Shown here in pieces: positions 1-64,000 of a DNA stretch of 64,000 bases. Origin of the DNA: Methylosinus sp. LW4 (GTDB taxonomy: Bacteria > Pseudomonadota > Alphaproteobacteria > Rhizobiales > Beijerinckiaceae); NCBI RefSeq assembly GCF_000379125.1, contig NZ_KB900626.1:2014-66013 (forward strand), given 5' to 3'. Positions within the stretch are counted from its first letter, which is position 1; each line of letters begins with the position of its first letter. Both the position numbers and the translations under genes were made by a program. The notes under the pieces were generated by a model, which was given only the letters and a program-made list of their open reading frames with translations, was not told the origin of the DNA and did no database searches.

Positions 1-1424
1 CTCGGGCTGGTGAGCCAATTGGCGAGCGCCGTGCGGCGGCCGGAGGAGGTGGCCGTCGGCGTGATGGTGGGCGTCTCGCCATTGGCGAAAGCCTCCGGGA
101 AGGCCGGCTGCACCTCATCGAGCGGACGCTCGTGATTGCCGCCGAAATAGATGTAGGTCGGAGGGGCGTCGGAATGTCCGAGCTCGGTCGCCGCGGTGAA
201 TGTATCGGCTCCGCGCGTCGGCTTGAGCTTCTCGAATTTCTTCAGCTCTTCCGTGAGCTTCTGATATTCGGCCCATTTCGCCACCGCCTCCGGCGTGTGG
301 TCGGGGCTCTGCTTATCGTTGGCGATGTCGCGCAGATAATTGGCCAGCGCGGGCTGATCGGTGACGATGTCCGCTCGATAATTGACCCAGCGGTCGAGCG
401 CGTTCCACTCGCTCTTGGGCTTGAAGATCGAGGCGCGCGCGTCGGGATTGTAGCGCTCCTTGTAATAGAAGCTGGCCTTTTCGCGAATCTGCTCGATGAT
501 CGCCTTCTGCTTGTCGAGAATATCCTTCGCGGCCGTCTCATATTTGGCGAGCGCCTTCTCATAGGCGATCTCCTGCTCGCCCTTGGCGGCGGGGATCTTC
601 TCGTCGAAGGCCGTGTTGGCGAAAAAGGCCTGCAGCGAGAAATAATCTTTCTGCGTGATCTTGTCGGACTTGTGGTTGTGGCAGCGCGCGCAGCCGACCG
701 TCGTGCCGAGGATCGCCGTTCCGATCGTGTCGGTGATGTCGGTCGTGATCTGATATTTGCGGCCGATGAGGTCGCGCGCATTGGGATTGTCGGTGTAGCT
801 CGCCAGGAAGCCGGTGGCGACGAGCGCTTTCTGATCGCCGGGCGCGATCTCGTCCGCTGCGACCTGCTCCTGTATGAAGCGCGAATAGGGCTTGTCCTCG
901 TTGAAGGACTGCACGACGTAATCGCGATAGCGGAAGAAATTGGGTCGCGTCACATCGTTCTGAAAGCCGGCGCTGTCCGCATAGCGCGCGAGATCGAGCC
1001 AGCGGCGCGCCTGCCGCTCGCCATAGCGCGGCGAGGCCAGCAGCCGATCGACGAGCTTCTCATAAGCGTCCGGCGCGGCGTCGTTCACAAAGGCGGCGAC
1101 CTCTTCCGGCTCGGGAATGAGGCCCAGGACGTCGAGCGTCGCGCGGCGAATGAAAGCCGAACGGTCTGCATCCTGCGACGGGGAGAGCTTCGCCGCTTCG
1201 ATCTTCGCGAGAAGGAAAGCGTCGATCGGCGAGCGCACCCACGCCTTGCGCTCCACCTCGGGGATCGCCGGATGCTGCACGGGCTGATAGGCCCAATGCG
1301 GACGCGACGCCGCGCTCGAGCGGGCGGGGCCGGACGCAGGCGCGACATCCGCCGCTATGGCGATCGTCGCCGTGGACGCGCCGAGCATCAGCGCCAACAA
1401 CATGTTCTTCATTGGTTTCTTCAT
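1..1424 (-). CDS. DUF1549/DUF1553 (PSCyt2/PSD1-type) cytochrome protein, 3' end outside window
   Basis: The frame is open from an ATG at 1424 to the window edge, giving about 474 residues without a stop. The N-terminus is a signal peptide (MLLALMLGAS, cut near AIAA), so the protein is exported. A DUF1549 domain follows, with the words RRATLDVLGL, WLDLARYADS and a c-type haem site CARCH. A coiled middle section comes next, and the visible end (RRTALANWLTSP) is the start of the DUF1553 domain. Such proteins are abundant in Planctomycetes and rare in Alphaproteobacteria. Their function is not established; an extracytoplasmic redox or polymer-degradation role is usually guessed. No gene lies within 800 bases upstream. 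The family assignment is firm; the activity is unknown. Confidence 0.85.
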   Translation of the reverse strand, partial: MKKPMKNMLLALMLGASTATIAIAADVAPASGPARSSAASRPHWAYQPVQHPAIPEVERKAWVRSPIDAFLLAKIEAAKLSPSQDADRSAFIRRATLDVLGLIPEPEEVAAFVNDAAPDAYEKLVDRLLASPRYGERQARRWLDLARYADSAGFQNDVTRPNFFRYRDYVVQSFNEDKPYSRFIQEQVAADEIAPGDQKALVATGFLASYTDNPNARDLIGRKYQITTDITDTIGTAILGTTVGCARCHNHKSDKITQKDYFSLQAFFANTAFDEKIPAAKGEQEIAYEKALAKYETAAKDILDKQKAIIEQIREKASFYYKERYNPDARASIFKPKSEWNALDRWVNYRADIVTDQPALANYLRDIANDKQSPDHTPEAVAKWAEYQKLTEELKKFEKLKPTRGADTFTAATELGHSDAPPTYIYFGGNHERPLDEVQPAFPEAFANGETPTITPTATSSGRRTALANWLTSP

Positions 1425-2236
1425 CTCGTCATCCCCAACGGCAATTCGTCTCGGCGATGCAGTCCCGACGGACCGCCCGGACCAACGGCCAGCGCAGGGA
1501 TCGCACCGCGGCCAGCCGGATACATATTCCTACTAGAATGATGTACTTTTAACAAGCGCAGAGTCGACGGAATCCAACAATAAAGACATCGAGCAGCGCC
1601 ATCGTCGACATCGTCCTATAAACTCCACAGGAAAACAGGAGTGTCGAATCCCGTCGCCGTCGCGGCTCGATCGCGATCGCGGTTTCCAGCGTGTTTTCGG
1701 AGGCGAAGCGATCGCTTTCGATCGACAGCCGATCGGCGGCGAGCCTCATGCGAGATCGCTCCGTCGGAACAGAATGAAAGCTCAATCGATCTCGAAGTGC
1801 GAAGCAGGCGGGAGACCTGCGCGAATCACGCGGTTCCCCGGTCGATCGGTCGGGCGCCATGACAGCCGCTCGCGTCGAGGAGCCCACGCCGATTTCGCGC
1901 TTGCACGAGACCGGAGTGATGACGCCCGAGCGGAGCCTGCCGGACTCGGGTGCGGACGGCTCCGAGCATCGAAGCGCGCCCAGGGGGGCTCATCTTCGAG
2001 GCTTTCGCGTTCCGCAAAAAGCGCGTCAGGACGAGGGGAGCGCGTTTGCCGGAACGAAGCAATCACCCGCAAGCCGCATCACATGAAAATGCCTGGCGTG
2101 ATTCGATGGCGCGCGCGACGACATGCTCGATCATCGCGAGCTCGCGAGGCGCCCGCTGACGCGCGGACTGTCGGCAGCTGCGCCTGACTTCGTGCTTTCG
2201 GAGGGAGAGTCGCAGGGCTCGGAGCCCAAAAAATTC
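1425..2236. other. gene-free stretch between the DUF1553 gene and tRNA-Thr
   Basis: I see no supportable gene here. Short open frames exist on both strands, but their translations are Arg/Ser-rich with no recognisable motif and no convincing ribosome-binding site, as expected of GC-rich non-coding DNA. The part nearest 1424 should hold the promoter of the minus-strand gene. An AT-richer patch at about 1525-1560 is the best place for it, but I could not assign clear -35/-10 boxes. Confidence 0.5.
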
Positions 2237-2312
2237 TGGTGCCGCAAGAGGGATTCGAACCCCCGACCCCATCATTACGAATGATGTGCTCTACCAGCTG
2301 AGCTATTGCGGC
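2237..2312 (-). tRNA. tRNA-Thr (anticodon CGU)
   Basis: Read on the minus strand this is a complete 76-nt cloverleaf. The acceptor stem GCCGCAA pairs with TTGCGGC. The D-arm is AGCTCAGCTGGTAGAGC. The anticodon stem CATCA/TGATG encloses the loop TTCGTAA, giving anticodon CGU. The T-arm contains GGTTCGAATCC, and CCA is encoded at the 3' end. CGU decodes ACG threonine codons, which are frequent in this GC-rich genome. Confidence 0.97.
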
Positions 2313-2396
2313 GTTCTCTGGATGGGCCGTAGCCCGTCCGAGGCGTTCCTATTAGCGGCGCCGAATGGGTTTTTCAAGCGCCTACGGCCTTGTTCG

Positions 2397-2747
2397 TCAA
2401 AGCTCGTTGCGAGAAGAGCGGCTGGGCGCGGGCGAAAGGCTCGCCAGCGCCTGGCCGCGCAGCTGATCCGCCTCGGAACGGGCCTTTTTGGCGTCGGCGC
2501 GCGCGGCCTTGGCGGCGCGGCGATAGCGGCCATGCGCCACCCAGGACGACAGGCCGCCCGCCAGCACGCCCAGCGCGATCGCCGCCAGAACCACGAGATA
2601 GAGCGGCGCCTCGAAAGACGGCCCGCTCTCGCCCGCGCCCGGAAACGGGTCCAGGAAAATCTTCACCGGCCCGCGATTCGCCACCGCGAAATATAAGAAC
2701 ACCAGCCCCAGCGGAACAAAGACGAGAATGCGCAGAACCGATCTCAT
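2397..2747 (-). CDS. LapA-family (DUF1049) inner-membrane protein
   Basis: This is a 116-residue protein with two hydrophobic helices, at about 5-23 and 47-67, separated by a short polar loop. A basic, Ala/Arg/Lys-rich cytoplasmic tail with coiled-coil character follows, which is the LapA/DUF1049 layout. It lies 37 bases after ihfB on the same strand, downstream of sppA. The order sppA-ihfB-lapA is common in Rhizobiales, so the three are probably co-transcribed. In E. coli, LapA works with LapB in controlling lipopolysaccharide synthesis. Whether that applies here is an inference. Confidence 0.85.
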   Translation of the reverse strand: MRSVLRILVFVPLGLVFLYFAVANRGPVKIFLDPFPGAGESGPSFEAPLYLVVLAAIALGVLAGGLSSWVAHGRYRRAAKAARADAKKARSEADQLRGQALASLSPAPSRSSRNEL

Positions 2748-2784
2748 GTCACCTTCCTACTTCGTCCGCCGCCCTATCGAAGGG

Positions 2785-3072
2785 TCAGCCGTGGGCGTCG
2801 TTCAGCCGCTCGCGCATTTCCTTGCCCGTCTTGAAGAAGGGCACGGATTTCTCCTCCACCGAGACTTGCTCGCCGGTGCGCGGATTGCGACCCGTGCGGG
2901 CCTCTCGCCGCTTCACCGAGAAGGCGCCGAAGCCGCGCAGCTCGACCCGGTCGCCGCGCGCGAGCGCCAGTGTGATCTCGTCGAGAATCGTGCTGACGAT
3001 CGTCTCGACGTCGCGCTGATAGAGATGCCCATTGCGGGCGGCAATTCTTTGGATGAGTTCTGATTTGATCAT
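2785..3072 (-). CDS. ihfB: integration host factor subunit beta
   Basis: This 95-residue DNA-bending protein of the HU/IHF family forms the heterodimer with IHF-alpha and acts in nucleoid architecture, recombination and promoter activation. I set the start at the ATG giving [10 protein letters not shown], because that matches the family's usual N-terminus; the frame is open further upstream but those residues do not fit. The beta-arm signature GRNPRTGE, whose Pro intercalates DNA, and the preceding RGFGAFSVK stretch are intact. It sits between sppA and the LapA-like gene in one transcription unit. Confidence 0.95.
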
Positions 3073-3115
3073 GCGACGTTCCAGTTCTGCCGACTTGACC
3101 GCATCGATCGGAGCC

Positions 3116-4090
3116 TCAATCGGGCGTGGGAGCGTGCCAAATCGCGACCATACCGTCAAGCAGCCCTTGCTGCGCGAGAAGGCCGGCGCGCTCCAGCGCG
3201 TCGGCGAAGGCCGAAAGTCCCAGCGTCCGCGACATGGACGCCATCGAATCGACGAGGCCGAGCTTTTCCAGCGTGCTCTTTTCTTTCCAGTCGCGCACCG
3301 GCAGCTTTTTGGCGACGCCCTTATTGGCTTCCAGCCATTCGATCGCCTCGCGCTCGCCGCCGAGCTTGTCGATGAGCTTCAGCGGCAGGCTCTGGCGGCC
3401 GGTGAAGACGCGGCCGTCCGAGACCTTGGCGAGCTCCTCGTCGGTGAGCTTGCGGCGATCCTTCACCAGCTGCTTGAACCAGTCGTAGGAATCGGCGACG
3501 AGCGCGGCGATGGCCTCGCGCGCGGCGTCGCTGGTGGGCTCCAGCCCATTGGGCGCGGCCTTCAGCGGCGAGGATTTCACCTCCTCCACCTTCACGCCCA
3601 CAGTGTCGAGCAGGCGCGAGACATTGGGGAATTGGAATAGCACGCCGATCGAGCCGACGATCGAATTGCCTTGCGCGAAAATCTCGTCGGAGGCGATGGC
3701 GGCGATATAGGCGCCGGAGGCGGCGAGCGTCCCGACGACCGCGACCATGGGCTTTTTCTCGGCGAGGCGGCGCAGCTCGTCATGGAGCTTCTCGGAGCCG
3801 GTCGTGGTGCCGCCAGGGCTGTCGATATTCAGCAGCACGGCGCTCGCATGTGATTCGCCGATCGATTTGATGAGATCGAGCGTCGCCTTGTCGCCGGTGA
3901 TGAGGCCGCTGATCGACAGACGGGCGATATGGGGCGACAGCTTGGCGGCCGGGCTCGGCCCGCCGTCGCCGAATCGTGCGAAGGCCGCGAGGCCGGCGAG
4001 GGCGACCGCGACCACGGCCAGAACACGCCAATAGCCGAGCTTGCGGCGAAGGCGGCGACGATCGATCAGATATTCGTTGGGAAGCGACAT
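3116..4090 (-). CDS. sppA: signal peptide peptidase SppA (short form)
   Basis: This is a 324-residue inner-membrane serine protease that degrades leftover signal peptides. One membrane anchor lies at about 21-38 and the catalytic domain faces the periplasm. The catalytic pair appears to be Ser125, in the AASGAY motif, and Lys177, in SSPLKAAP. Their 52-residue separation is the same as in Bacillus SppA. The NIDSPGG segment is also typical. I chose the ATG giving [10 protein letters not shown] because the upstream in-frame residues look like translated non-coding DNA. It is the first gene of the sppA-ihfB-lapA group and is divergent from the exported protein at 4234. Confidence 0.93.
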
Positions 4091-4233
4091 GCCGGGGCTC
4101 GGGCTCGACAGAAAGGGGCGCGACACTCGTGAGACTAGCCTGTTTCGCGCCGGGAGGGAATCGGCCGCGCGCATTCGCGCCGCACGATCGATGGAATTGC
4201 AAAATCGCATAAAAAATTGCAGTTTCGTCGCAG

Positions 4234-4839
4234 ATGGAAGCCTCGGGGAGCATAGGGAAATTGGTCTCGCCTCGCCTTTGTTCGCGTCTCGCTGTCGCGC
4301 TCGCCCTCGTCGGCGCCGCTTTTTCCGCCCCCGCGGCGAAGGCGGCCGGCTGGCATTATTATGATCCCGAGTGCCCCGTGGCGCTCGGCGCCGGCAAGAC
4401 GATGAAATTCGTCGCCATGCAGCCCAAGAAGAACATAGACCGCGTCTGCGACGTGCTTCCCGACACGGGCGCGACGGTGATCGCGTTGGACGCGCCGGAC
4501 GCCGAGCTACGCGAGATGAATTGGGATATTCGCGTCGTCCGCGACGCCGAAGGCGATGGCGAGCCGGCGGAGAGCGACACTGTGATGCGCCTGCCCTCGC
4601 AGAAGTTTCGCAATGGCATGGTCAATTTCGACGTCAATATTCAGACGGCGGGCAAATATGCGCTCTATGCGCGGCTCACGAGCGACGATGGCGCGAAAGA
4701 ATATGTCGGCCGTCACCACTTCACCGTGGGGCTGATCGACAATACGGAATTCTATGCCTACGTCTTCTTCGGCCTGCTGGTGGCGGGCGTCGGCGGACGC
4801 TTCGGCTATGTCGCGCTGAAGAAGCGACAGGCCGCCTGA
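4234..4839 (+). CDS. exported, C-terminally membrane-anchored protein; possible PmoD/AmoD-like copper protein
   Basis: This 201-residue protein has a signal peptide (about 15-38, cut at AKAA), a periplasmic domain of about 130 residues, and one C-terminal transmembrane helix (about 173-192) followed by KKRQAA. Potential soft-metal ligands cluster early in the mature domain: Cys47, Met57, Met62 and Cys72. The architecture and size resemble PmoD/AmoD, copper proteins of methane and ammonia oxidisers. I recall no closer match and propose that identity only as a hypothesis. It stands alone: divergent from sppA, convergent with ygfZ, and with no pmo genes in the window. Confidence 0.5.
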   Translation: MEASGSIGKLVSPRLCSRLAVALALVGAAFSAPAAKAAGWHYYDPECPVALGAGKTMKFVAMQPKKNIDRVCDVLPDTGATVIALDAPDAELREMNWDIRVVRDAEGDGEPAESDTVMRLPSQKFRNGMVNFDVNIQTAGKYALYARLTSDDGAKEYVGRHHFTVGLIDNTEFYAYVFFGLLVAGVGGRFGYVALKKRQAA

Positions 4840-4856
4840 CGGCCGTGGGCGCTTCT

Positions 4857-4984
4857 ACCTCCCCCTCGAGGGGGGAGGTCGAGCGCCGCAGGCGCTCGGG
4901 TGGGGGTGACGCCCCGAGTCTTCGCCGTTGGACCCCACCCCGTCCGGCTATCGCCGGCCGACCCTCCCCCTGAAGGGGAGGGTG
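4857..4984. repeat. intergenic mosaic repeat, family A, copy 1
   Basis: This is a composite of hairpins. It opens with CCTCCCCC/GGGGGAGG around TCGA, continues with GAGCGCC/GGCGCTC, and ends with CCCTCCCC/GGGGAGGG. A near-identical copy lies in the opposite orientation at 26005-26132. It fills the gap between two convergent genes, so it may also act as a bidirectional terminator. Confidence 0.85.
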
Positions 4985-5003
4985 GATGCGCCCCTGTTGC
5001 GGC

Positions 5004-5846
5004 TCAGCCTTCCACTACGGTGAACTCCAGCGGCACGCCATTGGCGAGCGGCGTGGAGCCGCCGGCCTTGGCGTCGGCCAGACGGTCGAGGCGGATCAGC
5101 GCCAGACCTTCGCCGCCCACGGCCGAGCCGGTGACGCCGATCTCCACCTCGCCGGCCTTGATCGTCGTGCCCGGCGCCGGGGCCGCGCCCTCGGCGTGGA
5201 AAGTGGCGACGCGCTTGCGCACCGGGCCGCGATGCTTCATGCGCGAGACCACTTCCTGGCCGAGGAAGCAGCCTTTCTTGAAATCGACGCCGGCGAGGCG
5301 ATCCATATTCGCCTCATGCGGAAAAGCGTCGCCATAGACGAAATCGAGGCCGCCCTCGGGCGCGGCGGCGGCGATGCGCTTGGCGTCATAGGCGTCGCGC
5401 GGCGCGGTGGCGAGCGTTCCGGCGATCTCACGCGTTACGAGGCCGCGCCAGCCGAGGCTCTCCGCGCGGGGGTCGGCCGCGAGGGCGATGGCGTCGATCG
5501 CCGGCTTGGCGGTCGCTTCGGGGAAGGCGACGCTGGCGTAATCGGCGCTGCGGTCGGTGAGCGTCACGGCGGCGCGCAGCTTGTAGAATTTCAGACGGTC
5601 GAGCAGCGTCTCCACCATATTGGAGGCGCAATCGAGCAGCAGCACGAGCCCGTCCTCGCCGACGCGGGCGAAGATGAAGAAATCGACGATGATCTTGCCT
5701 TGTGGCGTGAGCAGCGCCGCAAAGCGCAGCTCGCCCGCCTCTATCGTCTTCACATTCTGCGTGAGAATTCCATGCAGATATTTGGCGGCGTCGGGGCCGG
5801 CGACCTCGACGACGCCCCGGTCCGAGAGAAGTGTGGCGCTGGTCAT
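5004..5846 (-). CDS. ygfZ: YgfZ/GcvT-family folate-binding protein (Fe-S cluster maintenance)
   Basis: This 280-residue cytosolic protein is related to the aminomethyltransferase GcvT. It carries the YgfZ hallmark KGCFLGQEVVSR (K-G-C-x-G-Q-E), whose cysteine is required in E. coli YgfZ for supporting tetrahydrofolate-dependent repair or assembly of some Fe-S enzymes. The N-terminal part (SDRGVVEVAGPDAAKYL) is the usual folate-binding start. I chose the ATG at 5846, since upstream in-frame residues do not match the family. It diverges from pyrC with about 165 bases between the starts. Confidence 0.92.
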   Translation of the reverse strand: MTSATLLSDRGVVEVAGPDAAKYLHGILTQNVKTIEAGELRFAALLTPQGKIIVDFFIFARVGEDGLVLLLDCASNMVETLLDRLKFYKLRAAVTLTDRSADYASVAFPEATAKPAIDAIALAADPRAESLGWRGLVTREIAGTLATAPRDAYDAKRIAAAAPEGGLDFVYGDAFPHEANMDRLAGVDFKKGCFLGQEVVSRMKHRGPVRKRVATFHAEGAAPAPGTTIKAGEVEIGVTGSAVGGEGLALIRLDRLADAKAGGSTPLANGVPLEFTVVEG

Positions 5847-6012
5847 TGTCCGATGTGCTCCAAATGAGGTCGGCGAACCGACAGGCGCCTCTCGCGAGCG
5901 CAGGGCGGGTTCCGGCCCGCGCCAATCTGCGCTAGATCGTTTCGAAAGGGCGACGCCCCGTTCGCGTCGAAACTCCACAGTCCGGGCGACACCTGCAAGC
6001 GAGGCGCCAGCC

Positions 6013-7338
6013 ATGCCCAAGACATTCGACATGATTCTCGCCGGCGGGACGCTCGTCAACCAGGATGGCGTCGCGCCCCGCGATATCGGGTTGCGCGACG
6101 GCAAGATCGCCGAGATCGGCGATCTCGCGCAAGCCTCGGCCGGCGAGCGGATCGATTGCGCGGGCCTTCATATATTGCCGGGCGTCATCGACACGCAGGT
6201 GCATTTTCGCGAGCCCGGCCCCACGCATAAGGAAGATTTGGAGACCGGAACGCGCGCCGCCGTCCTCGGCGGCGTCGTGGCGGTTTTCGAAATGCCCAAC
6301 ACCAAGCCGCTGACCACCGGCGCCGCCGAGCTCGCCGACAAGGTGGCGCGCGCCTCGGGCCGCGCGCATTGCGATTTCGCCTTTTGGGTCGGCGGCACGC
6401 ATGAGAATGCGAAAGATATTCCCGAGCTCGAGCGCCTGCCCGGCGCGGCCGGCATAAAGGTTTTCATGGGCTCGTCCACCGGCTCGCTGCTGGTCGCCGA
6501 TGACGCCGGCGTCGGCGAGATTCTCTCCAAGACGCGCCGCCGCGCCGCCTTCCACAGCGAGGACGAATATCGCCTCGAGGAGCGCAAGCCGCTGCGCGTT
6601 CCGGGCGATCCGACCTCGCATCCGGTCTGGCGCGACGAGATCGTCGCGCTGCGCTCCACCGAGCGGCTGCTGCGCATCGCCCGCGAGAAGGGCGCGCTCG
6701 TCCATGTGCTGCATATATCGACGGCGGAGGAGATCGAATTTCTCGCCCGCCACAAGGATATCGCCAGCGTCGAGGCGACGCCGCATCATCTCACCCTCGA
6801 TGCGCGAGATTATCTGCGGCTCGGCGCGCTGGTGCAGATGAATCCGCCGGTGCGCGACGCGCGCCATCGTGAGGGGATTTGGCGCGGCGTGACGCAGGGA
6901 ATCGTCGACGTTCTCGGCTCCGACCATGCGCCGCATACGCTCGAGGAGAAGGCCAAGCCCTATCCCGAGAGCCCCTCCGGCATGACCGGCGTGCAGACTC
7001 TGGTTCCGACCATGCTGGACCATGTGAACGCCGGCCGGCTCACCTTGCAGCGCTTCGTCGACCTTACCAGCGCCGGGCCGGCGCGCCTCTTCGGCCTCGC
7101 CGGCAAAGGCCGCGTCGCCGTGGGCTATGACGCCGATCTCACCGTGGTCGATCTGAAGCGCCGCGAGACGATCCGCAACAGCTGGATCGCCTCGCGCTGC
7201 GGCTGGACGCCTTATGACGGGGTGGAGGTCACGGGCTGGCCCGTCGGAACGATCATTCGCGGCGCGCGGGTGATGTGGGAGGGCGAGCTGGTCTCGCCCT
7301 CGCGCGGCGCGCCGATACGGTTTCAGCAGGCGTTGTGA
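6013..7338 (+). CDS. pyrC: dihydroorotase (class I type)
   Basis: This 441-residue amidohydrolase catalyses ring closure of carbamoyl-aspartate to dihydroorotate in pyrimidine synthesis. Metal-site motifs are all present. They are the HxH-type segment DTQVHFREPG, the lysine expected to be carboxylated in GIKVFMGSSTG, HISTAEE, and the catalytic aspartate in GSDHAPH. The ATG giving MPKTFDMILA is chosen because the family begins there. The frame is open about 390 bases further upstream, but that part overlaps the divergent ygfZ gene. Its stop lies only ten bases from the end of the convergent methyltransferase gene. Related hydantoinases are an alternative, but DFREPG-type and SDHAPH motifs favour dihydroorotase. 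Confidence 0.92.
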   Translation: MPKTFDMILAGGTLVNQDGVAPRDIGLRDGKIAEIGDLAQASAGERIDCAGLHILPGVIDTQVHFREPGPTHKEDLETGTRAAVLGGVVAVFEMPNTKPLTTGAAELADKVARASGRAHCDFAFWVGGTHENAKDIPELERLPGAAGIKVFMGSSTGSLLVADDAGVGEILSKTRRRAAFHSEDEYRLEERKPLRVPGDPTSHPVWRDEIVALRSTERLLRIAREKGALVHVLHISTAEEIEFLARHKDIASVEATPHHLTLDARDYLRLGALVQMNPPVRDARHREGIWRGVTQGIVDVLGSDHAPHTLEEKAKPYPESPSGMTGVQTLVPTMLDHVNAGRLTLQRFVDLTSAGPARLFGLAGKGRVAVGYDADLTVVDLKRRETIRNSWIASRCGWTPYDGVEVTGWPVGTIIRGARVMWEGELVSPSRGAPIRFQQAL

Positions 7339-7348
7339 AGGAGCAGTC

Positions 7349-8008
7349 TCACCCGCGGATCGACAGCTCCAGCCCATCGTCGAGCGGAATTTCGCTGGAG
7401 GAATAGCCATTGGCCGGATCGCGCACATAGGCGACATAGGGTTCGAGCATCTCCGGCATGATCTTCAGATCATCGGCGACGACGAGCGCTCCGGCCGAAA
7501 TCGCCGGCTCGAGGCCGCGCAGCAAGGGCAGATAGAGCGCTTTCCATCCATCGAGCAGCAGGACGTCGATTTCTTCGACGCCGATCAATGTCTCGAACGC
7601 GTCGCCTCGGCGCAGCTCCACCCATTCGTCGAGACCCGCCTCGCGCAGATGCTCGGCGGCGCGCGCGGCTTTTTCCGGGTTGAGCTCTGTGGCGATCAGC
7701 CGTCCCTGGCCATTGTCCGCGAGCGCGGCTGCGATATGGATCGCCGACAATCCGAACGATGTCCCGAACTCGACGACCAGCTTGGGTCGGCGCAGCCGCA
7801 CGAGCTGATAGAGCAGGCGTCCGACTTCCGGTGCGACGCCGATAAAGGCGAGGTCGAGCAGGCCGGCGACGGCGCGATCGTCATAAGGCGTTCCGCTTTT
7901 CTCGAATTGGGCGCGCGCCAGCGGCAGCACATCTCTGTCGCGGCGTTCCGCCTCTCGATACAAGCGTTCGAGCGTGGCGGCCACCCTGGCGGAATGGAGC
8001 GTGATCAT
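7349..8008 (-). CDS. class I SAM-dependent O-methyltransferase-like protein
   Basis: This 219-residue protein has a Rossmann methyltransferase fold. The SAM-binding motif I is VVEFGTSFGLSAIH. The acidic residue after strand 2 is in LIATELNP, and DVLLLDGWK plus ALVVADD are typical of the Methyltransf_3/24 O-methyltransferases. An N-terminal helical region resembles the lid of catechol-type enzymes. The substrate is unknown. It is divergent from a LysR regulator at 8134, with a perfect LysR-type palindrome between them at 8093-8107, so it is a likely target of that regulator. Confidence 0.82.
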   Translation of the reverse strand: MITLHSARVAATLERLYREAERRDRDVLPLARAQFEKSGTPYDDRAVAGLLDLAFIGVAPEVGRLLYQLVRLRRPKLVVEFGTSFGLSAIHIAAALADNGQGRLIATELNPEKAARAAEHLREAGLDEWVELRRGDAFETLIGVEEIDVLLLDGWKALYLPLLRGLEPAISAGALVVADDLKIMPEMLEPYVAYVRDPANGYSSSEIPLDDGLELSIRG

Positions 8009-8092
8009 CGATCTATCCTCGTTTGGAGTTGCGATGACCTCAGCATAGGCAGGGGCGGAGCCGATCCGCCTTGCAGAGTCGTTCGGTCATTC

Positions 8093-8107
8093 TTGCGTCC
8101 AACGCAA
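8093..8107. promoter_or_regulatory. LysR-type operator candidate
   Basis: This is a perfect inverted repeat, TTGCGT-CCA-ACGCAA, which contains the T-N11-A core of LysR boxes. It sits in the 125-base gap between the divergent methyltransferase (start 8008) and the LysR gene (start 8134), 26 bases before the latter. That is where an autoregulatory site would be expected. Confidence 0.6.
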
Positions 8108-8133
8108 CCCAAAGCCTGCTAGTCTTGCGCTCC

Positions 8134-9039
8134 ATGGAACCCATGGATCTCAATCTTCTGGTCGCGCTCGAGGCCATGCTCGCCGAAGGCGGCGTGACCG
8201 GCGCCGCGGCGCGGCTCAACAAGAGCGTTCCGGCGATGAGCCGCACATTGGCGCGTCTCCGCAAGGCGCTGGACGATCCGCTGTTCGTGCGCGCGGGTCG
8301 CGACTTCGTTCCCACGGCTCGCGCCCTCGATCTGCGGCCGCGGCTCGGCCCGCTCATCGCCGAAGCGCGAATGCTCCTGAGGCCAGAGGCTTTCGACGCC
8401 GCGCGTCTCGAGCGTCGCTTCGTCATTCGCTGCGGCGACGATCTCGCCGGCGCGCTCGGTCCCTTATCGGCGCGAATGCTCGCCGAGGCGCCCGGCGTCT
8501 CCATCGTGCTGGCGCCGGAGGGGGAGGAGGGCGTCGCCGATCTGCGCGACGGCCGCGTCGATATCGACCTGGGCGCGCCGGGCGCCCTCGGCCCGGAGGC
8601 GCTTACGCAGACATTGCTGCGCGATCGCTACATCGGCGCCGCGCGCGCCGCGTCGCCTCTTTTCGGCGCGCGGATCGACGCAGCGCGCTACGCCGCGGCG
8701 GAGCATGTCTCCGCGTCGCGCCGTGGCCTCGCGCATGGGCCGATCGATCGCGCGCTCGCGACGCTCGGCCTCGAGCGGCGTGTGCGGCTCACCGTGGCAA
8801 GCTCGGGCGCCGCTCTCGTGGCGGCGGGGGCGAGCGATCTCGTCGCCTCCGTTCCGCGTCTTGCGGCGCGCGCCGCCATTGCGCGCGGCGCGGAGCTGCG
8901 GCTGTTCGATCTCCCGGTCGCCACGCCCGAGCTGACGATCGCCGCGAGCTGGCATCCGCGGCAGCAGGCCGATCCGGCGCATCGCTGGCTGCGCGAGAGG
9001 CTACGCCTCGCCGTTACGACGCTCGGTCTGGCGGATTGA
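8134..9039 (+). CDS. LysR-family transcriptional regulator
   Basis: This is a 301-residue regulator. The N-terminal winged helix-turn-helix spans about residues 4-63 (MDLNLLVALEAMLAEGG, AAARLNKSVPAMSRTLARLR, DPLFVRAG) and is followed by the effector-binding domain. I chose the ATG at 8134 (MEPMDLN); the ATG nine bases later is nearly as good. Divergent orientation to a methyltransferase suggests local regulation. The inducer cannot be guessed from sequence. The PaiB-type gene follows after about 30 bases and may be co-transcribed. Confidence 0.9.
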   Translation: MEPMDLNLLVALEAMLAEGGVTGAAARLNKSVPAMSRTLARLRKALDDPLFVRAGRDFVPTARALDLRPRLGPLIAEARMLLRPEAFDAARLERRFVIRCGDDLAGALGPLSARMLAEAPGVSIVLAPEGEEGVADLRDGRVDIDLGAPGALGPEALTQTLLRDRYIGAARAASPLFGARIDAARYAAAEHVSASRRGLAHGPIDRALATLGLERRVRLTVASSGAALVAAGASDLVASVPRLAARAAIARGAELRLFDLPVATPELTIAASWHPRQQADPAHRWLRERLRLAVTTLGLAD

Positions 9040-9070
9040 TTCGATACGCGGCGCTGCATAGGCTGCTGCC

Positions 9071-9703
9071 ATGTATCTGCCAGATCTCTTTCATGAGCAG
9101 GATTTCGAGACGGTCGCCGCCCTGATCGAGGCGCATCCGCTCGGCGCGCTCACGCGGATCGTGAATGGCGCGATCGTCGCCGATCACATTCCCTTTCTCT
9201 TCGACGCGAAGGCCAATGTGCTGCGCGCCCATGTCGCGCGCGCCAATTCGCTGTGGCGGGATTTCGATCCCGCCAGCGAGGCGCTGGCGATCTTCACCGG
9301 CCTCGACAATTATGTGACGCCCTCCTGGTATGCGACCAAGCGCGAGACCGGAAAGGTCGTTCCGACCTGGAATTACGAGGCTGTCCATGTCTATGGCCGC
9401 CTGCGCGCGATCGAGGATGCGGCTTGGATTCGCGCGCTGCTGCGCGATCTGACGGCGCGTCATGAATCGACGCGGCCGGCGCCTTGGGCGATCGAGGATG
9501 CGCCGAATGGTTTCATCGACGCCATGCTGAAAGCGATCGTCGGCATAGAGCTGTCGATCACGCGCATAGAGGCGAAGCGTAAGCTCAGCCAGAATCGCAA
9601 CGCCGCCGATCGCGCCGGAGTGATCGCCGGGCTCGAGGGTGAGGGCGGCGAGGCCGCAGAGCGAATGGCGAAGGCGATAGCGGCGCTGGGCCGGAAGGCG
9701 TGA
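9071..9703 (+). CDS. PaiB-type FMN-binding split-barrel protein
   Basis: This 210-residue protein is of the PaiB family. It contains HPLGALTR, ADHIPFLF, HVARANSLWR and the conserved GLDNYVTPSWYATK / KVVPTWNYEAVHVYG blocks. Family members are flavin-reductase-like split barrels. In Bacillus, PaiB was described as a negative regulator of sporulation and degradative enzymes, but in most bacteria no role is known. It lies 31 bases after the LysR gene on the same strand, so it may be expressed with it. Convergent with the lytic transglycosylase gene. Confidence 0.88.
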   Translation: MYLPDLFHEQDFETVAALIEAHPLGALTRIVNGAIVADHIPFLFDAKANVLRAHVARANSLWRDFDPASEALAIFTGLDNYVTPSWYATKRETGKVVPTWNYEAVHVYGRLRAIEDAAWIRALLRDLTARHESTRPAPWAIEDAPNGFIDAMLKAIVGIELSITRIEAKRKLSQNRNAADRAGVIAGLEGEGGEAAERMAKAIAALGRKA

Positions 9704-9707
9704 CGCG

Positions 9708-10883
9708 TCACCGCCCCCGCAGCGCGTCCAGCGTCTTCTTGCCCGCTCTGCCATCCGCCTTCAGCCCGGCGCGGCTCTGGAAGTCGGCGATCGCTTCCTT
9801 GGTCTTGGTTCCGATCACGCCGTCCGGCTCGCCCACGGCGTAGCCCTGGCGGTTGAGCAGCGCCTGCATCTCGCGGCGCTCGGCGCGGGAGAGGCCGGGA
9901 TCGTCGGTCGGCCAGGGCGTCTGAATGCCCGGGCGCCCGCGCAGCTGGTCCGACAGCACGGCGATCGCCAGCGCGTAAGATTCGGCCGCGTTATAGGAGT
10001 AGATGGCGTCGAAGTTGTGCGTCACCAGAAAGGCGGGGCCGTTGCGGCCGGCCGGCAGCAGCAGCGCCGCCTGGCCTTCGCCCAATCCGCCGCCGTCGAG
10101 CCGGGTGATTCCGCGCGCGCCCCAGGCCGACATGGGCTGCCGCGTCGTGCGGCCGGAGGGGCCGCTATAGCCCGCGGGAACGCTCACCTCGAAGCCCCAG
10201 CGCAGGCCTGGTCGCCAGCCGGCCTTGCGGAGGAAATTCGCCGTGCTGCCGAGCGAATCGGCCGCCGAGCTGGCGATATTGCGGCGTCCGTCGCCGTCGA
10301 GATCGACCGCCGTGGAGAGGAAGGTGGAGGGCATGAATTGCGTATGGCCGAAGGCGCCGGCCCAGGAGCCGTTGAACTCCTCCGGCGCAATGTCGCCGCT
10401 CTGCAAAATCTTCAGCGCGGCGATGAACTCGCCTTTGAAGTAATCATTGCGGCGCGGCGCCTCGCAGACGAGCGTCGCCAGCGATTGCACCACGCTGCGC
10501 TTGCCGAAATTCTTGCCGAAATCCGATTCGACGCCCCAGACGGCCACCACCGTCGCCGGATCGACGCCGAAGCGCTGCTCCGCCGCATGCAGGGCGGAGG
10601 CGTGGCGCTGGATCATGGCGCGGCCTTCCTCGACGCGCTCCTCATCGACGAGGCCGGCGATATAGTCCCAGATCGGCGTCTTGAACTCGGGCTGCTTGTC
10701 CATGAAGCTCGGCGCGTCATTGGGCTCGAGCCCATTGGTCGTGCTGTCGATGACGCGCTGCGACACGCCCGCCCCCGCCGCCGCATGGCGCAGGCCGGCG
10801 AGGCAGGAGGCGAAATCGGCGCGCGCCGGCGCGGCGCAGAGAAGAAGGGCGAGGACCGCCGGGAGCTTATGCGAGATATTCAT
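9708..10883 (-). CDS. lytic murein transglycosylase (MltB family) with C-terminal peptidoglycan-binding domain
   Basis: This is a 391-residue exported enzyme. The signal peptide (about 1-22) has no lipobox, so the protein is probably soluble and periplasmic. The SLT_2/MltB catalytic domain covers about 25-315. The catalytic glutamate lies in VWGVESDFG, and the supporting motifs are GSWAGAFGHTQFMPST and VDLDGDGRRNI. A PG_binding_1 domain (about 330-390, ending GLKADGRAGKKTLDALRGR) anchors it to the wall. It cleaves glycan strands with 1,6-anhydro formation. Confidence 0.93.
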   Translation of the reverse strand: MNISHKLPAVLALLLCAAPARADFASCLAGLRHAAAGAGVSQRVIDSTTNGLEPNDAPSFMDKQPEFKTPIWDYIAGLVDEERVEEGRAMIQRHASALHAAEQRFGVDPATVVAVWGVESDFGKNFGKRSVVQSLATLVCEAPRRNDYFKGEFIAALKILQSGDIAPEEFNGSWAGAFGHTQFMPSTFLSTAVDLDGDGRRNIASSAADSLGSTANFLRKAGWRPGLRWGFEVSVPAGYSGPSGRTTRQPMSAWGARGITRLDGGGLGEGQAALLLPAGRNGPAFLVTHNFDAIYSYNAAESYALAIAVLSDQLRGRPGIQTPWPTDDPGLSRAERREMQALLNRQGYAVGEPDGVIGTKTKEAIADFQSRAGLKADGRAGKKTLDALRGR

Positions 10884-11050
10884 GAGCGGATGCTAGGAAC
10901 CTATGGTTACTGCTTCGTTGCTGCGATCGTCCGTTTCGGTTCATTTCGGCGCGGAGATCGGCTAATTTGAGGCCCAAGCCCGCGCGGAGACGGGCGGCGA
11001 CGACGCCCGGCCCGAATTCGGCGCGACACCAGACAAAAAAGAGGAACCCC

Positions 11051-11524
11051 ATGCTTCGCAGACTGCTCGCGCTGACGCTCGTCGTCGCGCCGCTCACCAT
11101 CGACCGCGCCGCCGCCATCTGCTGGTTCGGCTGTCCCGATCCGACCGAAGCCAATGCGCGGCAGATTTTCGACAATCTGCTGAAGCAGCGCTTCGACAAG
11201 CCCGGAAAAATTCTCTCCTTCAAGCAGACGATGACCGAGCGTCTGGAGATGCACGCCACCGGCGAGAAAGGCTTCGAGCTGTTCTTCAACGCCTCAGTGC
11301 AGTTTCCCGATGGCGCCAATCTCGAATGCAAGCCGGACGACGCCGGCAAGTTTCCCGAGGGCTGCTCGTCGAGCAAGCATTATGTGACCGCGCCGCGCAG
11401 CAGCGATCCCAAGGGCAAGCAATTTGTGGCCCCCGGCGAGACGATCGCCTTCGACGAGGAATATCGCTTCTACGCTGACGGCGACGGCTGGAAAGGCCCC
11501 GATGGCGTCACCTACAAGCAGTAA
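11051..11524 (+). CDS. secreted hypothetical protein
   Basis: This 157-residue protein starts with a clear signal peptide (MLRRLLALTLVVAPLTI, cut near AAA). A good ribosome-binding site, GAGGAA, stands just before the chosen ATG. The mature part has four cysteines, two in CWFGCPD and two further on (ECKPD, GCSSS), suggesting two disulfides in the periplasm. I recognise no family. It is monocistronic, divergent from the transglycosylase and convergent with dxs. Confidence 0.75.
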   Translation: MLRRLLALTLVVAPLTIDRAAAICWFGCPDPTEANARQIFDNLLKQRFDKPGKILSFKQTMTERLEMHATGEKGFELFFNASVQFPDGANLECKPDDAGKFPEGCSSSKHYVTAPRSSDPKGKQFVAPGETIAFDEEYRFYADGDGWKGPDGVTYKQ

Positions 11525-11540
11525 AAAAGGCCGAGTGTTT

Positions 11541-11770
11541 CCTTCTCCCGTTTACGGGAGAAGGTGGCCCCGCCACAGGGCGTCCGTGAGGACGCCCGTC
11601 GCGAGCGACAGGCTCTGGCGGGGTCGGATGAGGGCGCCTCCAGAAGGGGCGGGGACTCATCGTAGTTCACGGGAAAAATTCAGATCGCGACGAGATTTCG
11701 AGCGTCCTGAAGGACCCTCATCCGACCCTTGCTTTGCAAGGGCCACCTTCTCCCACGAGTGGGAGAAGGA
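11541..11770. repeat. intergenic mosaic repeat, family B, copy 1
   Basis: The element is bounded by CCTTCTCCCG-TTTA-CGGGAGAAGG at 11541-11564 and CCTTCTCCCA-CGAG-TGGGAGAAGG at 11746-11769. It has an internal region containing CCTCATCCGACCC and its partner GGGTCGGATGAGG. It separates two convergent genes. A shorter relative lies at 31349-31460. Confidence 0.85.
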
Positions 11771-11779
11771 ATCTCACCG

Positions 11780-13711
11780 TCAGGCGATCAGCGCGCGGGC
11801 GGCGCCGCGTTCGTCGCCGAGCGCCTCGAGCGCCTTGGCGACGATGGCGCGGGCGTCGAGGCCGGCGCGGGCGAGCATGATGTCCTGCTTGTCATGGTCG
11901 ATATAGAGATCGGGCAGGATCATCGAGCGGAACTTGAACGTCCCGCGCGCGCCGTCCAGCGCGCCATGCTCCGACAGGACTTGGAAGGCCTGCGAGCCGA
12001 AGCCGCCGATCGAGCCTTCCTCGATCGTGATGAGGACCTCGTGATTGGCGGCGAGGCGCAGCAGCAGATCGCGGTCGAGCGGCTTGGCGAAGCGGGCGTC
12101 CGCGACCGTCGTCGAAATGCCGCGGCCGGAAAGCTCCTTGGCCGCCGTCAGCGCATCGGCGAGCCGCGTGCCGAGCGAGAGGATCGCCACTTTCGAGCCC
12201 TCGCGGATCACGCGGCCGCGGCCGATCTCCAAAATCTCGCCGCGCTGCGGCAGCTCGACGCCGACGCCCTCGCCGCGCGGATAGCGGAAGGCGATCGGGC
12301 CTTCGTCGAAGGCGGCGGAGGTCGCCACCATATGGACCAGCTCGGCCTCGTCCGCAGGCGACATGAGCACCATGCCCGGCAGGCAGGCGAGATAGGCGAT
12401 GTCGAAAGCGCCGGCGTGCGTGGGGCCGTCGGCGCCGACGAGGCCGGCGCGGTCGATGGCGAAGCGCACCGGCAGATGCTGGATCGCGACGTCATGCACC
12501 AGCTGGTCATAGCCGCGCTGCAGGAAGGTGGAATAGAGCGCGCAGAAGGGCTTATAGCCCTCGCAGGCGAGGCCGGCGGCGAAGGTCACGGCGTGCTGCT
12601 CGGCGATGGCCACGTCGAACATGCGGTCCGGGAAGGCCTTTTCGAACAGATCGAGGCCTGTGCCGGCGGGCATGGCCGCGGTGATGGCGACGATCTTGTC
12701 GTCGCGCTCGGCCTCGGCCACCAGAGTCTTGGCGAAGACGCTGGTGTAGGAGGGGGCGTTGGCCTTGGGCTTGTCCTGCGCGCCGGTCAGCACGTCGAAA
12801 CGGTTGACGCCGTGATAGCGGTCCGCCGCGGCCTCGGCCGGGCCGTAGCCCTTGCCTTTTTGCGTCACCACATGGACCAGCACCGGGCCGTCGTCCTTGT
12901 CGCGCACATTGGTCAGCACGGGCAGAAGATGCTCGAGATTATGCCCGTCGATCGGCCCGACATAATAGAAGCCGAGCTCCTCGAACATGGTCCCGCCGCC
13001 GGTGATGAAGCTGCGGGAGAATTCCTCCGCCTTGCGCGCTTTCTCATAGAGGAAATGCGGCAGATGGCGGGCGAGCTGCTTGGCGGTCTCGCGCAGCGTG
13101 CGGAAGGCGCCGCCGGAGACGAGCCGGGCGAGATAGGCCGACATGGCGCCGGTCGGCGGCGCGATCGACATGTCATTGTCGTTGAGAATGACGATGAGGC
13201 GGGAATCGAGCGCGCCGGCGTTGTTCATCGCCTCATAGGCCATGCCCGCCGAAATGGCGCTGTCGCCGATCACCGCCACGACGTGATTGGAGCCGCCGGA
13301 GAGATCGCGCGCCACCGCCATGCCGAGGCCGGCCGAGATGGAGGTGGAGGAATGGCCGGCGCCGAAGGCGTCATACTCGCTCTCGGCGCGCTTGGTGAAG
13401 CCGGCGAGCCCCTTGCCCTGGCGCAGCGTGCGAATGCGGTCGCGGCGGCCGGTCAGAATCTTGTGCGGATAGGTCTGGTGGCCGACGTCCCAGACGATCT
13501 TGTCGTTCGGCGTGTCGAAGACGTAATGCAGCGCGACGGTCAGCTCGACGACGCCGAGCCCGGCGCCCAAATGCCCGCCGGTGACGGAAACCGCGTCGAT
13601 CGTCTCGCGGCGCAATTCGTCGGCCAGCTGGCGGAGCTGGCCGGGCTGCAGCTTGCGCAGATCCTGCGGCGTGTCGATCCGGTCGAGAAGGGGGGTCTTC
13701 GAAGTCGTCAA
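11780..13711 (-). CDS. dxs: 1-deoxy-D-xylulose-5-phosphate synthase
   Basis: This 643-residue thiamine-diphosphate enzyme condenses pyruvate and glyceraldehyde-3-phosphate, the first step of the MEP isoprenoid pathway. Motifs include [29 protein letters not shown], the cofactor-binding [13 protein letters not shown] with N-D-N downstream, [16 protein letters not shown], and [13 protein letters not shown]. The best start is a TTG at 13711 giving [13 protein letters not shown], with AGTAGG a few bases upstream. No ATG fits the family, and the in-frame upstream extension does not look coding. The gene is divergent from the GNAT gene. Confidence 0.96.
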
Positions 13712-14042
13712 AGCGCCTACTCTGGTCTGGACGGGCCGAGGGTCTCGACCGCAGGTGATCTCATATAGTGGGTCCGCCACATCCGGCAAATGCCGGACCT
13801 CGGCAGTATCACTCTGGCACGGGAAGAAGCGGGCGCGCAACCGCGCAGCAGCACGGTCTCTCTTCCGATCCCTTTGTTCCCCAAATATTTATCTCTCATG
13901 TGACAAATTTCCCACAGGCCTTTGAGCGGCGGCGACGCCCGCATCGCTGGCCTCGCTCTTGAAACGCCCGGCGCGGTCGACGTGATTCGTCTCGCAATGG
14001 CGTCGGACCTGGGCGAAACTGACAAGCGACGAGGGGCGAATC
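13712..14042. promoter_or_regulatory. divergent intergenic region between dxs and the GNAT-like gene
   Basis: This 331-base gap must hold promoters for both directions. It contains a perfect hairpin, TCCGGC-AAAT-GCCGGA, at 13782-13797 in the dxs leader. An AT-rich patch lies around 13880-13915, the likeliest promoter core, but I could not assign boxes with confidence. GAGGGG before the ATG at 14043 is a good ribosome-binding site. I see no gene. Confidence 0.4.
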
Positions 14043-15302
14043 ATGGCCACCACGCCATTTTGGATCAATAGGACGGCGTTTCTGGGCAGCCTTCCCGGCC
14101 CTTCGAGAGCCTCCGAGCAGAGCGCGGCCGGCCGCGAAGGCGTCATGACGAGTGGTTCGCTGGAGACGGAGGCGCTCGACGTCGAGCGGATGAGCGCCCA
14201 TGTCCGCGATTGGGCCGAGCTCGTGTCGCGCGCCATCGAGCCCAACGGATTTCTGGAGCCCGGCTTCGCGCTTCCGGCGGCGCGGCATTTCCCGGCGAAA
14301 TCGCGCCCGCTCTTCGTCACTGTCTGGCGGCGGGCGGGCCTTCAGGGCGCGCGGCGGCTGGTCGCGCTGTTTCCCATCGTCGCGCCCGGCTTCTCGCTCG
14401 GCGCGGCGACGGCGCGCGGCTGGCTGCACAAGCAGGCCGCGCTGGCGACCCCGCTGCTCGATCGCGAATGCGCGGAGGAGGCGGCCGCCGCCCTTCTCGA
14501 CTGGTTCGCCGGCAACCGCTCCGGCGCGGGCGCCGTGCTCATTCCCATGACGCCGATGAGCGGGCCGGTTTTCGCCGCCTTCACCCGCGCCGCGCGCGCC
14601 ACTGGCCGCGACTGGCGCGTGCTCGATCGGCATGAGCGCGCCGCTCTGCTCGCCGGCGGCGATCCCGAGGAGGTGTGGACGCGCACCTCCTCGCGCAAGG
14701 CGCTGAGCGAGATGCGCCGCCGCCGCCGCCGCCTCGAGGAGGCCGGCGAGCTGAAGCGCGTCGTCTATTCGACGCCGGCTGAGATTCCGCGCGCGACCGA
14801 GGATTTTCTGGCGCTCGAGGCCAGCGGCTGGAAGGCCGAGCGGGGCGCGCTGCTCGGCCATCCTTCGCTCGCCACTTTCGTGCGCAGCGCGACCCGTCTG
14901 CTGGCGCGCGAGGGCAAGATTCGCATTCACAGCCTCGAGCTCGCCGGCAAGCCGATCGCGATGGGCGTCGTCATCGAGAGCGGCGCGCGCTCCTATTTCT
15001 GGAAGATCGCCTATGACGAGAGCCTGCGCGCCCAGGCGCCCGGCGTGCAGCTCGTCTACGCCATCACCGAAATGCAATCGGAGCGCGCCGATGTCGCGAT
15101 CACCGATTCCTGCGCCATCCCCGGCCACTATATGATCGAGCGCTGCTGGCCGGATCGTCTCGTCGTCTGCGATCTGATGGTGCAGGCGAAGACCGACGGC
15201 GTCACGCAATTCGCCGAGGCGCACGCCAAGGAAGTCTGGCGGCGGCGTTTGCGCGAGACGGCGAAGCGGCTCTATCATCGCGTGCTGAGCCGCAAGCGGT
15301 GA
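14043..15302 (+). CDS. GNAT/FemAB-like acyltransferase (BioF2-like, Acetyltransf_6)
   Basis: This 419-residue cytosolic protein has a C-terminal GNAT-type domain of the Acetyltransf_6/BioF2-like class. Typical stretches are SEMRRRRRRLEEAG, FLALEASGWKAERG, LELAGKPIAMGVVIESG and YFWKIAYDESL. The N-terminal half (WRRAGLQGARRLVALFPI) resembles the first FemAB-like lobe. In other bacteria such proteins act in cell-envelope or polysaccharide modification; the substrate here is unknown. GAGGGG supports the first ATG, and a second ATG at 14145 is possible. DUF72 follows after 42 bases on the same strand. Confidence 0.78.
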   Translation: MATTPFWINRTAFLGSLPGPSRASEQSAAGREGVMTSGSLETEALDVERMSAHVRDWAELVSRAIEPNGFLEPGFALPAARHFPAKSRPLFVTVWRRAGLQGARRLVALFPIVAPGFSLGAATARGWLHKQAALATPLLDRECAEEAAAALLDWFAGNRSGAGAVLIPMTPMSGPVFAAFTRAARATGRDWRVLDRHERAALLAGGDPEEVWTRTSSRKALSEMRRRRRRLEEAGELKRVVYSTPAEIPRATEDFLALEASGWKAERGALLGHPSLATFVRSATRLLAREGKIRIHSLELAGKPIAMGVVIESGARSYFWKIAYDESLRAQAPGVQLVYAITEMQSERADVAITDSCAIPGHYMIERCWPDRLVVCDLMVQAKTDGVTQFAEAHAKEVWRRRLRETAKRLYHRVLSRKR

Positions 15303-15344
15303 GCGGGCGCCTCCGCGCGCCCGCGCGCGACCGGAGGCCGGGAC

Positions 15345-16130
15345 ATGATCCGCGTCGGCATAGGGGGATGGAGCTTCGCGCCCTGGCGCGGGCTCTTCTA
15401 TCCGCAGAAGCTGCCCGCCGGCGAGGAGCTCGCTTTCGCGAGCCGCCAAGTGACGGCGATCGAGATCAACGCCACATTCTATCGCACGCAATCGCGCGCG
15501 AGCTTCGTGAAATGGCGCGAGGCGACGCCCGATGATTTCGTCTTCGCGGTCAAGGCGCATCGCGCCGCCGTCAACGCCCGCGCCTTGTCGGAGACGGGCG
15601 AGACGATCGAGCATTTCCTCGCGAGCGGCGTGACGGAGCTGTCCGGCAAGCTCGGCCCCATTCTCTGGCAGCTTCCGCCCTATAGGCGCTTTCACGCCGA
15701 GGAGATCGCCGCCTTTTTGAAGCTGCTGCCGAAAAAGCGCGGCGCGCTTCGCCTGCGCCATGCGCTCGAGGTTCGTCACCCTTCGTTTCTCGACGAGAAA
15801 TTCATCGCCTTGCTGCGCGCGGAAAATATCGCCGCGGTCTTCGTCGATTCCGCCGATGATCCTGCGAACGCCGACGTCACCGCCGATTTCGTCTATGCGC
15901 GGCTGAAGCATGCGCGCGACGATCGCGTCATCGGCTATGCGGCGGAGGAGCTGGATCTCTGGGCGCGGCGCGCGCGCGAATGGGAGAGGGGCGCAACGCC
16001 CGCCGATCTTCCGCATCTCGCGGCGCCCGCGAAGACGAGCGCGCGCGATGTTTTCGTCTTCATGATCGACGGCGCCAAGCGGCGCGCGCCGGCGGCGGCG
16101 CAGGCGCTCATCGCGCGGCTTCGGGCTTGA
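15345..16130 (+). CDS. DUF72 (YecE-family) protein
   Basis: This 261-residue protein has the DUF72 TIM-barrel signatures. They are GIGGWSFAPWRGLFYP at the N-terminus, AIEINATFYR, FVFAVKAHR, LGPILWQLPP and LEVRHPSF. Family members are widespread but have no established reaction. GGAGG lies seven bases before the ATG. It follows the GNAT-like gene and is probably co-transcribed. The last 23 bases overlap the convergent M48 gene. Confidence 0.9.
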   Translation: MIRVGIGGWSFAPWRGLFYPQKLPAGEELAFASRQVTAIEINATFYRTQSRASFVKWREATPDDFVFAVKAHRAAVNARALSETGETIEHFLASGVTELSGKLGPILWQLPPYRRFHAEEIAAFLKLLPKKRGALRLRHALEVRHPSFLDEKFIALLRAENIAAVFVDSADDPANADVTADFVYARLKHARDDRVIGYAAEELDLWARRAREWERGATPADLPHLAAPAKTSARDVFVFMIDGAKRRAPAAAQALIARLRA

Positions 16131-17223
16131 CGTTGTCCTTCTTGCAGATCGCCTTCAGCGCCGCCCAATTCTCGTCGTCGAGCAGCGGCGGCCCGCGCTC
16201 GCCTTTGTCGGCGGCGGCGAGCGCCGCGAGCCGATCGGCGCTCAGCGGATGATCGTGCAGCAGGCCGAAGGCGCCATTCTCCGCGCCGGAAATGCGCGTC
16301 AGCAGATCGCCGAGCGGCTTGGCCGGCCGGCCGAGCCGCGCCATCAGCTCGGCGGCGAATACGTCCGCTTGCGCCTCCGCCTCGCGCGAATGGGCGGCGC
16401 CGATCAGCGCCTTGCTGGCGAAGACCAGCGCGCCGGCGCCGGTCACATCGCCGAACAGCAGGCCGATGAGATAGGAGGTCCCGCCCGTGGCGATGAGCTT
16501 GCGCATGGCGTCGCGATGTCTGAGATGGCCGATCTCATGGGCGATGACGCCGGCCACTTCGTCCGGCGTCTTCGCGCGGGTCAGCAGTCCCGAGAACACA
16601 TAGATCTTGCCGCCGGGCAGAGCGAGCGCATTGGGAATGGCGGATCGCAGCACGTCTATGCGCGCCGGCTCCTCCAGAGCGGCGGCCGATTGCAGCCGCT
16701 CGGACAAACGCGTCAGCGCTCTCGCGCCTTTCTCGCTGCGGCAGGGCTCGGCCGAGAAGGCGCTGCGCAATTGCGCCTCCGCGGCCTCGCCGATCCGCCG
16801 CTCGACGGAATGCGGCACGAGCGGCGCGATGCGATCGGCTGCGAATGGAATGCCGAACCAGATCAGTGCGACGAAGCTCGTCGTCGCGGCCAGCGACCAA
16901 TAGACGAGCGCGCGATTTGCGCCGGGGGGCGTTTTGCCGCCGAGATAGGGGCAGCGCGCGATGATCTCATTGTAGAGGCGCGGATCGTGCAATTCGAGCC
17001 GCGCCAGCTCGCCCGCCGCCGCCGTCTCGCGCCGTAGCGCGAAGATCGGCGAGTCGATGCGGCGAATGTCGTCATAGGGCCAGGAGGCGAGCGTCGCGCC
17101 ATTCTGGACGATCTCCAGCGTCGCGCCGAAGCGCAGCGCGACGCGCCGCTTGCGGCTGCTCCAGCCGTCGAAGAAGACCACGGCCTCTTCGTCGAGGGCT
17201 CCCGGCTGCGGCTCCGCGCTCAT
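16108..17223 (-). CDS. M48-family membrane metallopeptidase
   Basis: This is a 371-residue zinc protease. An N-terminal beta-rich region (about 15-75) precedes one transmembrane helix (about 108-126). The M48 domain follows, with the zinc motif HEIGH (His229, Glu230, His233), ALPGGKIYVFSGLL before it, and the third-ligand segment SREAEAQADVFAAEL. The C-terminal HPLSADRLAAL is typical of M48 proteases. The layout resembles BepA/LoiP-type envelope quality-control proteases, but the anchor suggests a membrane protein. The ATG is one base after the DUF898 stop, so the two are translationally coupled. Confidence 0.9.
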   Translation of the reverse strand: MSAEPQPGALDEEAVVFFDGWSSRKRRVALRFGATLEIVQNGATLASWPYDDIRRIDSPIFALRRETAAAGELARLELHDPRLYNEIIARCPYLGGKTPPGANRALVYWSLAATTSFVALIWFGIPFAADRIAPLVPHSVERRIGEAAEAQLRSAFSAEPCRSEKGARALTRLSERLQSAAALEEPARIDVLRSAIPNALALPGGKIYVFSGLLTRAKTPDEVAGVIAHEIGHLRHRDAMRKLIATGGTSYLIGLLFGDVTGAGALVFASKALIGAAHSREAEAQADVFAAELMARLGRPAKPLGDLLTRISGAENGAFGLLHDHPLSADRLAALAAADKGERGPPLLDDENWAALKAICKKDNVKPEAAR

Positions 17224-17224
17224 G

Positions 17225-18493
17225 TCAGAAGCCGACGACGTCGAGACTATCGGCGAAACCCTCGCCAATGGCGCTCGGCGTGACGCTGGCGCGCGTCGCG
17301 ACATCCTCGGCGGCCTCGAGGCCGTGAACGCGCACGGAGCTGGCCACGATCTTCCAGACGCGCTGCGTGAGAAAGATGCGCGAGGCGACGCCGATGGCGA
17401 GAAAGGTCGCGACATAGACGCCGATCCAGGCGGTCATTGTCCCAATGGGAATATGCGGCGTCGCTCCCGGGGCGGCGCCGCCCTGGAAGCCGGTCGTCCT
17501 GGCCGCCACGACCGCGAGAACGATTGCGACAATGGTCACGCCGACGACGATGGCGAACAGAGCGTAGTAATTCGTCAGCAGCTTTGTCGTCGCGAGCTTG
17601 CTCTCGAGGCGAATTCCGCCGAGGCGCAGCCCGCCGATCCACCAGCGCCATTGCGCGCCTTTGAAGGCGGCGTAGAGCGAGGGATACAGGAGAAAGGCGA
17701 CGATGACGCCGAGGGTAACGAGCAGTCCCGTCGCATTGGAATTGTTCACCATGGTGCGGCCGCTTCCATCGCCCGCGGACACGCCGGCGTGCTGGGACGA
17801 GCGGGCGAGGAGGTAGAGGAGAAACGGATAGGCCAGCGAGACCGCCCAGATCCACCAGCCGCGCTTAAAGAAATCGCCGCCGCGGCCGACGAAATCGCCC
17901 TCCAGCGCGCCATAATAGGTGTTGCGCATCTTATAGCGCTCGAGCGCCGCCTCCGCCCAGGGCAGAGCGAGGCCGAGCGTGAGCGCGATCAGCAGGCCCC
18001 AGCCGATGGCGCGGAACATATAGGCGAGGCCGGAGCCGCCCATGCCGAAACGCAGGCCGCGCCAGGCGGAGCGGTTGAGCCGATAGCGCCGCGCGCGATA
18101 GATGGCGAATTGGCCGAAGGCGGCGAAAAACAGGCCCAGCGGCAGCGAGGCGAAGGCCCTTTGCCGCTCCGCCTCGAAGCCGATGACGATATAGGCGATA
18201 TAGACGGGCGCGAGGATGGCGAGCGCGAAGAAGAAGCCGAACAATAGCTCGCGCGCCGTGCCGACATATTCCAGCGCATCGCCGCCGATGACCGTGCTCG
18301 ACCAGAGATGGCGGCGCATATTGGTGGCGAGCCAGAAGCGATAGAAGCCGGCCGTCACCAGCTCCAGCAGCGCGCCGCGCGTGACCAGACGGCGGAATTC
18401 GCCATTGTCGCCGGTGAAGAGGACCGGGACCGGCGCCGCTTCAGAAGGAGATCGCGCGGCGACGTGCTCGTCCGCGAAGGAAATGTCGCTCAT
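17225..18493 (-). CDS. YjgN-family (DUF898) multi-pass membrane protein
   Basis: This is a 422-residue inner-membrane protein with about six to eight hydrophobic helices and the DUF898 signatures LVTRGALLELVTAGFYRFW, YVGTARELLFG, RYRLNRSAWRGLRF and ALPWAEAALERYKMRNTYYG. The second half repeats this pattern with shorter loops. The function of the family is unknown. It is the first gene of a two-gene unit with the M48 protease, one base apart, implying that the protease acts with or on it. The start at 18493 is chosen over an in-frame upstream ATG. Confidence 0.88.
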   Translation of the reverse strand: MSDISFADEHVAARSPSEAAPVPVLFTGDNGEFRRLVTRGALLELVTAGFYRFWLATNMRRHLWSSTVIGGDALEYVGTARELLFGFFFALAILAPVYIAYIVIGFEAERQRAFASLPLGLFFAAFGQFAIYRARRYRLNRSAWRGLRFGMGGSGLAYMFRAIGWGLLIALTLGLALPWAEAALERYKMRNTYYGALEGDFVGRGGDFFKRGWWIWAVSLAYPFLLYLLARSSQHAGVSAGDGSGRTMVNNSNATGLLVTLGVIVAFLLYPSLYAAFKGAQWRWWIGGLRLGGIRLESKLATTKLLTNYYALFAIVVGVTIVAIVLAVVAARTTGFQGGAAPGATPHIPIGTMTAWIGVYVATFLAIGVASRIFLTQRVWKIVASSVRVHGLEAAEDVATRASVTPSAIGEGFADSLDVVGF

Positions 18494-18647
18494 GATGCGA
18501 TCCGCCTTTCGCAATGTTTTCGTTATGTAACGGCCCTACAGTATAAGCTGGATGAGGCGGCGGCAAGCTTCGATCGGGACCGATGCGCGTTATATTCGCA
18601 TGGCGGCGGAATATTCGCATGTCGCGGGATGAGAAGAGGAGCGGCCG

Positions 18648-19340
18648 ATGGCGGAGCATTGGTTTATTTCGGGCGCCAATAGGGGCATCGGCCATGGTCT
18701 GGCGACGCTGCTCGCGGACCGCGGCGACGATGTCGACGCCTCCGTGCGCAGCGAGGAGGCGCGCGAGCGGCTGCAGCATGATGTGGCGCGCCATCGCGCG
18801 CGCTTCTCGATTCATGTCTTCGACCAGCGCGACGAGGCCGGGATTCGCGCCGCCGCGCGTGAGCTGGCGGGGCCGCTCGACGTCCTCGTCTGCAACGCCG
18901 GCGCCTATGGGCCGCAGACGCAATCGACCTTGGACATGGATTTTCCCGGCGCGCTCGATCTCTTCGACGTCAACACGCTGGGGCCGCTGCGGCTGGTTCA
19001 GGCCTTTTTGCCGCTGATGCTGACCGCCGACAATCCGCGCATCGCGCTGATGTCGAGCGGGCTCGGCTCCATGGCGATGGAGGGCTCCACCAATATCGCC
19101 TATCGCGCCGCCAAAGCGGCCCTCAACAAGATCGCCCAGGGCCTCGCCCATGATCTGAAGCGCGATAAGGTCACGGTCGTCGCGCTCAGTCCCGGCTGGG
19201 TGCGCACCGATATGGGCGGGAAGAACGCCGATCTCTCCGTAGAGGAGAGCGCGGGCGGAATCCTGCGGACGCTGGACGCGCTGACCCTGGCGGACACCGG
19301 CCGCTTCCTCGATTATCGCGGCCGCGACGTTCCCTGGTAG
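18648..19340 (+). CDS. short-chain dehydrogenase/reductase
   Basis: This 230-residue classical SDR uses NAD(P). The nucleotide-binding motif is SGANRGIGHG at residues 8-17, NAG appears as CNAGAYG, and the active site is YRAAKAALNK with an upstream serine in MSSGLG. GWVRTDMGG follows the active site as in C-factor-like SDRs. The substrate is unknown. GAGGAG precedes the ATG at good spacing. It is divergent from the DUF898 gene and convergent with the lipoprotein hydrolase. Confidence 0.9.
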   Translation: MAEHWFISGANRGIGHGLATLLADRGDDVDASVRSEEARERLQHDVARHRARFSIHVFDQRDEAGIRAAARELAGPLDVLVCNAGAYGPQTQSTLDMDFPGALDLFDVNTLGPLRLVQAFLPLMLTADNPRIALMSSGLGSMAMEGSTNIAYRAAKAALNKIAQGLAHDLKRDKVTVVALSPGWVRTDMGGKNADLSVEESAGGILRTLDALTLADTGRFLDYRGRDVPW

Positions 19341-19343
19341 CCG

Positions 19344-20612
19344 TCAATGCAGCGGGCGTGAGACGACATCGGCGCCGGCGGAGGCGGTGTCGCTCATCTG
19401 CTCGCCGAGACGCTGCAACTGATCGCCGAGATTTTCGCGCGTGCGCGGATCGACGATGGCGAAAGGCGTCGATACGGCGACGCTCGCCGCGGCTCCCACG
19501 GTCGAGGCCGCGCCGGTCGCCACCTGGCCCAGGCGCTCGCCCACGCCGCTCTGATTGTCGGCGAGCGTCTGGCCCTCCGCCAGCCGCGCGCCGATGGAGC
19601 GCACGATCTCCGGCGATTGCGCGAATGTGCCATGGCCGAGCGGATCGGCCGATTTCACCGTCGAGAGATCGACGACGGTGAAGCGCCGCTCCGCCAGAGC
19701 GTCCTTGAACGGCTCTCGCTCTGGATCGATGCCGCCGAGCCGCACCTTGTCGCCCCATACGCGGCGGGAGGCGGCCAGCGCCTCGTCCTCGCGCGAGACG
19801 AAGAGGGTGAAGATGGCGCGACGCTCGTCGATCTCGGCGATCTGCCGCGAGAACACGTCGTAATCGACGTCGGGCGCGGCGAGCATCACATTTTTGATCT
19901 TGGATGGGAGGCCATGGTCGCGGATCGCCATTTGGCGCAGCGCCTCCAGCGTCACCCAATTGCCCATGGAATGGGCCAATATCGAGATTTCGCCGACGGA
20001 CGGGTCCTTGGCGAGCATATGCAGCACATGCTCCAGCGCGTCGCGGGAGTAGCTCGCGCTCTCATGGTCATAGCCATAGTCGAGCAGCTTGCCGCGCGAG
20101 GGCCAGGTGAACAGCACCGGCAGCGCGCTCGTGCCGGAATCATGGACGATCTGCGCGAGGCGATAGACCGCCTCGGCGAAGAGCGTGTTGAAGCCGTGGA
20201 CGAAGACCAGCGCCTGACGCTTGGGCGTTTTGACGATGCGCGCGTCGAAGCGGCGCGCCGCCTCCTGCTGGCCGAGCAGATCGGCCCGCAGAGTGACGAA
20301 CTCGCGCGTGGGATCGCCCGGCAGAGAGTCCGGCCATTGCACCTCGCCGATCTGGCGCGCGCCGTCCGGCGGAATGGAGATGGCGATATCGGCGAAGGCG
20401 AGGCCTTTGCCGCGCTCGCCGGTGAAGAGATCGCCGGGCGCCGCGCCTCGATCGCTGCGCGTCGTGGCGACCAGCAATTCGACGCGGCTCGTCCCCGCCG
20501 TTTGCGGCTGCGGGGTCAGCACGCCATGGGGCCGTCCGCCGCAGCCGCCCGTCGCGAGGGCGAGGCAGAGGGCGAGCGACGAAAGACGAACGCGTTTCGA
20601 AAAGCGGCTCAT
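19344..20612 (-). CDS. alpha/beta-hydrolase lipoprotein (DUF900 family)
   Basis: This 422-residue protein has a lipoprotein signal peptide with a lipobox-like LATGGC. A linker and an alpha/beta-hydrolase domain of the DUF900 type follow. The domain carries VFVHGFNTLFAEAVYR for the oxyanion region, FTWPSRG, the nucleophile elbow ILAHSMGNWV, and DVDYDVFSRQI. The C-terminal 80 residues are low-complexity Ala/Ser/Thr. It probably sits on the outer membrane; the substrate is unknown. The ATG at 20612 gives the signal peptide directly. Confidence 0.87.
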   Translation of the reverse strand: MSRFSKRVRLSSLALCLALATGGCGGRPHGVLTPQPQTAGTSRVELLVATTRSDRGAAPGDLFTGERGKGLAFADIAISIPPDGARQIGEVQWPDSLPGDPTREFVTLRADLLGQQEAARRFDARIVKTPKRQALVFVHGFNTLFAEAVYRLAQIVHDSGTSALPVLFTWPSRGKLLDYGYDHESASYSRDALEHVLHMLAKDPSVGEISILAHSMGNWVTLEALRQMAIRDHGLPSKIKNVMLAAPDVDYDVFSRQIAEIDERRAIFTLFVSREDEALAASRRVWGDKVRLGGIDPEREPFKDALAERRFTVVDLSTVKSADPLGHGTFAQSPEIVRSIGARLAEGQTLADNQSGVGERLGQVATGAASTVGAAASVAVSTPFAIVDPRTRENLGDQLQRLGEQMSDTASAGADVVSRPLH

Positions 20613-20798
20613 TCGGCAAAGCTCCCGATCCGCACCGGGAATAAACCGCCGGCTGAGACGAGTCACGCGCTTCCATTCCCCATTCGAGGGGCGGGTGAGA
20701 CGATCAATCGGGAAAGTTGCGACATCGAAAGGGGTTAGTAACCGTTGTGTAGCGAGATTACGTGCAAATTTTCAAACTCATAGCGAAGTGTGCGATCC

Positions 20799-23117
20799 AT
20801 GGCGGACATCTCGGCCGGGAAACTTCCTTGCGCCTATCTCCTCGCGGCGACTCTCGCCGCGGGCTTCACGCCCCTCGTCCTCGGCTGGGCCGGCGGCGAC
20901 CCGCTCCTCTGCTGGGCCGCAGCGGCGCTCGCCGCTTTTGCGGCGGCGAGCGCGATCGAGCGCCGCCTCTCGGCGCAGATCGCCGCCTTGGAGAAGATCG
21001 CTGGGGGCGATCGTTACGCTCCTTTTCCGCCTGCGGGCGGACGTTCGGCGGCGCGGCTCCGCGGCGTCGCAGAGGAGCTGCGTCGCGCTTTGATCGCCGC
21101 CGACGCTTTCGCCGTCGCCGAGCGCAGCCGCGGGGCGGAGCAATCGATTCGCGAGGCCGGCCGCGCTTTCTTCCAGCGGCGGCTGCGCCAGATCGTGGAG
21201 GAGACGGAAGATGCGCTCGCCGTCGCCGACGCCGGCGCGCGATCGGCGGCCGGCGACTGCGCCGCCTGCAATGGCGACATGCTCCGTGGTCTCTCTGACG
21301 CCGCCGCCGCCGCGGCCACGGCGGCGGAGAATGTCGATGGACTGGCGCTGGCGGCGCGGGACGCCATCATCGGCCTCGTCGGGCGCTCTTCGCGCCAAGT
21401 GACGGCGGCGCGCCTGGCTGCCGACCGCAGCGCCGCCGATCTCGCGCGCGCGGAAGACATCGTGCGCGGCCTCGCCGCCGCCGCCGGCCGCATCGGCGCG
21501 GTGAGCAAGCTCATTCAGTCGATCGCCGGCCAGACCTCGTTGCTCGCGCTCAACGCCACCATAGAGGCGGCGCGCGCCGGCGAGAGCGGGCGCGGCTTCG
21601 CCGTGGTGGCGAGCGAGGTGAAGACGCTCGCCAATCAGACCGCGCGCGCCGCCGCCGAAATCGAGACGCAGATCGACTCCATACGTTTCGCGGTGGAGGA
21701 CACGGTCGGCGCCATCGCCGACGTATCGACGAGCGTCGAGGCGGTCGCCGGCGTCAATCGCGACCTCGCAGACACTCTGAGCCGGGAAGCGGCCGAGCTC
21801 GAAGACATAGGGGCGCGCGCCGCCCTCGTCGCCCGCGGCGTCGGCGAAGCGCTGCCGGAGGTCGGCGGCGCCGTGGCGCAGGCGCATTCGGCCGGCCGCT
21901 CGGCGCTCGCCGCCGCGCAGACGATGCTCGGCGGCTCGAAGAGCCTCGTTTGCGCCGTCGATCGCTATTTCGCCGATCTCGACAATGGCGCGATCCGCAT
22001 CGGCATATTGCATTCGCTCTCCGGCACGATGACGAGCAGCGAGCGGCCGCTGCAGGAGCTGCTGACGATGCTGGTCGAGCGCTGCAATGCGCAGGGCGGC
22101 CTCCTCGGACGCCCGCTCGAGGCGGTGATTCTCGATCCGCGCTCCGATCCCGCCCTCTATGCGGAGCAGGCGCGCCTTCTCCTGGAGGAGCGCGGCGTCG
22201 CGGCGATCTTCGGCTGCTGGACCTCCGCCTCGCGCAAAGCCGTGCTTCCGGTGGTCGAAAAGGCCAAGGGCCTGCTCTTCTATCCGAGCCAATATGAGGG
22301 CGAGGAACGCTCGCCCAACATCGTCTACGCCGGCGGCACGCCGAGCCAGACGGCGATCCCCGCCGTGGATTTTCTGAAAGGCCTCGGCGCGCGGCGCTTT
22401 TTGCTCATCGGCAATGACGACGTCTATCCGCGCGTCACCAATGCGATTTTGCGCGCCTATCTCGTCGCGCATGGCGTGGACGTCGCCGATATCGCCGAAA
22501 TCTATGCGCCGCCCGGCCTCGGGGATTGGCGCGCCGTCGCCAGAGACGCGCGGCGCTTCGCCGCCCGTTCCGGCGCGGCGATCGTCTCGACGGTGAGCGG
22601 CGACGCCAATCTGCGCTTTTTCGGCGCGCTGGGCGACGTCGCCTTCGCGCCGATCTTGTCGCTGTCGATCGGCGAGGCGGAACTGCCGGCGCTCGCGCAT
22701 TGCGACATCGACGGGCTCTATGTCGCCTGGAACTACCTTCAGGCGATCGACAGCCCGGAGAATCGCGGCTTCGTCGAGCAATGGCGGCGCTATAAGAACG
22801 CGCCCGACGCCTCGACCAATGACGCCATGGAGGCGAGCTATCTCGGCTTCGAGCTATGGCGCGCGGCGGTCGCCGCTGCGGGCTCCGTCGATGTCGCGGC
22901 GGTGCGCCGCGCGCTGCCGCTGCATGCGCTCCGCGCGCCGAGCGGCTTCTCCCTGAGGCTGGACGCCGAGACGCAGCATTTGCACAAGCCCGCTTTCATC
23001 GGCCGAGTCGCGCGCGGAGGCATAGCTCCGGTCTTCGTCGGGGACGGGCTGATCGCGCCGCAGCCTTGGAGCCCGTGGCTCACCAAGAGCCGCGCCGGAA
23101 AGGCGCGCGCCGCGTGA
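20799..23117 (+). CDS. methyl-accepting chemotaxis protein fused to a C-terminal UrtA/FmdD-like urea/amide-binding domain
   Basis: This is a 772-residue fusion. Two closely spaced hydrophobic helices (about 11-30 and 36-53) leave almost no periplasmic loop. The MCP signalling hairpin spans about 110-390, and its tip, [20 protein letters not shown], starts near residue 242. From about residue 396 to the end comes a full type-I periplasmic-binding fold of the urea/short-chain-amide class: [68 protein letters not shown] and [15 protein letters not shown]. With both helices near the N-terminus, the ligand domain should lie in the cytoplasm, the reverse of ordinary chemoreceptors. A GTG at 20790 is an alternative start. 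No che or urt genes are adjacent. Confidence 0.88.
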
Positions 23118-23150
23118 CGGCGCGAGATCGCGCGCCGCCGAAAACGAAAC

Positions 23151-23210
23151 GAGCCCGAAGGCTCGCAGTGCGAAGGCCTTAGCCCCCGGACCGCGAGCCT
23201 TCGGGCTCGC
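23151..23210. terminator. long hairpin between the chemoreceptor and the HU-like gene
   Basis: A perfect 16-bp inverted repeat has arms at 23151-23166 and 23193-23208 (GAGCCCGAAGGCTCGC and its complement) with a 26-base loop. Each arm is itself a small hairpin; the right one is GCGAGCC-TTCG-GGCTCGC. It separates two convergent genes, so it can end transcription in both directions. A related hairpin lies at 43283-43300. Confidence 0.75.
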
Positions 23211-23231
23211 TCGAAACAGGCCCTGGTGAAA

Positions 23232-23621
23232 TCAGGGCGTGGCGGCGGTCTTCAGCTTGGAGAGCGCGCGGATTTTCACGCGCACGCTCGCCGGCTTGGC
23301 GGCGGCCTTGACCATCTCGCCCGTGGCGGGATTGCGCACCAGAGTGCCGGCCTTACGCGCCGGAACCTTGCGCAGCGATACTTTCAGCAGGCCGGGCAGG
23401 GTGAACTCGCCGACGCCGCGCGGATGCACGGAGCCGAGGAACACCTCCTCGAGCGTGGCGTAGACCGCGGCGGCGGTCTTGCGCGGAAGCTCGTTCTGCT
23501 CGGCGAGCAGATTGATCAGGGCCGACTTGGTCAAGCTCTCCTTCACCGGACGAATGGCGGCGGCTTCGGGTTTCTTGGCCTTCTTGACCGCCGCAGGCTT
23601 CTCGCTCTTCGCCTTGGCCAT
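23232..23621 (-). CDS. HU-family DNA-binding protein with basic N-terminal extension
   Basis: This 129-residue protein has a Lys/Ala-rich N-terminal tail (about 1-40) followed by an HU-like fold: KESLTKSALINLLAEQ, TLEEVFLGSVHPRGVGEFTLPGLLKV and the arm region LVRNPATGEMVKAAAKPASVRVK. The RNPATG arm keeps the DNA-intercalating Pro. Tailed HU-like proteins occur across Alphaproteobacteria and may compact DNA differently from HU. GGGAG lies seven bases before the chosen ATG. The protein is distinct from the IHF-beta in this window. Confidence 0.9.
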   Translation of the reverse strand: MAKAKSEKPAAVKKAKKPEAAAIRPVKESLTKSALINLLAEQNELPRKTAAAVYATLEEVFLGSVHPRGVGEFTLPGLLKVSLRKVPARKAGTLVRNPATGEMVKAAAKPASVRVKIRALSKLKTAATP

Positions 23622-23756
23622 CGCAAATCTCCCTCGAATTCCCATGAAAAGACGCGTCATATCGAACGCGCCATGTGAGGATTCGTTTGCTAGCGCTTCG
23701 AGAACTGATTCGCAATCTGCGCAGCGCTCGATTTTTGCAATGCCAGCTGCGCAAAA

Positions 23757-24296
23757 TCACTCGTCGAACACGCCGTCCAGCGCATAATGCGTGACCGTCT
23801 TGCGATTGGCGATGAGCTCGTCGATCGTCGGCTCGCCCTTCAGAGCGCGGGAAATCGCCAGCTTCGTCGCCTCGTAATTGGTGCGATAGAGGTCGCGCCG
23901 GTCGAGGTTCGGATCGGTCGCGCAACGCGGATCGAGCCAGACCATGATGATCATGACGAGATCATTCACTTGATCTTTCGGAATGATTCCTTCGGAAACC
24001 GCATCGACGATGGCGTCGCCGGTCGCCGCCTGCACGACGCCGCCGAGCAGCTCGACGTAATCATTGGAGCGCACCGTCATCTTGGTCGTCATCATGGTGG
24101 CGGGGCGCACCTGCTGATTGAGATCGCGAATGACGAACATGCGCGGATGGCCCGCGACCTGTCCCGTCATGGAGGCGAAAGCCGTCCCCACCGGGCCTTT
24201 GACGCTGCCGATCAGCACTTCCGGCATGGCGTCGGTATATTGCCCGTCCGCCGCCAGAACCGTCGCTTCGCCCGTGGCCAGCCAGATCTCGCTCAT
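23757..24296 (-). CDS. formaldehyde-activating-enzyme (Fae) paralogue lacking the catalytic histidine
   Basis: This 179-residue protein is homologous over its length to Fae, which joins formaldehyde to tetrahydromethanopterin in methylotrophs. Diagnostic stretches are MPEVLIGSVKGPVGTAF, AVSEGIIPKDQVNDLVMI, RTNYEATKLAISRALKGEP and NRKTVTHYALDG. By my alignment, the histidine used for catalysis in Methylorubrum Fae (His17, in HIDLIIG) is replaced by Met24. It may be a Fae2/Fae3-type paralogue with a regulatory or different binding role. AGGAA stands before the ATG. It is divergent from the sorbosone-dehydrogenase-like gene. The family call is firm; loss of activity is inferred. Confidence 0.85.
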   Translation of the reverse strand: MSEIWLATGEATVLAADGQYTDAMPEVLIGSVKGPVGTAFASMTGQVAGHPRMFVIRDLNQQVRPATMMTTKMTVRSNDYVELLGGVVQAATGDAIVDAVSEGIIPKDQVNDLVMIIMVWLDPRCATDPNLDRRDLYRTNYEATKLAISRALKGEPTIDELIANRKTVTHYALDGVFDE

Positions 24297-24445
24297 ATGG
24301 TTTTTCCTTCTCTTTCGTCGGTCGGAGGCGGTCGAATAGCACCGGGCGTCCGCCGCCGGAAGGGGCGCGCGCGAATGCTGTAATTCTATCTTCTAAATGT
24401 GATTTTGGCGCGTTAGACTGCGGTTCTGTTTCGAGAGAGGCCGCA

Positions 24446-25843
24446 ATGAAGACTTTCGCCCCCACACTTCTCCTCGCCGGCGCCTTCGCCGGCCTCGCCT
24501 TCGCCGGTCATGTCCTCGCGCAATCGGAGGAGGCGCGCCGCCTCATCGGTCCCGCCGCCTTCAGCGATTGGCGGCAGGACGCGCCCGGAACCTGGCGCAA
24601 GATCACCGCGCAGGATTTGCCGGCGCCGCTCGCCAGCGAGCCGACCGCCTCGCGCTCGCAAGTGGTGGCGCGGCCGGACGGCGCCGCGCCCAGGACGCTC
24701 GCGGGCTTCTCGGCGGAGATTTTCGCCTCGGGTCTCGAAGGCCCGCGCGTCATTCGCCATGCGCCCAATGGCGATATTTTCGTCACCGAGAGCGTCGGCG
24801 GCCGGCTCCGCGTCTTTCGTCTCGAGAATGGGAAGATCGCGCCGGCCTCTTCCCATGTCTTCGCCGCGGAACTCGAGCGACCTTATGGGATAGCTTTCTA
24901 TCCGCCGGGGCCGGAGCCGCGCTTCGTCTATGTCGGCACGCCGACGAAAGTGCTGCGCTTCCCTTATAAGAACGGCGATCTTTCCGCCTCCGGCCCCGCC
25001 GAGACGATCGCGAATCTGCCGGGCGCCGATGGCGGCCATTGGACGCGCGATCTCGTTTTCTCGCGCGACGGCAAGACGCTCTATGTTTCCGTCGGCTCCA
25101 AGACCAATGTCGCCGAAGGCCATCCGCGTCCGTCCGCGCAGGAGGTCGCGCAGCTCGAGGCCGCGCATGGGCAGGGCGCGAGCGCGGGCGCCGAATTCGA
25201 GCGCGCGACCGTGCTCGCCATAGACCCGGAAGGAAAGAGCCGGCGCAATGTCGCCAATGGGCTGCGCAATTGCTCCGGCCTGCAATTGCAGCCGGGGACC
25301 GACGCGCTCTGGTGCGTGGTGAACGAGCGCGACATGCTGGGCGACGATCTGCCGCCCGATTACGCCACGCGCGTGAAGGAGGGCGCCTTCTACGGCTGGC
25401 CCTGGCATTACATCGGCGCGCATGAGGACCCCCGCCACGCCGGCGAGCGTCCCGATCTCTCGAGCAAGATCACCATTCCCGATGTGCTGCTCCAGCCGCA
25501 TTCGGCGCCGCTGGGCATCGCCTTCTACGAGGGTGGCCAGTTCCCGGCGGAGTATAAGGGCGACGCTTTCGTCGCTCTGCACGGCTCCTGGAACCGCGCC
25601 AAGCGCACGGGCTACAAGATCGTGCGCCTCTCCTTCAAGGACGGCGTCCCGACCGGCGAGTATCAGGATTTTGTGACTGGCTTCGTCGTGGACGACACGC
25701 GCGTCTGGGGCCGCCCCGTCGATGTGGCGGTGGCGCGCGACGGCTCGCTGCTGGTGAGCGAGGACGGTAACGGAACGATTTGGCGCGTGTCCTACAGCGG
25801 CGCTGCGCCGGCGCAGACGTCCGGGCTCAATCCGGGCAAATAG
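24446..25843 (+). CDS. exported PQQ-type glucose/sorbosone dehydrogenase-like beta-propeller
   Basis: This 465-residue protein has a signal peptide (about 1-25, cut after VLAQ). A six-bladed propeller of the GSDH class follows: SGLEGPRVIRHAPNGDIFVTES, ERPYGIAFYPPG, GGHWTRDLVFSRDGKTLYVSVGS, RNCSGLQLQPGTDALWCVVNERD, YGWPWHYIG, and APLGIAFYEGG. Members oxidise sugars such as L-sorbosone using PQQ and pass electrons to the respiratory chain. PQQ is consistent with a methylotroph that already makes it for methanol dehydrogenase, but the substrate here is not known. The gene is divergent from the Fae paralogue. Confidence 0.85.
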   Translation: MKTFAPTLLLAGAFAGLAFAGHVLAQSEEARRLIGPAAFSDWRQDAPGTWRKITAQDLPAPLASEPTASRSQVVARPDGAAPRTLAGFSAEIFASGLEGPRVIRHAPNGDIFVTESVGGRLRVFRLENGKIAPASSHVFAAELERPYGIAFYPPGPEPRFVYVGTPTKVLRFPYKNGDLSASGPAETIANLPGADGGHWTRDLVFSRDGKTLYVSVGSKTNVAEGHPRPSAQEVAQLEAAHGQGASAGAEFERATVLAIDPEGKSRRNVANGLRNCSGLQLQPGTDALWCVVNERDMLGDDLPPDYATRVKEGAFYGWPWHYIGAHEDPRHAGERPDLSSKITIPDVLLQPHSAPLGIAFYEGGQFPAEYKGDAFVALHGSWNRAKRTGYKIVRLSFKDGVPTGEYQDFVTGFVVDDTRVWGRPVDVAVARDGSLLVSEDGNGTIWRVSYSGAAPAQTSGLNPGK

Positions 25844-25905
25844 AGCGCTTTCCGACCGGCACGGAATCGTTCGATCGATCAGAATTCGCTCCCACGCGAG
25901 AATCG

Positions 25906-25943
25906 AGAGCGCTATCCGATCCAATCGGATTGGATAGCGCTCT
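25906..25943 (+). terminator. hairpin after the sorbosone-dehydrogenase-like gene
   Basis: AGAGCGCTATCC at 25906-25917 pairs with GGATAGCGCTCT at 25932-25943. The stem continues inward through a G-T pair and ATCC/GGAT to an AATC loop. There is no T-tract, so it may be a terminator, an RNA-stabilising structure or a repeat unit. Confidence 0.55.
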
Positions 25944-26004
25944 GACGGGCGAGGGACGCGGCGGCGGTCTAGGGCAATCGGGTGAATGCCGAAAGGGACG
26001 CGCT

Positions 26005-26132
26005 CACCCTCCCCTTTAGGGGGAGGGTCGGCCGGCGAAAGCCGGACGGGGTGGGGTTCGCGGTGAAGACTTGGGGCGTCACTCCCTCCCGAGCGCCTGC
26101 GGCGCTCGACCTCCCCCCTCGAGGGGGAGGTG
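26005..26132. repeat. intergenic mosaic repeat, family A, copy 2 (inverted)
   Basis: This is the reverse complement of the element at 4857-4984 over nearly its whole length. It starts with CCCTCCCC/GGGGAGGG hairpin sequence and ends with CCTCCCCC/GGGGGAGG around TCGA. Here it lies between two genes in tandem rather than convergent ones. Confidence 0.85.
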
Positions 26133-26289
26133 GACACGCCTCGTCAATCACCACTTCTCGTTCGCCCGATCGCCCTGGGCGGCGGTCGTCCTGCTGGACG
26201 GGGCGGGCGCCTTTGGCCTATTTCTTGGGAAAAATGCCGGGAGACGATGACGTCCTCCCGGCGCTCCCGGAAACGCCGAGGCTCGCGCT

Positions 26290-28383
26290 ATGTCCCTTCC
26301 TCTCGCCACGCCGGGCCGCAAGCTCGGCTCGATCGCCCTTTGGAGCGCCATCGTCGCGCTCGGCGTCTTCTCGCTCTTCACCCTGGCGATGGCGCGCGGC
26401 GAGACCGTCAACGCCATGTGGCTGGTGGCGGCGGCGGTCTGCGTCTATCTCGTCGCCTATCGCTTCTACTCCCTGTTCATCGCCAACCGGGCGCTCGGCC
26501 TCGATCCGCAGCGCAAGACGCCGGCGCATCGCCACAATGACGGGCTCGATTATGTGCCGACCGACAAATATGTGCTGTTCGGCCATCATTTCGCGGCCAT
26601 AGCCGGGGCGGGGCCGCTGGTCGGCCCGGTGCTGGCGGCGCAAATGGGCTATCTGCCCGGCACGCTCTGGCTGCTCACCGGCGTCGTCTTCGCCGGCGCG
26701 GTGCAGGATTTCGTCGTGCTGTTCATCTCGACGCGGCGCGACGGGCGCTCGCTCGGCGATCTCATCAAGACAGAACTCGGGCCGGCCGCCGGAATCGTCG
26801 CCATGGTCGGCATTCTCACCATCATGGTCATTTTGCTCGCCGTGCTGGCGCTCATCGTGGTCAAGGCGCTGGCCGACAGCCCCTGGGGCTTCTTCACTGT
26901 CTTCGCCACTCTGCCCATCGCCGTGCTGATGGGCGTCTATGGCCGCTATTTGCGTCCCGGCCGCATATTCGAAATGTCGGTCATCGGTTTCGTGCTGCTC
27001 ATCGCCTCCATCGCGTTCGGCCGCACTGTCGCGGAGACGCCGGCGCTCGCCGCGCTCTTCACTTTCAAGGGCGAGACGCTCGCCTTCATGCTGATCGGCT
27101 ATGGCTTCGTCGCCTCGGTTCTGCCGGTGTGGTTTCTGCTGGCGCCGCGCGATTACCTCTCCACCTTTCTGAAGATCGGCACCATCGCCTCGCTGGCGCT
27201 GGGGATTTTCTACGTCATGCCGGAGCTGAAAATGCCGGCGGTCAGCCGCTTCATCGACGGGACCGGCCCGGTCTTCGCGGGCAGCGTCTTTCCTTTCCTG
27301 TTCATCACCCTCGCCTGCGGCGCCATTTCCGGCTTTCACGCGCTGGTCTCTTCCGGCACCACGCCCAAGATGATCGGCGACGAGACGCAAATCCGCTTCA
27401 TCGGCTATGGCGCTATGCTGATGGAGTCTTTCGTGGCCATAATGGCGCTGGTCGCCGCCACCGTGCTCGATCCGGGCGTCTATTTCGCCATGAACAGCGC
27501 GCCCGCCGTCATCGGCTCCACGGTCGACACGGCGGCGCAGACCATATCGTCCTGGGGCTTCGTCATCACGCCGGAGGCGCTGAGCCAGGCGGCGGCCGAG
27601 GTCGGCGAGAAGACGGTGCTCTCGCGCGCCGGCGGCGCGCCGACGCTCGCGGTCGGCATGGCGAAAATATTGTCGGGGGCGATCGGCGGCGCCTCCATGA
27701 CCGCCTTCTGGTATCATTTCGCCATTCTCTTCGAGGCGCTGTTCATCCTCACCACTGTGGACGCCGGCACGCGCGTCGCGCGCTTCATGATTCAGGATCT
27801 CGTCGGAACCTTCTGGCCGCGCTTCAAGCATACGCGCGCCTGGATTCCCAATTTCGGCGCCACGGGGCTCGCCGTCGCCGGCTGGGGCTGGTTCCTCTAT
27901 CAGGGCGTCATCGATCCTCTCGGCGGCATCAACACGCTCTGGCTCATGTTCGGCATCGCCAATCAAATGCTGGCGGCCATAGCGCTCACCCTCTGCACTG
28001 TGGTGCTGTTCCGCATGAAGCGGGAGCGCTACGCCTTCATCGCCGCGGCGCCGGCGGCCTGGCTCTATATCTGCACGCTGACGGCGGGCGCCGAGAAAAT
28101 CTTCCATCCCGATCCCAAGATCGGCTTCCTCGCCCATGCGGCGCGCTATTCCGCCGCGGCGGCGGAGGGCAGACTGCTCGCCCCGGCCAAGACCGCCGCC
28201 GAGATGAGCCGCATCGTCTTCAATGATTATGTGAACACGACGCTCTGCGCCGTCTTCATCGCGCTGGTCTTGTCCATGCTGTTCTTCGGCCTGCGGGCCA
28301 TCGGCGAGGCGCGGCGCGCGACCAGCGTCACCACCAGGGAGACGAGCGATGAGCTGCACGATCTGCAAATTGCCCGCGCTTGA
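26290..28383 (+). CDS. cstA: CstA-family carbon-starvation / pyruvate-type carrier
   Basis: This 697-residue inner-membrane protein has about 16-18 hydrophobic helices and the CstA hallmarks: DYVPTDKYVLFGHHFAAIAG, GPVLAAQMGYLPG, FVVLFISTRRDGRSLG, SGFHALVSSGTTPKMI and TTVDAGTRVARFM. E. coli homologues CstA and BtsT take up pyruvate and possibly peptides under starvation. The substrate here is inferred. The end overlaps the ybdD-type gene by 35 bases, as in other genomes where the two work together. Confidence 0.93.
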   Translation: MSLPLATPGRKLGSIALWSAIVALGVFSLFTLAMARGETVNAMWLVAAAVCVYLVAYRFYSLFIANRALGLDPQRKTPAHRHNDGLDYVPTDKYVLFGHHFAAIAGAGPLVGPVLAAQMGYLPGTLWLLTGVVFAGAVQDFVVLFISTRRDGRSLGDLIKTELGPAAGIVAMVGILTIMVILLAVLALIVVKALADSPWGFFTVFATLPIAVLMGVYGRYLRPGRIFEMSVIGFVLLIASIAFGRTVAETPALAALFTFKGETLAFMLIGYGFVASVLPVWFLLAPRDYLSTFLKIGTIASLALGIFYVMPELKMPAVSRFIDGTGPVFAGSVFPFLFITLACGAISGFHALVSSGTTPKMIGDETQIRFIGYGAMLMESFVAIMALVAATVLDPGVYFAMNSAPAVIGSTVDTAAQTISSWGFVITPEALSQAAAEVGEKTVLSRAGGAPTLAVGMAKILSGAIGGASMTAFWYHFAILFEALFILTTVDAGTRVARFMIQDLVGTFWPRFKHTRAWIPNFGATGLAVAGWGWFLYQGVIDPLGGINTLWLMFGIANQMLAAIALTLCTVVLFRMKRERYAFIAAAPAAWLYICTLTAGAEKIFHPDPKIGFLAHAARYSAAAAEGRLLAPAKTAAEMSRIVFNDYVNTTLCAVFIALVLSMLFFGLRAIGEARRATSVTTRETSDELHDLQIARA

Positions 28384-28576
28384 TCTTTCCAAGCTCGGGC
28401 AGAAGCTGCGCGATGGCGCGCGGCTGATGATCGGGCAGGGGGATTACGAGGCCTATGTCGCGCATCGGCGCGCCAATCATCCGAGCGAGCCGCTGATGAC
28501 GCGCGAGGAGTTCTTCCTCGAGCGTCAGGCGAGCCGTTTCGGCGAAGGCGGCCGGCGCGCGATGCGTTGCTGCTAG
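28349..28576 (+). CDS. YbdD/YjiX-family small protein (DUF466)
   Basis: This 75-residue cytosolic protein has the family blocks LRDGARLMIGQGDYEAYVAHRRANHP and LMTREEFFLERQASRFG, and cysteines at both ends (CTIC near the N-terminus, CC at the C-terminus). It is encoded overlapping the 3' end of cstA in another frame. In E. coli, YbdD/YjiX partner CstA/BtsT and are needed for transport, so it is likely an accessory subunit here. Confidence 0.9.
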   Translation: MSCTICKLPALDLSKLGQKLRDGARLMIGQGDYEAYVAHRRANHPSEPLMTREEFFLERQASRFGEGGRRAMRCC

Positions 28577-28622
28577 AGTGTTTTCTAGCGAAGTGGGAAC
28601 CGGTTCGCGTGAAGAAAACACG
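28577..28622. repeat. imperfect palindrome after the ybdD-type gene
   Basis: GTGTTTTCT near 28579 and AGAAAACAC near 28613 form an imperfect hairpin with AACCGGTT between them. Elements of this shape recur in Rhizobiales intergenic DNA. It may end the cstA-ybdD transcript. Confidence 0.45.
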
Positions 28623-28655
28623 ACAGAACAAGGGACGGAAACGCTCGGGTGAGGT

Positions 28656-28946
28656 TCAGCACTCGGCCCGGCCGAGCGCCCGAAACGTGAGCAGCGCGGC
28701 GGCTTCCGAAGTATTCAGCGCATAGGCCATATAGAGAAATCCGAGACGCGTGATCCGCGTCTCGCGGATTTTTTCGACCAGCTCCGCCGTCTCGACGGGC
28801 GCGAGCGATGCGAATTCTTGCAGTATATCTTCCGCCGCATGGCGGAATCTCTCGCGCTCGGCGAGCGTAGCCCTGTCCCAGAGCTGCGGATTGGACCCGA
28901 ATTTCGCGAACAGCGATTTCGCGACGGTTTCGATCAGGTCGATCAT
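28656..28946 (-). CDS. small alpha-helical hypothetical protein
   Basis: This 96-residue protein begins MIDLIETVAKSLFAKFG and is predicted to be all-helical, acidic and cytosolic. It has no signal peptide or membrane segment. Codon use resembles the neighbours, and GAGAA lies a short distance before the ATG, so it is probably real. I recognise no family. It is convergent with the cstA-ybdD unit and divergent from the glycosylase-like gene. Confidence 0.6.
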   Translation of the reverse strand: MIDLIETVAKSLFAKFGSNPQLWDRATLAERERFRHAAEDILQEFASLAPVETAELVEKIRETRITRLGFLYMAYALNTSEAAALLTFRALGRAEC

Positions 28947-29149
28947 GGGAATTCTCTATGTGAGCTGTGATTTTTGAACTCTGTTTCCACCCTCGGCACA
29001 ATCTTGATTTTGTTCCAGCCTATTGTGGAGCCGCCGCCGCGCGAAGCTCGATAATCTACGCATTCGCGCGCAGGGGAGGGGCGAGACGCGCGGCCCCGCC
29101 TCGAGCGCGCGCCTTCACCTTTTTGCGCTTCTGCTCTAAGCTTCCTTCC

Positions 29150-29995
29150 ATGTCCGCTGACGCCGATCTTTCCTTGGAGACGGGGCTCGCCGCGCTCGTC
29201 GACTGGTATGTGTCGATCGGCGTCGACATAGCCGTCGACGAGGCGCCGCACGACCGTTTCGCCGAGAGCGCCGCGCCGCCGGCGCGCGTCGCGACGCCCG
29301 CGCCCGTCGCTGCCTCTTCGCCCTCGCCATCGCCCGTGCGTCGGGCCGAGCCGCCGGCGCGGGAGACCCGCTCCCAGCGCTCCGCCGCGCCCGTCTTCAC
29401 CGAGGAGGCCGCCCGCGACGCGCGCGAGGCCGCCGGCGCGGCGCAGACGATAGAGGAATTGCGGGAGCGGCTCGCGGCTTTCGACGGCTGCGCGCTGAAA
29501 GCGACGGCCGGGCATTTTCTCTTCTCGGCCGGCGCGCCCGGCGCGGCTCTGATGGTGCTGGATTTCTCGCCCGGCGAGGAGGAGGAGCGCGGCGGCGCGG
29601 CTTTCGTCGGGCCGGAGGCGCGGCTGCTCGACAATATGCTGCGCGCGATTGGGCGCGACCGCTCCGGCGCCTATCTCGCCTATGCGACGCCCTGGCGTCC
29701 GCCCGGCGCGCGCGAGCTCAATCCGGCGGAAGTGGCGGCGCTCAATCCCTTCCTGCGGCGCCACGTGGAGCTGGCCGCGCCGCGCGCTCTGCTCATTCTC
29801 GGCGATTTCGCCGCCCGCGCCGCGCTCGGCTCGCCGGATGTGGCGCGCTATCGCAACGCCTGGTTCGATTACGATCACGGCGGCGGCGCGACGCGCGCGC
29901 TGCTCGCGCCGTCGCTCGCCAGCCTGCTCAGGACGCCGGCGATGAAGCGCCGCGCCTGGCGCGATCTGCGCGCCCTGGCCGCGGCGCTCGTCTGA
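29150..29995 (+). CDS. uracil-DNA-glycosylase-like protein, apparently degenerate
   Basis: This is a 281-residue protein. After a low-complexity Ala/Pro/Ser region (about 40-85), the C-terminal 180 residues match family 4/5 uracil-DNA glycosylases: LKATAGHFLFSAGAPGAALMVL, FVGPEARLLDNMLRAIG, TPWRPPGARELNPAEV and PFLRRHVEL. Key features are changed. The GEAPG motif is DFSPG. The C-terminal HPAYLLR-type motif reads SLASLLR, with no histidine. Only one cysteine remains in the protein, so the 4Fe-4S cluster of family 4 cannot form. It may be inactive on uracil or bind DNA without cleaving. The ATG at 29150 is the best start. Confidence 0.75.
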   Translation: MSADADLSLETGLAALVDWYVSIGVDIAVDEAPHDRFAESAAPPARVATPAPVAASSPSPSPVRRAEPPARETRSQRSAAPVFTEEAARDAREAAGAAQTIEELRERLAAFDGCALKATAGHFLFSAGAPGAALMVLDFSPGEEEERGGAAFVGPEARLLDNMLRAIGRDRSGAYLAYATPWRPPGARELNPAEVAALNPFLRRHVELAAPRALLILGDFAARAALGSPDVARYRNAWFDYDHGGGATRALLAPSLASLLRTPAMKRRAWRDLRALAAALV

Positions 29996-31291
29996 TTACT
30001 CCGCCGCTTCGCCCTCGGCGCCGCCGCCGAAGCGACGGGCGACATAATCTTCGACGATGCGGGTGAATTCTTCCGCTATGCCCTCGCCACGCAAGGTCAT
30101 CGCCTTCTTGCCGTCGATGAACACGGGGGCGGTCGGCGCCTCGCCCGTGCCGGGAAGCGAAATGCCGATATCGGCGTGCTTGGACTCGCCCGGCCCGTTG
30201 ACGATGCAGCCCATCACCGCGACATTCAGCGTCTCGACGCCCGGATAATCCTGCCGCCAGACGGCCATGCGCTCGCGAATATGCGATTGAATGTCGCGCG
30301 CCAGCTCCTGGAAGACGGTGGAGGTGGTGCGGCCGCAGCCAGGGCAGGCGGCGACCAGCGGCACGAAGGTGCGAAAGCCCATCGTCTGCAAAATCTCTTG
30401 CGCGACGCGCACCTCATTGGCGCGATCGCCGCCGGGCTCCGGCGTCAGCGACACGCGGATCGTGTCGCCAATGCCGTCCTGCAGCAGCACGCCCAGCGCC
30501 GCCGCCGAGGCGACGACTCCCTTCGAGCCCATGCCCGCCTCGGTGAGGCCGAGATGCAGCGCATAATCGCTGCGCAACGCCAGCATGCGATAGACGGCGA
30601 TGAGGTCCTGCACGGCGGAGACCTTGGCCGAGATGACGATGCGATCGCGCGAGAGGCCGATCTCCTCGGCGCGCTCGGCGGAGATCAGCGCCGAGCGGGC
30701 CAGCGCCTCGCGCGTCACCGCGCGCGTGTCGAGCGGCGCCGCGGAATTGGCGTTGATGTCCATGAGATGCGTCAGCATCTCCTGATCGAGCGAGCCCCAA
30801 TTGGCGCCGATGCGCACCGCCTTGCCATGCTTTATGGCCAGCTCGACGATGGCGCCGAATTGCCGGTCCTTCTTCTCCTTGAAGCCGACATTGCCGGGAT
30901 TGATGCGATATTTGTCGAGCGCCTCGCCGCAGGCCGGATGATCGGCGAGCAGCTTGTGGCCGATGTAATGAAAATCGCCGATCAGCGGGACGTCGATATT
31001 CTTCTGCGCGAGACGGTCGCGAATATGCGGCACGGCGGCGGCGGCCTCGTCGCGATCGACGGTGATGCGCACCAGCTCCGAGCCGGCGCGGACCAGCGCT
31101 TCGATCTGCGTGACCGTGGAGTCGACATCGGCCGTGTCGGTATTGGTCATGGACTGGACGACGATGGGCGCGCCGCCGCCGATCGTCACCGCGCGCGGCC
31201 CCCGGCCGATCGTCACCGCCGCCGTCCTATGGCGCGGCGCCGGCTCGGCGGAGATGGGGTCGGGAAGGCGGGTCTCGATTTCGTCGGTCAT
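29996..31291 (-). CDS. ispG: 4-hydroxy-3-methylbut-2-enyl diphosphate synthase
   Basis: This 431-residue 4Fe-4S enzyme catalyses the penultimate step of the MEP isoprenoid pathway, converting ME-cPP to HMBPP. Motifs are [64 protein letters not shown], and the cluster ligands in CPGCGR and [10 protein letters not shown] chose the ATG at 31291 ([11 protein letters not shown]), since the upstream in-frame extension runs into repeat DNA. With dxs this window carries two MEP genes, but not in one operon. Confidence 0.96.
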
Positions 31292-31348
31292 CGTCGGTCG
31301 TGTCCCCTCGATGGGATTTGGATCGTCTCGCGTGAGGTCTGCCGCCTT

Positions 31349-31460
31349 CCTTCTCCCCGCGAGCGGGGAGAAGGCGAGGGATGAGGGGCCTGGGCGTTCC
31401 ACCGTGGCTCGCGCCCCGAGCCCCTCACCCTGGCCCTCTCCCCGCTCGCGGGGAGAGGGG
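31349..31460. repeat. intergenic mosaic repeat, family B, copy 2 (short)
   Basis: The element is bounded by hairpins CCTTCTCCCCGC/GCGGGGAGAAGG (31349-31374) and CCCTCTCCCCGC/GCGGGGAGAGGG at the far end. Inner partners GATGAGGGGC and GCCCCTCA also pair. It shares its termini with the 11541-11770 element but has a shorter, different centre. It lies between ispG and the SDR gene. Confidence 0.8.
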
Positions 31461-31522
31461 AAATGCGGCGAGCCCGTCACCTGGAATCTGTCGAGCCTTG
31501 GTGGGCCGGAACGTGTCCCGCG

Positions 31523-32392
31523 TCAAGCCGGCGGCAGCAGCCCCATGCGCTTGGCGAGGATGCGGTCCAGCAGCCGCGCCGGCAGCAGGCGCGGCAGCAG
31601 CCAATCCAATAGATAGCTCGGCACGACGCGAATGCGCGCCGGGGGCCGCTTCTCGGTCAGCGCGCGCAGCACGGCGGCGGCGACGCGCTCCGGCGGCGGG
31701 CCGAGCCGGCCCTTTTCGACCGCCCATTTCTGCAGCCTGCGGGCCGAGGCGCCGTAGACGGTGGAATCATAGCGGCCGAAATCGGCGCTCTCGGCCTTGT
31801 CCCATATGGGCGTGGCGATCACGCCCGGCTCTATGACCACCACATCGACGCCGAAAATCATCAGCTCGCGCCGCAGCGAGTCGGACAAGCCCTCGAGCGC
31901 ATGCTTGGAGGCGGCATAGGCGCCGAGAAAGGGCGAGGCGAGGCTGCCCGCCACCGAGCTCATATTCACGATGCGGCCGGGCGGTCCGCGGCGCTTTTCC
32001 GGGCTCGCTCCGAGCAGAGGCGCGAAAGCCTGGGTGACGGCGATCTGGCCGATCACATTGACCTCGAGCTGGAGGCGGACCTCCTCTATCGGCTGATAGA
32101 GCAGCGGCGCCGGAAACCCCGCCCCGGCATTGTTGACGAGCCCGGCGAGGCGTGCGCCCTCGAGCCGCCGCTCGGTCTCCCGCGCCGCCTCGGCCACGGC
32201 GGCGGCGTCGGTCACGTCGAAGATGAGCGGCGTGAAGCTCTCCGCGCCGAAACGCGCTTGCAGCCGCGCGCTGTCGGCTGCCGTGCGAACGCTGCCGAAG
32301 ACATGAAAGCCCTGCGCCGTCAGCGCCTCCGCCAGCGCATAGCCTATGCCGGTGGAGACTCCGGTGACGACGACGAATTTTTTCTCGCTCAT
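31523..32392 (-). CDS. short-chain dehydrogenase/reductase with extended C-terminus
   Basis: This 289-residue classical SDR has the cofactor motif TGVSTGIGYA, the NNAGAGF motif, the active-site serine in NMSSVAG, and YAASKHALEG with the catalytic Tyr and Lys. The C-terminal 60 residues contain a hydrophobic, Leu/Pro/Arg-rich stretch, which may associate with membranes. This pattern is seen in SDRs acting on lipids or retinoids; the substrate is unknown. Its ATG overlaps the stop of the amidase gene by four bases, so the two are co-translated. Confidence 0.88.
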   Translation of the reverse strand: MSEKKFVVVTGVSTGIGYALAEALTAQGFHVFGSVRTAADSARLQARFGAESFTPLIFDVTDAAAVAEAARETERRLEGARLAGLVNNAGAGFPAPLLYQPIEEVRLQLEVNVIGQIAVTQAFAPLLGASPEKRRGPPGRIVNMSSVAGSLASPFLGAYAASKHALEGLSDSLRRELMIFGVDVVVIEPGVIATPIWDKAESADFGRYDSTVYGASARRLQKWAVEKGRLGPPPERVAAAVLRALTEKRPPARIRVVPSYLLDWLLPRLLPARLLDRILAKRMGLLPPA

Positions 32393-33129
32393 GCGCCCGC
32401 TCCCGTCAGCGCGCGCAATGTGGCGATGGTGGAGGAATCGGCGCGGCCGTCGACGAGGGCGGGGCGGAAATGCCGCTGAAAGGCGGCGACCACGCCGGCG
32501 CAGGCCTGGTCGTAATCGCCGGTGACGTCGATCTTATAGCCGTAATCGGCGAGCGCCTGCTGCAATCGCCTCACCTCGTCTCCCCGCGCGCCGGTCTCCA
32601 GAACCGCGCCGCCGACGATGGCGGCTGGCTCGACATAATGGCCGACGCCGAGCCCGGCCAGCGTCTTCCAGGGGAAGAATTCGCCGGGGTCGATCTTGCG
32701 GCCGATGGCGATGTCCGAATGGCCGAGCACGCGCCGCGGGGCTATGCCCTGCCGCGCGCAAATATCGCGGCAGAGCGCCGCTGTCGCCTCGATCTGGCGG
32801 TCCGGGAAGGGGCGCGGATCGTCATGGCCGGGATGGACGATCTCAATGCCGACGGAGGCGGAGTTCAGATCGGTCTCGCCTGCCCAGAAGCTGCGGCCGG
32901 CGTGCCAGGCCCGGCGCGCCTCCGGCACGAGCTGCAGAATGGTCCCGTCCTCATCGACGAAATAATGCGAGGACACCTGCGCTTCGACGCTGGTGAGCAG
33001 CGCCAGCGCCGAGGCCGCCGTCGGCATGCCGGTGTAATGCAGGATCAGCGCGGAGACGGGCGTCAGCCGCTCATTGTGATTGGGCGAGGGACGGAAATCG
33101 GCGGTGTGCGGCGTGTCGGGTGAGAGCAT
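32389..33129 (-). CDS. N-acetylmuramoyl-L-alanine amidase (AmpD/AmiD type) with peptidoglycan-binding domain
   Basis: This 246-residue protein has an Amidase_2 domain at about 10-160. Zinc ligands are expected in LILHYTG (first His) and in LGHSDIAIGRKIDPGEFF (last His, Lys and Asp). SSHYFVDEDGTI and RAWHAGRSFW are typical. A PG_binding_1 domain follows (about 180-240). It lacks a signal peptide, which points to AmpD-like cytoplasmic recycling of muropeptides, although the PG-binding domain is more usual in AmiD. It is the first gene of a unit with the SDR. A candidate small RNA lies just upstream. Confidence 0.88.
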   Translation of the reverse strand: MLSPDTPHTADFRPSPNHNERLTPVSALILHYTGMPTAASALALLTSVEAQVSSHYFVDEDGTILQLVPEARRAWHAGRSFWAGETDLNSASVGIEIVHPGHDDPRPFPDRQIEATAALCRDICARQGIAPRRVLGHSDIAIGRKIDPGEFFPWKTLAGLGVGHYVEPAAIVGGAVLETGARGDEVRRLQQALADYGYKIDVTGDYDQACAGVVAAFQRHFRPALVDGRADSSTIATLRALTGAGA

Positions 33130-33186
33130 ATCTGTTCCGAGCGAGGAGACGCTCGGCCGATCGCATGAGACCTCGGCGAGCGAAGC

Positions 33187-33311
33187 AAAAGGCCCCGCTT
33201 TGTGAGCGGGGCCTTCAGGACAAAGAGTTTCTTGGCTGTTCGAGGCTTGTCATCGCCCGTTGAACAGCCTGCCCAGCAAGCTGGGTCTTAAAGCCCGACG
33301 ACCGGGATACG
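33187..33311 (-). ncRNA. candidate small RNA with its own promoter and terminator
   Basis: Read on the minus strand, a sigma70-like promoter (TTGAAG at 33341-33346, 17-base spacer, TATATT at 33318-33323) is followed by three stem-loops. The first is CCCAG-CTTG-CTGGG at 33272-33285. The second is GAACAGCC-type arms at 33234-33241 and 33262-33269. The last is a GC-rich terminator hairpin at 33189-33215 ending in TTTT. No open frame fits. The predicted transcript is about 125 nt. It could instead be a 3' tail of the MazF-like mRNA or a leader of the amidase gene. I cannot match it to a named family. Confidence 0.5.
33189..33215 (-). terminator. rho-independent terminator
   Basis: AAGGCCCCGCT pairs perfectly with AGCGGGGCCTT around a five-base loop. 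On the minus strand it ends in TTTTGC. It closes the candidate small RNA and any read-through from the MazF-like gene. Confidence 0.8.
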
Positions 33312-33317
33312 AGACGG

Positions 33318-33346
33318 AATATAGCGGCAATTCGTGTGTTCTTCAA
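33318..33346 (-). promoter_or_regulatory. sigma70-like promoter for the candidate small RNA
   Basis: The -35 box TTGAAG (33341-33346) and -10 box TATATT (33318-33323) are separated by exactly 17 bases. The -35 box overlaps the stop codon of the MazF-like gene. Predicted start of transcription is near 33311. Confidence 0.5.
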
Positions 33347-33732
33347 CGCAAGAAGCCGAGGCCTGCGAGCACCGCTCCACGCACGCCTTCCAAATCGGCG
33401 TCGCTCATCTCGGGAATTTCCCATTTTCGGCGACCCACCTTGAACCCGTCGAGACGGGAGACCGAGAAATTTCCGACCATGTCGGCTTTCGCCCAGCACG
33501 GAAGATTCGCGTCTTCCGCCGGATGATAATTCTTGGACAGGCGAAAGCAGAAGGGGAGGTCATGGAACGGTCGCGTCGTGCTGATGGGCACGATCGTGAC
33601 GATTTGCGATCGGTAGGGAAGGCGCGGCGAAATGACGACCACGGGACGGATCTTATTCATCTCCGGCTCGTTGATGTCGGAAAAGTCGCACATGAATAGC
33701 TGCCCGAGCCTCGGATAGAATTTTATCGACAT
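33343..33732 (-). CDS. MazF/PemK-like toxin-family protein without a visible antitoxin
   Basis: This 129-residue protein is MazF-like. MSIKFYPRLGQLFMCDFSD and NKIRPVVVISPRLPYRSQIVTIVPIST match the first strands of the PemK/MazF fold (G-x-R-P-V-V-V-I). PCWAKADMVGNFSVSRLD corresponds to the conserved C-A-D region, and EMSDADLEGVRGAVLAGLGF is the usual C-terminal helix. MazF toxins are mRNA endonucleases. The 50 bases between this gene and the upstream P-type ATPase are too few for an antitoxin, and the next gene downstream is unrelated. It may be solitary or use an antitoxin elsewhere. Alternative: a MazF-fold protein without toxicity. Confidence 0.75.
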   Translation of the reverse strand: MSIKFYPRLGQLFMCDFSDINEPEMNKIRPVVVISPRLPYRSQIVTIVPISTTRPFHDLPFCFRLSKNYHPAEDANLPCWAKADMVGNFSVSRLDGFKVGRRKWEIPEMSDADLEGVRGAVLAGLGFLR

Positions 33733-33782
33733 CGGAATCCGTGAGCGCTCGCGCTTGCAATGGCGCGTCCCCGCGAGCAGCG

Positions 33783-36308
33783 TCAACGTAGCTGTCTGCG
33801 AACGGCCTTGTATACTCCTGACCAGCCGCCGGCGACCAGCGCCGTCGCAATGACATAGGCGAGCGCCTTCGGTTCCGGTGTCGCGAAGCGGAACAGTTCC
33901 GCCGCCGCAGGAAGATAGACGATCAGCGCGAGCGTAAGCGCCGTGATCGTCGCTATGATCCAGAAGGCGACGCGCCGCTTGTCGAAAAAGGCGGTTCCCG
34001 GCTCGGCGGCGGAGGCGAAGGCCATGGCCAGATTGCCGATAACGAGGCCGACGAAGACCAGCGCGCGCGTCTCCCCTTCGCTCTCGCCGGCGCGCATCGA
34101 GACGAAATAGACGCAAAGCAGCGCCGCGAGCAGAATCGCGCCCTCGAGAAATCCGGCGCCGATCTGGCGCAGGCCGAACAAGGGCTCGGCCGGAGAGCGG
34201 GGCGGCTCTTCCATCATATGGCGCTCGGCCGGCTCGCTCTCGAAGACGAGCGCGCAAACAGGATCGATGATGAGCTCCAGCGCCACCACATGGACGGGAT
34301 AGAACACCGGCGGCAGCAGAAAGAGTATGGGCGTGAGCGCGAGGCCGGCGATGGGCACATGGATAGCGGTCACGAAGATCAGCGCCTTGCGCAGATTGGT
34401 GAAAATGCGCCGCCCGCTGCGCACGCCCGCGACGATCGAGGCGAAGCGATCGTCGAGCAGCACGATCGAGGCGGCCTCGCGCGCGACATCGGTTCCGCGC
34501 TGGCCCATGGCGACGCCGACATGCGCGGCGCGCAGAGCCGGGCCGTCGTTCACGCCATCGCCGGTCATGGCGACGATATGGCCATTGCGCTTGAAAGCCT
34601 CCACCAGAGTGAGCTTCTGCTCCGGGCGGATGCGCGCGAAGACGCGCGTGGTCTCGACGGCTTCGTCCAGAACGGCGTCGCTCAGAGCGGCGATCTCGGC
34701 GCCGCTCAGCGCGCCGTCTCGCGTCTCTATGCCGGCCTGGCGCGCTATGGCGAGCGCCGTCGCCGGATAATCGCCGGTGATCATCACCACATGAATGCCG
34801 GCGCGCGCCGCCAGCACGACCGCTTCTGGAACATCCTCGCGCAGAGGATCGAGAAAGCCGACGAGCCCTTCCAGCGCAAAGACTCCAGAGCCGGGATCGT
34901 CCTCGCGCGGCAATGGCCCGCAATGCGTGGCGACGGCCAGAACGCGCAGGCCATGCGCCGCCATTGTCGCCACCTCGGCGGTCAGAAGGCGCAGCGCATC
35001 GGCGTCCAGGCGGCAGAGGCCGGCGATCGCCTCCGGCGCGCCTTTGGCGAAGGAGGCGACGCTCTCGTCGTTCGCGCGCCATGTCTGCACGAAGGCGAGC
35101 GTCTCCGGCCGCAGCGGAAAGCTGCGCAGGATCTCGGCGCTCGCGGGCGGATCGCTGGCGAGGCGATGCAATGCGCGATCCATCGGATCGGAGGGATCGG
35201 CGGCGCTGGCGCGCACAGCCGCGTCCAGCAAGGGCGTGATCTCGTCCGGCATTGCGCCCTCGCCCGGCCGCCACATGTCCGCGCCGCGCAGGAAAAACGC
35301 CGCCTCCATGCGGTTTTGCGTGAGCGTGCCGGTCTTGTCGACGCAGAGCACGTCGGTCGCGCCCAAAGTCTCTATGACGGCGGAGCGGCGCGCCAGCACA
35401 TTGCGCCGCGCCAGACGATAGGAGCCGAGCGCCAGAAACACCGCCAGCACCATGGGGAATTCTTCCGGCGTCAGCGATATTGCGAGGGTTATTCCCGTCA
35501 GCCCCGCTTGAATCCAATCGCCGAAGGCGAGGCCATAGGCGAGCGCCACGAGAAGGCAGAAGCCTATGCCCAGCGCGCCGAAGATCGCGACGATGCGGCC
35601 GGTGCTCTTTTGCAGCGGCGTCTCCTCCGGCTCGATCGATTCGAGCGAGCGGCCGATGCGGCCGAGCCGCGTCGCGCGTCCGGTGCGCGTCGCCAGCATC
35701 GCGCCCTGGCCGAGCGTCACCAGCGTGCCGGCGAAGAGAAAGGGCGCCTCCTCGCCCGGCTCGGGATCGAGCAGCGGGTCCACCAGCGTCGCTGGGGCTT
35801 TCCAGACCGGCGCCGATTCGCCGGTCAGCGCCGATTCGTCCACCGAGAGAACGTCGCCGCGCAGCAGCGCGCCATCGGCCGGTGCGCGCTCTCCCTCGCC
35901 GACGAGCACAATGTCGCCGGGGACGATCTCGCGCGCCGGAATGCGCCGCTCGCCCTCGGCGCGCAGCACGCGGGCGCTGGGCGCGGCGAGGCTGCGCAGA
36001 GCCGCGAGCGCATTCTCGTTGCGCGTCTCCTGCGCCACGACGAGGCCGATGGAGAGAAAAGCCCCCGCGGTGAGCAGCAGGCCTTCATGAATATCGCCGA
36101 GCGCGAGATAGAGCAGCGCGGCGACGATGAGCAGCGCGAACATGGGCTCGCGCAATGCGGCGAAAGCGATCAGCAGCCAGGGGCGGCGCTGCGGCTGCTC
36201 CAGCTCATTGGGGCCGAAATGGGCGAGGCGCGCCGCAGCCTCGCTCTCGGAGAGCGGCGCGAAATCGCTCGCCGGCCGGGGCTCGGGTCGTGATGCGCGG
36301 AGCCCCAT
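33783..36308 (-). CDS. P-type cation-transporting ATPase (P2-like)
   Basis: This 841-residue inner-membrane pump has an N-terminal cation-ATPase domain. The actuator motif is DESALTGESAPV (TGES at about 162-165). The helix-4 motif is PEEFP (281-285, resembling the PEGLP of Ca2+ pumps). The phosphorylation site is DKTGTLT (Asp324), followed by KGAPEAI, MITGDYPATA and the hinge MTGDGVNDGPAL. Six C-terminal hydrophobic helices follow. The PEEFP variant suggests divalent-cation transport, but the ion is unclear. The gene is 38 bases downstream of the M20 peptidase stretch and on the same strand, so it may be in one unit. Confidence 0.92.
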   Translation of the reverse strand: MGLRASRPEPRPASDFAPLSESEAAARLAHFGPNELEQPQRRPWLLIAFAALREPMFALLIVAALLYLALGDIHEGLLLTAGAFLSIGLVVAQETRNENALAALRSLAAPSARVLRAEGERRIPAREIVPGDIVLVGEGERAPADGALLRGDVLSVDESALTGESAPVWKAPATLVDPLLDPEPGEEAPFLFAGTLVTLGQGAMLATRTGRATRLGRIGRSLESIEPEETPLQKSTGRIVAIFGALGIGFCLLVALAYGLAFGDWIQAGLTGITLAISLTPEEFPMVLAVFLALGSYRLARRNVLARRSAVIETLGATDVLCVDKTGTLTQNRMEAAFFLRGADMWRPGEGAMPDEITPLLDAAVRASAADPSDPMDRALHRLASDPPASAEILRSFPLRPETLAFVQTWRANDESVASFAKGAPEAIAGLCRLDADALRLLTAEVATMAAHGLRVLAVATHCGPLPREDDPGSGVFALEGLVGFLDPLREDVPEAVVLAARAGIHVVMITGDYPATALAIARQAGIETRDGALSGAEIAALSDAVLDEAVETTRVFARIRPEQKLTLVEAFKRNGHIVAMTGDGVNDGPALRAAHVGVAMGQRGTDVAREAASIVLLDDRFASIVAGVRSGRRIFTNLRKALIFVTAIHVPIAGLALTPILFLLPPVFYPVHVVALELIIDPVCALVFESEPAERHMMEEPPRSPAEPLFGLRQIGAGFLEGAILLAALLCVYFVSMRAGESEGETRALVFVGLVIGNLAMAFASAAEPGTAFFDKRRVAFWIIATITALTLALIVYLPAAAELFRFATPEPKALAYVIATALVAGGWSGVYKAVRRQLR

Positions 36309-36346
36309 GCCATTCCTTCGGTTTCAGGTCTGCGGCGTCATCGCGC

Positions 36347-37729
36347 TCACGCCGCCAGAGCGGCGAGCACGCGCGCCCAGGAGCGGGAGCCTTTCTTGAA
36401 CGAGCTATAGGCGTATTTTTCGTTGGGCGAATGAATGCGGTCGTCCTCGAGCGCGAAGCCGATCATCAGCGTGTCCATGCCGAGATCGCGCTTGAAGGCG
36501 CCGACGATCGGGATGGAGCCGCCGCAGCCGACGAGCGCCGCCTCCTTGTCCCATTCCTCCTGCAAGGCGCGCCGCGCGCGTGTGAGCGCCTCGGAGCCGA
36601 AGGGCAGCTGCAGAGCGCGCGAGGCGCCATGCGGAACGAATTCCGCGCGCACATCGACCGGCAGGCGCTCGCGCACGAAAGCGCGGAACGAGTCCAGCAC
36701 CTTCTCCGGGTCCTGCGTCCCGACGAGGCGGAAGGAGATTTTCGCGCTCGCCTTGGCCGGCAGCACCGTCTTGGCGCCGGGGCCGGTGTAGCCGCCGATG
36801 ATTCCATTCACGTCGCAGGTCGGGCGCGACCAGACTTGCTCGATGACGCTGCGCCCGCGCTCGCCGGCCGGGCGCGCGACGCCGACGCTCTTCAAAAACG
36901 CGGTCTCGTCGAACTCCAGCCCGCGCCATTGCGCGGCGATCTCCTCCGGCAGCTCGGCGACGCCGTCGTAAAAGCCCGGCAGCGTGACGCGTCCCTCGGC
37001 GTCATGGAGATCGGCGACGATCTTGGCCAGCACATGGATCGGATTGACGACCGGCCCGCCGAATATGCCCGAATGCAGATCGCGATCGGAGGCGGTGAGG
37101 ATCACCTCCTCCTGCGCCAGGCCGCGCAGCATTGTGGTGATGGCGGGCGTCTTGGCGTTCCACATTCCGGTGTCGCAGACGAGCGCCAGCGCCGGCTCGG
37201 ACAATTCCTCGCGATTGGCGGCGAAGAAATCCGGCAGCGAGGGGGAGCCGGTCTCCTCCTCGCCCTCGAAGAGGAAGGTGATGTGGCAGGGCAGGCCGCC
37301 ATTGCGTTGAAAGGCGCGGCAGGCCTCGAGGAAGGTCATCAGCTGGCCCTTGTCGTCCGAGGCGCCGCGGGCGACGATCTCCTCGCCCTTGTCGCCTTTC
37401 ACCAGCCGCGGATCGAAAGGATCGCTGACCCACAGATCGAGCGGGTCCGGCGGCTGCACGTCATAATGGCCATAGAACAGCACATGCGGCGCATCCGGCC
37501 GCTTGGCCTTGGCGTGGCCGACGACGATCGGATGCCCGGGCGTGTCGCGCACGCTCGCCTCATAGCCCAGCTCGCGCAGCTGGTCGGCGAGCCAATCGGC
37601 GGCGCGGCGGCATTCCCCGGCGAAGGCGGGATCGGTGGAGACGGATTTGATGCGCAGAAAATCGAAGAGGCGATCCGTGGCCGCGGGCAGATCGGCGTCC
37701 AAGGATTGGAGAACGTTTTCCGTCGACAT
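36347..37729 (-). CDS. M20-family metallopeptidase (dipeptidase)
   Basis: This 460-residue cytosolic enzyme has two zinc ions. Metal-site motifs are VLFYGHYDVQPPDP, RGASDDKGQLMTFLEA, and FEGEEETGSPSL with the catalytic Glu. DRDLHSGIFGGPVVNP opens the lid domain, and GCGGSIPIVGAF closes the active site. It matches the dipeptidase/carnosinase-like M20 group that cleaves di- or small peptides. It lies upstream of the P-type ATPase on the same strand. Confidence 0.93.
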   Translation of the reverse strand: MSTENVLQSLDADLPAATDRLFDFLRIKSVSTDPAFAGECRRAADWLADQLRELGYEASVRDTPGHPIVVGHAKAKRPDAPHVLFYGHYDVQPPDPLDLWVSDPFDPRLVKGDKGEEIVARGASDDKGQLMTFLEACRAFQRNGGLPCHITFLFEGEEETGSPSLPDFFAANREELSEPALALVCDTGMWNAKTPAITTMLRGLAQEEVILTASDRDLHSGIFGGPVVNPIHVLAKIVADLHDAEGRVTLPGFYDGVAELPEEIAAQWRGLEFDETAFLKSVGVARPAGERGRSVIEQVWSRPTCDVNGIIGGYTGPGAKTVLPAKASAKISFRLVGTQDPEKVLDSFRAFVRERLPVDVRAEFVPHGASRALQLPFGSEALTRARRALQEEWDKEAALVGCGGSIPIVGAFKRDLGMDTLMIGFALEDDRIHSPNEKYAYSSFKKGSRSWARVLAALAA

Positions 37730-38034
37730 GAAAGAGGCTCCGCTACGGGTCGCGCTGCGCGGCGCAGCGCGAGTCGCGATGAAAACTGCAAGCTGGTCCC
37801 GAAGCTAGTGCGAATGGAGCGTCATGAAAAGAGCGACGGCTGCGCGGGTGGATCTATCGCTTCTGTAGGCTACGGCTCGGGTTGCAATTCCTGCTATGCG
37901 CCAGGAGCGGGCGTTCCCAGGCAGACGGTCGAACGACGGGAATCGACCGAAGGCGAACTTCGGAATTATGCTCACTTTAGTCCGCTTTGACATCTACAGG
38001 CGGATGCGCGGGCGGCCCGTCATCGAGGCCATCC
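37730..38034. other. 305-base gap between the M20 gene and a secreted hypothetical
   Basis: I see no gene. The part next to 37729 should hold the promoter of the M20-ATPase unit. A GCGCTGCGCGGCGCAGCGC palindrome-like stretch at about 37750-37770 is the only notable structure. Confidence 0.4.
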
Positions 38035-38733
38035 TCAATTCGAAGGCGTCGTCGTGCTTATGCCCCAAGCGCCATCGTCGGTTTGGGAAAGAAACACAGA
38101 TTTTTGCCCGGAGCTCGTAAATCTTATCGTTCTGTCATCGATCCATGCAGCGAACTTGGCTTTCGCCGGCAAGCGTTTCTTGCTCGTTTTTGACGCCCAT
38201 ATTTTAATTGGCTTTTTGCCTCGGACATCGAAGATCGCGAAACCAGACTCGGTCACTCCGTCTTCATCATATTCGATCGTAAGCGCCGAATTTCCAAGCG
38301 GCGAAAAATGGGGGGACGCATATCCGAAATCCAGCGTGCGTCCTGTTCGACCATCGACAGCAATGACGTGGCTGTCGTCTACCCCGAAGTCTGCCACGAC
38401 GAAAATATGCGTTGACGGATAGAAATCAGCGAGGCCATAGCCATAACCTCCGTCCATCGCGCCAGTTTCATCCCTGTTCTTGAAATTTTTTCTGTCGCCA
38501 TTGTCCATGCGCAGGACGAGTATTCCGCCTCGCATCGCCGCCAGTGGGCCAGCCAATGCGATGCATTTTTTGCTGAATTCTTCGGTGGATGTGTTTGGGA
38601 TAGATTCTCGGCAGGTTTGGGCTCGCAACACAGGCGCAGCGGTCTCAGTTGGTTCGGAGGGCTGCTCGGCCCGAGTCGGCAAAGGCGTGTAGGCCAGAAT
38701 ATCGACTGCAAGCAAAAGAGCAAAAATTCGCAT
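38035..38733 (-). CDS. secreted hypothetical protein
   Basis: This 232-residue protein has a signal peptide (MRIFALLLAVDILAYTPLPT, cut near TRA). The mature domain has two cysteines near the N-terminus (TCRES and KKCIALAG). Beta-rich segments such as ILVLRMDNGDRKNF, VIAVDGRTGRTLDFGYASP and TIEYDEDGVTESGFAIFD suggest a propeller-like or beta-sandwich fold. Base composition is less GC-rich than its neighbours, hinting at a different history. No family is recognised. It has no obvious operon partner. Confidence 0.7.
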   Translation of the reverse strand: MRIFALLLAVDILAYTPLPTRAEQPSEPTETAAPVLRAQTCRESIPNTSTEEFSKKCIALAGPLAAMRGGILVLRMDNGDRKNFKNRDETGAMDGGYGYGLADFYPSTHIFVVADFGVDDSHVIAVDGRTGRTLDFGYASPHFSPLGNSALTIEYDEDGVTESGFAIFDVRGKKPIKIWASKTSKKRLPAKAKFAAWIDDRTIRFTSSGQKSVFLSQTDDGAWGISTTTPSN

Positions 38734-39007
38734 CTGGCGAGCCCTGTCTAACGCGTAACGAACTAATTGCCATGCCCACAATAGTAGATATATCGGAATC
38801 CGTTGGGAAGGCTGTTTGCCGCCCGAAGTGGGCGTTCGCCAGAGTCCTTGACGGGTGGCCGCTTCGGGTCGCAAGCCGGAATCCGAACCGACCCCACCAC
38901 TGATCCCCTTTCCGGCGTCGCCCGCACTTCCCAAGCCCTCATGTGCAGCCTAAGTAATGGGCGCGCTCCGTTCGGTGGGGCGGATGACGTCATGAGGAGA
39001 CTTTCGG

Positions 39008-39604
39008 ATGAATTTTTCGCTCCGCCGGCCGTCTCTGCTGGCCGCTCTCTTCCTCGCGCTCTCCCTCTCGGGCTGCGGCTACAACACGATTCCGACGCAG
39101 GAGGAGGAAGCCAAGGCCAAATGGGCCGAGGTGGAGGCGCAATATCAGCGCCGCGCCGATCTCATCCCCAATCTCGTCGCCACCGTGCAGGGCTACGCCA
39201 AGCATGAGAAGGACGTGCTCACCGCGGTGACGGAGGCGCGTGCTCACGCCTCGCAGGCCAAGGTCGATGTCTCGCAGCTCACCGATCCCGAAAAATTGAA
39301 GCAGTTCCAGGAGGCGCAGGCACAGCTCTCCGGCGCGCTGGGGCGGCTGCTCGCGGTCAGCGAGGCCTATCCAGATCTGAAATCCAACACCAACTTCCTG
39401 GCCTTGCAGTCACAGCTCGAAGGCACGGAGAACCGCATCAATGTGGCGCGGCGCGATTACATTCAGGCGGCGCGGGAGTTCAACACATCGCTGCGCACCT
39501 TCCCGACGCTGCTCTGGGCCAAGACCGTCTTCGCCGGAACCAAGCCGCTCGCCGAATTCACCGCCAACGCCGGCGCGGAGCAGGCGCCGACGGTGAAGTT
39601 CTAG
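39008..39604 (+). CDS. lemA: LemA-family lipoprotein
   Basis: This 198-residue protein has a signal peptide with lipobox-like LSGC. The LemA helical bundle follows: YQRRADLIPNLVATVQGYAKHE, LKSNTNFLALQSQLEGTENRINVARRDYI and FNTSLRTFP. LemA proteins are membrane-bound helical bundles of unknown function, often paired with TPM-domain proteins. GAGGAG precedes the ATG. The TPM gene follows 41 bases later. Confidence 0.92.
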   Translation: MNFSLRRPSLLAALFLALSLSGCGYNTIPTQEEEAKAKWAEVEAQYQRRADLIPNLVATVQGYAKHEKDVLTAVTEARAHASQAKVDVSQLTDPEKLKQFQEAQAQLSGALGRLLAVSEAYPDLKSNTNFLALQSQLEGTENRINVARRDYIQAAREFNTSLRTFPTLLWAKTVFAGTKPLAEFTANAGAEQAPTVKF

Positions 39605-39645
39605 AATCTCTTTTTTAGAAAACGCTCTATGGGAGATCGCCGCTG

Positions 39646-40503
39646 ATGCCGTCGCTTCCTTCGTGGCCTTCGCGTCGCCGCGGCGTCTTCGCCACGATGC
39701 GCGGGACACGAAGCCTCGCTCTGCTGGTCTTCCTCCTGCTGCCGGCGTTCGCCTTCGCGGCGCTCGATTTCCCCGCGCTCACCGGCCGCGTCGTCGATGA
39801 CGCGCATATTATTCCGCCGGCGGCGCGGCAGGAGGTCGAGGCCAAGTCGAAGGCGCTGGAGGAGAAGTCGGGCATTCAGCTCGTCGTCGCCACAGTGCCG
39901 TCGCTGCAGGACACGGATATAGAGACTTTCGCCAATGGCCTGTTCCGCTTCTGGAAGCTCGGCGAGGCCAAGGTCAATAATGGCGTGCTGTTCCTCATCG
40001 CGCCCAATGAGCGGAAGATGCGCATAGAGGTCGGCTATGGGCTCGAGGGCACGCTCACCGACGCGCTCTCCAAGGTCATCATCGCCACGGCGGTGACGCC
40101 CAAGTTCAAGACCGGCGATTTCGGCGCCGGAATCGAGCGCGGCGTCGATGGAATCATCGAGGTGCTGAGCGGCGATTCCGCCGAATGGGAAAAGCGCGTG
40201 AAAGTGCGCGCCGAACATTCGGAGCCGGGCTTCGACGAGATCGTGCCTTTCATCATCTTCCTGCTCTTCATGTTCGTCTTCTTCTCCATGCTGGCCAACG
40301 CCCGCGGCGGCGGGCGGCGCCTCTATCGCGGCGGACGCGGGCCGATCGTCTATTTTCCGCCCTCGAACGACAGCTGGTCCGGCGGCTCCTCCTGGGGCGG
40401 CGGGGGCTCCTCGTCGGGGGGCGGATCTTGGGGCGATGGCGGCGGCGGATTTTCCGGCGGCGGCGGCTCGTCGGGCGGCGGCGGCGCCTCGGGGGATTGG
40501 TGA
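39646..40503 (+). CDS. TPM-domain membrane protein (YgcG-like) with Gly/Ser-rich tail
   Basis: This 285-residue protein has a signal peptide followed by a TPM domain (about 40-185). The domain contains LTGRVVDDAHIIPP, LEEKSGIQLVVATVPSLQ, NNGVLFLIAPNERKMRIEVGYGLEG and KVIIATAVTPKFKTGDFGAGI. A transmembrane helix (about 205-222) and a C-terminal Gly/Ser/Trp repeat rich in GGGSS follow. The plant homologue TLP18.3 is a thylakoid acid-phosphatase-like protein of photosystem repair; bacterial roles are unclear. GGGAG supports the first ATG; one at 39697 gives a cleaner signal peptide. Its stop overlaps the next ATG by one base. Confidence 0.88.
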   Translation: MPSLPSWPSRRRGVFATMRGTRSLALLVFLLLPAFAFAALDFPALTGRVVDDAHIIPPAARQEVEAKSKALEEKSGIQLVVATVPSLQDTDIETFANGLFRFWKLGEAKVNNGVLFLIAPNERKMRIEVGYGLEGTLTDALSKVIIATAVTPKFKTGDFGAGIERGVDGIIEVLSGDSAEWEKRVKVRAEHSEPGFDEIVPFIIFLLFMFVFFSMLANARGGGRRLYRGGRGPIVYFPPSNDSWSGGSSWGGGGSSSGGGSWGDGGGGFSGGGGSSGGGGASGDW

Positions 40504-41108
40504 TGCCCATTTCGGAAGCGGATCAGGCGCGCATAGCGGAGGCGATCGCCGCCGCCGAGCGGCGCACGGCGGGGGAGATCGTCTGCGTCCTGGCGCGCCG
40601 CTCCTCCGATTACGCCTATGTGCCGCCGCTGCTGGCGGCGCTCATCGCGCTCATCGCGCCTTGGCCGCTCGTCTTCTTCACCGAGCTCGGCGTGCGGCTC
40701 ATTCTCGCCATTCAGATTCTCGTCTTCATCGGCGCGGCGCTGCTCTTTTCGCTGCCGCCCTTGCGGCTCGCGCTGACGCCGCGCTTCGTCAAGCGCGAGC
40801 GCGCCCATCGCGCGGCGATCGAGCAATTTTTCACGCGCGGCGTTTCGGCGACCAGGGAGCGCACCGGTGTGCTCATTTTCGTCTCGCTCGGCGAGCGCTA
40901 TGCGCGCATCGTCGCGGACGAAGGGATCGCGGCGAAAATACCGGAGGAGGATTGGCGCGCGGCGCTCGATCTTCTGCTCGCGCGCGTGCGCGAGGGCCGC
41001 GTCGCCGACGGCTTTGTCGATGCGATCGGCGAATGCGCGCGGCTCTTGTCGAAACATGTGCCGCCCGGCGGCCATGAGGAGCTGCCGGACCGGATCTATG
41101 TGATCTGA
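40503..41108 (+). CDS. second TPM-domain membrane protein
   Basis: This 201-residue protein begins MPISEADQARIAEAIAAAE. Two transmembrane helices (about 39-58 and 65-84) follow, and a TPM-type domain with TGVLIFVSLGERYARIVADEG and DALDLLLARVREGRVADGF forms the C-terminus. It is encoded with its ATG sharing one base with the upstream TPM stop. LemA and the two TPM proteins therefore form one translational unit, probably a membrane complex. Confidence 0.88.
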   Translation: MPISEADQARIAEAIAAAERRTAGEIVCVLARRSSDYAYVPPLLAALIALIAPWPLVFFTELGVRLILAIQILVFIGAALLFSLPPLRLALTPRFVKRERAHRAAIEQFFTRGVSATRERTGVLIFVSLGERYARIVADEGIAAKIPEEDWRAALDLLLARVREGRVADGFVDAIGECARLLSKHVPPGGHEELPDRIYVI

Positions 41109-41160
41109 AAAATCCCGGAGACGCCGGGGCGCTCCGGGAAGTCGCGCGAGGAGAAGGCTC

Positions 41161-41262
41161 TCAGCCGATCAGGCGGGTGAGCTGGTGAAGGACGACGATG
41201 AAAAAGGCGAGCGCGCCGACGATGCCGGCGACGGCTTTGAAGAGCTCCGCATTGCTGTGCAT
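41161..41262 (-). CDS. 33-residue single-helix membrane miniprotein
   Basis: The frame encodes 33 residues: MHSNAELFKAVAGIVG, then a hydrophobic helix of about 16 residues (ALAFFIVVLHQLT), ending RLIG. A strong ribosome-binding site, GAGGGAG, lies just before the ATG. It is convergent with the TPM gene. Size and layout fit a bacterial small membrane protein; the function is unknown and I recognise no family. Confidence 0.6.
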   Translation of the reverse strand: MHSNAELFKAVAGIVGALAFFIVVLHQLTRLIG

Positions 41263-41661
41263 GACGATTCTCCCTCAGTGCAATTTTTCTTGTGACGATG
41301 ACGCAGCGCATCGCCGTGGGGAAAACTGCGCCGCGTTTTCATCGCCGACAATTGCGCGCGCATGCGGCAGAATGGCGCGAAGCGCTCGAGCGAATTGAAT
41401 TTGCGGCGGAAAGCGCGGCGGCTACAAAAAGTCGCGCCCAGCTAATTGCGAGACGGGCGCGCGATAGCCGCAACTCGACTCCGCCGTCGCCGCGTCGTTA
41501 ATGGAAAAGCAATCTCTGTGGCGGCGATGCGCGGAAGCTATTCCAAGCATTAACCCGTTTACGTTAATATACGTAAGGCGCGAGTCGAGAGCGGCGCGCG
41601 TGAGCATTGGTGTGCGGATCGCCCGCGTGAAAGCGTGGCGCCGCCCGGTGGCGTGAGGCAG
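41263..41661. promoter_or_regulatory. 399-base gap with a palindromic operator-like site
   Basis: No gene is visible. An AT-rich patch at about 41540-41580 contains TTCCAA and TAATAT about 18 bases apart, a weak sigma70-like pair. The palindrome TTACGT-TAATAT-ACGTAA (41559-41576) overlaps the -10. It lies about 85 bases before the transpeptidase start. Confidence 0.45.
41559..41576. promoter_or_regulatory. operator-like palindrome upstream of the L,D-transpeptidase
   Basis: This is TTACGT and ACGTAA with a six-base AT spacer that could be the -10 box. The placement fits a repressor site. No regulator is encoded nearby. Confidence 0.45.
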
Positions 41662-43269
41662 ATGAGCATGGTGTTCCGCGGCAGTTTCGCGCGTGCGTCC
41701 GTTCTGGCGTTCGCAGTCGGACTCGGTTCGTCCTCGGGCGCCGCCGCCGAGCCGCGCGCGCCTTTCCGCGCGCCGCTCACCGTCGCGCCGCCGCCGCTGG
41801 TGCGGCAGCTCGAGGTCTCCTGGCTGCGCATGGAAGAGCCGCCGTCGGAGATTTTCGCGCCGCCGGAGACATCGGCGCTGCTTCCCGTCGTCAACTCCAC
41901 CGCGCTCGCCGTGCTGCCCGTCGCCGGCGGCTTCGATGTCGCCGAGGCGCTGCTCGACGTGGAGCAGCGCGCTTTCGCATTCGCGCTCGACTCCTGGGCC
42001 GGCGCGGCGCGCGGCGTGGAGCAGCGCGCGCGGCGCAAAGCGGTCGCCGCCTTTTATGCGCAGCGCGCCTATAAGCCTTTGTGGCGCGAGGCCGGCGCCT
42101 GGCGCGCCTCGGCGCCCGCCGCCATAGAGCGGCTGAGCCGCGCGCGCGACGATGGTCTCGATCTGCGCGGTCTCGCCTATCCTTCGGAGACGAAGCTCGG
42201 CGGCGATGCGGATGAGCTCGCTTTGTCGGAGGCGGTCGTCGCCTATGCGGCTCAGGCCTCCGGCGGACGCATCGATCCGCGACGTCTGTCGCGTCTCATC
42301 GGCGCGCATCCCGCTCTGCCGGACGCCGGCGCCGTGCTCGCGACGATCGCCGCCGCAGGATCGCGCGCGGGCGATCTTCTGCAAGACTATAATCCGCCGC
42401 ATGAGGGCTATCGCGCGTTGCGGGGAAAGCTGGTGGAACTGCGCAGCGCCGGCCTGCCGGAGCTCGACAGGCGCTTCGCCGAGGCCGCGCATTCGATCGC
42501 GCATGACGCCGCCCCGGGCCGCGAGGCGCCGAGCGCGCCGCCGCGCCGCTCCAATGCGCAGGTGGAGGCGGAGATCATCGCCAATATGGAGCGCTGGCGC
42601 TGGCTGCCGCGCGAGCTCGGCGAGAGCCGCATAGAGGTGAACATTCCCGATTTCGAGCTGGCTCTGGTGCGCGACGGACATGTCGCGCATCGCGCTCGCG
42701 TCATCGTCGGCAAGGAGGGCACGCCGACGCCGGTGTTCTCCGACAAGATGCAGTTCATCATCGTCAATCCCTATTGGAACGTGCCGCCGTCGATTTTGAC
42801 GAAAGAGATGCTGCCCAAATTCGGCGGCGACCTCGGCGCCATCGCCGCGCGCGGCTATGAGGTGATCACGCGCAAGGGACAGACTTTCGTGCGGCAGAAG
42901 CCCGGCGAATCCAATGCGCTCGGGCGCATCAAATTCATGTTCCCCAATGATTTCTCCGTCTATCTGCACGACACGCCCAATCATGCGCTGTTCGCTTCGG
43001 CGCATCGCGCCCTCAGCCACGGCTGCGTGCGCGTCGATCAGCCCTTCCGCCTCGCCGAGGCGGTGCTGGGGCCGGGCAGCGGCTGGCCGGAGGAGCGTGT
43101 GCGCAAGCTCATCGGCGGCAATGAGCGCTACATAAATCTTTCGCGGCCGCTGCCGATCCACATCGAATATTTCACCGCTTTCGTGGATGACGCGGGACGC
43201 CTGCAATTGCGCGGCGATCTCTACGGCTATTCCGCCAAGGTGCGGCAGGCGCTCGGGCTCGAGGGGTGA
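41662..43269 (+). CDS. exported L,D-transpeptidase (YcbB/LdtD-like)
   Basis: This 535-residue exported protein has a signal peptide (about 1-30). A long N-terminal region contains the scaffold/peptidoglycan-binding part (FYAQRAYKPLWREAGAW, RDDGLDLRGLAY). The YkuD catalytic domain starts near ERWRWLPRELGESRIEVNIPDF and includes the active site ALSHGCVRV, with Cys455. Such enzymes make 3-3 cross-links in peptidoglycan or attach proteins to it. The length and the HGCVR motif fit the YcbB class. I chose the ATG at 41662, preceded by GAGGCAG. It is convergent with the outer-membrane gene below. Confidence 0.9.
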   Translation: MSMVFRGSFARASVLAFAVGLGSSSGAAAEPRAPFRAPLTVAPPPLVRQLEVSWLRMEEPPSEIFAPPETSALLPVVNSTALAVLPVAGGFDVAEALLDVEQRAFAFALDSWAGAARGVEQRARRKAVAAFYAQRAYKPLWREAGAWRASAPAAIERLSRARDDGLDLRGLAYPSETKLGGDADELALSEAVVAYAAQASGGRIDPRRLSRLIGAHPALPDAGAVLATIAAAGSRAGDLLQDYNPPHEGYRALRGKLVELRSAGLPELDRRFAEAAHSIAHDAAPGREAPSAPPRRSNAQVEAEIIANMERWRWLPRELGESRIEVNIPDFELALVRDGHVAHRARVIVGKEGTPTPVFSDKMQFIIVNPYWNVPPSILTKEMLPKFGGDLGAIAARGYEVITRKGQTFVRQKPGESNALGRIKFMFPNDFSVYLHDTPNHALFASAHRALSHGCVRVDQPFRLAEAVLGPGSGWPEERVRKLIGGNERYINLSRPLPIHIEYFTAFVDDAGRLQLRGDLYGYSAKVRQALGLEG

Positions 43270-43282
43270 CGTCCCATGGATT

Positions 43283-43300
43283 GCGAGCCTTCAGGCTCGC
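43283..43300. terminator. hairpin between convergent genes
   Basis: GCGAGCC-TTCA-GGCTCGC forms a perfect seven-base-pair hairpin. It sits between the convergent transpeptidase and TolC-family genes and is nearly identical to the right arm of the hairpin at 23193-23210. Confidence 0.6.
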
Positions 43301-43312
43301 CCTTCCTCGAGG

Positions 43313-44635
43313 TCACAGAGTCGGCGCGTAGCCGAAGGCTTGATTGAGGCGCGACAATGCGACGCCGAGATCGATGGCCGCGCTCGCCCGCGCGCGCTGC
43401 GCGTCGAGCTGCAATTGACGCACGCGATAGAGATCGAACGCATTGATCTCGCCGAGCCGGAAGGAGCGCCGCGCGAGATCGAACTGCTCGCTCGCCACGG
43501 CGAGGCGCTTGGCCGAGAGGCCGTCGGCGCGTCGCGCTGCGGCGACGGCGGCGCGCGCGGCGTTGATCTCCGCCGCGACCAGCCTTTGCGCGCGGGCGAA
43601 TTCGGCGTTGGCGCGATCCATCTCCGCCTGCGCCTCGGCGATGCGCGGAATATTGCGGCCGGGCGTCGGCAGCGGAATACGAAAGCGCACGCCGACCGTA
43701 TTATTGTTGGAGCGGATCGGATTTTCGGTTGCGGGCTCCGTGCCTTGCTCATTGCGGCCGAAGACGGCGATCTCGGGATTGTCGATGAAGCCGGTCTCGA
43801 TGAGCCGCATCTGCGCCTGCGCTTTCCCGACGGCGGCGAGCGGCGCGCGCAGCGCCGGATGCTCCTCCGGCGGGCGCGCCGGCAATGGCGCCTCCAGCGT
43901 TCCATCCGGCGTCCCGCCGCCGGTCAGCACCTCATAGGCGGCGCGCGCGGCCTTGGCGGCGGCGTCGGTCTGCGCGACTTCCGTCTCGGCGGCGAGCGTC
44001 TCATTGCGCGCGAGCAATTCGTCCTGCGCGGCGTTTTCGCCCAGCTCGACGCGACGTTTCATGTCATTGCCGATATCGCGCGCCGTCGCCAGACGATCGC
44101 GCGCGACGGCCGCGTCCTTCGCCGTGCGCTGCGCCGTCCACCAGGCGTCGCGCAGCAGCGCCGCGACATCGAGCCGACGCAGCGCCAGACGCTCGTCGAT
44201 CTCGACGACGCCGGCGGAGACATTGAGCTCATAGGCCTCGCGCTCGCCGGGCAGCCAGATCGGCATGCCGATCTCGAGCTCGGATTCGCGATAGCCCTGC
44301 ACATTGCCTTTGACGCGCTCCTGCCGCGAGCCGCCGAAGAAGGGCGAGCCGGGCGTGAAGGAATTGGCCTGCGCATAGCGTGCGGACACGGCGCGGCGCT
44401 GCGCTTCCAGCGCCGCGCTCTGCGCATCTATGCCGATCGCCTGATCGAGATGGCGCGTGAGCACGAGGCCGAAGGGCTTGCCCGGCGCTTTCGGCTTTGC
44501 TTTGGGCTTCGCCTCTATCCCCGGCGGCAGCGGCGAGACGGTGAGCTTGGGCTTCGTCTGCGCGGCCGCGCTCGCGGCGAGGAGAAGGACGAGCGTGGTC
44601 GAGAGGAGCGGAGAAACGCAGCGCATAGGTTTCAT
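43313..44635 (-). CDS. TolC-family outer-membrane efflux protein (CusC/CzcC type)
   Basis: This 440-residue protein has a signal peptide (about 1-25) and the repeated helical/beta-barrel halves of outer-membrane factors: GESELEIGMPIWLPGEREAYEL, AARAAYEVLTGG, FGRNEQGTEPATENPIRSNNNTVGVRFRIPLP, and RSFRLGEINAFDLYRVRQLQLDAQRA. It is the outer-membrane channel of a tripartite efflux system. Its ATG overlaps the RND pump stop by four bases, so it is third in the adaptor-pump-channel operon. Confidence 0.92.
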   Translation of the reverse strand: MKPMRCVSPLLSTTLVLLLAASAAAQTKPKLTVSPLPPGIEAKPKAKPKAPGKPFGLVLTRHLDQAIGIDAQSAALEAQRRAVSARYAQANSFTPGSPFFGGSRQERVKGNVQGYRESELEIGMPIWLPGEREAYELNVSAGVVEIDERLALRRLDVAALLRDAWWTAQRTAKDAAVARDRLATARDIGNDMKRRVELGENAAQDELLARNETLAAETEVAQTDAAAKAARAAYEVLTGGGTPDGTLEAPLPARPPEEHPALRAPLAAVGKAQAQMRLIETGFIDNPEIAVFGRNEQGTEPATENPIRSNNNTVGVRFRIPLPTPGRNIPRIAEAQAEMDRANAEFARAQRLVAAEINAARAAVAAARRADGLSAKRLAVASEQFDLARRSFRLGEINAFDLYRVRQLQLDAQRARASAAIDLGVALSRLNQAFGYAPTL

Positions 44636-47600
44636 CGGCGCTGAATCCGCCAGCGGGAATCCGGCGCCGTGGTGACGGCGGGCTGCGTCGCGGCGCGCTT
44701 GCGCAGCAGACGCTTGAAGTCGAAGCGATCGTAGAGAATGGGCAAGAGCAGCAGCGTGAGAGCGGTGGCGGTGACGAGGCCGCCGATGACGACGATGGCG
44801 AGCGGCCGTTGGATTTCCGCGCCCGGACCCTTGGCGAAGAGGAAGGGCGCGAGGCCGAGCGCGGCGATGGTCGCGGTGAGCAGCACGGGACGCATGCGGC
44901 GGCGGGCGCCTTCGCGCACCGCGTCATGCACGGCGCGGCCCTCGGCGACCAGCTTGTTGATATAGGAGATCAGCACCACGCCATTGAGCACGGCGATGCC
45001 GATGAGCGCGATGAAGCCGACGGACGCCGGCACGGAGAGGAACTCGCCGGAGAGCCAAAGCCCGATGACGCCGCCGATCGCCGCGAAAGGCACGTTGCAG
45101 AACACCAGCGCCGCCTGCGACATGGAATTGAAGGTGAGATAGAGCAACAGGAAGATGAGCCCCAGCGCCAGCGGCACGACGATGGCGAGCCGCGCCGAGG
45201 CGCGCTGCTGGTTCTCGAATTGCCCGCCCCACACCAGCTCATAGCCCGGCGGCGTATGCACCTCCTTGGCGACGGCGGCCTTGGCCTCGTCGACGAAGCC
45301 GACGAGATCGCGCCCCGTGACATTGGAGAGCACGGTGGCGTAGCGCCGCGCCTCCTCGCGAATGACCTGAATCGGACCGTTCTCTGCGCGTATGTCGGCA
45401 AGCTGCGACAATTCCACCACCTTGCCGTCGCCGGAGACCACCGGCACGCGCGCGAAATCCACCGGCGAGCGGCGCGAGACGGGATCGCCGCGTATGACGA
45501 GCGGCGTGCGGACCGGGCCTTCGAGCACGAGGCCGACCTGCGTGCCGTCCACCCACACGCGCAATCCGTCCTGAATATCGCTGGCGTTGAGGCCGAGGCG
45601 GCCGGCGGCCAGGCGATCGATGCGCGCGGTGAGATAGCGCATGCCGTCATTCTGCAGCGCGAAGACGTCGCGCGAGCCCTCGATCTTGCGCAATGTTCCG
45701 GCGATCTCGCGCGCGAGGCGGTTCAGCTCGTCTATGTCGTCGCCGAAGACCTTCACCACCACATCGCCGCGCGCGCCGATGATCATCTCCTGCACGCGCA
45801 TGTCGATCGGCTGCGAGAAGGAGTAGGAAATGCCGGGGAAAGTGTCGAGCACCTTGCGCATCTCGCCGAGCAGCCAGGCGACGTTCGGCTCGCGCCATTT
45901 GTCCATCGGCGCGAGCGTCAGGAACATGTCGGTCTCATTGAGGCCGACGGGGTCGATGCCGAGCTCGTCCGCGCCGGCGCGCGCCATCACGCCCTTTATC
46001 TCCGGCACGCGCGCCATCAGCGCGCGCTCGATGCGCATGTCGGTCTCGGCGGTCATGTCGACGCTGATGGTCGGATGCTTGCGCACGGTGATAACCGGCG
46101 TGCCTTCGTCCATCACCGGCATGAAGGTCTGGCCGATGTGGTTGGAGGCGAGCAGCGCCAGAGCGAGGCCGACGGTCACGGCCGCGCCGACGACCATGGG
46201 CCGGCGCAGCGCACGCTCGAGCAGGGGATCGTAGAAGGCGGAGATTTTGCGCACCAGCCAAGGCTCGTCGCTGCCGCCGGCGCGCAGCAGAGAGGCGGCG
46301 AGCGCGGGCACCACTGTGAGCGAGAGAATGAGCGCCGAGCCCATGGCGAAGGCGATGGTGAGCGCGACCGGCGCGAACAGCCGCCCCTCGAGCCCCTCGA
46401 GCGAGAGCAGCGGCAAAAAGACGGTGATGATGATGACCGCGCCGGAGACGAGCGGGCCGGCGACCTCGCGCGTCGATTCGTAGGTGATGCGAACGCGGTC
46501 GGAAATATCCGCCTTTTCCATTCCGGCGAGGCGATGCTCGACATTCTCGACGACGACGACGGCGCAATCGACCAATATGCCGATGGCGATGGCGAGGCCG
46601 CCGAGCGACATGATGTTCGCCGAGAGCCCGTAGAGCCGCATGATGGCGAAGGTGGAGAGCGCGGCGAGCGGCAGGATCAGCGAGACGACCACCGCCGCGC
46701 GCAGATTGCCGAGGAAGAGGAACAGCAGAATGACGACGAGGACGATGGCCTCGATCAGCACTTTCTGCACCGTCCACACCGCTTTGGAGATGAGCTCGCT
46801 GCGGTCGTAGAAAATCTCGATTTTGACGCCTTCCGGCAGGCGCGGCTTCAGCTCCTCGAGCTTGGCCTTGACGCCGGAGACGACCGTGCTGGCGTCGGCG
46901 CCGCGCAGGCCCAGCACCAGCGCCCATACGGCCTCGTCCTCGCCATTGCGCGTGGTGACGCCATTGCGGGCCAGCGCGCCATTGCGCACATCCGCCACAT
47001 CGCCGACGCGCACGATTCCGGTCGGCCGCGCGGCGACGACGACGGAGCGTATGTCGTCGAGCGTGCGCAGCCGTCCCTCGGCGCGCACCAGCAGCGCCTC
47101 CTCGCCGTCGCGCACGCGGCCGGCGCCGTCATTGCGGTTGTTCTCCGCGAGCGCGTCCTTCAGCATCTTCACCGTGATGCCGCGCGCCGCCATGGCGGAG
47201 GGCGAGGGCGCGACCTCGAAAGTGCGCACGAAGCCGCCGAGAACATTGACGTCGGCGACGCCGGGCAGGCCGCGCAATGCGGGACGTATGGTCCAATCGA
47301 CGAGGCTGCGCTGCTCTGTCGGGGTGAGGCCGCCGCCGACGAGGGTGAACATCAGCATTTCGGCGAGCGGCGTCACGATGGGCGCGAGGCCGCCCGAGGC
47401 GCCCGCCGGCAGCTGATCGGCGACCGAGGCCAAGCGCTCGTTCACTTGCGTGCGCGCCCAGAAAATATCCGTGCCTTCGCTGAACTCGAAAGTGAGCAGC
47501 GCCACGGAATAGCGCGTCGTCGAGCGCATGCGCACGAGATTGGGAATGCCGCGCGCGGCGATCTCGATGGGCGCGGTGACTCGGTTCTCCAGCTCCTCCG

Positions 47601-47772
47601 GCGTCAGGCCCGGCGCGCGCATGGAGACGAGCACCTGCACCGGCGCGACATCGGGAAAAGCGTCGATCGGCAGCTTGGAATAGGCGTGCGCGCCCCAGGC
47701 GGCGAGAGCGATCGCCGCGAGAAAGACCAGAAGCCGCTGGCCCAGCGCCGCTTTGATGAGTTTATCGAGCAT
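44632..47772 (-). CDS. RND efflux pump, heavy-metal (CzcA/CusA) family
   Basis: This 1046-residue inner-membrane proton antiporter has about 12 hydrophobic helices and two large periplasmic loops. The HME-class segment AIAIGILVDCAVVVVENVEH contains the proton-relay Asp; other motifs are AFPDVAPVQVLVSMRAPGLTPEE, RSTTRYSVALLTFEF and GIPNLVRM. It has Cys where many CzcA proteins have Gly in VDGAVV. The metal or other cation is not evident. An adaptor lies 12 bases upstream, and the channel overlaps by four bases downstream. Confidence 0.94.
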   Translation of the reverse strand: MLDKLIKAALGQRLLVFLAAIALAAWGAHAYSKLPIDAFPDVAPVQVLVSMRAPGLTPEELENRVTAPIEIAARGIPNLVRMRSTTRYSVALLTFEFSEGTDIFWARTQVNERLASVADQLPAGASGGLAPIVTPLAEMLMFTLVGGGLTPTEQRSLVDWTIRPALRGLPGVADVNVLGGFVRTFEVAPSPSAMAARGITVKMLKDALAENNRNDGAGRVRDGEEALLVRAEGRLRTLDDIRSVVVAARPTGIVRVGDVADVRNGALARNGVTTRNGEDEAVWALVLGLRGADASTVVSGVKAKLEELKPRLPEGVKIEIFYDRSELISKAVWTVQKVLIEAIVLVVILLFLFLGNLRAAVVVSLILPLAALSTFAIMRLYGLSANIMSLGGLAIAIGILVDCAVVVVENVEHRLAGMEKADISDRVRITYESTREVAGPLVSGAVIIITVFLPLLSLEGLEGRLFAPVALTIAFAMGSALILSLTVVPALAASLLRAGGSDEPWLVRKISAFYDPLLERALRRPMVVGAAVTVGLALALLASNHIGQTFMPVMDEGTPVITVRKHPTISVDMTAETDMRIERALMARVPEIKGVMARAGADELGIDPVGLNETDMFLTLAPMDKWREPNVAWLLGEMRKVLDTFPGISYSFSQPIDMRVQEMIIGARGDVVVKVFGDDIDELNRLAREIAGTLRKIEGSRDVFALQNDGMRYLTARIDRLAAGRLGLNASDIQDGLRVWVDGTQVGLVLEGPVRTPLVIRGDPVSRRSPVDFARVPVVSGDGKVVELSQLADIRAENGPIQVIREEARRYATVLSNVTGRDLVGFVDEAKAAVAKEVHTPPGYELVWGGQFENQQRASARLAIVVPLALGLIFLLLYLTFNSMSQAALVFCNVPFAAIGGVIGLWLSGEFLSVPASVGFIALIGIAVLNGVVLISYINKLVAEGRAVHDAVREGARRRMRPVLLTATIAALGLAPFLFAKGPGAEIQRPLAIVVIGGLVTATALTLLLLPILYDRFDFKRLLRKRAATQPAVTTAPDSRWRIQRR

Positions 47773-47784
47773 GTCGCGTTTCGC

Positions 47785-48909
47785 TCACTTAGCGCTCGGG
47801 TCTTTCGCCGCAAGCTCGGCGAGCAGCGTCAGCATGCCCCGCGTCGCCACTTGATCGGCGACGGCGAGCCGTCCTTGGATCGACGCATATTGCGGCGTCT
47901 CCGAGACGAGGATCACCGGCACGGCGCGGAAACCATCGGCGGAGCGTAGAAACACCCAGTCCTTGTCGCGATGATGCACGACGGCGTCGGCCGGCACGCG
48001 CCAGAGCGTCCCGCCGGTTCCTTTGATGCGCAGAATGGCCTGCACCGCCTGTCCGGGTCGAATCGGGGATTTGCCGGGCGAGAATTCCGCGACGGCGGTG
48101 ATGGATTGCGTCGCCGGATCGGCGGTGCGGCCGATACGAATCAGCCTTCCCTCGACGCCATGGCTCGGCAGCACGACCTTATCCGTGCGGTCGAGCCCGG
48201 CGGCGCGGCCGATGGGAATTTGCAGATTGACCCATATCGGATCGAGCCGCGCTATGGTGACGAGCGGCGCCGAGGCCATCACGCGATCGCCCACCGTCGC
48301 ATGGCGGGCGAGAATGACGCCGGACATGGGCGCGCGCACGGTGAGCGCCGCGCCCATCTTGCGCTCCTTGCGCAGCGATTCGATCGCCTGCTCGCTCATG
48401 CCGTCCAGCGCCAGCAATTGGCCGCGCTCGTCCTGGAGAGAGCGCGCCTGCGCGGCTTCCGCGCGCGTCACCAGAAGGCGGCGCTCCGCGATGATGCGCT
48501 CCTTGTACAGCTGCTCGTCGCGGCGCAGCTTCTCATTGGCCAGAGCGGCGTCGGCGGCGGCCTGCAGAAAGGCGCGCTGCGCCTCGATCAGTTCGGAGGA
48601 TTTGAGCGTCGCGATCGGATCGCCGGCTTTCACCTCCTCGTCCGGCGAGACCAGCAGAGTCTCGACGAGGCCGGCGGCGGGGGCGGCCACCATGCGCAAT
48701 TGCTGCGGCGGAACCGTCACCGTTCCGGGAACGACGAGCTCGTCGGAGCCGGAGCTTTTCTCCACCGGCTTCGTCTCTATGCCCGCGGCTTGAATGTCCT
48801 GCTCGCGCAGCGGAATGGAGACCTCGTCGGCGGCGCGGGCCACGCTCGCGAGAAGCGCGCCGGCCAGTCCGACGATGACGGCAAGATGCTGAAACTTTTG
48901 TATGTTCAT
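47785..48909 (-). CDS. RND efflux periplasmic adaptor (membrane fusion protein)
   Basis: This 374-residue exported protein has a signal peptide (about 1-26). The membrane-fusion layout contains the lipoyl-type halves PAAGLVETLLVSPDEEVKAGDPIATLKS and VRAPMSGVILARHATVGDRV around a coiled-coil hairpin. A beta-barrel with LVTIARLDPIWVNLQI and a C-terminal membrane-proximal domain follow. It is the first gene of the operon. The start is separated by about 130 bases from the divergent response regulator, with phased repeats between. Confidence 0.92.
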   Translation of the reverse strand: MNIQKFQHLAVIVGLAGALLASVARAADEVSIPLREQDIQAAGIETKPVEKSSGSDELVVPGTVTVPPQQLRMVAAPAAGLVETLLVSPDEEVKAGDPIATLKSSELIEAQRAFLQAAADAALANEKLRRDEQLYKERIIAERRLLVTRAEAAQARSLQDERGQLLALDGMSEQAIESLRKERKMGAALTVRAPMSGVILARHATVGDRVMASAPLVTIARLDPIWVNLQIPIGRAAGLDRTDKVVLPSHGVEGRLIRIGRTADPATQSITAVAEFSPGKSPIRPGQAVQAILRIKGTGGTLWRVPADAVVHHRDKDWVFLRSADGFRAVPVILVSETPQYASIQGRLAVADQVATRGMLTLLAELAAKDPSAK

Positions 48910-48957
48910 TCCGCCTGGAACCGGTCTTTGCGTCTACGCGCAATTTCGCTTATCGAA

Positions 48958-48996
48958 GCTGACGAAAAGCTGACGAGCTCGAACTCGACGCTGACG
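48958..48996. promoter_or_regulatory. phased direct repeats in the divergent efflux/two-component promoter
   Basis: GCTGACG occurs at 48958-48964, 48969-48975 and 48990-48996, that is 11 and 21 bases apart, about one and two helical turns. OmpR-family regulators bind tandem half-sites with such spacing. It lies between the adaptor start (48909) and the response-regulator start (49041). Confidence 0.6.
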
Positions 48997-49040
48997 CGAC
49001 GACCAAATTCGAGCGGAGCATAGCACCGCAGCCCTTGCCC

Positions 49041-49703
49041 ATGCGAATATTGCTGGTGGAAGATGACGAGCGCATTTCCCGCGACGTAGCGAAGGCGCTG
49101 CGCGCGGCGGGCTATGTCGTGGACATTGTCGCCAATGGCGAAGAGGCCTGGTTTCTCGGCGATACGGAGAATTTCGCCGCCGTCATTCTCGATCTCGGCC
49201 TGCCGGGGCTCGATGGGCTCGCCGTGCTGGAGCGCTGGCGCGAGCAGGGCCGCCGCATGCCGGTCTTGGCCTTGAGCGCGCGCGGCTCCTGGAGCGAGCG
49301 CGTCGCCGGCATAGACGCGGGCGCCGACGATTATCTGCCCAAGCCGTTCCAGCCCGAGGAATTGCTGGCGCGGCTGCGCTCCGTCATTCGCCGCTCGGCC
49401 GGCCACGCCTCCTCGGTGACGCGCAATGGCGCGCTTTCGCTCGACGAGCGCAGCATGACCATCAAGGTCGACGACAATACGGTCGAGCTCACGGCGATCG
49501 AATATCGTCTCGTCGCTTATCTTCTGCATCGGCGTGGGCAGGTGGTTCCGCAATCGGATCTCGCCGAGCATGTCTATGGCCATGACCAGCAGAGCTCCAA
49601 CGCCGTGGAAGTGCTGATCGGCCGCGTGCGCAAGAAGCTCGGCGCGCAGGCGATCGAGACCAGGCGCGGTTTCGGCTATCTGATGCCCGATCTCGACCGA
49701 TGA
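49041..49703 (+). CDS. OmpR-family response regulator
   Basis: This 220-residue regulator has a receiver domain with the acidic pair EDD (about 7-9), the phospho-acceptor Asp51 in VILDLGLPG, and Lys in LPKPFQPEE. A winged-helix DNA-binding domain follows: ALSLDERSMTI, VELTAIEYRLVAYLLHRRGQVV, VEVLIGRVRKKLGAQAIETRRGFGY. I chose the ATG giving MRILLVEDDE; a TTG just upstream is possible. It overlaps the kinase by four bases. Its divergent position suggests control of the efflux operon. Confidence 0.93.
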   Translation: MRILLVEDDERISRDVAKALRAAGYVVDIVANGEEAWFLGDTENFAAVILDLGLPGLDGLAVLERWREQGRRMPVLALSARGSWSERVAGIDAGADDYLPKPFQPEELLARLRSVIRRSAGHASSVTRNGALSLDERSMTIKVDDNTVELTAIEYRLVAYLLHRRGQVVPQSDLAEHVYGHDQQSSNAVEVLIGRVRKKLGAQAIETRRGFGYLMPDLDR

Positions 49704-51052
49704 GAACGCGCTCGCTGCGCCTGCGGCTGTTTCTCTTCGGAGCCGCCGCCATCGCCGGCGCGCTGGCGCTCGTCGGCTTCGTGCTCGTGCTGCTGTTCGA
49801 GCATCATGTCGAGCGCACGATGGACGACGACATAGAGACCTATGTGCGCCAGCTCGTCTCCGATCTCGCGGTGGATTCCGATGGACGGCTGCGCGTCATC
49901 ACCGCGACGCCGGACCCGCGTTTCGCGCGGTTTCGCTCGGGCTTCTATTGGCAGGTGGCCAGCGACGACGGAAGCGACGTCGAGCGTTCCGCCTCGCTCG
50001 GCGACGAGGCGCTGGAATTCTCCGGCCGCTGCGAAAGCGGCGAGCGCATCATCTATCATCGCCTGCGCGGGCCCTGGGGCAATGCGCTGCTCGGCGGCGA
50101 GCGTTGCGTCGCGCTCGGCGGAGCGGCGCCGTCGCGCCTGCGCGTGCTGGTGGCGCTCGATCTCGCCGGCGTCGCCCGCGCGCGAGACGCTTTTGCGGCC
50201 GAGCTGTTCGTCGCGCTCTTTCTCATCGCGATCGGCCTCGCCTTCGCCACCTGGATTCAGGTCGGGCTCGGCCTCGCGCCGCTCGCCGGCCTCGGCGTGG
50301 CGGTGGGCGAGATCGCCAAGGGTCGTCGTCGCCGGCTCGATTCGCCGGCGCCGCCGGAGGTGCAGCCGCTCATCGACGAGGTGAACGGATTGCTCGACGA
50401 GCGCGACAAGGAGATCGAGCGCGCGCGCAATCGCGCCTCCGATCTCGCCCATGGCTTGAAGACGCCGCTCACCGCGCTCGCCGCCGACGCCCGGCTCTTG
50501 CGCGAGAAGGGCGAGACCGAGATCGCGCGCTCGCTCGATCGCATCGGCGACGCCATGCATCGCCATGTCGCGCGCGAGCTGGCGCGGGCGAGGAGCCGCG
50601 GCGTCGCGCGCGGCGGCGCGCCGACGCCGGTCGCCGAAGTGGTGGACGCTTTGGCGCGCACGCTCGTCTCGGCGGGGACGGAGGCGCGTTTCGACATGCG
50701 CGTCGCGCCGCAGGCGCGCATCGCCGTCGATCGCGTCGATCTGATGGAGATTCTCGGCAATCTGATGGAGAACGCCGCCCGTCACGCGCGCGCGCGCATC
50801 TGCATCTCTTTCGGTGGCGGCGTCTTTATCGTCGAGGATGACGGGCCGGGCCTGCCGGAGGGCAGCGAGGCGCTGATCCGTCGCCGCGGCGGCCGTCTCG
50901 ACGAGACCGGCGGCGCCGGCCTCGGCCTCGCCATCGTGCAGGATGTTCTCGACGCCTATGGCGCCGACATGCGCTTCTCGCGCTCGGCGCTCGGCGGGCT
51001 GCGCGTGGAGGTGGATTTGTCCGGCGCCGCCGAATTTCCCGCGGCGGGCTGA
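49700..51052 (+). CDS. membrane sensor histidine kinase
   Basis: This 450-residue kinase has two transmembrane helices (about 10-33 and 166-190) around a periplasmic sensor region of about 130 residues with two cysteines. A HAMP-like linker follows, then the dimerisation motif DLAHGLKTPLTAL with His251. The ATPase domain contains EILGNLMENAARHAR (N-box), VEDDGPGLPEG (G1) and GAGLGLAIVQDVL (G2). It is the partner of the overlapping response regulator. The signal is unknown but may be the ion exported by the neighbouring RND pump. Confidence 0.93.
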   Translation: MRTRSLRLRLFLFGAAAIAGALALVGFVLVLLFEHHVERTMDDDIETYVRQLVSDLAVDSDGRLRVITATPDPRFARFRSGFYWQVASDDGSDVERSASLGDEALEFSGRCESGERIIYHRLRGPWGNALLGGERCVALGGAAPSRLRVLVALDLAGVARARDAFAAELFVALFLIAIGLAFATWIQVGLGLAPLAGLGVAVGEIAKGRRRRLDSPAPPEVQPLIDEVNGLLDERDKEIERARNRASDLAHGLKTPLTALAADARLLREKGETEIARSLDRIGDAMHRHVARELARARSRGVARGGAPTPVAEVVDALARTLVSAGTEARFDMRVAPQARIAVDRVDLMEILGNLMENAARHARARICISFGGGVFIVEDDGPGLPEGSEALIRRRGGRLDETGGAGLGLAIVQDVLDAYGADMRFSRSALGGLRVEVDLSGAAEFPAAG

Positions 51053-51059
51053 GCGCAGC

Positions 51060-52316
51060 TCAGCCGAATTTCAATCCCGAATCGATCGTCAGCCCGACGC
51101 CGACGCTGGCGAATTTGTCGCCGCGCACGATCTTCGCCTGCGGCGTATGCACGAGGCAGGCGCGCTCGATCGCCGGAATGAAAGTGCTGCCGCCGGTGAA
51201 GAACACCGTATCGACTTGCGCCGCCTTCACGCCCGCCGCCTTCAGGCAGCGCGCGACGCAATCGGAGAGCTTGCGGCATTCATTGGCGATCGTCTCCTCG
51301 AACAGCGCGCGCGACGTCTCGATCAGCAGCGCCTCGTCCAGATAGGCGAGATCGATCATCGCCGTCGCGGATTCGGAGAGCGTGATCTTCGCCTCTTCCA
51401 CATCGCCGGCGACGCGATGGCCGGCGCGATCGTCGATCGCCTTGATGAAACGCTCGACCTTCTCCGGCTCGCCGGCGATGGCGCGCAGCTGCTTCAATTC
51501 CTCGAGGCTCTTGTTGTTGTAGAGGAAGGCGATGCGATGCCATTGCGCGAGATCGTGGAAATAGCCATTGGGCAGATCGAGCTCGGGGCGCTTCCGCTGC
51601 CGCGTCTGATAGCCGAACAAGGGCATGACCTGCTTGAGGCTCAGCCGATAGTCGAGATCGGTGCCGCCGACATGGACGCCGGAATTGGCGAGAATATCGT
51701 CCTTGCGGTCGATCTTGCGCCGATTCTTCGGCGAGACCTTCACAATGGAGAAATCGGAGGTGCCGCCGCCAATGTCGGCGATCAGCGCGATCTCCTCCCG
51801 CTCGATGCGCCGCTCGTAATCGAGCGCGGCGGCGATGGGCTCATATTGGAAGAGCACCTCTTTGAAGCCCTGCGCGCGGGCGGCGGCGGCGAGCTGCTCC
51901 TGCGCGGTGCGATCGGCGGCCTCATTGTCGTCGACGAAGAAGACCGGGCGGCCGAGCACGGCGTTGTCGATCGGCGCTCCGGCGCTCAGCTCGGTCTTGT
52001 CCTTCAGATGGCGCAGAAAGCTGCCCAATATCGCCGTGAAGGCGACGCGCTTGCCGCCGGCGGCGGTGGTCTCGTGAATGAGCGAGCCGCCGAGAATGCT
52101 CTTGATGGCGCGAAACAGACGGCCATTCTCGCGGTCGATATAGAGCGAGATGGCGGCGCGGCCGAAGCCGAGCTTGCCGCCATAGGCGGGGTAGAAGATC
52201 GCGCTTGGCAGCGAGACGCTGTCGCCCTCGAGCGGAACGAGCCTCGGCTCGCCCTCGGCCATATAGCCGACGGAGGAGTTGGAGGTTCCGAAATCGATCC
52301 CGCAAGCGAGGCTCAC
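51060..52316 (-). CDS. Hsp70-family protein (YegD-like)
   Basis: This 418-residue protein has an actin/Hsp70 ATPase fold: IDFGTSNSSVGY (phosphate 1), ADIGGGTSDFSIV (phosphate 2), VDTVFFTGGSTFIPAIE (adenosine) and QYEPIAAALDYE. It has no substrate-binding domain of DnaK type and resembles YegD, an Hsp70-like protein of unknown function. The likely start is a GTG at 52316 with AAGGAG eight bases before it; the frame is open upstream but the family begins here. The 3' end is eight bases from the convergent histidine kinase gene. Confidence 0.9.
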   Translation of the reverse strand: MSLACGIDFGTSNSSVGYMAEGEPRLVPLEGDSVSLPSAIFYPAYGGKLGFGRAAISLYIDRENGRLFRAIKSILGGSLIHETTAAGGKRVAFTAILGSFLRHLKDKTELSAGAPIDNAVLGRPVFFVDDNEAADRTAQEQLAAAARAQGFKEVLFQYEPIAAALDYERRIEREEIALIADIGGGTSDFSIVKVSPKNRRKIDRKDDILANSGVHVGGTDLDYRLSLKQVMPLFGYQTRQRKRPELDLPNGYFHDLAQWHRIAFLYNNKSLEELKQLRAIAGEPEKVERFIKAIDDRAGHRVAGDVEEAKITLSESATAMIDLAYLDEALLIETSRALFEETIANECRKLSDCVARCLKAAGVKAAQVDTVFFTGGSTFIPAIERACLVHTPQAKIVRGDKFASVGVGLTIDSGLKFG

Positions 52317-52613
52317 GCGATTGTCTCCTTGCTGTTCGCCGCGCGAGCGCAGAGCGAAAAACGCGCCGCCGCGCCGACGAAGATCGGCCGGATGACGGAG
52401 CGATGGGGGTTGTCGGCTTTGGGGCGCGGCCGCGGGGAGGGCGGCCGTCCAAATCTGGCGCGAAACTGCAATTTTTCGCGCGGATTTGCAAATGGGCGGG
52501 GGGCGACTGGAAATCTTTGCTCGGATCGATTTGCACGGCACAACGAGAGCGTCTCTGGATCAGAGACGTACAAATCAATGGCACATGCAACCAGTCACAA
52601 AGCGCACGATCGT
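52317..52613. other. gap between the Hsp70-like gene and the AT-richer island
   Basis: The first 180 bases are GC-rich and carry the Hsp70-like promoter. A palindrome CGTCTCT-GGATC-AGAGACG at 52550-52568 lies where the composition starts to become AT-richer. It could be a terminator for the minus-strand island genes or mark its boundary. Confidence 0.45.
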
Positions 52614-54311
52614 TCAAATGGGCCAAACTTTCACGGCATATTCTGCCAATTCCGCTTGGCGCTTTTCAATTTGTTTTGGTCCCCAGGTTCTATTTTTTGC
52701 GATTTCGCTGGTCAACACGAACGGGCTTGCCTTCAAGGTCGCCTTTTTTTGCAAGAATGATTTGTTTCCGAGGTCTACGTTTTGCCGAGAGTTTAACAGC
52801 GCCATATTGCCTATGCGTTTGTAGAACGCGCTAGCGACGTCTGGTTCAATATCCCAATCTACAGAAGGGGTTACAGGAAGTATGTGCTCAAGGTTAACTG
52901 CCGCAGTATCTTCATTTGGCAGCAGTTGTGGATGTCTTTCATCTTTTACGTACAGCTCCATTGCTCTTAGATAGTATCTCGCAAGATTTGTCTTGCGAAC
53001 AGTTGCTGTTGAAAACGCCCTCTTGAAGCTCTCATCGTTTGGGACGACATCAGCCATCTTATCTCGAAGCTGTTTTGCTGTGGAGATGTCTCCCTTTGTT
53101 ATGTCTCGTGCCCTTAAGCCATAGTTCTTATCCAGCACTCCGCCGCCGCCGCCGCCAGCAATAAGAAATCGGACCGACCAGGATACCATTAACTCTAACG
53201 CCTTTTCGGCTTCTTTGACAGAGAAGTTTCGAACGACAGCAAGGATCAGTGGACGAATCTGCTCGCCTCCGAGCTCGTGACTTATTGTATACAAGGAATC
53301 TTTTGCGCTGCGGCTAAATTCGTTCCACCTTGAGTGGTCTCTAGGTAATAATATAGCGATGTAATCGCTCGCATTTGAGGAAAGCGCTGCGATAGTTTCG
53401 ACAGCTTGACGCTCACCTTTCACAAACGTTTCGATTGCGTTTCCTAACTCTCTCTCAGTTGTTGGGCCGTGTTGTGATACCCAGAAGTGCCTCACGAACT
53501 TTAAGAGAAGGTCGTCCTCTCCAAAGCCCTCTATTACAGTAATCATTTGAATCCACCGAGGGTGGACATCAGAAATTCTTTCCTTTGCAAGATCAAATAG
53601 GAAGTTCTTCAAAATGTCTATCTGTGACGCGTCCATGCCTCGGGCATTCAATGTTTCGAACATTTTGAATGCGTTGCCGACTTTTCCTGGAACCATAATA
53701 ATAATTATCTTTGCAGACTCTCGAAGAAAATCTATCCAGTCATAGAGTCTGGTGGCTTTTTCGTTCTGTGGCAGAGCCGCGACTATTTTTCTTACATGAC
53801 TTGCCGCGAGTTTGGCTGCTGTTGACAGTCGATCATGCGAATTAAAATGCTGTCCGATAAATGGCTTTCTATCCTTCGGTGATTTTAGGACGGAGGAAAT
53901 AAAAAAGTCATGATCCTCAAAATTCAGATAAAACTTCGGAGTCGAATCCTTCTTGCGTGGGTCGTAATCTAGAAGAAACGTGGATTGATATTTTAATGCG
54001 CCGTCAACGTCTCCCAACTCCAGCAGGAAGTCCCTGACGGCTGCAATCAAAATCGATGTCGTAGCAAGCCTCTGCTGGCCATCGGCAACCTCCCAATCTT
54101 TATTATGTCCACGTGTCAAAACAATTGTGCCAAGAAAATATATTGCTACACCTTCGTCAAAGGCGCGATAAAGATCGTCCAAGAGGGTTTGGACCTCATC
54201 CTCAGACCAGGCATAGGATCGCTGATTGAGAGGCACCCGCAATGTGCGCTGGGCAATCGCTTCGGCAACGCCTCGCTCCTCAAAACTTAGCCCTGTAGAT
54301 ACCGTGTCCAT
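52614..54311 (-). CDS. GmrSD-like DUF262/DUF1524 endonuclease
   Basis: This 565-residue protein has an N-terminal DUF262 domain with VPLNQRSYAWSEDEV, IYFLGTIVL and VADGQQRLATTSIL (the DGQQR signature). A long helical middle follows, and a C-terminal DUF1524 HNH-type nuclease domain contains NLEHILPVTPS and IGNMALLNSRQNVDLGNKSF. GmrSD/BrxU-type proteins are type IV restriction nucleases that cut modified phage DNA. The AT-richer composition contrasts with the flanks and suggests horizontal acquisition. Its ATG shares one base with the upstream stop, so the two are translated together. Confidence 0.9.
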   Translation of the reverse strand: MDTVSTGLSFEERGVAEAIAQRTLRVPLNQRSYAWSEDEVQTLLDDLYRAFDEGVAIYFLGTIVLTRGHNKDWEVADGQQRLATTSILIAAVRDFLLELGDVDGALKYQSTFLLDYDPRKKDSTPKFYLNFEDHDFFISSVLKSPKDRKPFIGQHFNSHDRLSTAAKLAASHVRKIVAALPQNEKATRLYDWIDFLRESAKIIIIMVPGKVGNAFKMFETLNARGMDASQIDILKNFLFDLAKERISDVHPRWIQMITVIEGFGEDDLLLKFVRHFWVSQHGPTTERELGNAIETFVKGERQAVETIAALSSNASDYIAILLPRDHSRWNEFSRSAKDSLYTISHELGGEQIRPLILAVVRNFSVKEAEKALELMVSWSVRFLIAGGGGGGVLDKNYGLRARDITKGDISTAKQLRDKMADVVPNDESFKRAFSTATVRKTNLARYYLRAMELYVKDERHPQLLPNEDTAAVNLEHILPVTPSVDWDIEPDVASAFYKRIGNMALLNSRQNVDLGNKSFLQKKATLKASPFVLTSEIAKNRTWGPKQIEKRQAELAEYAVKVWPI

Positions 54312-54502
54312 TATTTTTCATCTCGCCTGAGTCTTGCGAAGGGAACTCGTCGTCCCGCATCTTCAAGTTCGATTCTCGATGCTCGCCGCAACCGCTCGCG
54401 GACCCATGCGGATAGCGGGATACCCGCCAGTTCAGCCGCTTCTTCGAACGCCCGCTTCTCTTCTGGCTGGAGTCGGAGCTTCATGGATTCAGTCTTCTGC
54501 AT
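54311..54502 (-). CDS. small ribbon-helix-helix protein coupled to the endonuclease
   Basis: This 63-residue protein begins MQKTESMKLRLQPEEKRAFE. An RHH fold is suggested by the short strand MKLRLQ and helices EEKRAFEEAAELAGIP and LSAWVRERLRRAS, with a basic tail. This resembles MobC/antitoxin-type DNA-binding proteins. GGAGG lies eight bases before the ATG. The stop TAA overlaps the next ATG (TAATG). It is probably a repressor of the two-gene unit. Alternative: an antitoxin-like inhibitor of the nuclease. Confidence 0.75.
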   Translation of the reverse strand: MQKTESMKLRLQPEEKRAFEEAAELAGIPLSAWVRERLRRASRIELEDAGRRVPFARLRRDEK

Positions 54503-54529
54503 TTCCGGTCCTCCGTCAAGGAGGAATGT

Positions 54530-54592
54530 TCCCACAATTAACACACATACGCAATATAGGTATTGACGCGTGGGATAATTGTGCCCACATTT
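54530..54592. promoter_or_regulatory. inverted repeats upstream of the RHH-nuclease operon
   Basis: CACAATTA (about 54534) and TAATTGTG (about 54577) form an eight-base inverted repeat flanking an AT-rich core. On the minus strand that core contains TATATT, a good -10. A further GTGGG/CCCAC pair overlaps the outer half. This is where an RHH autorepressor site is expected. Confidence 0.5.
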
Positions 54593-54694
54593 GTTGCTCT
54601 TATCGACTGCGCGCCTAATAACTGCCGCTCCGATTGCAGTGCGACTACAGCCTTTTCGGCAGAGGAGGCGCCTGTGCAACCGATGGTGGTCGGC

Positions 54695-54727
54695 CCCGAG
54701 ACTGATGACTGGGTCATCAGTCTCGGG
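54695..54727. terminator. perfect 15-bp palindrome with 3-base loop
   Basis: CCCGAGACTGATGAC pairs perfectly with GTCATCAGTCTCGGG around TGG. It lies just after queD (which ends at 54768 on the minus strand) and before the RHH-nuclease unit, so it probably ends the queE-queD transcript. No T-tract follows. Confidence 0.55.
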
Positions 54728-54767
54728 TCAAATTCTCTGGATACGAGGCAACCAGGACTATTCGCCC

Positions 54768-55145
54768 TCACTGCTTCTTCAGCACGCAGCCTTCATTGCA
54801 GGTGTCGCGGAAAATGCCGACCTCGTGGATCGCCGGCAGGGAGGGCTCGAGGTCGTTCCATATATAGACGCAGAGATTTTCGAGCGTCGGCTTGCCGAGC
54901 CCTTCCAGCTCGTTGAGGAAGGAATGGTCCAGCCGCTCGCGCAGCTGCTGCAGCCGCGCGCCGAGCTTGCCGAGATCCATGACCCATTCCTCGCCGTCCT
55001 GGCGCGGGCCGCGCAAAGTCACCCGCACGCGGAAGGAATGCCCGTGCAGATTGCGGTATTTCCCGCCGGTCGGGTGATCCGGGTCGTAGAGGGCGTGCGC
55101 CGCCTCGAAGCAGAACTCCCGATAGACTTCGAACAGAACCGTCAT
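54768..55145 (-). CDS. queD: 6-carboxy-tetrahydropterin synthase-like (QueD family)
   Basis: This 125-residue tunnelling-fold enzyme of queuosine synthesis would make 6-carboxy-tetrahydropterin from dihydroneopterin triphosphate. Zinc ligands are in CFEAAHAL and NLHGHSFRV; other motifs are WVMDLGKL, LDHSFLN and NPTLENL-like PTLENLCVYIW. The E. coli catalytic Cys of CxxxHGH is Tyr here (KYRNLHGH); the same change occurs in some alphaproteobacterial homologues as I recall. A nearby Cys in EFCFEAAH could substitute. Its ATG overlaps the queE stop by four bases. Confidence 0.88.
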   Translation of the reverse strand: MTVLFEVYREFCFEAAHALYDPDHPTGGKYRNLHGHSFRVRVTLRGPRQDGEEWVMDLGKLGARLQQLRERLDHSFLNELEGLGKPTLENLCVYIWNDLEPSLPAIHEVGIFRDTCNEGCVLKKQ

Positions 55146-55774
55146 TTCACCCCGATGGCCTTATGCGTCTGATGCGAGAACCGCCAGCGCGGATGCGCGA
55201 GGCAATAGTCGATCGCCGCCCTCGTATTGCGCAAACTCTCCGGCCCGTCCATGGGCTGGAGCAGGAAATGGTCGAAGGCGAGCCCCTCGAACAGCTCCGG
55301 CTCGGCGCCTTTTTGCGGATAGACGAGCTTGAGCTCGTCGCCCCTGGTCTGGACCAGCGGCGCGCCCGCCTTGGGGCTGACGCAGATCCAGTCGACCGCA
55401 GGCGGGACGGGAAGCGTCCCATTGGTCTCGACCGCGATCTCGAAACCCTCGGCGTGGAGCGCGTCGAGAAGCGCGGCGTCGATTTGCAACAGAGGCTCGC
55501 CGCCGGTCAAGACGACGAAACGCCGCTCGCGGCCTTCCCCCCAGAGATGCGCCAAATGGGCGGCGAGGGCTTCGGCGCCCGAGAATTTCCCGCCATTCTC
55601 GCCGTCGACGCCGACGAAATCCGTGTCGCAGAAGCGGCAGTCGGCGGCGCTCCGGTCGGCCTCGCGGCCGCTCCACAGATTGCAGCCGGCGAAACGGCAG
55701 AAGACGGCGGCCCGCCCGGAATGGCGGCCCTCCCCCTGCAGCGTCTTGAAGGCTTCCTTGACCGCATAGGCCAT
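55142..55774 (-). CDS. queE: 7-carboxy-7-deazaguanine synthase
   Basis: This 210-residue radical-SAM enzyme converts 6-carboxy-tetrahydropterin to 7-carboxy-7-deazaguanine on the queuosine pathway. The cluster motif is C-x14-C-x2-C (GCNLWSG..., ADCRFCDTDF), the long form of QueE. TLQGEG, VVLTGGEPLLQ, VETNGTLP and CVSPKAG are conserved. It precedes queD with a four-base overlap. queC and queF are not in the window. Confidence 0.94.
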   Translation of the reverse strand: MAYAVKEAFKTLQGEGRHSGRAAVFCRFAGCNLWSGREADRSAADCRFCDTDFVGVDGENGGKFSGAEALAAHLAHLWGEGRERRFVVLTGGEPLLQIDAALLDALHAEGFEIAVETNGTLPVPPAVDWICVSPKAGAPLVQTRGDELKLVYPQKGAEPELFEGLAFDHFLLQPMDGPESLRNTRAAIDYCLAHPRWRFSHQTHKAIGVK

Positions 55775-55847
55775 GGTTTTTTGGTCCCGTGGAGCGATCG
55801 GGACTGATTAGGGCCTCGCGCGGCGGGGGTCCAGCGGGGCCGCGCGT

Positions 55848-56213
55848 TCACCCGTTCTTCGGCCGCTCATAGCGGTCTATGCCCGGCTCTGGGGCGCGCG
55901 GGCGCGGGTCGAGGCTGCGGATATAGGAGACGATATCGTCGATCTCGCGCCGCGAGAGATGCATGTCCGGCATTTTGGGATGCGGATCGACGAGGAAATT
56001 GGCCAGGGCCTTGGCGTCCGTGCGGCGCTGGGCGACGTCGGCGAAGGAGGGGGCGTCGGCGTTGGCGGTCTTCTGGGCGCTCGTCACCACATGGCAGGCG
56101 GAGCACCAGCGCTCGGCGATGCGCTTCCCTTGGCCGGCGTCGCCGGCGGCGGCCGGCGCGCAAAAGGCCGCGAGCAGGGCCAGCGACGGAAAGAGGTGGC
56201 GCGAGAGTTTCAT
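55848..56213 (-). CDS. exported mono-haem c-type cytochrome
   Basis: This 121-residue periplasmic protein has a signal peptide (about 1-24, cut near AAAG) and one haem motif, CSACH, with a candidate Met ligand in HPKMPDMHLS. DDIVSYIRSLDPRP is the usual C-terminal helix. It is a class I cytochrome c, probably an electron carrier; the partner is unknown. The start at 56213 is chosen for its signal peptide. Genes on both sides are on the same strand. Confidence 0.88.
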   Translation of the reverse strand: MKLSRHLFPSLALLAAFCAPAAAGDAGQGKRIAERWCSACHVVTSAQKTANADAPSFADVAQRRTDAKALANFLVDPHPKMPDMHLSRREIDDIVSYIRSLDPRPRAPEPGIDRYERPKNG

Positions 56214-56352
56214 GCGGGGCTCCTCCGGCTCGTCGCGAGAGCGGGCGGCTCGCCCGACTCGCAGAAGAGACATGAGACCACGAATCCGCGCCGCCGAGAA
56301 TCGCGGGTCGCGCCGAGGGGCCGCGACCAGACAGCGCAGGCGCGGGCGCCGA

Positions 56353-57825
56353 TCAGGCCGCCTCCGCCTCGGCTTTTTCGGCCGGCCGCAGCGTCACTCT
56401 CGCGATGAGGCCATGCGGCTCGCGGTCGAGCAGCCGCAGCGAGCCGCCGGCCTCCTCGAGGAGGGCGCGCACGATGGAGAGGCCGAGGCCGAAGCCGGCG
56501 TGCTCGTTGAGATTGCGTCCCGGCCGGCCGCGCACGAAAGGCTCGACGACCTCGGCCTTTTCCGCGTCGGGAATGCCGGGGCCGTCGTCGGCGACGTCGA
56601 TCTGGACGCTCTCCTCGGCTCCGCGCGCCACCGATATGACCACGCGGCGTCCATGGGTGACGGCGTTTTCGACCAGATTGGCGAAGACGCGCTGCAGATC
56701 GACGAGCGAGCCGATCACCATGCGCCGCCCGTCGCCCTCATAGGCGACGTCATGGCCGAGATCGGCGAATTGATCGGCCACCGTCTGCAGCACGCTGTCG
56801 AGATCGACGATCTCCTGCGTGTGGCGATAGCGCTCCTCGCGCAGGAAAAGCAGATTCTTGTAGAGCATCGAATCCATGAGCTCGACGTCGTGCAGCATTT
56901 TGGCGCGCAAGGCCTCGTCGTCGATGAATTCGGCGCGCAGCCGCATGCGCGTGATGATGGTGCGCAGATCATGGCTGATCGCCGCCAGCACGCGCGAGCG
57001 CGCCGCGATCATCGAATAGATGCGCGCCTGCATGCGGTTGAGCGAGCGCGTGAGGTCGCGCACCTCCTGCGGGCCTTTTTCCACCAGCAGGGCGCTCTCG
57101 CAGGACTCGCTCGGGAATTTCTCCGCCCTGTGGGCGAGCTCGACGAGCGGCGCGACGACCGCGCTCGAGGTCCACAGCGTCAAAATGGCGGCGCAGATGA
57201 GGAAGAAGAACGCCGAGGCGAGCCAGATGCCCAACAGATGCGGCAGATCGGGCGTAGGCGCCGGGCAGCCCTGTGGCTGCGGGGGCGCGGGGCCTCCCGG
57301 CGCGCCGAAAAAATCATCCGGCGGCGGGCCGCGCGGGCCGTCCTCGCCGAACGCGTCCCGTCGCGGTTCGCGCGAGATCGGGGTGAGCGTCAGATAGCCG
57401 CCCTTGCGCAGCGCAATGGCGAGGCGACGGCCGTCGGGCGCTATGCCGAAGACCTCTGCATCGGGCCATAGCCGCCCGCGCAGCGAGATCGGCGAAGGCT
57501 CGCTGCGGCCGGCTTGCGCCGCGGGCGGACGCTCGGCGGAGACGCTCGGCCGAATTCCATGGGTGAGGTCGTCGAAAACGACGACGAGCTTCTCGCGATC
57601 GGCGAGGGAGGCGAGATCGAAGGCCCAGGCGAGAGCGGCGGCCGTCTCGGCGGAAGCGGCGCGCGCGCGCGGCGGCCGTTCCTCGCGAACGCCGCCGCGC
57701 TCATAGTGGAAGACATGCACGGCGATCGTCACGCAGAGGTGGAACAGCACGATCGAGGCGAGCACCAGAATGGCGATCTGCCCGGCGAGATGATCGGGCC
57801 GCAGCGCGCGCCAGAAACGCCTCAC
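56353..57825 (-). CDS. membrane sensor histidine kinase
   Basis: This 490-residue kinase starts at a GTG overlapping the regulator stop by four bases (GTGA). Transmembrane helices lie at about 15-38 and 198-220. The periplasmic region between them is Pro/Gly-rich with a region like GIAPDGRRLAIAL. The phospho-acceptor is His285 in AISHDLRTIITRMRLR. The ATPase domain has LQRVFANLVENAVTHGR, VADDGPGIPD and GFGLGLSIVRALLEEAGG. It is the partner of the upstream OmpR-type regulator. Confidence 0.92.
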   Translation of the reverse strand: MRRFWRALRPDHLAGQIAILVLASIVLFHLCVTIAVHVFHYERGGVREERPPRARAASAETAAALAWAFDLASLADREKLVVVFDDLTHGIRPSVSAERPPAAQAGRSEPSPISLRGRLWPDAEVFGIAPDGRRLAIALRKGGYLTLTPISREPRRDAFGEDGPRGPPPDDFFGAPGGPAPPQPQGCPAPTPDLPHLLGIWLASAFFFLICAAILTLWTSSAVVAPLVELAHRAEKFPSESCESALLVEKGPQEVRDLTRSLNRMQARIYSMIAARSRVLAAISHDLRTIITRMRLRAEFIDDEALRAKMLHDVELMDSMLYKNLLFLREERYRHTQEIVDLDSVLQTVADQFADLGHDVAYEGDGRRMVIGSLVDLQRVFANLVENAVTHGRRVVISVARGAEESVQIDVADDGPGIPDAEKAEVVEPFVRGRPGRNLNEHAGFGLGLSIVRALLEEAGGSLRLLDREPHGLIARVTLRPAEKAEAEAA

Positions 57826-58541
57826 GCGCGCACCACCTGCGGCGTGAACAAATAGCCCTCCGAGCGTATGGTTTGAATATAGCGTGGGTTCTTGGGGTCG
57901 CCCTCCATCTTCTGGCGCAGCCGGCTGATGAGCACGTCTATGCTGCGCTGGAAGGGGCCGGCAGTCGGGCCATGGGTGAGATCGATGAGCTGGTCGCGCG
58001 TCAGCACGCGATTGGGCCGCTCGCACAGCGCGTAGAGAAGATCGAACTCGGCGCTGGTGAGCGCCACCTTGGTGCCGGCGGGCGTCGTCACCTGATGCGC
58101 CATTATGTCCACGCGCCAGCCTTCGAACAGATAATAGCGCGAGCTCGTCTCGTCGCGGCTGGCGAAGGCGGCGCGGGCGCGGCGCAGCACCGAGCGGATG
58201 CGGGCGAGCAATTCGCGCGGATTGAAGGGCTTCACCAGATAATCGTCGGCGCCCATCTCGAGCCCGAGAATGCGGTCGACGTCCTCGCCCTGCGCGGTGA
58301 CGATGACGATGGGCAGATTGCGGTCGGCGCGCAGGCGGCGGCAGATGGAGAGGCCGTTCTCGCCCGGCAGATTGAGATCGAGGATCACGAGGTCGAACTC
58401 GCGCTTGGCGAGCGCCGCGTCCATTGTCGCGCCATCGGCGACGACGGAGACGTCGATCTGATGGGTCTGCAGATAGCGAGAGATCAATTCGCCGATTTCG
58501 GAGTCGTCCTCGACCAGGAGGATCGCGTCTGTCTTCGTCAC
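57822..58541 (-). CDS. OmpR-family response regulator
   Basis: This 239-residue regulator has a receiver with VEDDSE, phospho-acceptor Asp55 in VILDLNLPG and VKPFNPRE. The winged-helix domain has VALTSAEFDLLYALCERPNRVLTRDQL and SIDVLISRLRQKMEGDPKNPRYIQTIRSEGYLF. The closest characterised relatives are OmpR-like regulators. It is transcribed ahead of its kinase. The regulon is unknown; a 267-base gap separates it from the interrupted transporter gene. Confidence 0.93.
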   Translation of the reverse strand: MTKTDAILLVEDDSEIGELISRYLQTHQIDVSVVADGATMDAALAKREFDLVILDLNLPGENGLSICRRLRADRNLPIVIVTAQGEDVDRILGLEMGADDYLVKPFNPRELLARIRSVLRRARAAFASRDETSSRYYLFEGWRVDIMAHQVTTPAGTKVALTSAEFDLLYALCERPNRVLTRDQLIDLTHGPTAGPFQRSIDVLISRLRQKMEGDPKNPRYIQTIRSEGYLFTPQVVRA

Positions 58542-58805
58542 TCGAGCGCACCTGAGGGAATCGTGGGCGGCGGCCTGGCCGTCGCGTCGGATCGAGGTCT
58601 ATCCCGCCAATATGTCTCGATCGTTTCCGGGTCGGAATTAGGGCGGGCGCGACCAAGGCGTTTTCCCGCCATTTTTGGGACGAGCCCGTCCGCGCTCGCG
58701 AGGCGGCGCGCGGCGCGGCGGACAAACGGCGGAAACGCGGGGGCGTTCGCAGCGGCTCGATGCGCGGATTTGCGTCCGCGCCGGCGCCGGCCCATAGTCG
58801 ACCGA

Positions 58806-58827
58806 GACATGTCGCGAGAGACATGTC
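58806..58827. promoter_or_regulatory. tandem GACATGTC palindromes
   Basis: The eight-base palindrome GACATGTC occurs twice, at 58806-58813 and 58820-58827, 14 bases apart. They overlap the first possible start codon of the interrupted transporter. They may be operator half-sites, in which case the true start is further downstream. Confidence 0.4.
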
Positions 58828-58997
58828 GCGAGAAACTCGGCGCGAGAGGCGAGGGCGGATTGGCGGACGCGCGCGAGGAAACGCTCGAGGAGGAGAGCCT
58901 CGCCGAGGCCGCCCGCCGGCTGAAGGCGATCATCGTCGGCTCGCTGGGCAATCTCGTCGAATGGTATGATTTCTACGTCTACGTGACCGCGTTTTGA
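58809..58997 (+). pseudogene. N-terminal fragment of an MHS-family (KgtP-like) transporter, interrupted
   Basis: The frame encodes about 62 residues. The end, RRLKAIIVGSLGNLVEWYDFYVYV, is the canonical first transmembrane region of metabolite:H+ symporters such as KgtP. It stops three residues later at TGA, where GC-rich DNA changes to AT-rich DNA with prophage genes. A complete protein is about 430 residues, so more than 85% is missing here. The rest may lie on the other side of the prophage. Confidence 0.75.
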
Positions 58998-59268
58998 TTA
59001 TATATTATATTTCAATCAGTTATGACTCACGCGGGGAGCTGGACCCCCAAGAAAACCCCCAAAAATCCCCCCGACGCTCCGGTCTCGCCGACCACACATA
59101 TAATATGGTGTCGGACTCCGCCGAGACGCAGCACGATCGCTCCCACGACCATAGAAGTGGAGAAGGAGGCGGAAGGTCGCCAATGACAGGTCCAGACTAA
59201 TAAAGTATAGGTCGAGGCCAGATTTTATTGTATAATTTGATTCATCCTACCAATTAAAAGTGAGTCTA
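58998..59268. other. left-end region of the prophage-like element
   Basis: AT-rich DNA of 271 bases follows the interrupted gene. A palindrome-like CACACATATAATATGGTGT lies at about 59093-59111. TATAAT at 59231-59236 is a perfect -10 box without a clear -35. No integrase or transposase is seen, and open frames here have no recognisable content. Confidence 0.5.
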
Positions 59269-59772
59269 ATGTCAGTAACAGTCACAGTTGAAACCGGCGC
59301 ATCTATCTCAGGCGCTAACAGTTATATTGATTCAGCCCAAGCCGACGCCATCCTCGCGCTTGAGCCGTTGGACTTGTGCGCCTGGAAATCGCTCGACGCG
59401 GACACCAAGGCGCGTTTCATCATCGCCGCGACGCTCTGGCTAGACGATCACGTCACATGGTCCGGCAAGTCAAAGTCAACGACTCAGGCGCTCGGCTGGC
59501 CTCGAAAGAATGCCCGTGATCGTGAGCGCCGGCCTGTCGCCGACAACATCGTTCCATCGCAGGTCCGTCGCGCAACGGCGCTGATCGCTAATTACCTGCT
59601 ATCGAATGACGACGCGGACCAAGCGGGCATCCGTCGCTTTCGCAGCGATACCTTCGAGATTGAATATCAGCAGGGGTGGTATAAGTCACCATGCCCCTCT
59701 TGGCTTAAGTTCGTCCTGTTTGGACTAGGCTCGCCGGGGAATGAACTAGGCTCAAAGAAGATTGTCCACTAG
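59269..59772 (+). CDS. phage DnaT-like/head-tail connector protein
   Basis: This 167-residue protein matches the phage DnaT_2-type family. It has GASISGANSYIDSAQADAILA at the N-terminus, LIxA-like FIIAATLWLDDHVTW, QALGWPRKNARD and VRRATALIANYLL. Members are annotated as DnaT-like ssDNA-binding proteins but lie in virion modules and look like head-tail adaptors. The ATG at 59269 is chosen; a GTG nine bases upstream is in frame. Composition is lower in GC than the host genes. Confidence 0.65.
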   Translation: MSVTVTVETGASISGANSYIDSAQADAILALEPLDLCAWKSLDADTKARFIIAATLWLDDHVTWSGKSKSTTQALGWPRKNARDRERRPVADNIVPSQVRRATALIANYLLSNDDADQAGIRRFRSDTFEIEYQQGWYKSPCPSWLKFVLFGLGSPGNELGSKKIVH

Positions 59773-60365
59773 GCCGGACGACTATTGTATTTATGCAACA
59801 GTTGATAGAATCATTTTGAGCCGCGAGTTCAGATTTGTTTACTTTTTATACAATTTAATTTACTATTATGGACAGTTCGAAGGCCATACAGCGCCATCTA
59901 AACACCGTGTTTTGCCGAGCGCGTGTTTCTATGACAAGTGTGGCGGCGACCAATCGGGGATTGGCTCGTTTTGATCTATGAATCTTTCCTGTCATCAAGG
60001 CAATGGCAGGTCAAAGAATAGATCGGCTCAAACTAAGTTTCCGACCGCAGGCCATCTACTCCAAGCTAGGCGATCGGAACAGCGCGGCGAAGGACAGAGA
60101 TTTTTTTTTGAGTCCTTCTGAGAGAGCCTTCGCCGCGCTTCCTCCTAATTCAGTTTCGCGCTGCCAATCTCATTCGCTGTCGGGGCTAATGGGAGCGGTC
60201 ACACAAGCGCGGAAAGCCCGCCGTTGGGCCTGTATCAGGCAGGCCCGCCTCTTACTCCAAGGCGACGGCGGCAACTGGCACAGTCCCGAACCTGCGCGAC
60301 GTTCAGTCCCTCGCGTCGCAAAGCAGGCGGGGCTGTGCCATCCCTCACCTGGATCACGGCCACAC
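59773..60365. other. 593-base non-coding stretch with three strong inverted repeats
   Basis: AT-rich at first, with no convincing gene. From 60082 it contains an inverted repeat GCGCGGCGAAGG / CCTTCGCCGCGC (60082-60093 and 60127-60138) enclosing a run of nine T. A hairpin GGGCCTG / CAGGCCC follows (60226-60246), and a long compound stem lies at 60276-60340. A frame that is open from 60003 into the next gene exists but its product looks like translated non-coding DNA. Confidence 0.55.
60276..60340 (+). ncRNA. candidate structured RNA hairpin in the prophage
   Basis: TGGCACAGTCCCG (60276-60288) pairs with CGGGGCTGTGCCA (60328-60340) with one G-T pair. After a two-base bulge, CCTGC pairs with GCAGG, and GCGACG pairs with CGTCGC below a 12-base loop. 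The layered, interrupted helix looks like a folded RNA rather than a simple terminator. It ends 25 bases before the next gene. The identity is unknown. Confidence 0.4.
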
Positions 60366-60566
60366 ATGAACCAATTCGACGGCACCATTCTTTTGAACAA
60401 GAGCGAAATCGCGGCCACGCTCGGCGTGAGTCCGTTCCTTGTGCGCAAGCTCGTCACCTTGCCTGATTTCCCCCCTCCAATCGTGCTTCACCTTCGCCCG
60501 CTCTGGCGGCTCGACGACGTGCGCGCCTGGAAACAGAAGCGCTTCAACGCAAACGAAGCGGCGTGA
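60366..60566 (+). CDS. AlpA/excisionase-like winged-helix protein
   Basis: This 66-residue protein has an HTH of the AlpA/MerR type: LLNKSEIAATLGVSPFLVRKL, then FPPPIVLHLRPLWRLDDVRAWKQ. Such phage proteins act as excisionases or transcription activators. No clear ribosome-binding site precedes the ATG. It lies four bases before the next, similar-sized gene. Confidence 0.7.
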   Translation: MNQFDGTILLNKSEIAATLGVSPFLVRKLVTLPDFPPPIVLHLRPLWRLDDVRAWKQKRFNANEAA

Positions 60567-60569
60567 CCA

Positions 60570-60878
60570 ATGACCGACCTTCAGACATCGCTATGCGTCA
60601 CCGACGCCGGCTCTGACGACAACGCCACCATCCGACTTTTCACTTCGGGGGAGATGGCTTTTGCGCTTTGCCGCAACGTCAATTCATTCAGAGCGTTTCG
60701 CAAGTTTCATCCCGACTTTCCGCGTCGCGCCCTCTACCATGATGGGACGATGTTTTATGACGTTCGGAAAACGCGCGATTGGCTCGTTTCACGCGGCTTC
60801 GACATCAAATTTTTCGATTTGAGAGTCGCTCAGATTCTCACTCGCCCAGCTCCCCCGCGCGTGAGGCTTAAGAAGTGA
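60570..60878 (+). CDS. small phage DNA-binding-like protein
   Basis: This 102-residue protein has RLFTSGEMAFALCRNV followed by FPRRALYHDGTMFYDVRKTRDWL, the same helix-turn-helix plus wing layout as the preceding gene, though more divergent. It may be a second AlpA/Xis-like protein. The stop overlaps the next gene's GTG by four bases. Confidence 0.6.
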   Translation: MTDLQTSLCVTDAGSDDNATIRLFTSGEMAFALCRNVNSFRAFRKFHPDFPRRALYHDGTMFYDVRKTRDWLVSRGFDIKFFDLRVAQILTRPAPPRVRLKK

Positions 60879-61249
60879 CTCCAGCACAAGGATTCGGCAC
60901 GCCCGGAAATCCGGCTTTCACCGTGCGTAGTGGCGATACGCTGTCGCTCGCTGGCGTCGTCGCGCTCCCGGCCGGCAACTGGTCCGCCGTCGTCGCATTT
61001 CGCGCCGCCAATGCGCGCTATGTGATTCCGTCAACGCTGGTGCTTAGTGGCGCGAACGCATCGAATCCGTCCAAGAATGATTGGATTCTATCGCTAAACG
61101 AGACCTCTGCGAATACGGCGCTCTGGCCAGTCGCGTCGAGCATGTATGACTATTTCGTTTGCGCAGTGACCTTCTCTGACGATTCGAATCCTCCCGTAGT
61201 TCGCACGACGGATGATTTTTCGATTCTCGTTCAGCCGCGTCGAGTGTAA
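60875..61249 (+). CDS. phage hypothetical, beta-rich
   Basis: This 124-residue protein starts at a GTG overlapping the previous stop. It is beta-rich, with SGDTLSLAGVVALPAGNWSAVVAFRA and YDYFVCAVTFSDDSNP ending in FSILVQPRRV. The pattern resembles small beta-sandwich domains that connect phage tail fibres, but I recognise no named family. Confidence 0.6.
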   Translation: MTPAQGFGTPGNPAFTVRSGDTLSLAGVVALPAGNWSAVVAFRAANARYVIPSTLVLSGANASNPSKNDWILSLNETSANTALWPVASSMYDYFVCAVTFSDDSNPPVVRTTDDFSILVQPRRV

Positions 61250-61253
61250 TCCC

Positions 61254-61772
61254 ATGGCTGATAAGATCACCATTCACTTCGAGGATACGCTCGCACTCCC
61301 GGCAATCGTTCTTTCGTCTCCCGATGGCAAGCGCCCCTTCAACGTGCGCGCCAATAGGCCGCCGGAAGACCTGTCAATCGCGGAATTCTTTCGTGGCCCG
61401 GCTGGCCCACAAGGCGAACCAGGAACCGGAAGCGCGATCGTATTGACTGCGGCGGCGATGATTCCAGGCCATCGGGCAATCATGCTTGACGCGAATGGAC
61501 ACGCCGCGCTCGCCGATACGTCATCACCTACGTTTGTCTTCGCTGGTATCTCGACGACTGGCGCAAACGCGGGCGGTCAAGTGAACGTCGCACAAAGCGG
61601 GCTCATCGAAGAGGCAACATGGTCATTCGAACCATTGTCGCCTGTGTTCATTTCAACCGATGGACTCTTGACGCAAACACCGCCCACCAACGGAATCAGT
61701 CAGATTATTGCAGTAGCGCAAAGCCCGACTTCTCTTTTGATTCTGCCACAAACACCGATCATCCTGAGTTAG
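61254..61772 (+). CDS. phage tail-fibre or decoration protein with a short collagen-like motif
   Basis: This 172-residue protein has an N-terminal stretch ending in GPAGPQGEPGTG, a short collagen-like Gly-X-Y run found in phage fibres. A beta-rich C-terminal region follows (HRAIMLDANGHAALADTSSP, GISTTGANAGGQVNVAQSG) that resembles capsid-decoration or fibre-tip domains. ATG at 61254 is chosen; it follows the previous gene after four bases. Host receptor binding is an inference. Confidence 0.65.
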   Translation: MADKITIHFEDTLALPAIVLSSPDGKRPFNVRANRPPEDLSIAEFFRGPAGPQGEPGTGSAIVLTAAAMIPGHRAIMLDANGHAALADTSSPTFVFAGISTTGANAGGQVNVAQSGLIEEATWSFEPLSPVFISTDGLLTQTPPTNGISQIIAVAQSPTSLLILPQTPIILS

Positions 61773-61775
61773 TAT

Positions 61776-64000
61776 ATGGCCGCTGAATCCCACACAATCA
61801 CACTCGCCGTTGACGCATCACAAGGCCGCCGCGAGCTTCAGTCTCTCACGCAGTCGATTCGCTCAGCAACTGAATCGTTGAAGCTACTAAACGGCTCAAC
61901 GACCGGAGGCAGCGCATTTTCACAGATGGCGCGCAACCTCTCCGACACGTCGCGGGCCTTCTCCGAACTGAAGCGCCAGACATCCGGCGGCAGTGGCCTA
62001 TCAAATCTCTCCCGCGAAATTTCGATGCTATCTCGCGGAATGCCTGTCGCCGCGCGTGAGATTGTCGCGCTGGCCTCCACACTTATGGTAAGTCGAAACG
62101 CCGTCGCATTGTTCGGCGGCGCGCTCGGCTCTGTTGCGCTTGCTGATTTCGCAAAGAGCGTTTCGACGACCGGCAATTCACTGCTCAGCTTCAAGATTGG
62201 AATCGATGCTGTCGCGACCTCTTCAAAGGAGTCCAGCGACGCGCTCGCGTTCATTCGTGATGCTGCTACTCGCATCGGCGCTCCATTGGACACAGCTACC
62301 GATGCGTTCAAGACTCTCTATGTGAACATGCGCTCACTCGGGCGCCCGGCAGAAGAGATCATGAAAGTTTTCTCGGGCTTTCAGACTGCCATGACTGCGT
62401 TGCACGTCTCGGCGCGCGATCAAGCGTTGTCATGGCGCGAGATCGCCGAAACCTACTCCCAAGGGGTAATACATACGAGACAGGCCATCCTTTCGCTTGG
62501 CTCTCATGTCCCTGGTATGGCCGCCTTGCTTCAAGAGTCCCTCGGCGTCAACGGCGGCAAGCTGCATGAAATGTTCAAGAATGGCGGCCTGCCCTTGGAG
62601 ACATGGACGAAGGCCGCCGACATCCTGTCACAGCGTTACGGCGCACAGCTACCTGAAGCGTTCCGACATTCGCAGCAGCAACTTGTCGCGCTGTCCAATG
62701 AAATGGAAAAGCTACGTCAAATCTCATTCGATAGCGGATTCGATTCCGGCCTCACGACTCTCTTGAAGAGTCTACGTTCGGCCTTCGGCTCTATCGACGG
62801 AGCCGACTCCATCGGTAAGGCAATCGGCGAAGGCTTCCGTATCGCCTTCGTGTCAGCATCGATGCTGCTCGACAAGATCGTCCAGCTAAAGGAACCAATC
62901 GTCGCGATCGGTGGCGCAATCCTCGGATGGAATGTCGCGGTCGCAACAATTCGCCTCGCTGCTGGTGCCGTCGCATTGCTCTTCACCCCGCTCGGCCTCG
63001 CTGCTGCGGGAGCAATCACACTCGCGTCGAGTTGGGATTCTCTGAAGAGCGTGTTCTCTGGTTCCGATACCGACTTCAACGCCGGAGCTGAAGCGATCAA
63101 GCGCCTTACTGGCGGATGGATCGACCTTCACGGCGCAATCAAGGGCGCAATCGTCGCATGGGAATTCGCCAAGGACTTGCTCGCGGGGAAGGGCATTGAC
63201 GCTTCACGCGTCCTTGCTACGCAGGCCGGCAACGCTTTCGATGCTGGACAATACGGCAAGAAGTCCGGCACCTCGTTTGCCGACTCCTTCGTCGAGGGCG
63301 CATCGACTCTTTTCAGTAAGCTCGACGACCTCGCCGGCAAGCACCTACCAGGACGCGACTTGGCAAAGTCGCTGCGTGAAGAATGGACGCAGCTTTATAA
63401 GGATTCAGCGCCGAGCGATTTTCATGGCGGCGGCGACTACGCAAGCAATGCAGCTCGCTATGCGAAGCCGGACCTCTCGCTCAGTGAGGCACTGACGAAG
63501 ACGTTCGAAAAACTTCAGCCGACCATCGCCGCACTGAAGGAATATAAGACTCAGCTCGACTCCATTGCGCAGATGAAGGGCAAGCTCGATCCGCTGGGCC
63601 ACATCATCGATGATGCTGCTGTAAAGCGACTGAAGGAAGCAGCTCGCTCCGATGCGTTCGAGAGCGCGTTTCCGATGGCGTCAAAGATTCAGGATCACCT
63701 CGACGAATTGAAGGCCACTGCCGACTTGCTCGGAAACAAGAGCAGCAAGTCCGACCTTCAGGTTGAGAAGGAAGTCCTTCGCGAAGTGAACGCACTGAAG
63801 CGAAAGGGCGTCGAGATTCGTGATGATGAAGTCGACGCTCTGCGCGCCATCCTGTCGATTGAGAAGGAGCTTGCCAAGGGAGGATCAAACGGCCTCACGC
63901 AATGGGCAAATTCCCAGAAGTCCGCCATCGATGCGATGAATGACAACATCAAGAGCGGCCTCGATTCACTGGCAGATGGAATCGCCAAGGTGGCGACCGA
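61776..64000 (+). CDS. phage tail tape-measure protein, 3' end outside window
   Basis: The frame is open from the ATG at 61776 to the window edge, about 741 residues. The N-terminal 150 residues are helical and Ser/Ala-rich (TLAVDASQGRRELQSLTQ). A tape-measure domain follows with AFIRDAATRIGAPLDTATDAFKTLY and QALSWREIAETYSQG. Two hydrophobic stretches lie near residues 375-410 (AIGGAILGWNVAVATIRLAAG, ALLFTPLGLAAAGAITL), then a long coiled-coil region. Tape-measure proteins set the tail length of siphophages and myophages and help deliver DNA. The start of the gene lies only three bases after the fibre gene. Confidence 0.88.
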   Translation, partial: MAAESHTITLAVDASQGRRELQSLTQSIRSATESLKLLNGSTTGGSAFSQMARNLSDTSRAFSELKRQTSGGSGLSNLSREISMLSRGMPVAAREIVALASTLMVSRNAVALFGGALGSVALADFAKSVSTTGNSLLSFKIGIDAVATSSKESSDALAFIRDAATRIGAPLDTATDAFKTLYVNMRSLGRPAEEIMKVFSGFQTAMTALHVSARDQALSWREIAETYSQGVIHTRQAILSLGSHVPGMAALLQESLGVNGGKLHEMFKNGGLPLETWTKAADILSQRYGAQLPEAFRHSQQQLVALSNEMEKLRQISFDSGFDSGLTTLLKSLRSAFGSIDGADSIGKAIGEGFRIAFVSASMLLDKIVQLKEPIVAIGGAILGWNVAVATIRLAAGAVALLFTPLGLAAAGAITLASSWDSLKSVFSGSDTDFNAGAEAIKRLTGGWIDLHGAIKGAIVAWEFAKDLLAGKGIDASRVLATQAGNAFDAGQYGKKSGTSFADSFVEGASTLFSKLDDLAGKHLPGRDLAKSLREEWTQLYKDSAPSDFHGGGDYASNAARYAKPDLSLSEALTKTFEKLQPTIAALKEYKTQLDSIAQMKGKLDPLGHIIDDAAVKRLKEAARSDAFESAFPMASKIQDHLDELKATADLLGNKSSKSDLQVEKEVLREVNALKRKGVEIRDDEVDALRAILSIEKELAKGGSNGLTQWANSQKSAIDAMNDNIKSGLDSLADGIAKVAT

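Follow-up and report, generated by a model that had tools for sequence, protein, structure and literature searches.

What does a chemoreceptor gain from a urea-transport-type binding domain fused behind its signaling hairpin, where did this domain come from, and which ligand might it read there? These questions are raised by a gene of Methylosinus sp. LW4 that lies at positions 20799 to 23117 of the window, i.e., the whole 64,000-nucleotide stretch of contig NZ_KB900626.1 that we analyzed.

Domain architecture and predicted topology

The gene is a single intact open frame on the plus strand that runs from an ATG at 20799 to a TGA at 23117 and encodes a protein of 772 amino acids with the following features:

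20799..23117 (+): receptor gene with membrane anchor, chemoreceptor hairpin and UrtA-type binding domain, 772 aa (open frame, Pfam, orthologs)
20832..20894 (+): first membrane helix, residues 12-32 (hydropathy; predicted model)
20901..20957 (+): second membrane helix, hydrophobic part at residues 35-53 (hydropathy; predicted model)
20958..21119 (+): HAMP-like segment, residues 54-107, composed of a helix, a 13-residue connector (69-81) and a helix (predicted model)
21042..21980 (+): chemoreceptor hairpin, two long antiparallel helices of residues 82-259 and 261-394 (predicted model; MCPsignal 202-345)
21525..21581 (+): hairpin tip motif, residues 243-261, the CheA/CheW contact in known receptors (alignment)
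21954..21989 (+): joint between hairpin and binding domain, residues 386-397 (predicted model; motif pattern)
21993..23075 (+): UrtA/AmiC-type (Peripla_BP_5) ligand-binding domain, residues 399-759 (Pfam; alignment; predicted model; structure search)
22419..22421 (+): codon of Asp541, equivalent to urea-bonding Tyr190 of UrtA (alignment to UrtA, residues from the available part of PMC10392092)
22596..22598 (+): codon of Ser600, equivalent to urea-bonding Asn246 of UrtA (same alignment and source)

The anatomy originally predicted for this protein holds in all its parts. Two hydrophobic helices stand at the extreme N-terminus (residues ca. 11-30 and 35-54 by hydropathy, 12-32 and 35-68 in a predicted model), and the motif of the hairpin tip, expected near residue 242, begins at residue 243. 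The binding-protein fold expected from about residue 396 is complete, with Peripla_BP_5 matching residues 399-759 over positions 1-359 of the 363 in the profile (Pfam, E 7.6e-110), and the UrtA/FmdD-type motifs quoted for it are present in the translation. As proposed, this domain follows the MCPsignal domain, which Pfam places at residues 202-345 (E 9e-27, 94.4 bits against a cut-off of 34.6), and 12 of the 19 tip residues are invariant in an alignment of 40 sequences. Foldseek and VIA match lists obtained with the whole protein as query were filled by matches to the binding domain.

In the predicted model of the monomer (mean pLDDT 75.8, pTM 0.52), the N-terminal helices lead via a coil at residues 69-81 into the hairpin helices 82-259 and 261-394, with a turn at residue 260, and then into an alpha/beta binding-protein fold. 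Averaged over ten residues, pLDDT is 75-94 for the binding domain as far as residue 750 and 51-76 for the hairpin, while residues 386-395 at the joint fall under 50; an R[YF]Fx[DN][LI] motif marks this joint in 94 of the best 120 of 1949 matches to the protein. Since the model leaves only two residues between the membrane helices, we expect no periplasmic sensor domain. Pfam recognizes a HAMP domain in 3 of 40 relatives and not in the protein itself, where the model has a helix-connector-helix arrangement at this place. Symmetric pairing of residues about the tip would put the attachment of the binding domain at the height of residue 126, immediately beneath the HAMP-like segment of the bundle. 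In this protein, no methylation site N-terminal to the binding domain matches a simple E/Q-pair pattern; among 115 full-length matches scored (of 129), 65 have none, 45 have one and 5 have two, though the control for this pattern is poor (five other MCPs of the same genome, one of them readable and with one site).

Hydropathy reveals no membrane segment between hairpin and binding domain in any of 40 family members, this protein among them, and at least one hydrophobic stretch within ca. the first 80 residues in all 40 members examined. Past residue 150, a stricter hydropathy threshold leaves two stretches only across the 40 members, one within the binding fold of our protein and one in a hairpin helix of the relative P0083. 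In known receptors, the hairpin tip faces CheA in the cytoplasm. Given this orientation and no later membrane segment, the binding domain should be cytoplasmic, and the placement inside the cell that had been proposed from the start is thus also what hydropathy, sequence and model together predict.

A patchy but recurrent receptor family

A homologue search at E 1e-20 returned 1949 matches, and among the best 120 of these both domains are present in 115, the other five being short proteins that start inside the second hairpin helix. Wherever both motifs were found by pattern in these 120, the tip precedes the binding domain (111 of 111), and the three closest matches are Methylosinus proteins with 96-97% identity over the binding domain. 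Another relative among the matches, P0015, comes from M. trichosporium. A query confined to the N-terminal part (residues 50-235) recovered 19 proteins at E 1e-8 from 8000 scored candidates of ca. 425-1351 aa, and all 19 carry the binding domain.

The domain order, for which a search across genomes had been proposed, recurs within and beyond the genus. We found the receptor in 8 of 10 genomes of the genus including its own, in 10 of 298 genomes of the family (the same eight among them), in 4 of 397 genomes drawn from the order and 4 of 385 drawn from the class (own genome included in each), and in 38 of 391 genomes of another family, f36; these last four counts rest on the best two to three candidates per genome and may underestimate its presence. 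A further family, f32, has it in 4 of 30 genomes, three of them already in the order sample. By resemblance to the locus L016 and the protein P0034, f36 appears to be Xanthobacteraceae-like. The distribution is thus patchy but recurrent, suggesting that the benefit of the receptor may be narrow.

Full-length orthologs in 8 of the 10 genus genomes and the joint presence of both domains in 115 of the best 120 of 1949 matches exclude in practice that a frameshift or assembly artifact, a concern of the original prediction, brought the two halves together, and with purifying selection they also rule out a chance fusion. Within the genus, purifying selection acts on both domains: in seven congener comparisons, dN/dS is 0.10-0.46 for the binding domain and 0.12-0.35 for the MCP core, with a looser 0.18-0.93 for the stretch of residues 346-395 and with the caveat that the two most distant pairs have a high synonymous divergence. 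The binding domain is below the MCP core in five of the seven.

Two other loci deserve mention. L174 (genome G1353) has two internal stop codons and a longest frame with binding domain of 362 aa, i.e., either a broken copy or a poor assembly. Beside the receptor of genome G717, the minus strand of L118 (7555-8589) encodes a 345-aa protein with a partial MCP signaling domain at residues 9-75 and a weak, below-cut-off dCache match at 150-318, which would be another case of a sensor after the signaling part.

Where source names are given among the best 120 of 1949 matches, they mostly read "urea transport system substrate-binding protein", "urea ABC transporter urea binding protein" or "transporter substrate-binding protein". 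For these receptors, urea-transport names are misleading, and they confuse the annotation of nitrogen metabolism in methanotrophs and soil bacteria.

Relationship to free UrtA proteins

We built a tree from 29 free binding proteins and the binding domains of 23 receptors, and in it all receptors fall on one side of a branch with SH-aLRT support of 100. With two formamidase-linked binding proteins as outgroup, the receptor clade falls within the UrtA proteins. This tree was built by a quick method with midpoint rooting, leaves aside L010, 23 of 30 f36 loci and two binding-protein loci that gave no readable row, and has four receptor branches flagged as long, two very long. With the receptor binding domains forming one clade within UrtA, it suggests a single capture of an UrtA-type binding domain, and with it a route by which a nutrient-uptake protein may be captured as the internal sensor of a chemoreceptor.

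Against the UrtA model TIGR03407, with its cut-off of 492.75 bits, our receptor scores 369.4 bits and four other receptors 376-453 bits, compared to 590 and 548 bits for two free binding proteins of the same genome. A free UrtA gene lies there ca. 6 kb from urease, and the gene of a second, amide-type binding protein ca. 4 kb from a formamidase gene, so that the genome probably has urea- and formamide-type transporters in addition to the receptor. One protein that passes TIGR03407 is linked to formamidase and differs in its pocket, so the model may assign urea too readily. L002 and L003 correspond to C1:1708005 and C2:300088 of this genome and are two free UrtA-type binding proteins, both over the TIGR03407 cut-off.

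The ligand pocket

The available part of the work on a Prochlorococcus UrtA-urea structure (PMC10392092) describes nine residues near urea, eight of them conserved, and names Ser122, Gln144, Tyr190 and Asn246 as hydrogen-bonding the ligand; mutating any of these four strongly reduced or abolished urea binding. Aligned to these positions, our receptor keeps six of the eight conserved residues unchanged (Trp474, Ser476, Tyr495, Gln498, Glu500 and Ser623) and differs at two of the four urea-bonding ones, with Tyr190 replaced by Asp541 and Asn246 by Ser600. Free UrtA proteins do not vary here: Tyr190 is found in 79 of 79 sampled proteins and Asn246 in all 77 that reach it (the set comprises 79 of at least 80 loci from a contig search, the other being receptor L016, and two of the 79 end before position 246). 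The amide-type binding protein of the same genome has Phe for Gln144 and Val for Asn246.

Across the receptor family, the same two positions vary. Among the best 120 of 1949 matches, position 541 is Tyr in 81, Asp in 14, His in 9, Phe in 7, Thr in 6 and Gly, Ser and Gln in one each, and position 600 is Ser in 103, Thr in 16 and Asn in one, while the pocket is invariant at five further residues and almost so at a sixth. In 16 receptors from fetched loci (our own and the partial L149 left aside), position 541 is Asp in seven, all seven congeners, Tyr in four, Thr in four and Ser in one, and position 600 is Ser in ten, Asn in five and Gly in one. Thirty receptors of f36, a count that includes the broken copy L174 and leaves aside eight matches lacking a fetched locus, have Tyr (28), Ser (1) or Phe (1) at 541 and Ser throughout at 600. 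On a tree of 39 rows, without L010, L016 and 10 of 30 f36 loci, position 541 has changed at least six times and position 600 at least four times.

The early-branching receptors of genomes G028, G714 and G837 keep both Tyr190 and Asn246, which makes a urea-type pocket probable for the ancestral sensor; the receptor of G717, early-branching on a long branch, has Thr at 541 and Gly at 600. For our protein, the alignment makes it likely that urea binding has been lost, bearing in mind that the mutants of PMC10392092, as far as described there, differ from Asp541/Ser600. With a family pocket that runs from urea-type to altered forms, ligand switching would be testable with few proteins.

Urea and the genomes that carry the receptor

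It is unlikely, in our estimation, that the domain still binds urea despite these changes and reports cytoplasmic urea to the chemotaxis system. Such a receptor would fit the six retained pocket residues and the presence of urease and UrtA in the Methylosinus genome itself as well as in those of G028, G837 and G714, whose receptors keep Tyr190 and Asn246, but it has to accommodate the replacement of two residues that are unvaried in the sampled free UrtA proteins. Urease occurs in 35 of the 38 f36 genomes with the receptor, yet also in 15 of 20 tested f36 genomes without it. More broadly, we tested 16 receptor genomes for urease. Ten of them match it in full at E under 1e-40, and the remaining six (G003, G008, G504, G523, G596 and G717), which are among receptor genomes estimated to be 90-100% complete, have neither such a match nor another UrtA-type protein at E 1e-40. 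G003 and G008 lack urease matches of any kind. G523, G596 and G717 have weak partial urease-domain matches over the Pfam cut-off (26-29 bits, 37-56 of 121 positions) and G504 has two below it, all of which are presumably other amidohydrolases. The lack of a full urease match in these 6 of 16 and the frequency of urease in f36 genomes without the receptor indicate that urea use is neither required for nor clearly associated with the receptor.

An apparent link between residue 541 and urease in 16 genomes was dropped in a larger sample. In an independent-pairs test it is not significant (median p 0.5; 35 rows and six pairs, without L010, L016 and 10 of 30 f36 loci), and G1162 and G1215 have Tyr at 541 and no detected urease, though G1215 is only 79% complete; we thus do not claim this link.

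The proposal of a cytoplasmic sensor for urea or short amides is therefore only partly supported. UrtA/amide ancestry favors it, whereas its urea part is weakened by the two changed urea-bonding residues and the six genomes without full urease match or UrtA-type protein. A small-amide chemistry of the binding domain is likely and urea itself doubtful, and a short amide, amidine or substituted urea would be a more likely ligand than urea.

Proposed function

Our preferred reading, which we consider fairly probable, is a chemoreceptor anchored in the membrane that senses a small molecule inside the cell, the ligand being a relative of urea rather than urea. The two N-terminal helices would anchor the receptor in the inner membrane with almost nothing outside, and the HAMP-like segment would lead into the long hairpin, which is expected to contact CheA and CheW at its tip. 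The second hairpin helix would then return to the UrtA-derived domain, so that the sensor hangs beside the membrane-near part of the bundle. There, a cytoplasmic urea- or amide-like molecule may close the two lobes, lobe closure may pull or twist the end of the second helix, and an altered packing of the bundle may change CheA activity at the far tip. We infer ligand binding, signal transfer and motility output alike from this architecture, and with the model confidence under 50 at residues 386-395 the mechanical coupling may not be tight. CheA (PF02895) is over cut-off in 18 of 18 genomes tested, with two matches in the Methylosinus genome, but two of the 18 lack the receptor and its presence is thus not specific.

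A more detailed scenario is tentative: the family would have been born once from a urea-transport protein, with the sensor moved inside and its pocket re-tuned, and the Methylosinus members would be guided by a metabolite inside the cell that resembles an amide, amidine or guanidine, and not by urea. Asp541 would suit a positively charged ligand.

Rather improbable is a domain that no longer binds a ligand and has a structural or partner-binding role, e.g., in array spacing or dimerization, with the signal coming from the membrane helices, the HAMP-like segment or redox state. The repeated changes at the two urea-contact positions would fit such a role, as would the PAS domain of TlpD, which the accessible text of PMC12871147 describes as having no obvious pocket and a possibly mechanical role; invariance at five other pocket positions and near-invariance at a sixth among the best 120 of 1949 matches argue for a pocket in use, as does a dN/dS below that of the MCP core in five of seven congener comparisons. 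A periplasmic binding domain, via an undetected third membrane segment or inverted topology, is highly implausible, since the only hints are that UrtA relatives are exported and that residues ca. 608-624 are mildly hydrophobic, but the latter form helix and strand within the globular fold of the model, no segment separates hairpin and domain, and the CheA-facing tip would need a cytoplasmic position.

Relation to known systems

The membrane-anchored sensor of an intracellular urea relative that we favor has parallels in several known systems. UrtA itself (TIGR03407; PDB 8HIC, 7S6E, 7S6F, 8TG1) is a free exported protein, whereas here it is fused behind a chemoreceptor hairpin, with 369 bits against a family cut-off of 493 and with Tyr190 and Asn246 changed. 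AmiC acts with a separate partner protein, AmiR, in place of a hairpin in the same chain, and its pocket has Val at the UrtA Asn246 position and keeps Tyr at 190, where our receptor has Ser and Asp. NasS, related to the transporter protein NrtA, is likewise a transporter-type binding protein that is predicted to be a soluble cytoplasmic sensor of a nitrogen source, but it is a separate protein that releases NasT and has nitrate as its ligand, unlike the single chain found here. As transport-type binding proteins acting as regulatory sensors (PMC3795266, in the part available), AmiC and NasS are precedents for the sensory use of such proteins.

Among chemoreceptors with a C-terminal sensor, the best known are CZB receptors such as TlpD, which share a sensor domain after the signaling hairpin and sensing inside the cell. 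TlpD is soluble and CZB is a small helical zinc domain, in contrast to the two membrane helices and the two-lobed binding protein of our receptor. According to the accessible text of PMC12871147, the C-terminal zinc domains of TlpD sit astride the hairpin and connect to the kinase interface, which provides a physical precedent. MtpA, a cytosolic Methylobacterium chemoreceptor for formaldehyde taxis (PMC10613068), resembles it in metabolism-linked internal sensing in a methylotroph and differs, as far as the available text describes, in having no membrane region or recognized sensor domain.

The original statement that no protein of this architecture had been characterized agrees with the literature searched, which covered few subscription papers and gave, among the papers listed, no study of an MCPsignal-then-Peripla_BP_5 receptor. 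It needs qualification in that chemoreceptors with C-terminal sensors had already been described as a "poorly characterized chemoreceptor subfamily" whose sensors belong to 17 or more Pfam domain types (PMC7390727, available part), and in that a census table, in the portion seen of PMC8547431, has one Peripla_BP_5 sensor cluster of one sequence. C-terminal chemoreceptor sensors and transport-type sensors are hence both known already, and an UrtA-type domain in that place would be a further form of them.

Neighboring genes

The receptor gene is flanked by a divergent gene for a DUF900 hydrolase and a convergent gene for a DNA-binding protein. There are no transporter genes beside it, its binding domain being internal and not a free exported protein, and no AmiR or amidase genes among 12 nearby frames of the window that were scanned. 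Within Methylosinus, much of these surroundings is common to congeners. A search for conserved neighbors, suggested along with the original prediction, turned up one cluster that adjoins the receptor in 21 of 39 f32 and f36 loci (flanks of ca. 1.5 kb only) but no nitrogen-metabolism neighbor or other linked gene naming a ligand in the loci compared, so that an operon partner was rejected as a clue to the ligand. One member of this cluster is a DUF255 thioredoxin-like gene, identified as such in L113 only (6735-8840, plus strand), and the gene of this cluster stands tail to tail with the receptor in L113, L114 and L169. A second cluster is common to seven loci, L016 and six of f36, and is represented in L016 by a serine hydroxymethyltransferase gene upstream on the opposite strand. 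We read these clusters as a shared genome position and not as partnership.

Further along the window, 23757-24296 (minus strand) and 24446-28383 (plus strand) encode a formaldehyde-activating enzyme, a glucose/sorbosone dehydrogenase-like protein and CstA (Pfam); the first is expected in a methylotroph, and none of them has an obvious link to the receptor. Beyond these, a 96-aa frame without a Pfam match (28656-28946, minus strand) is matched in five congener loci.
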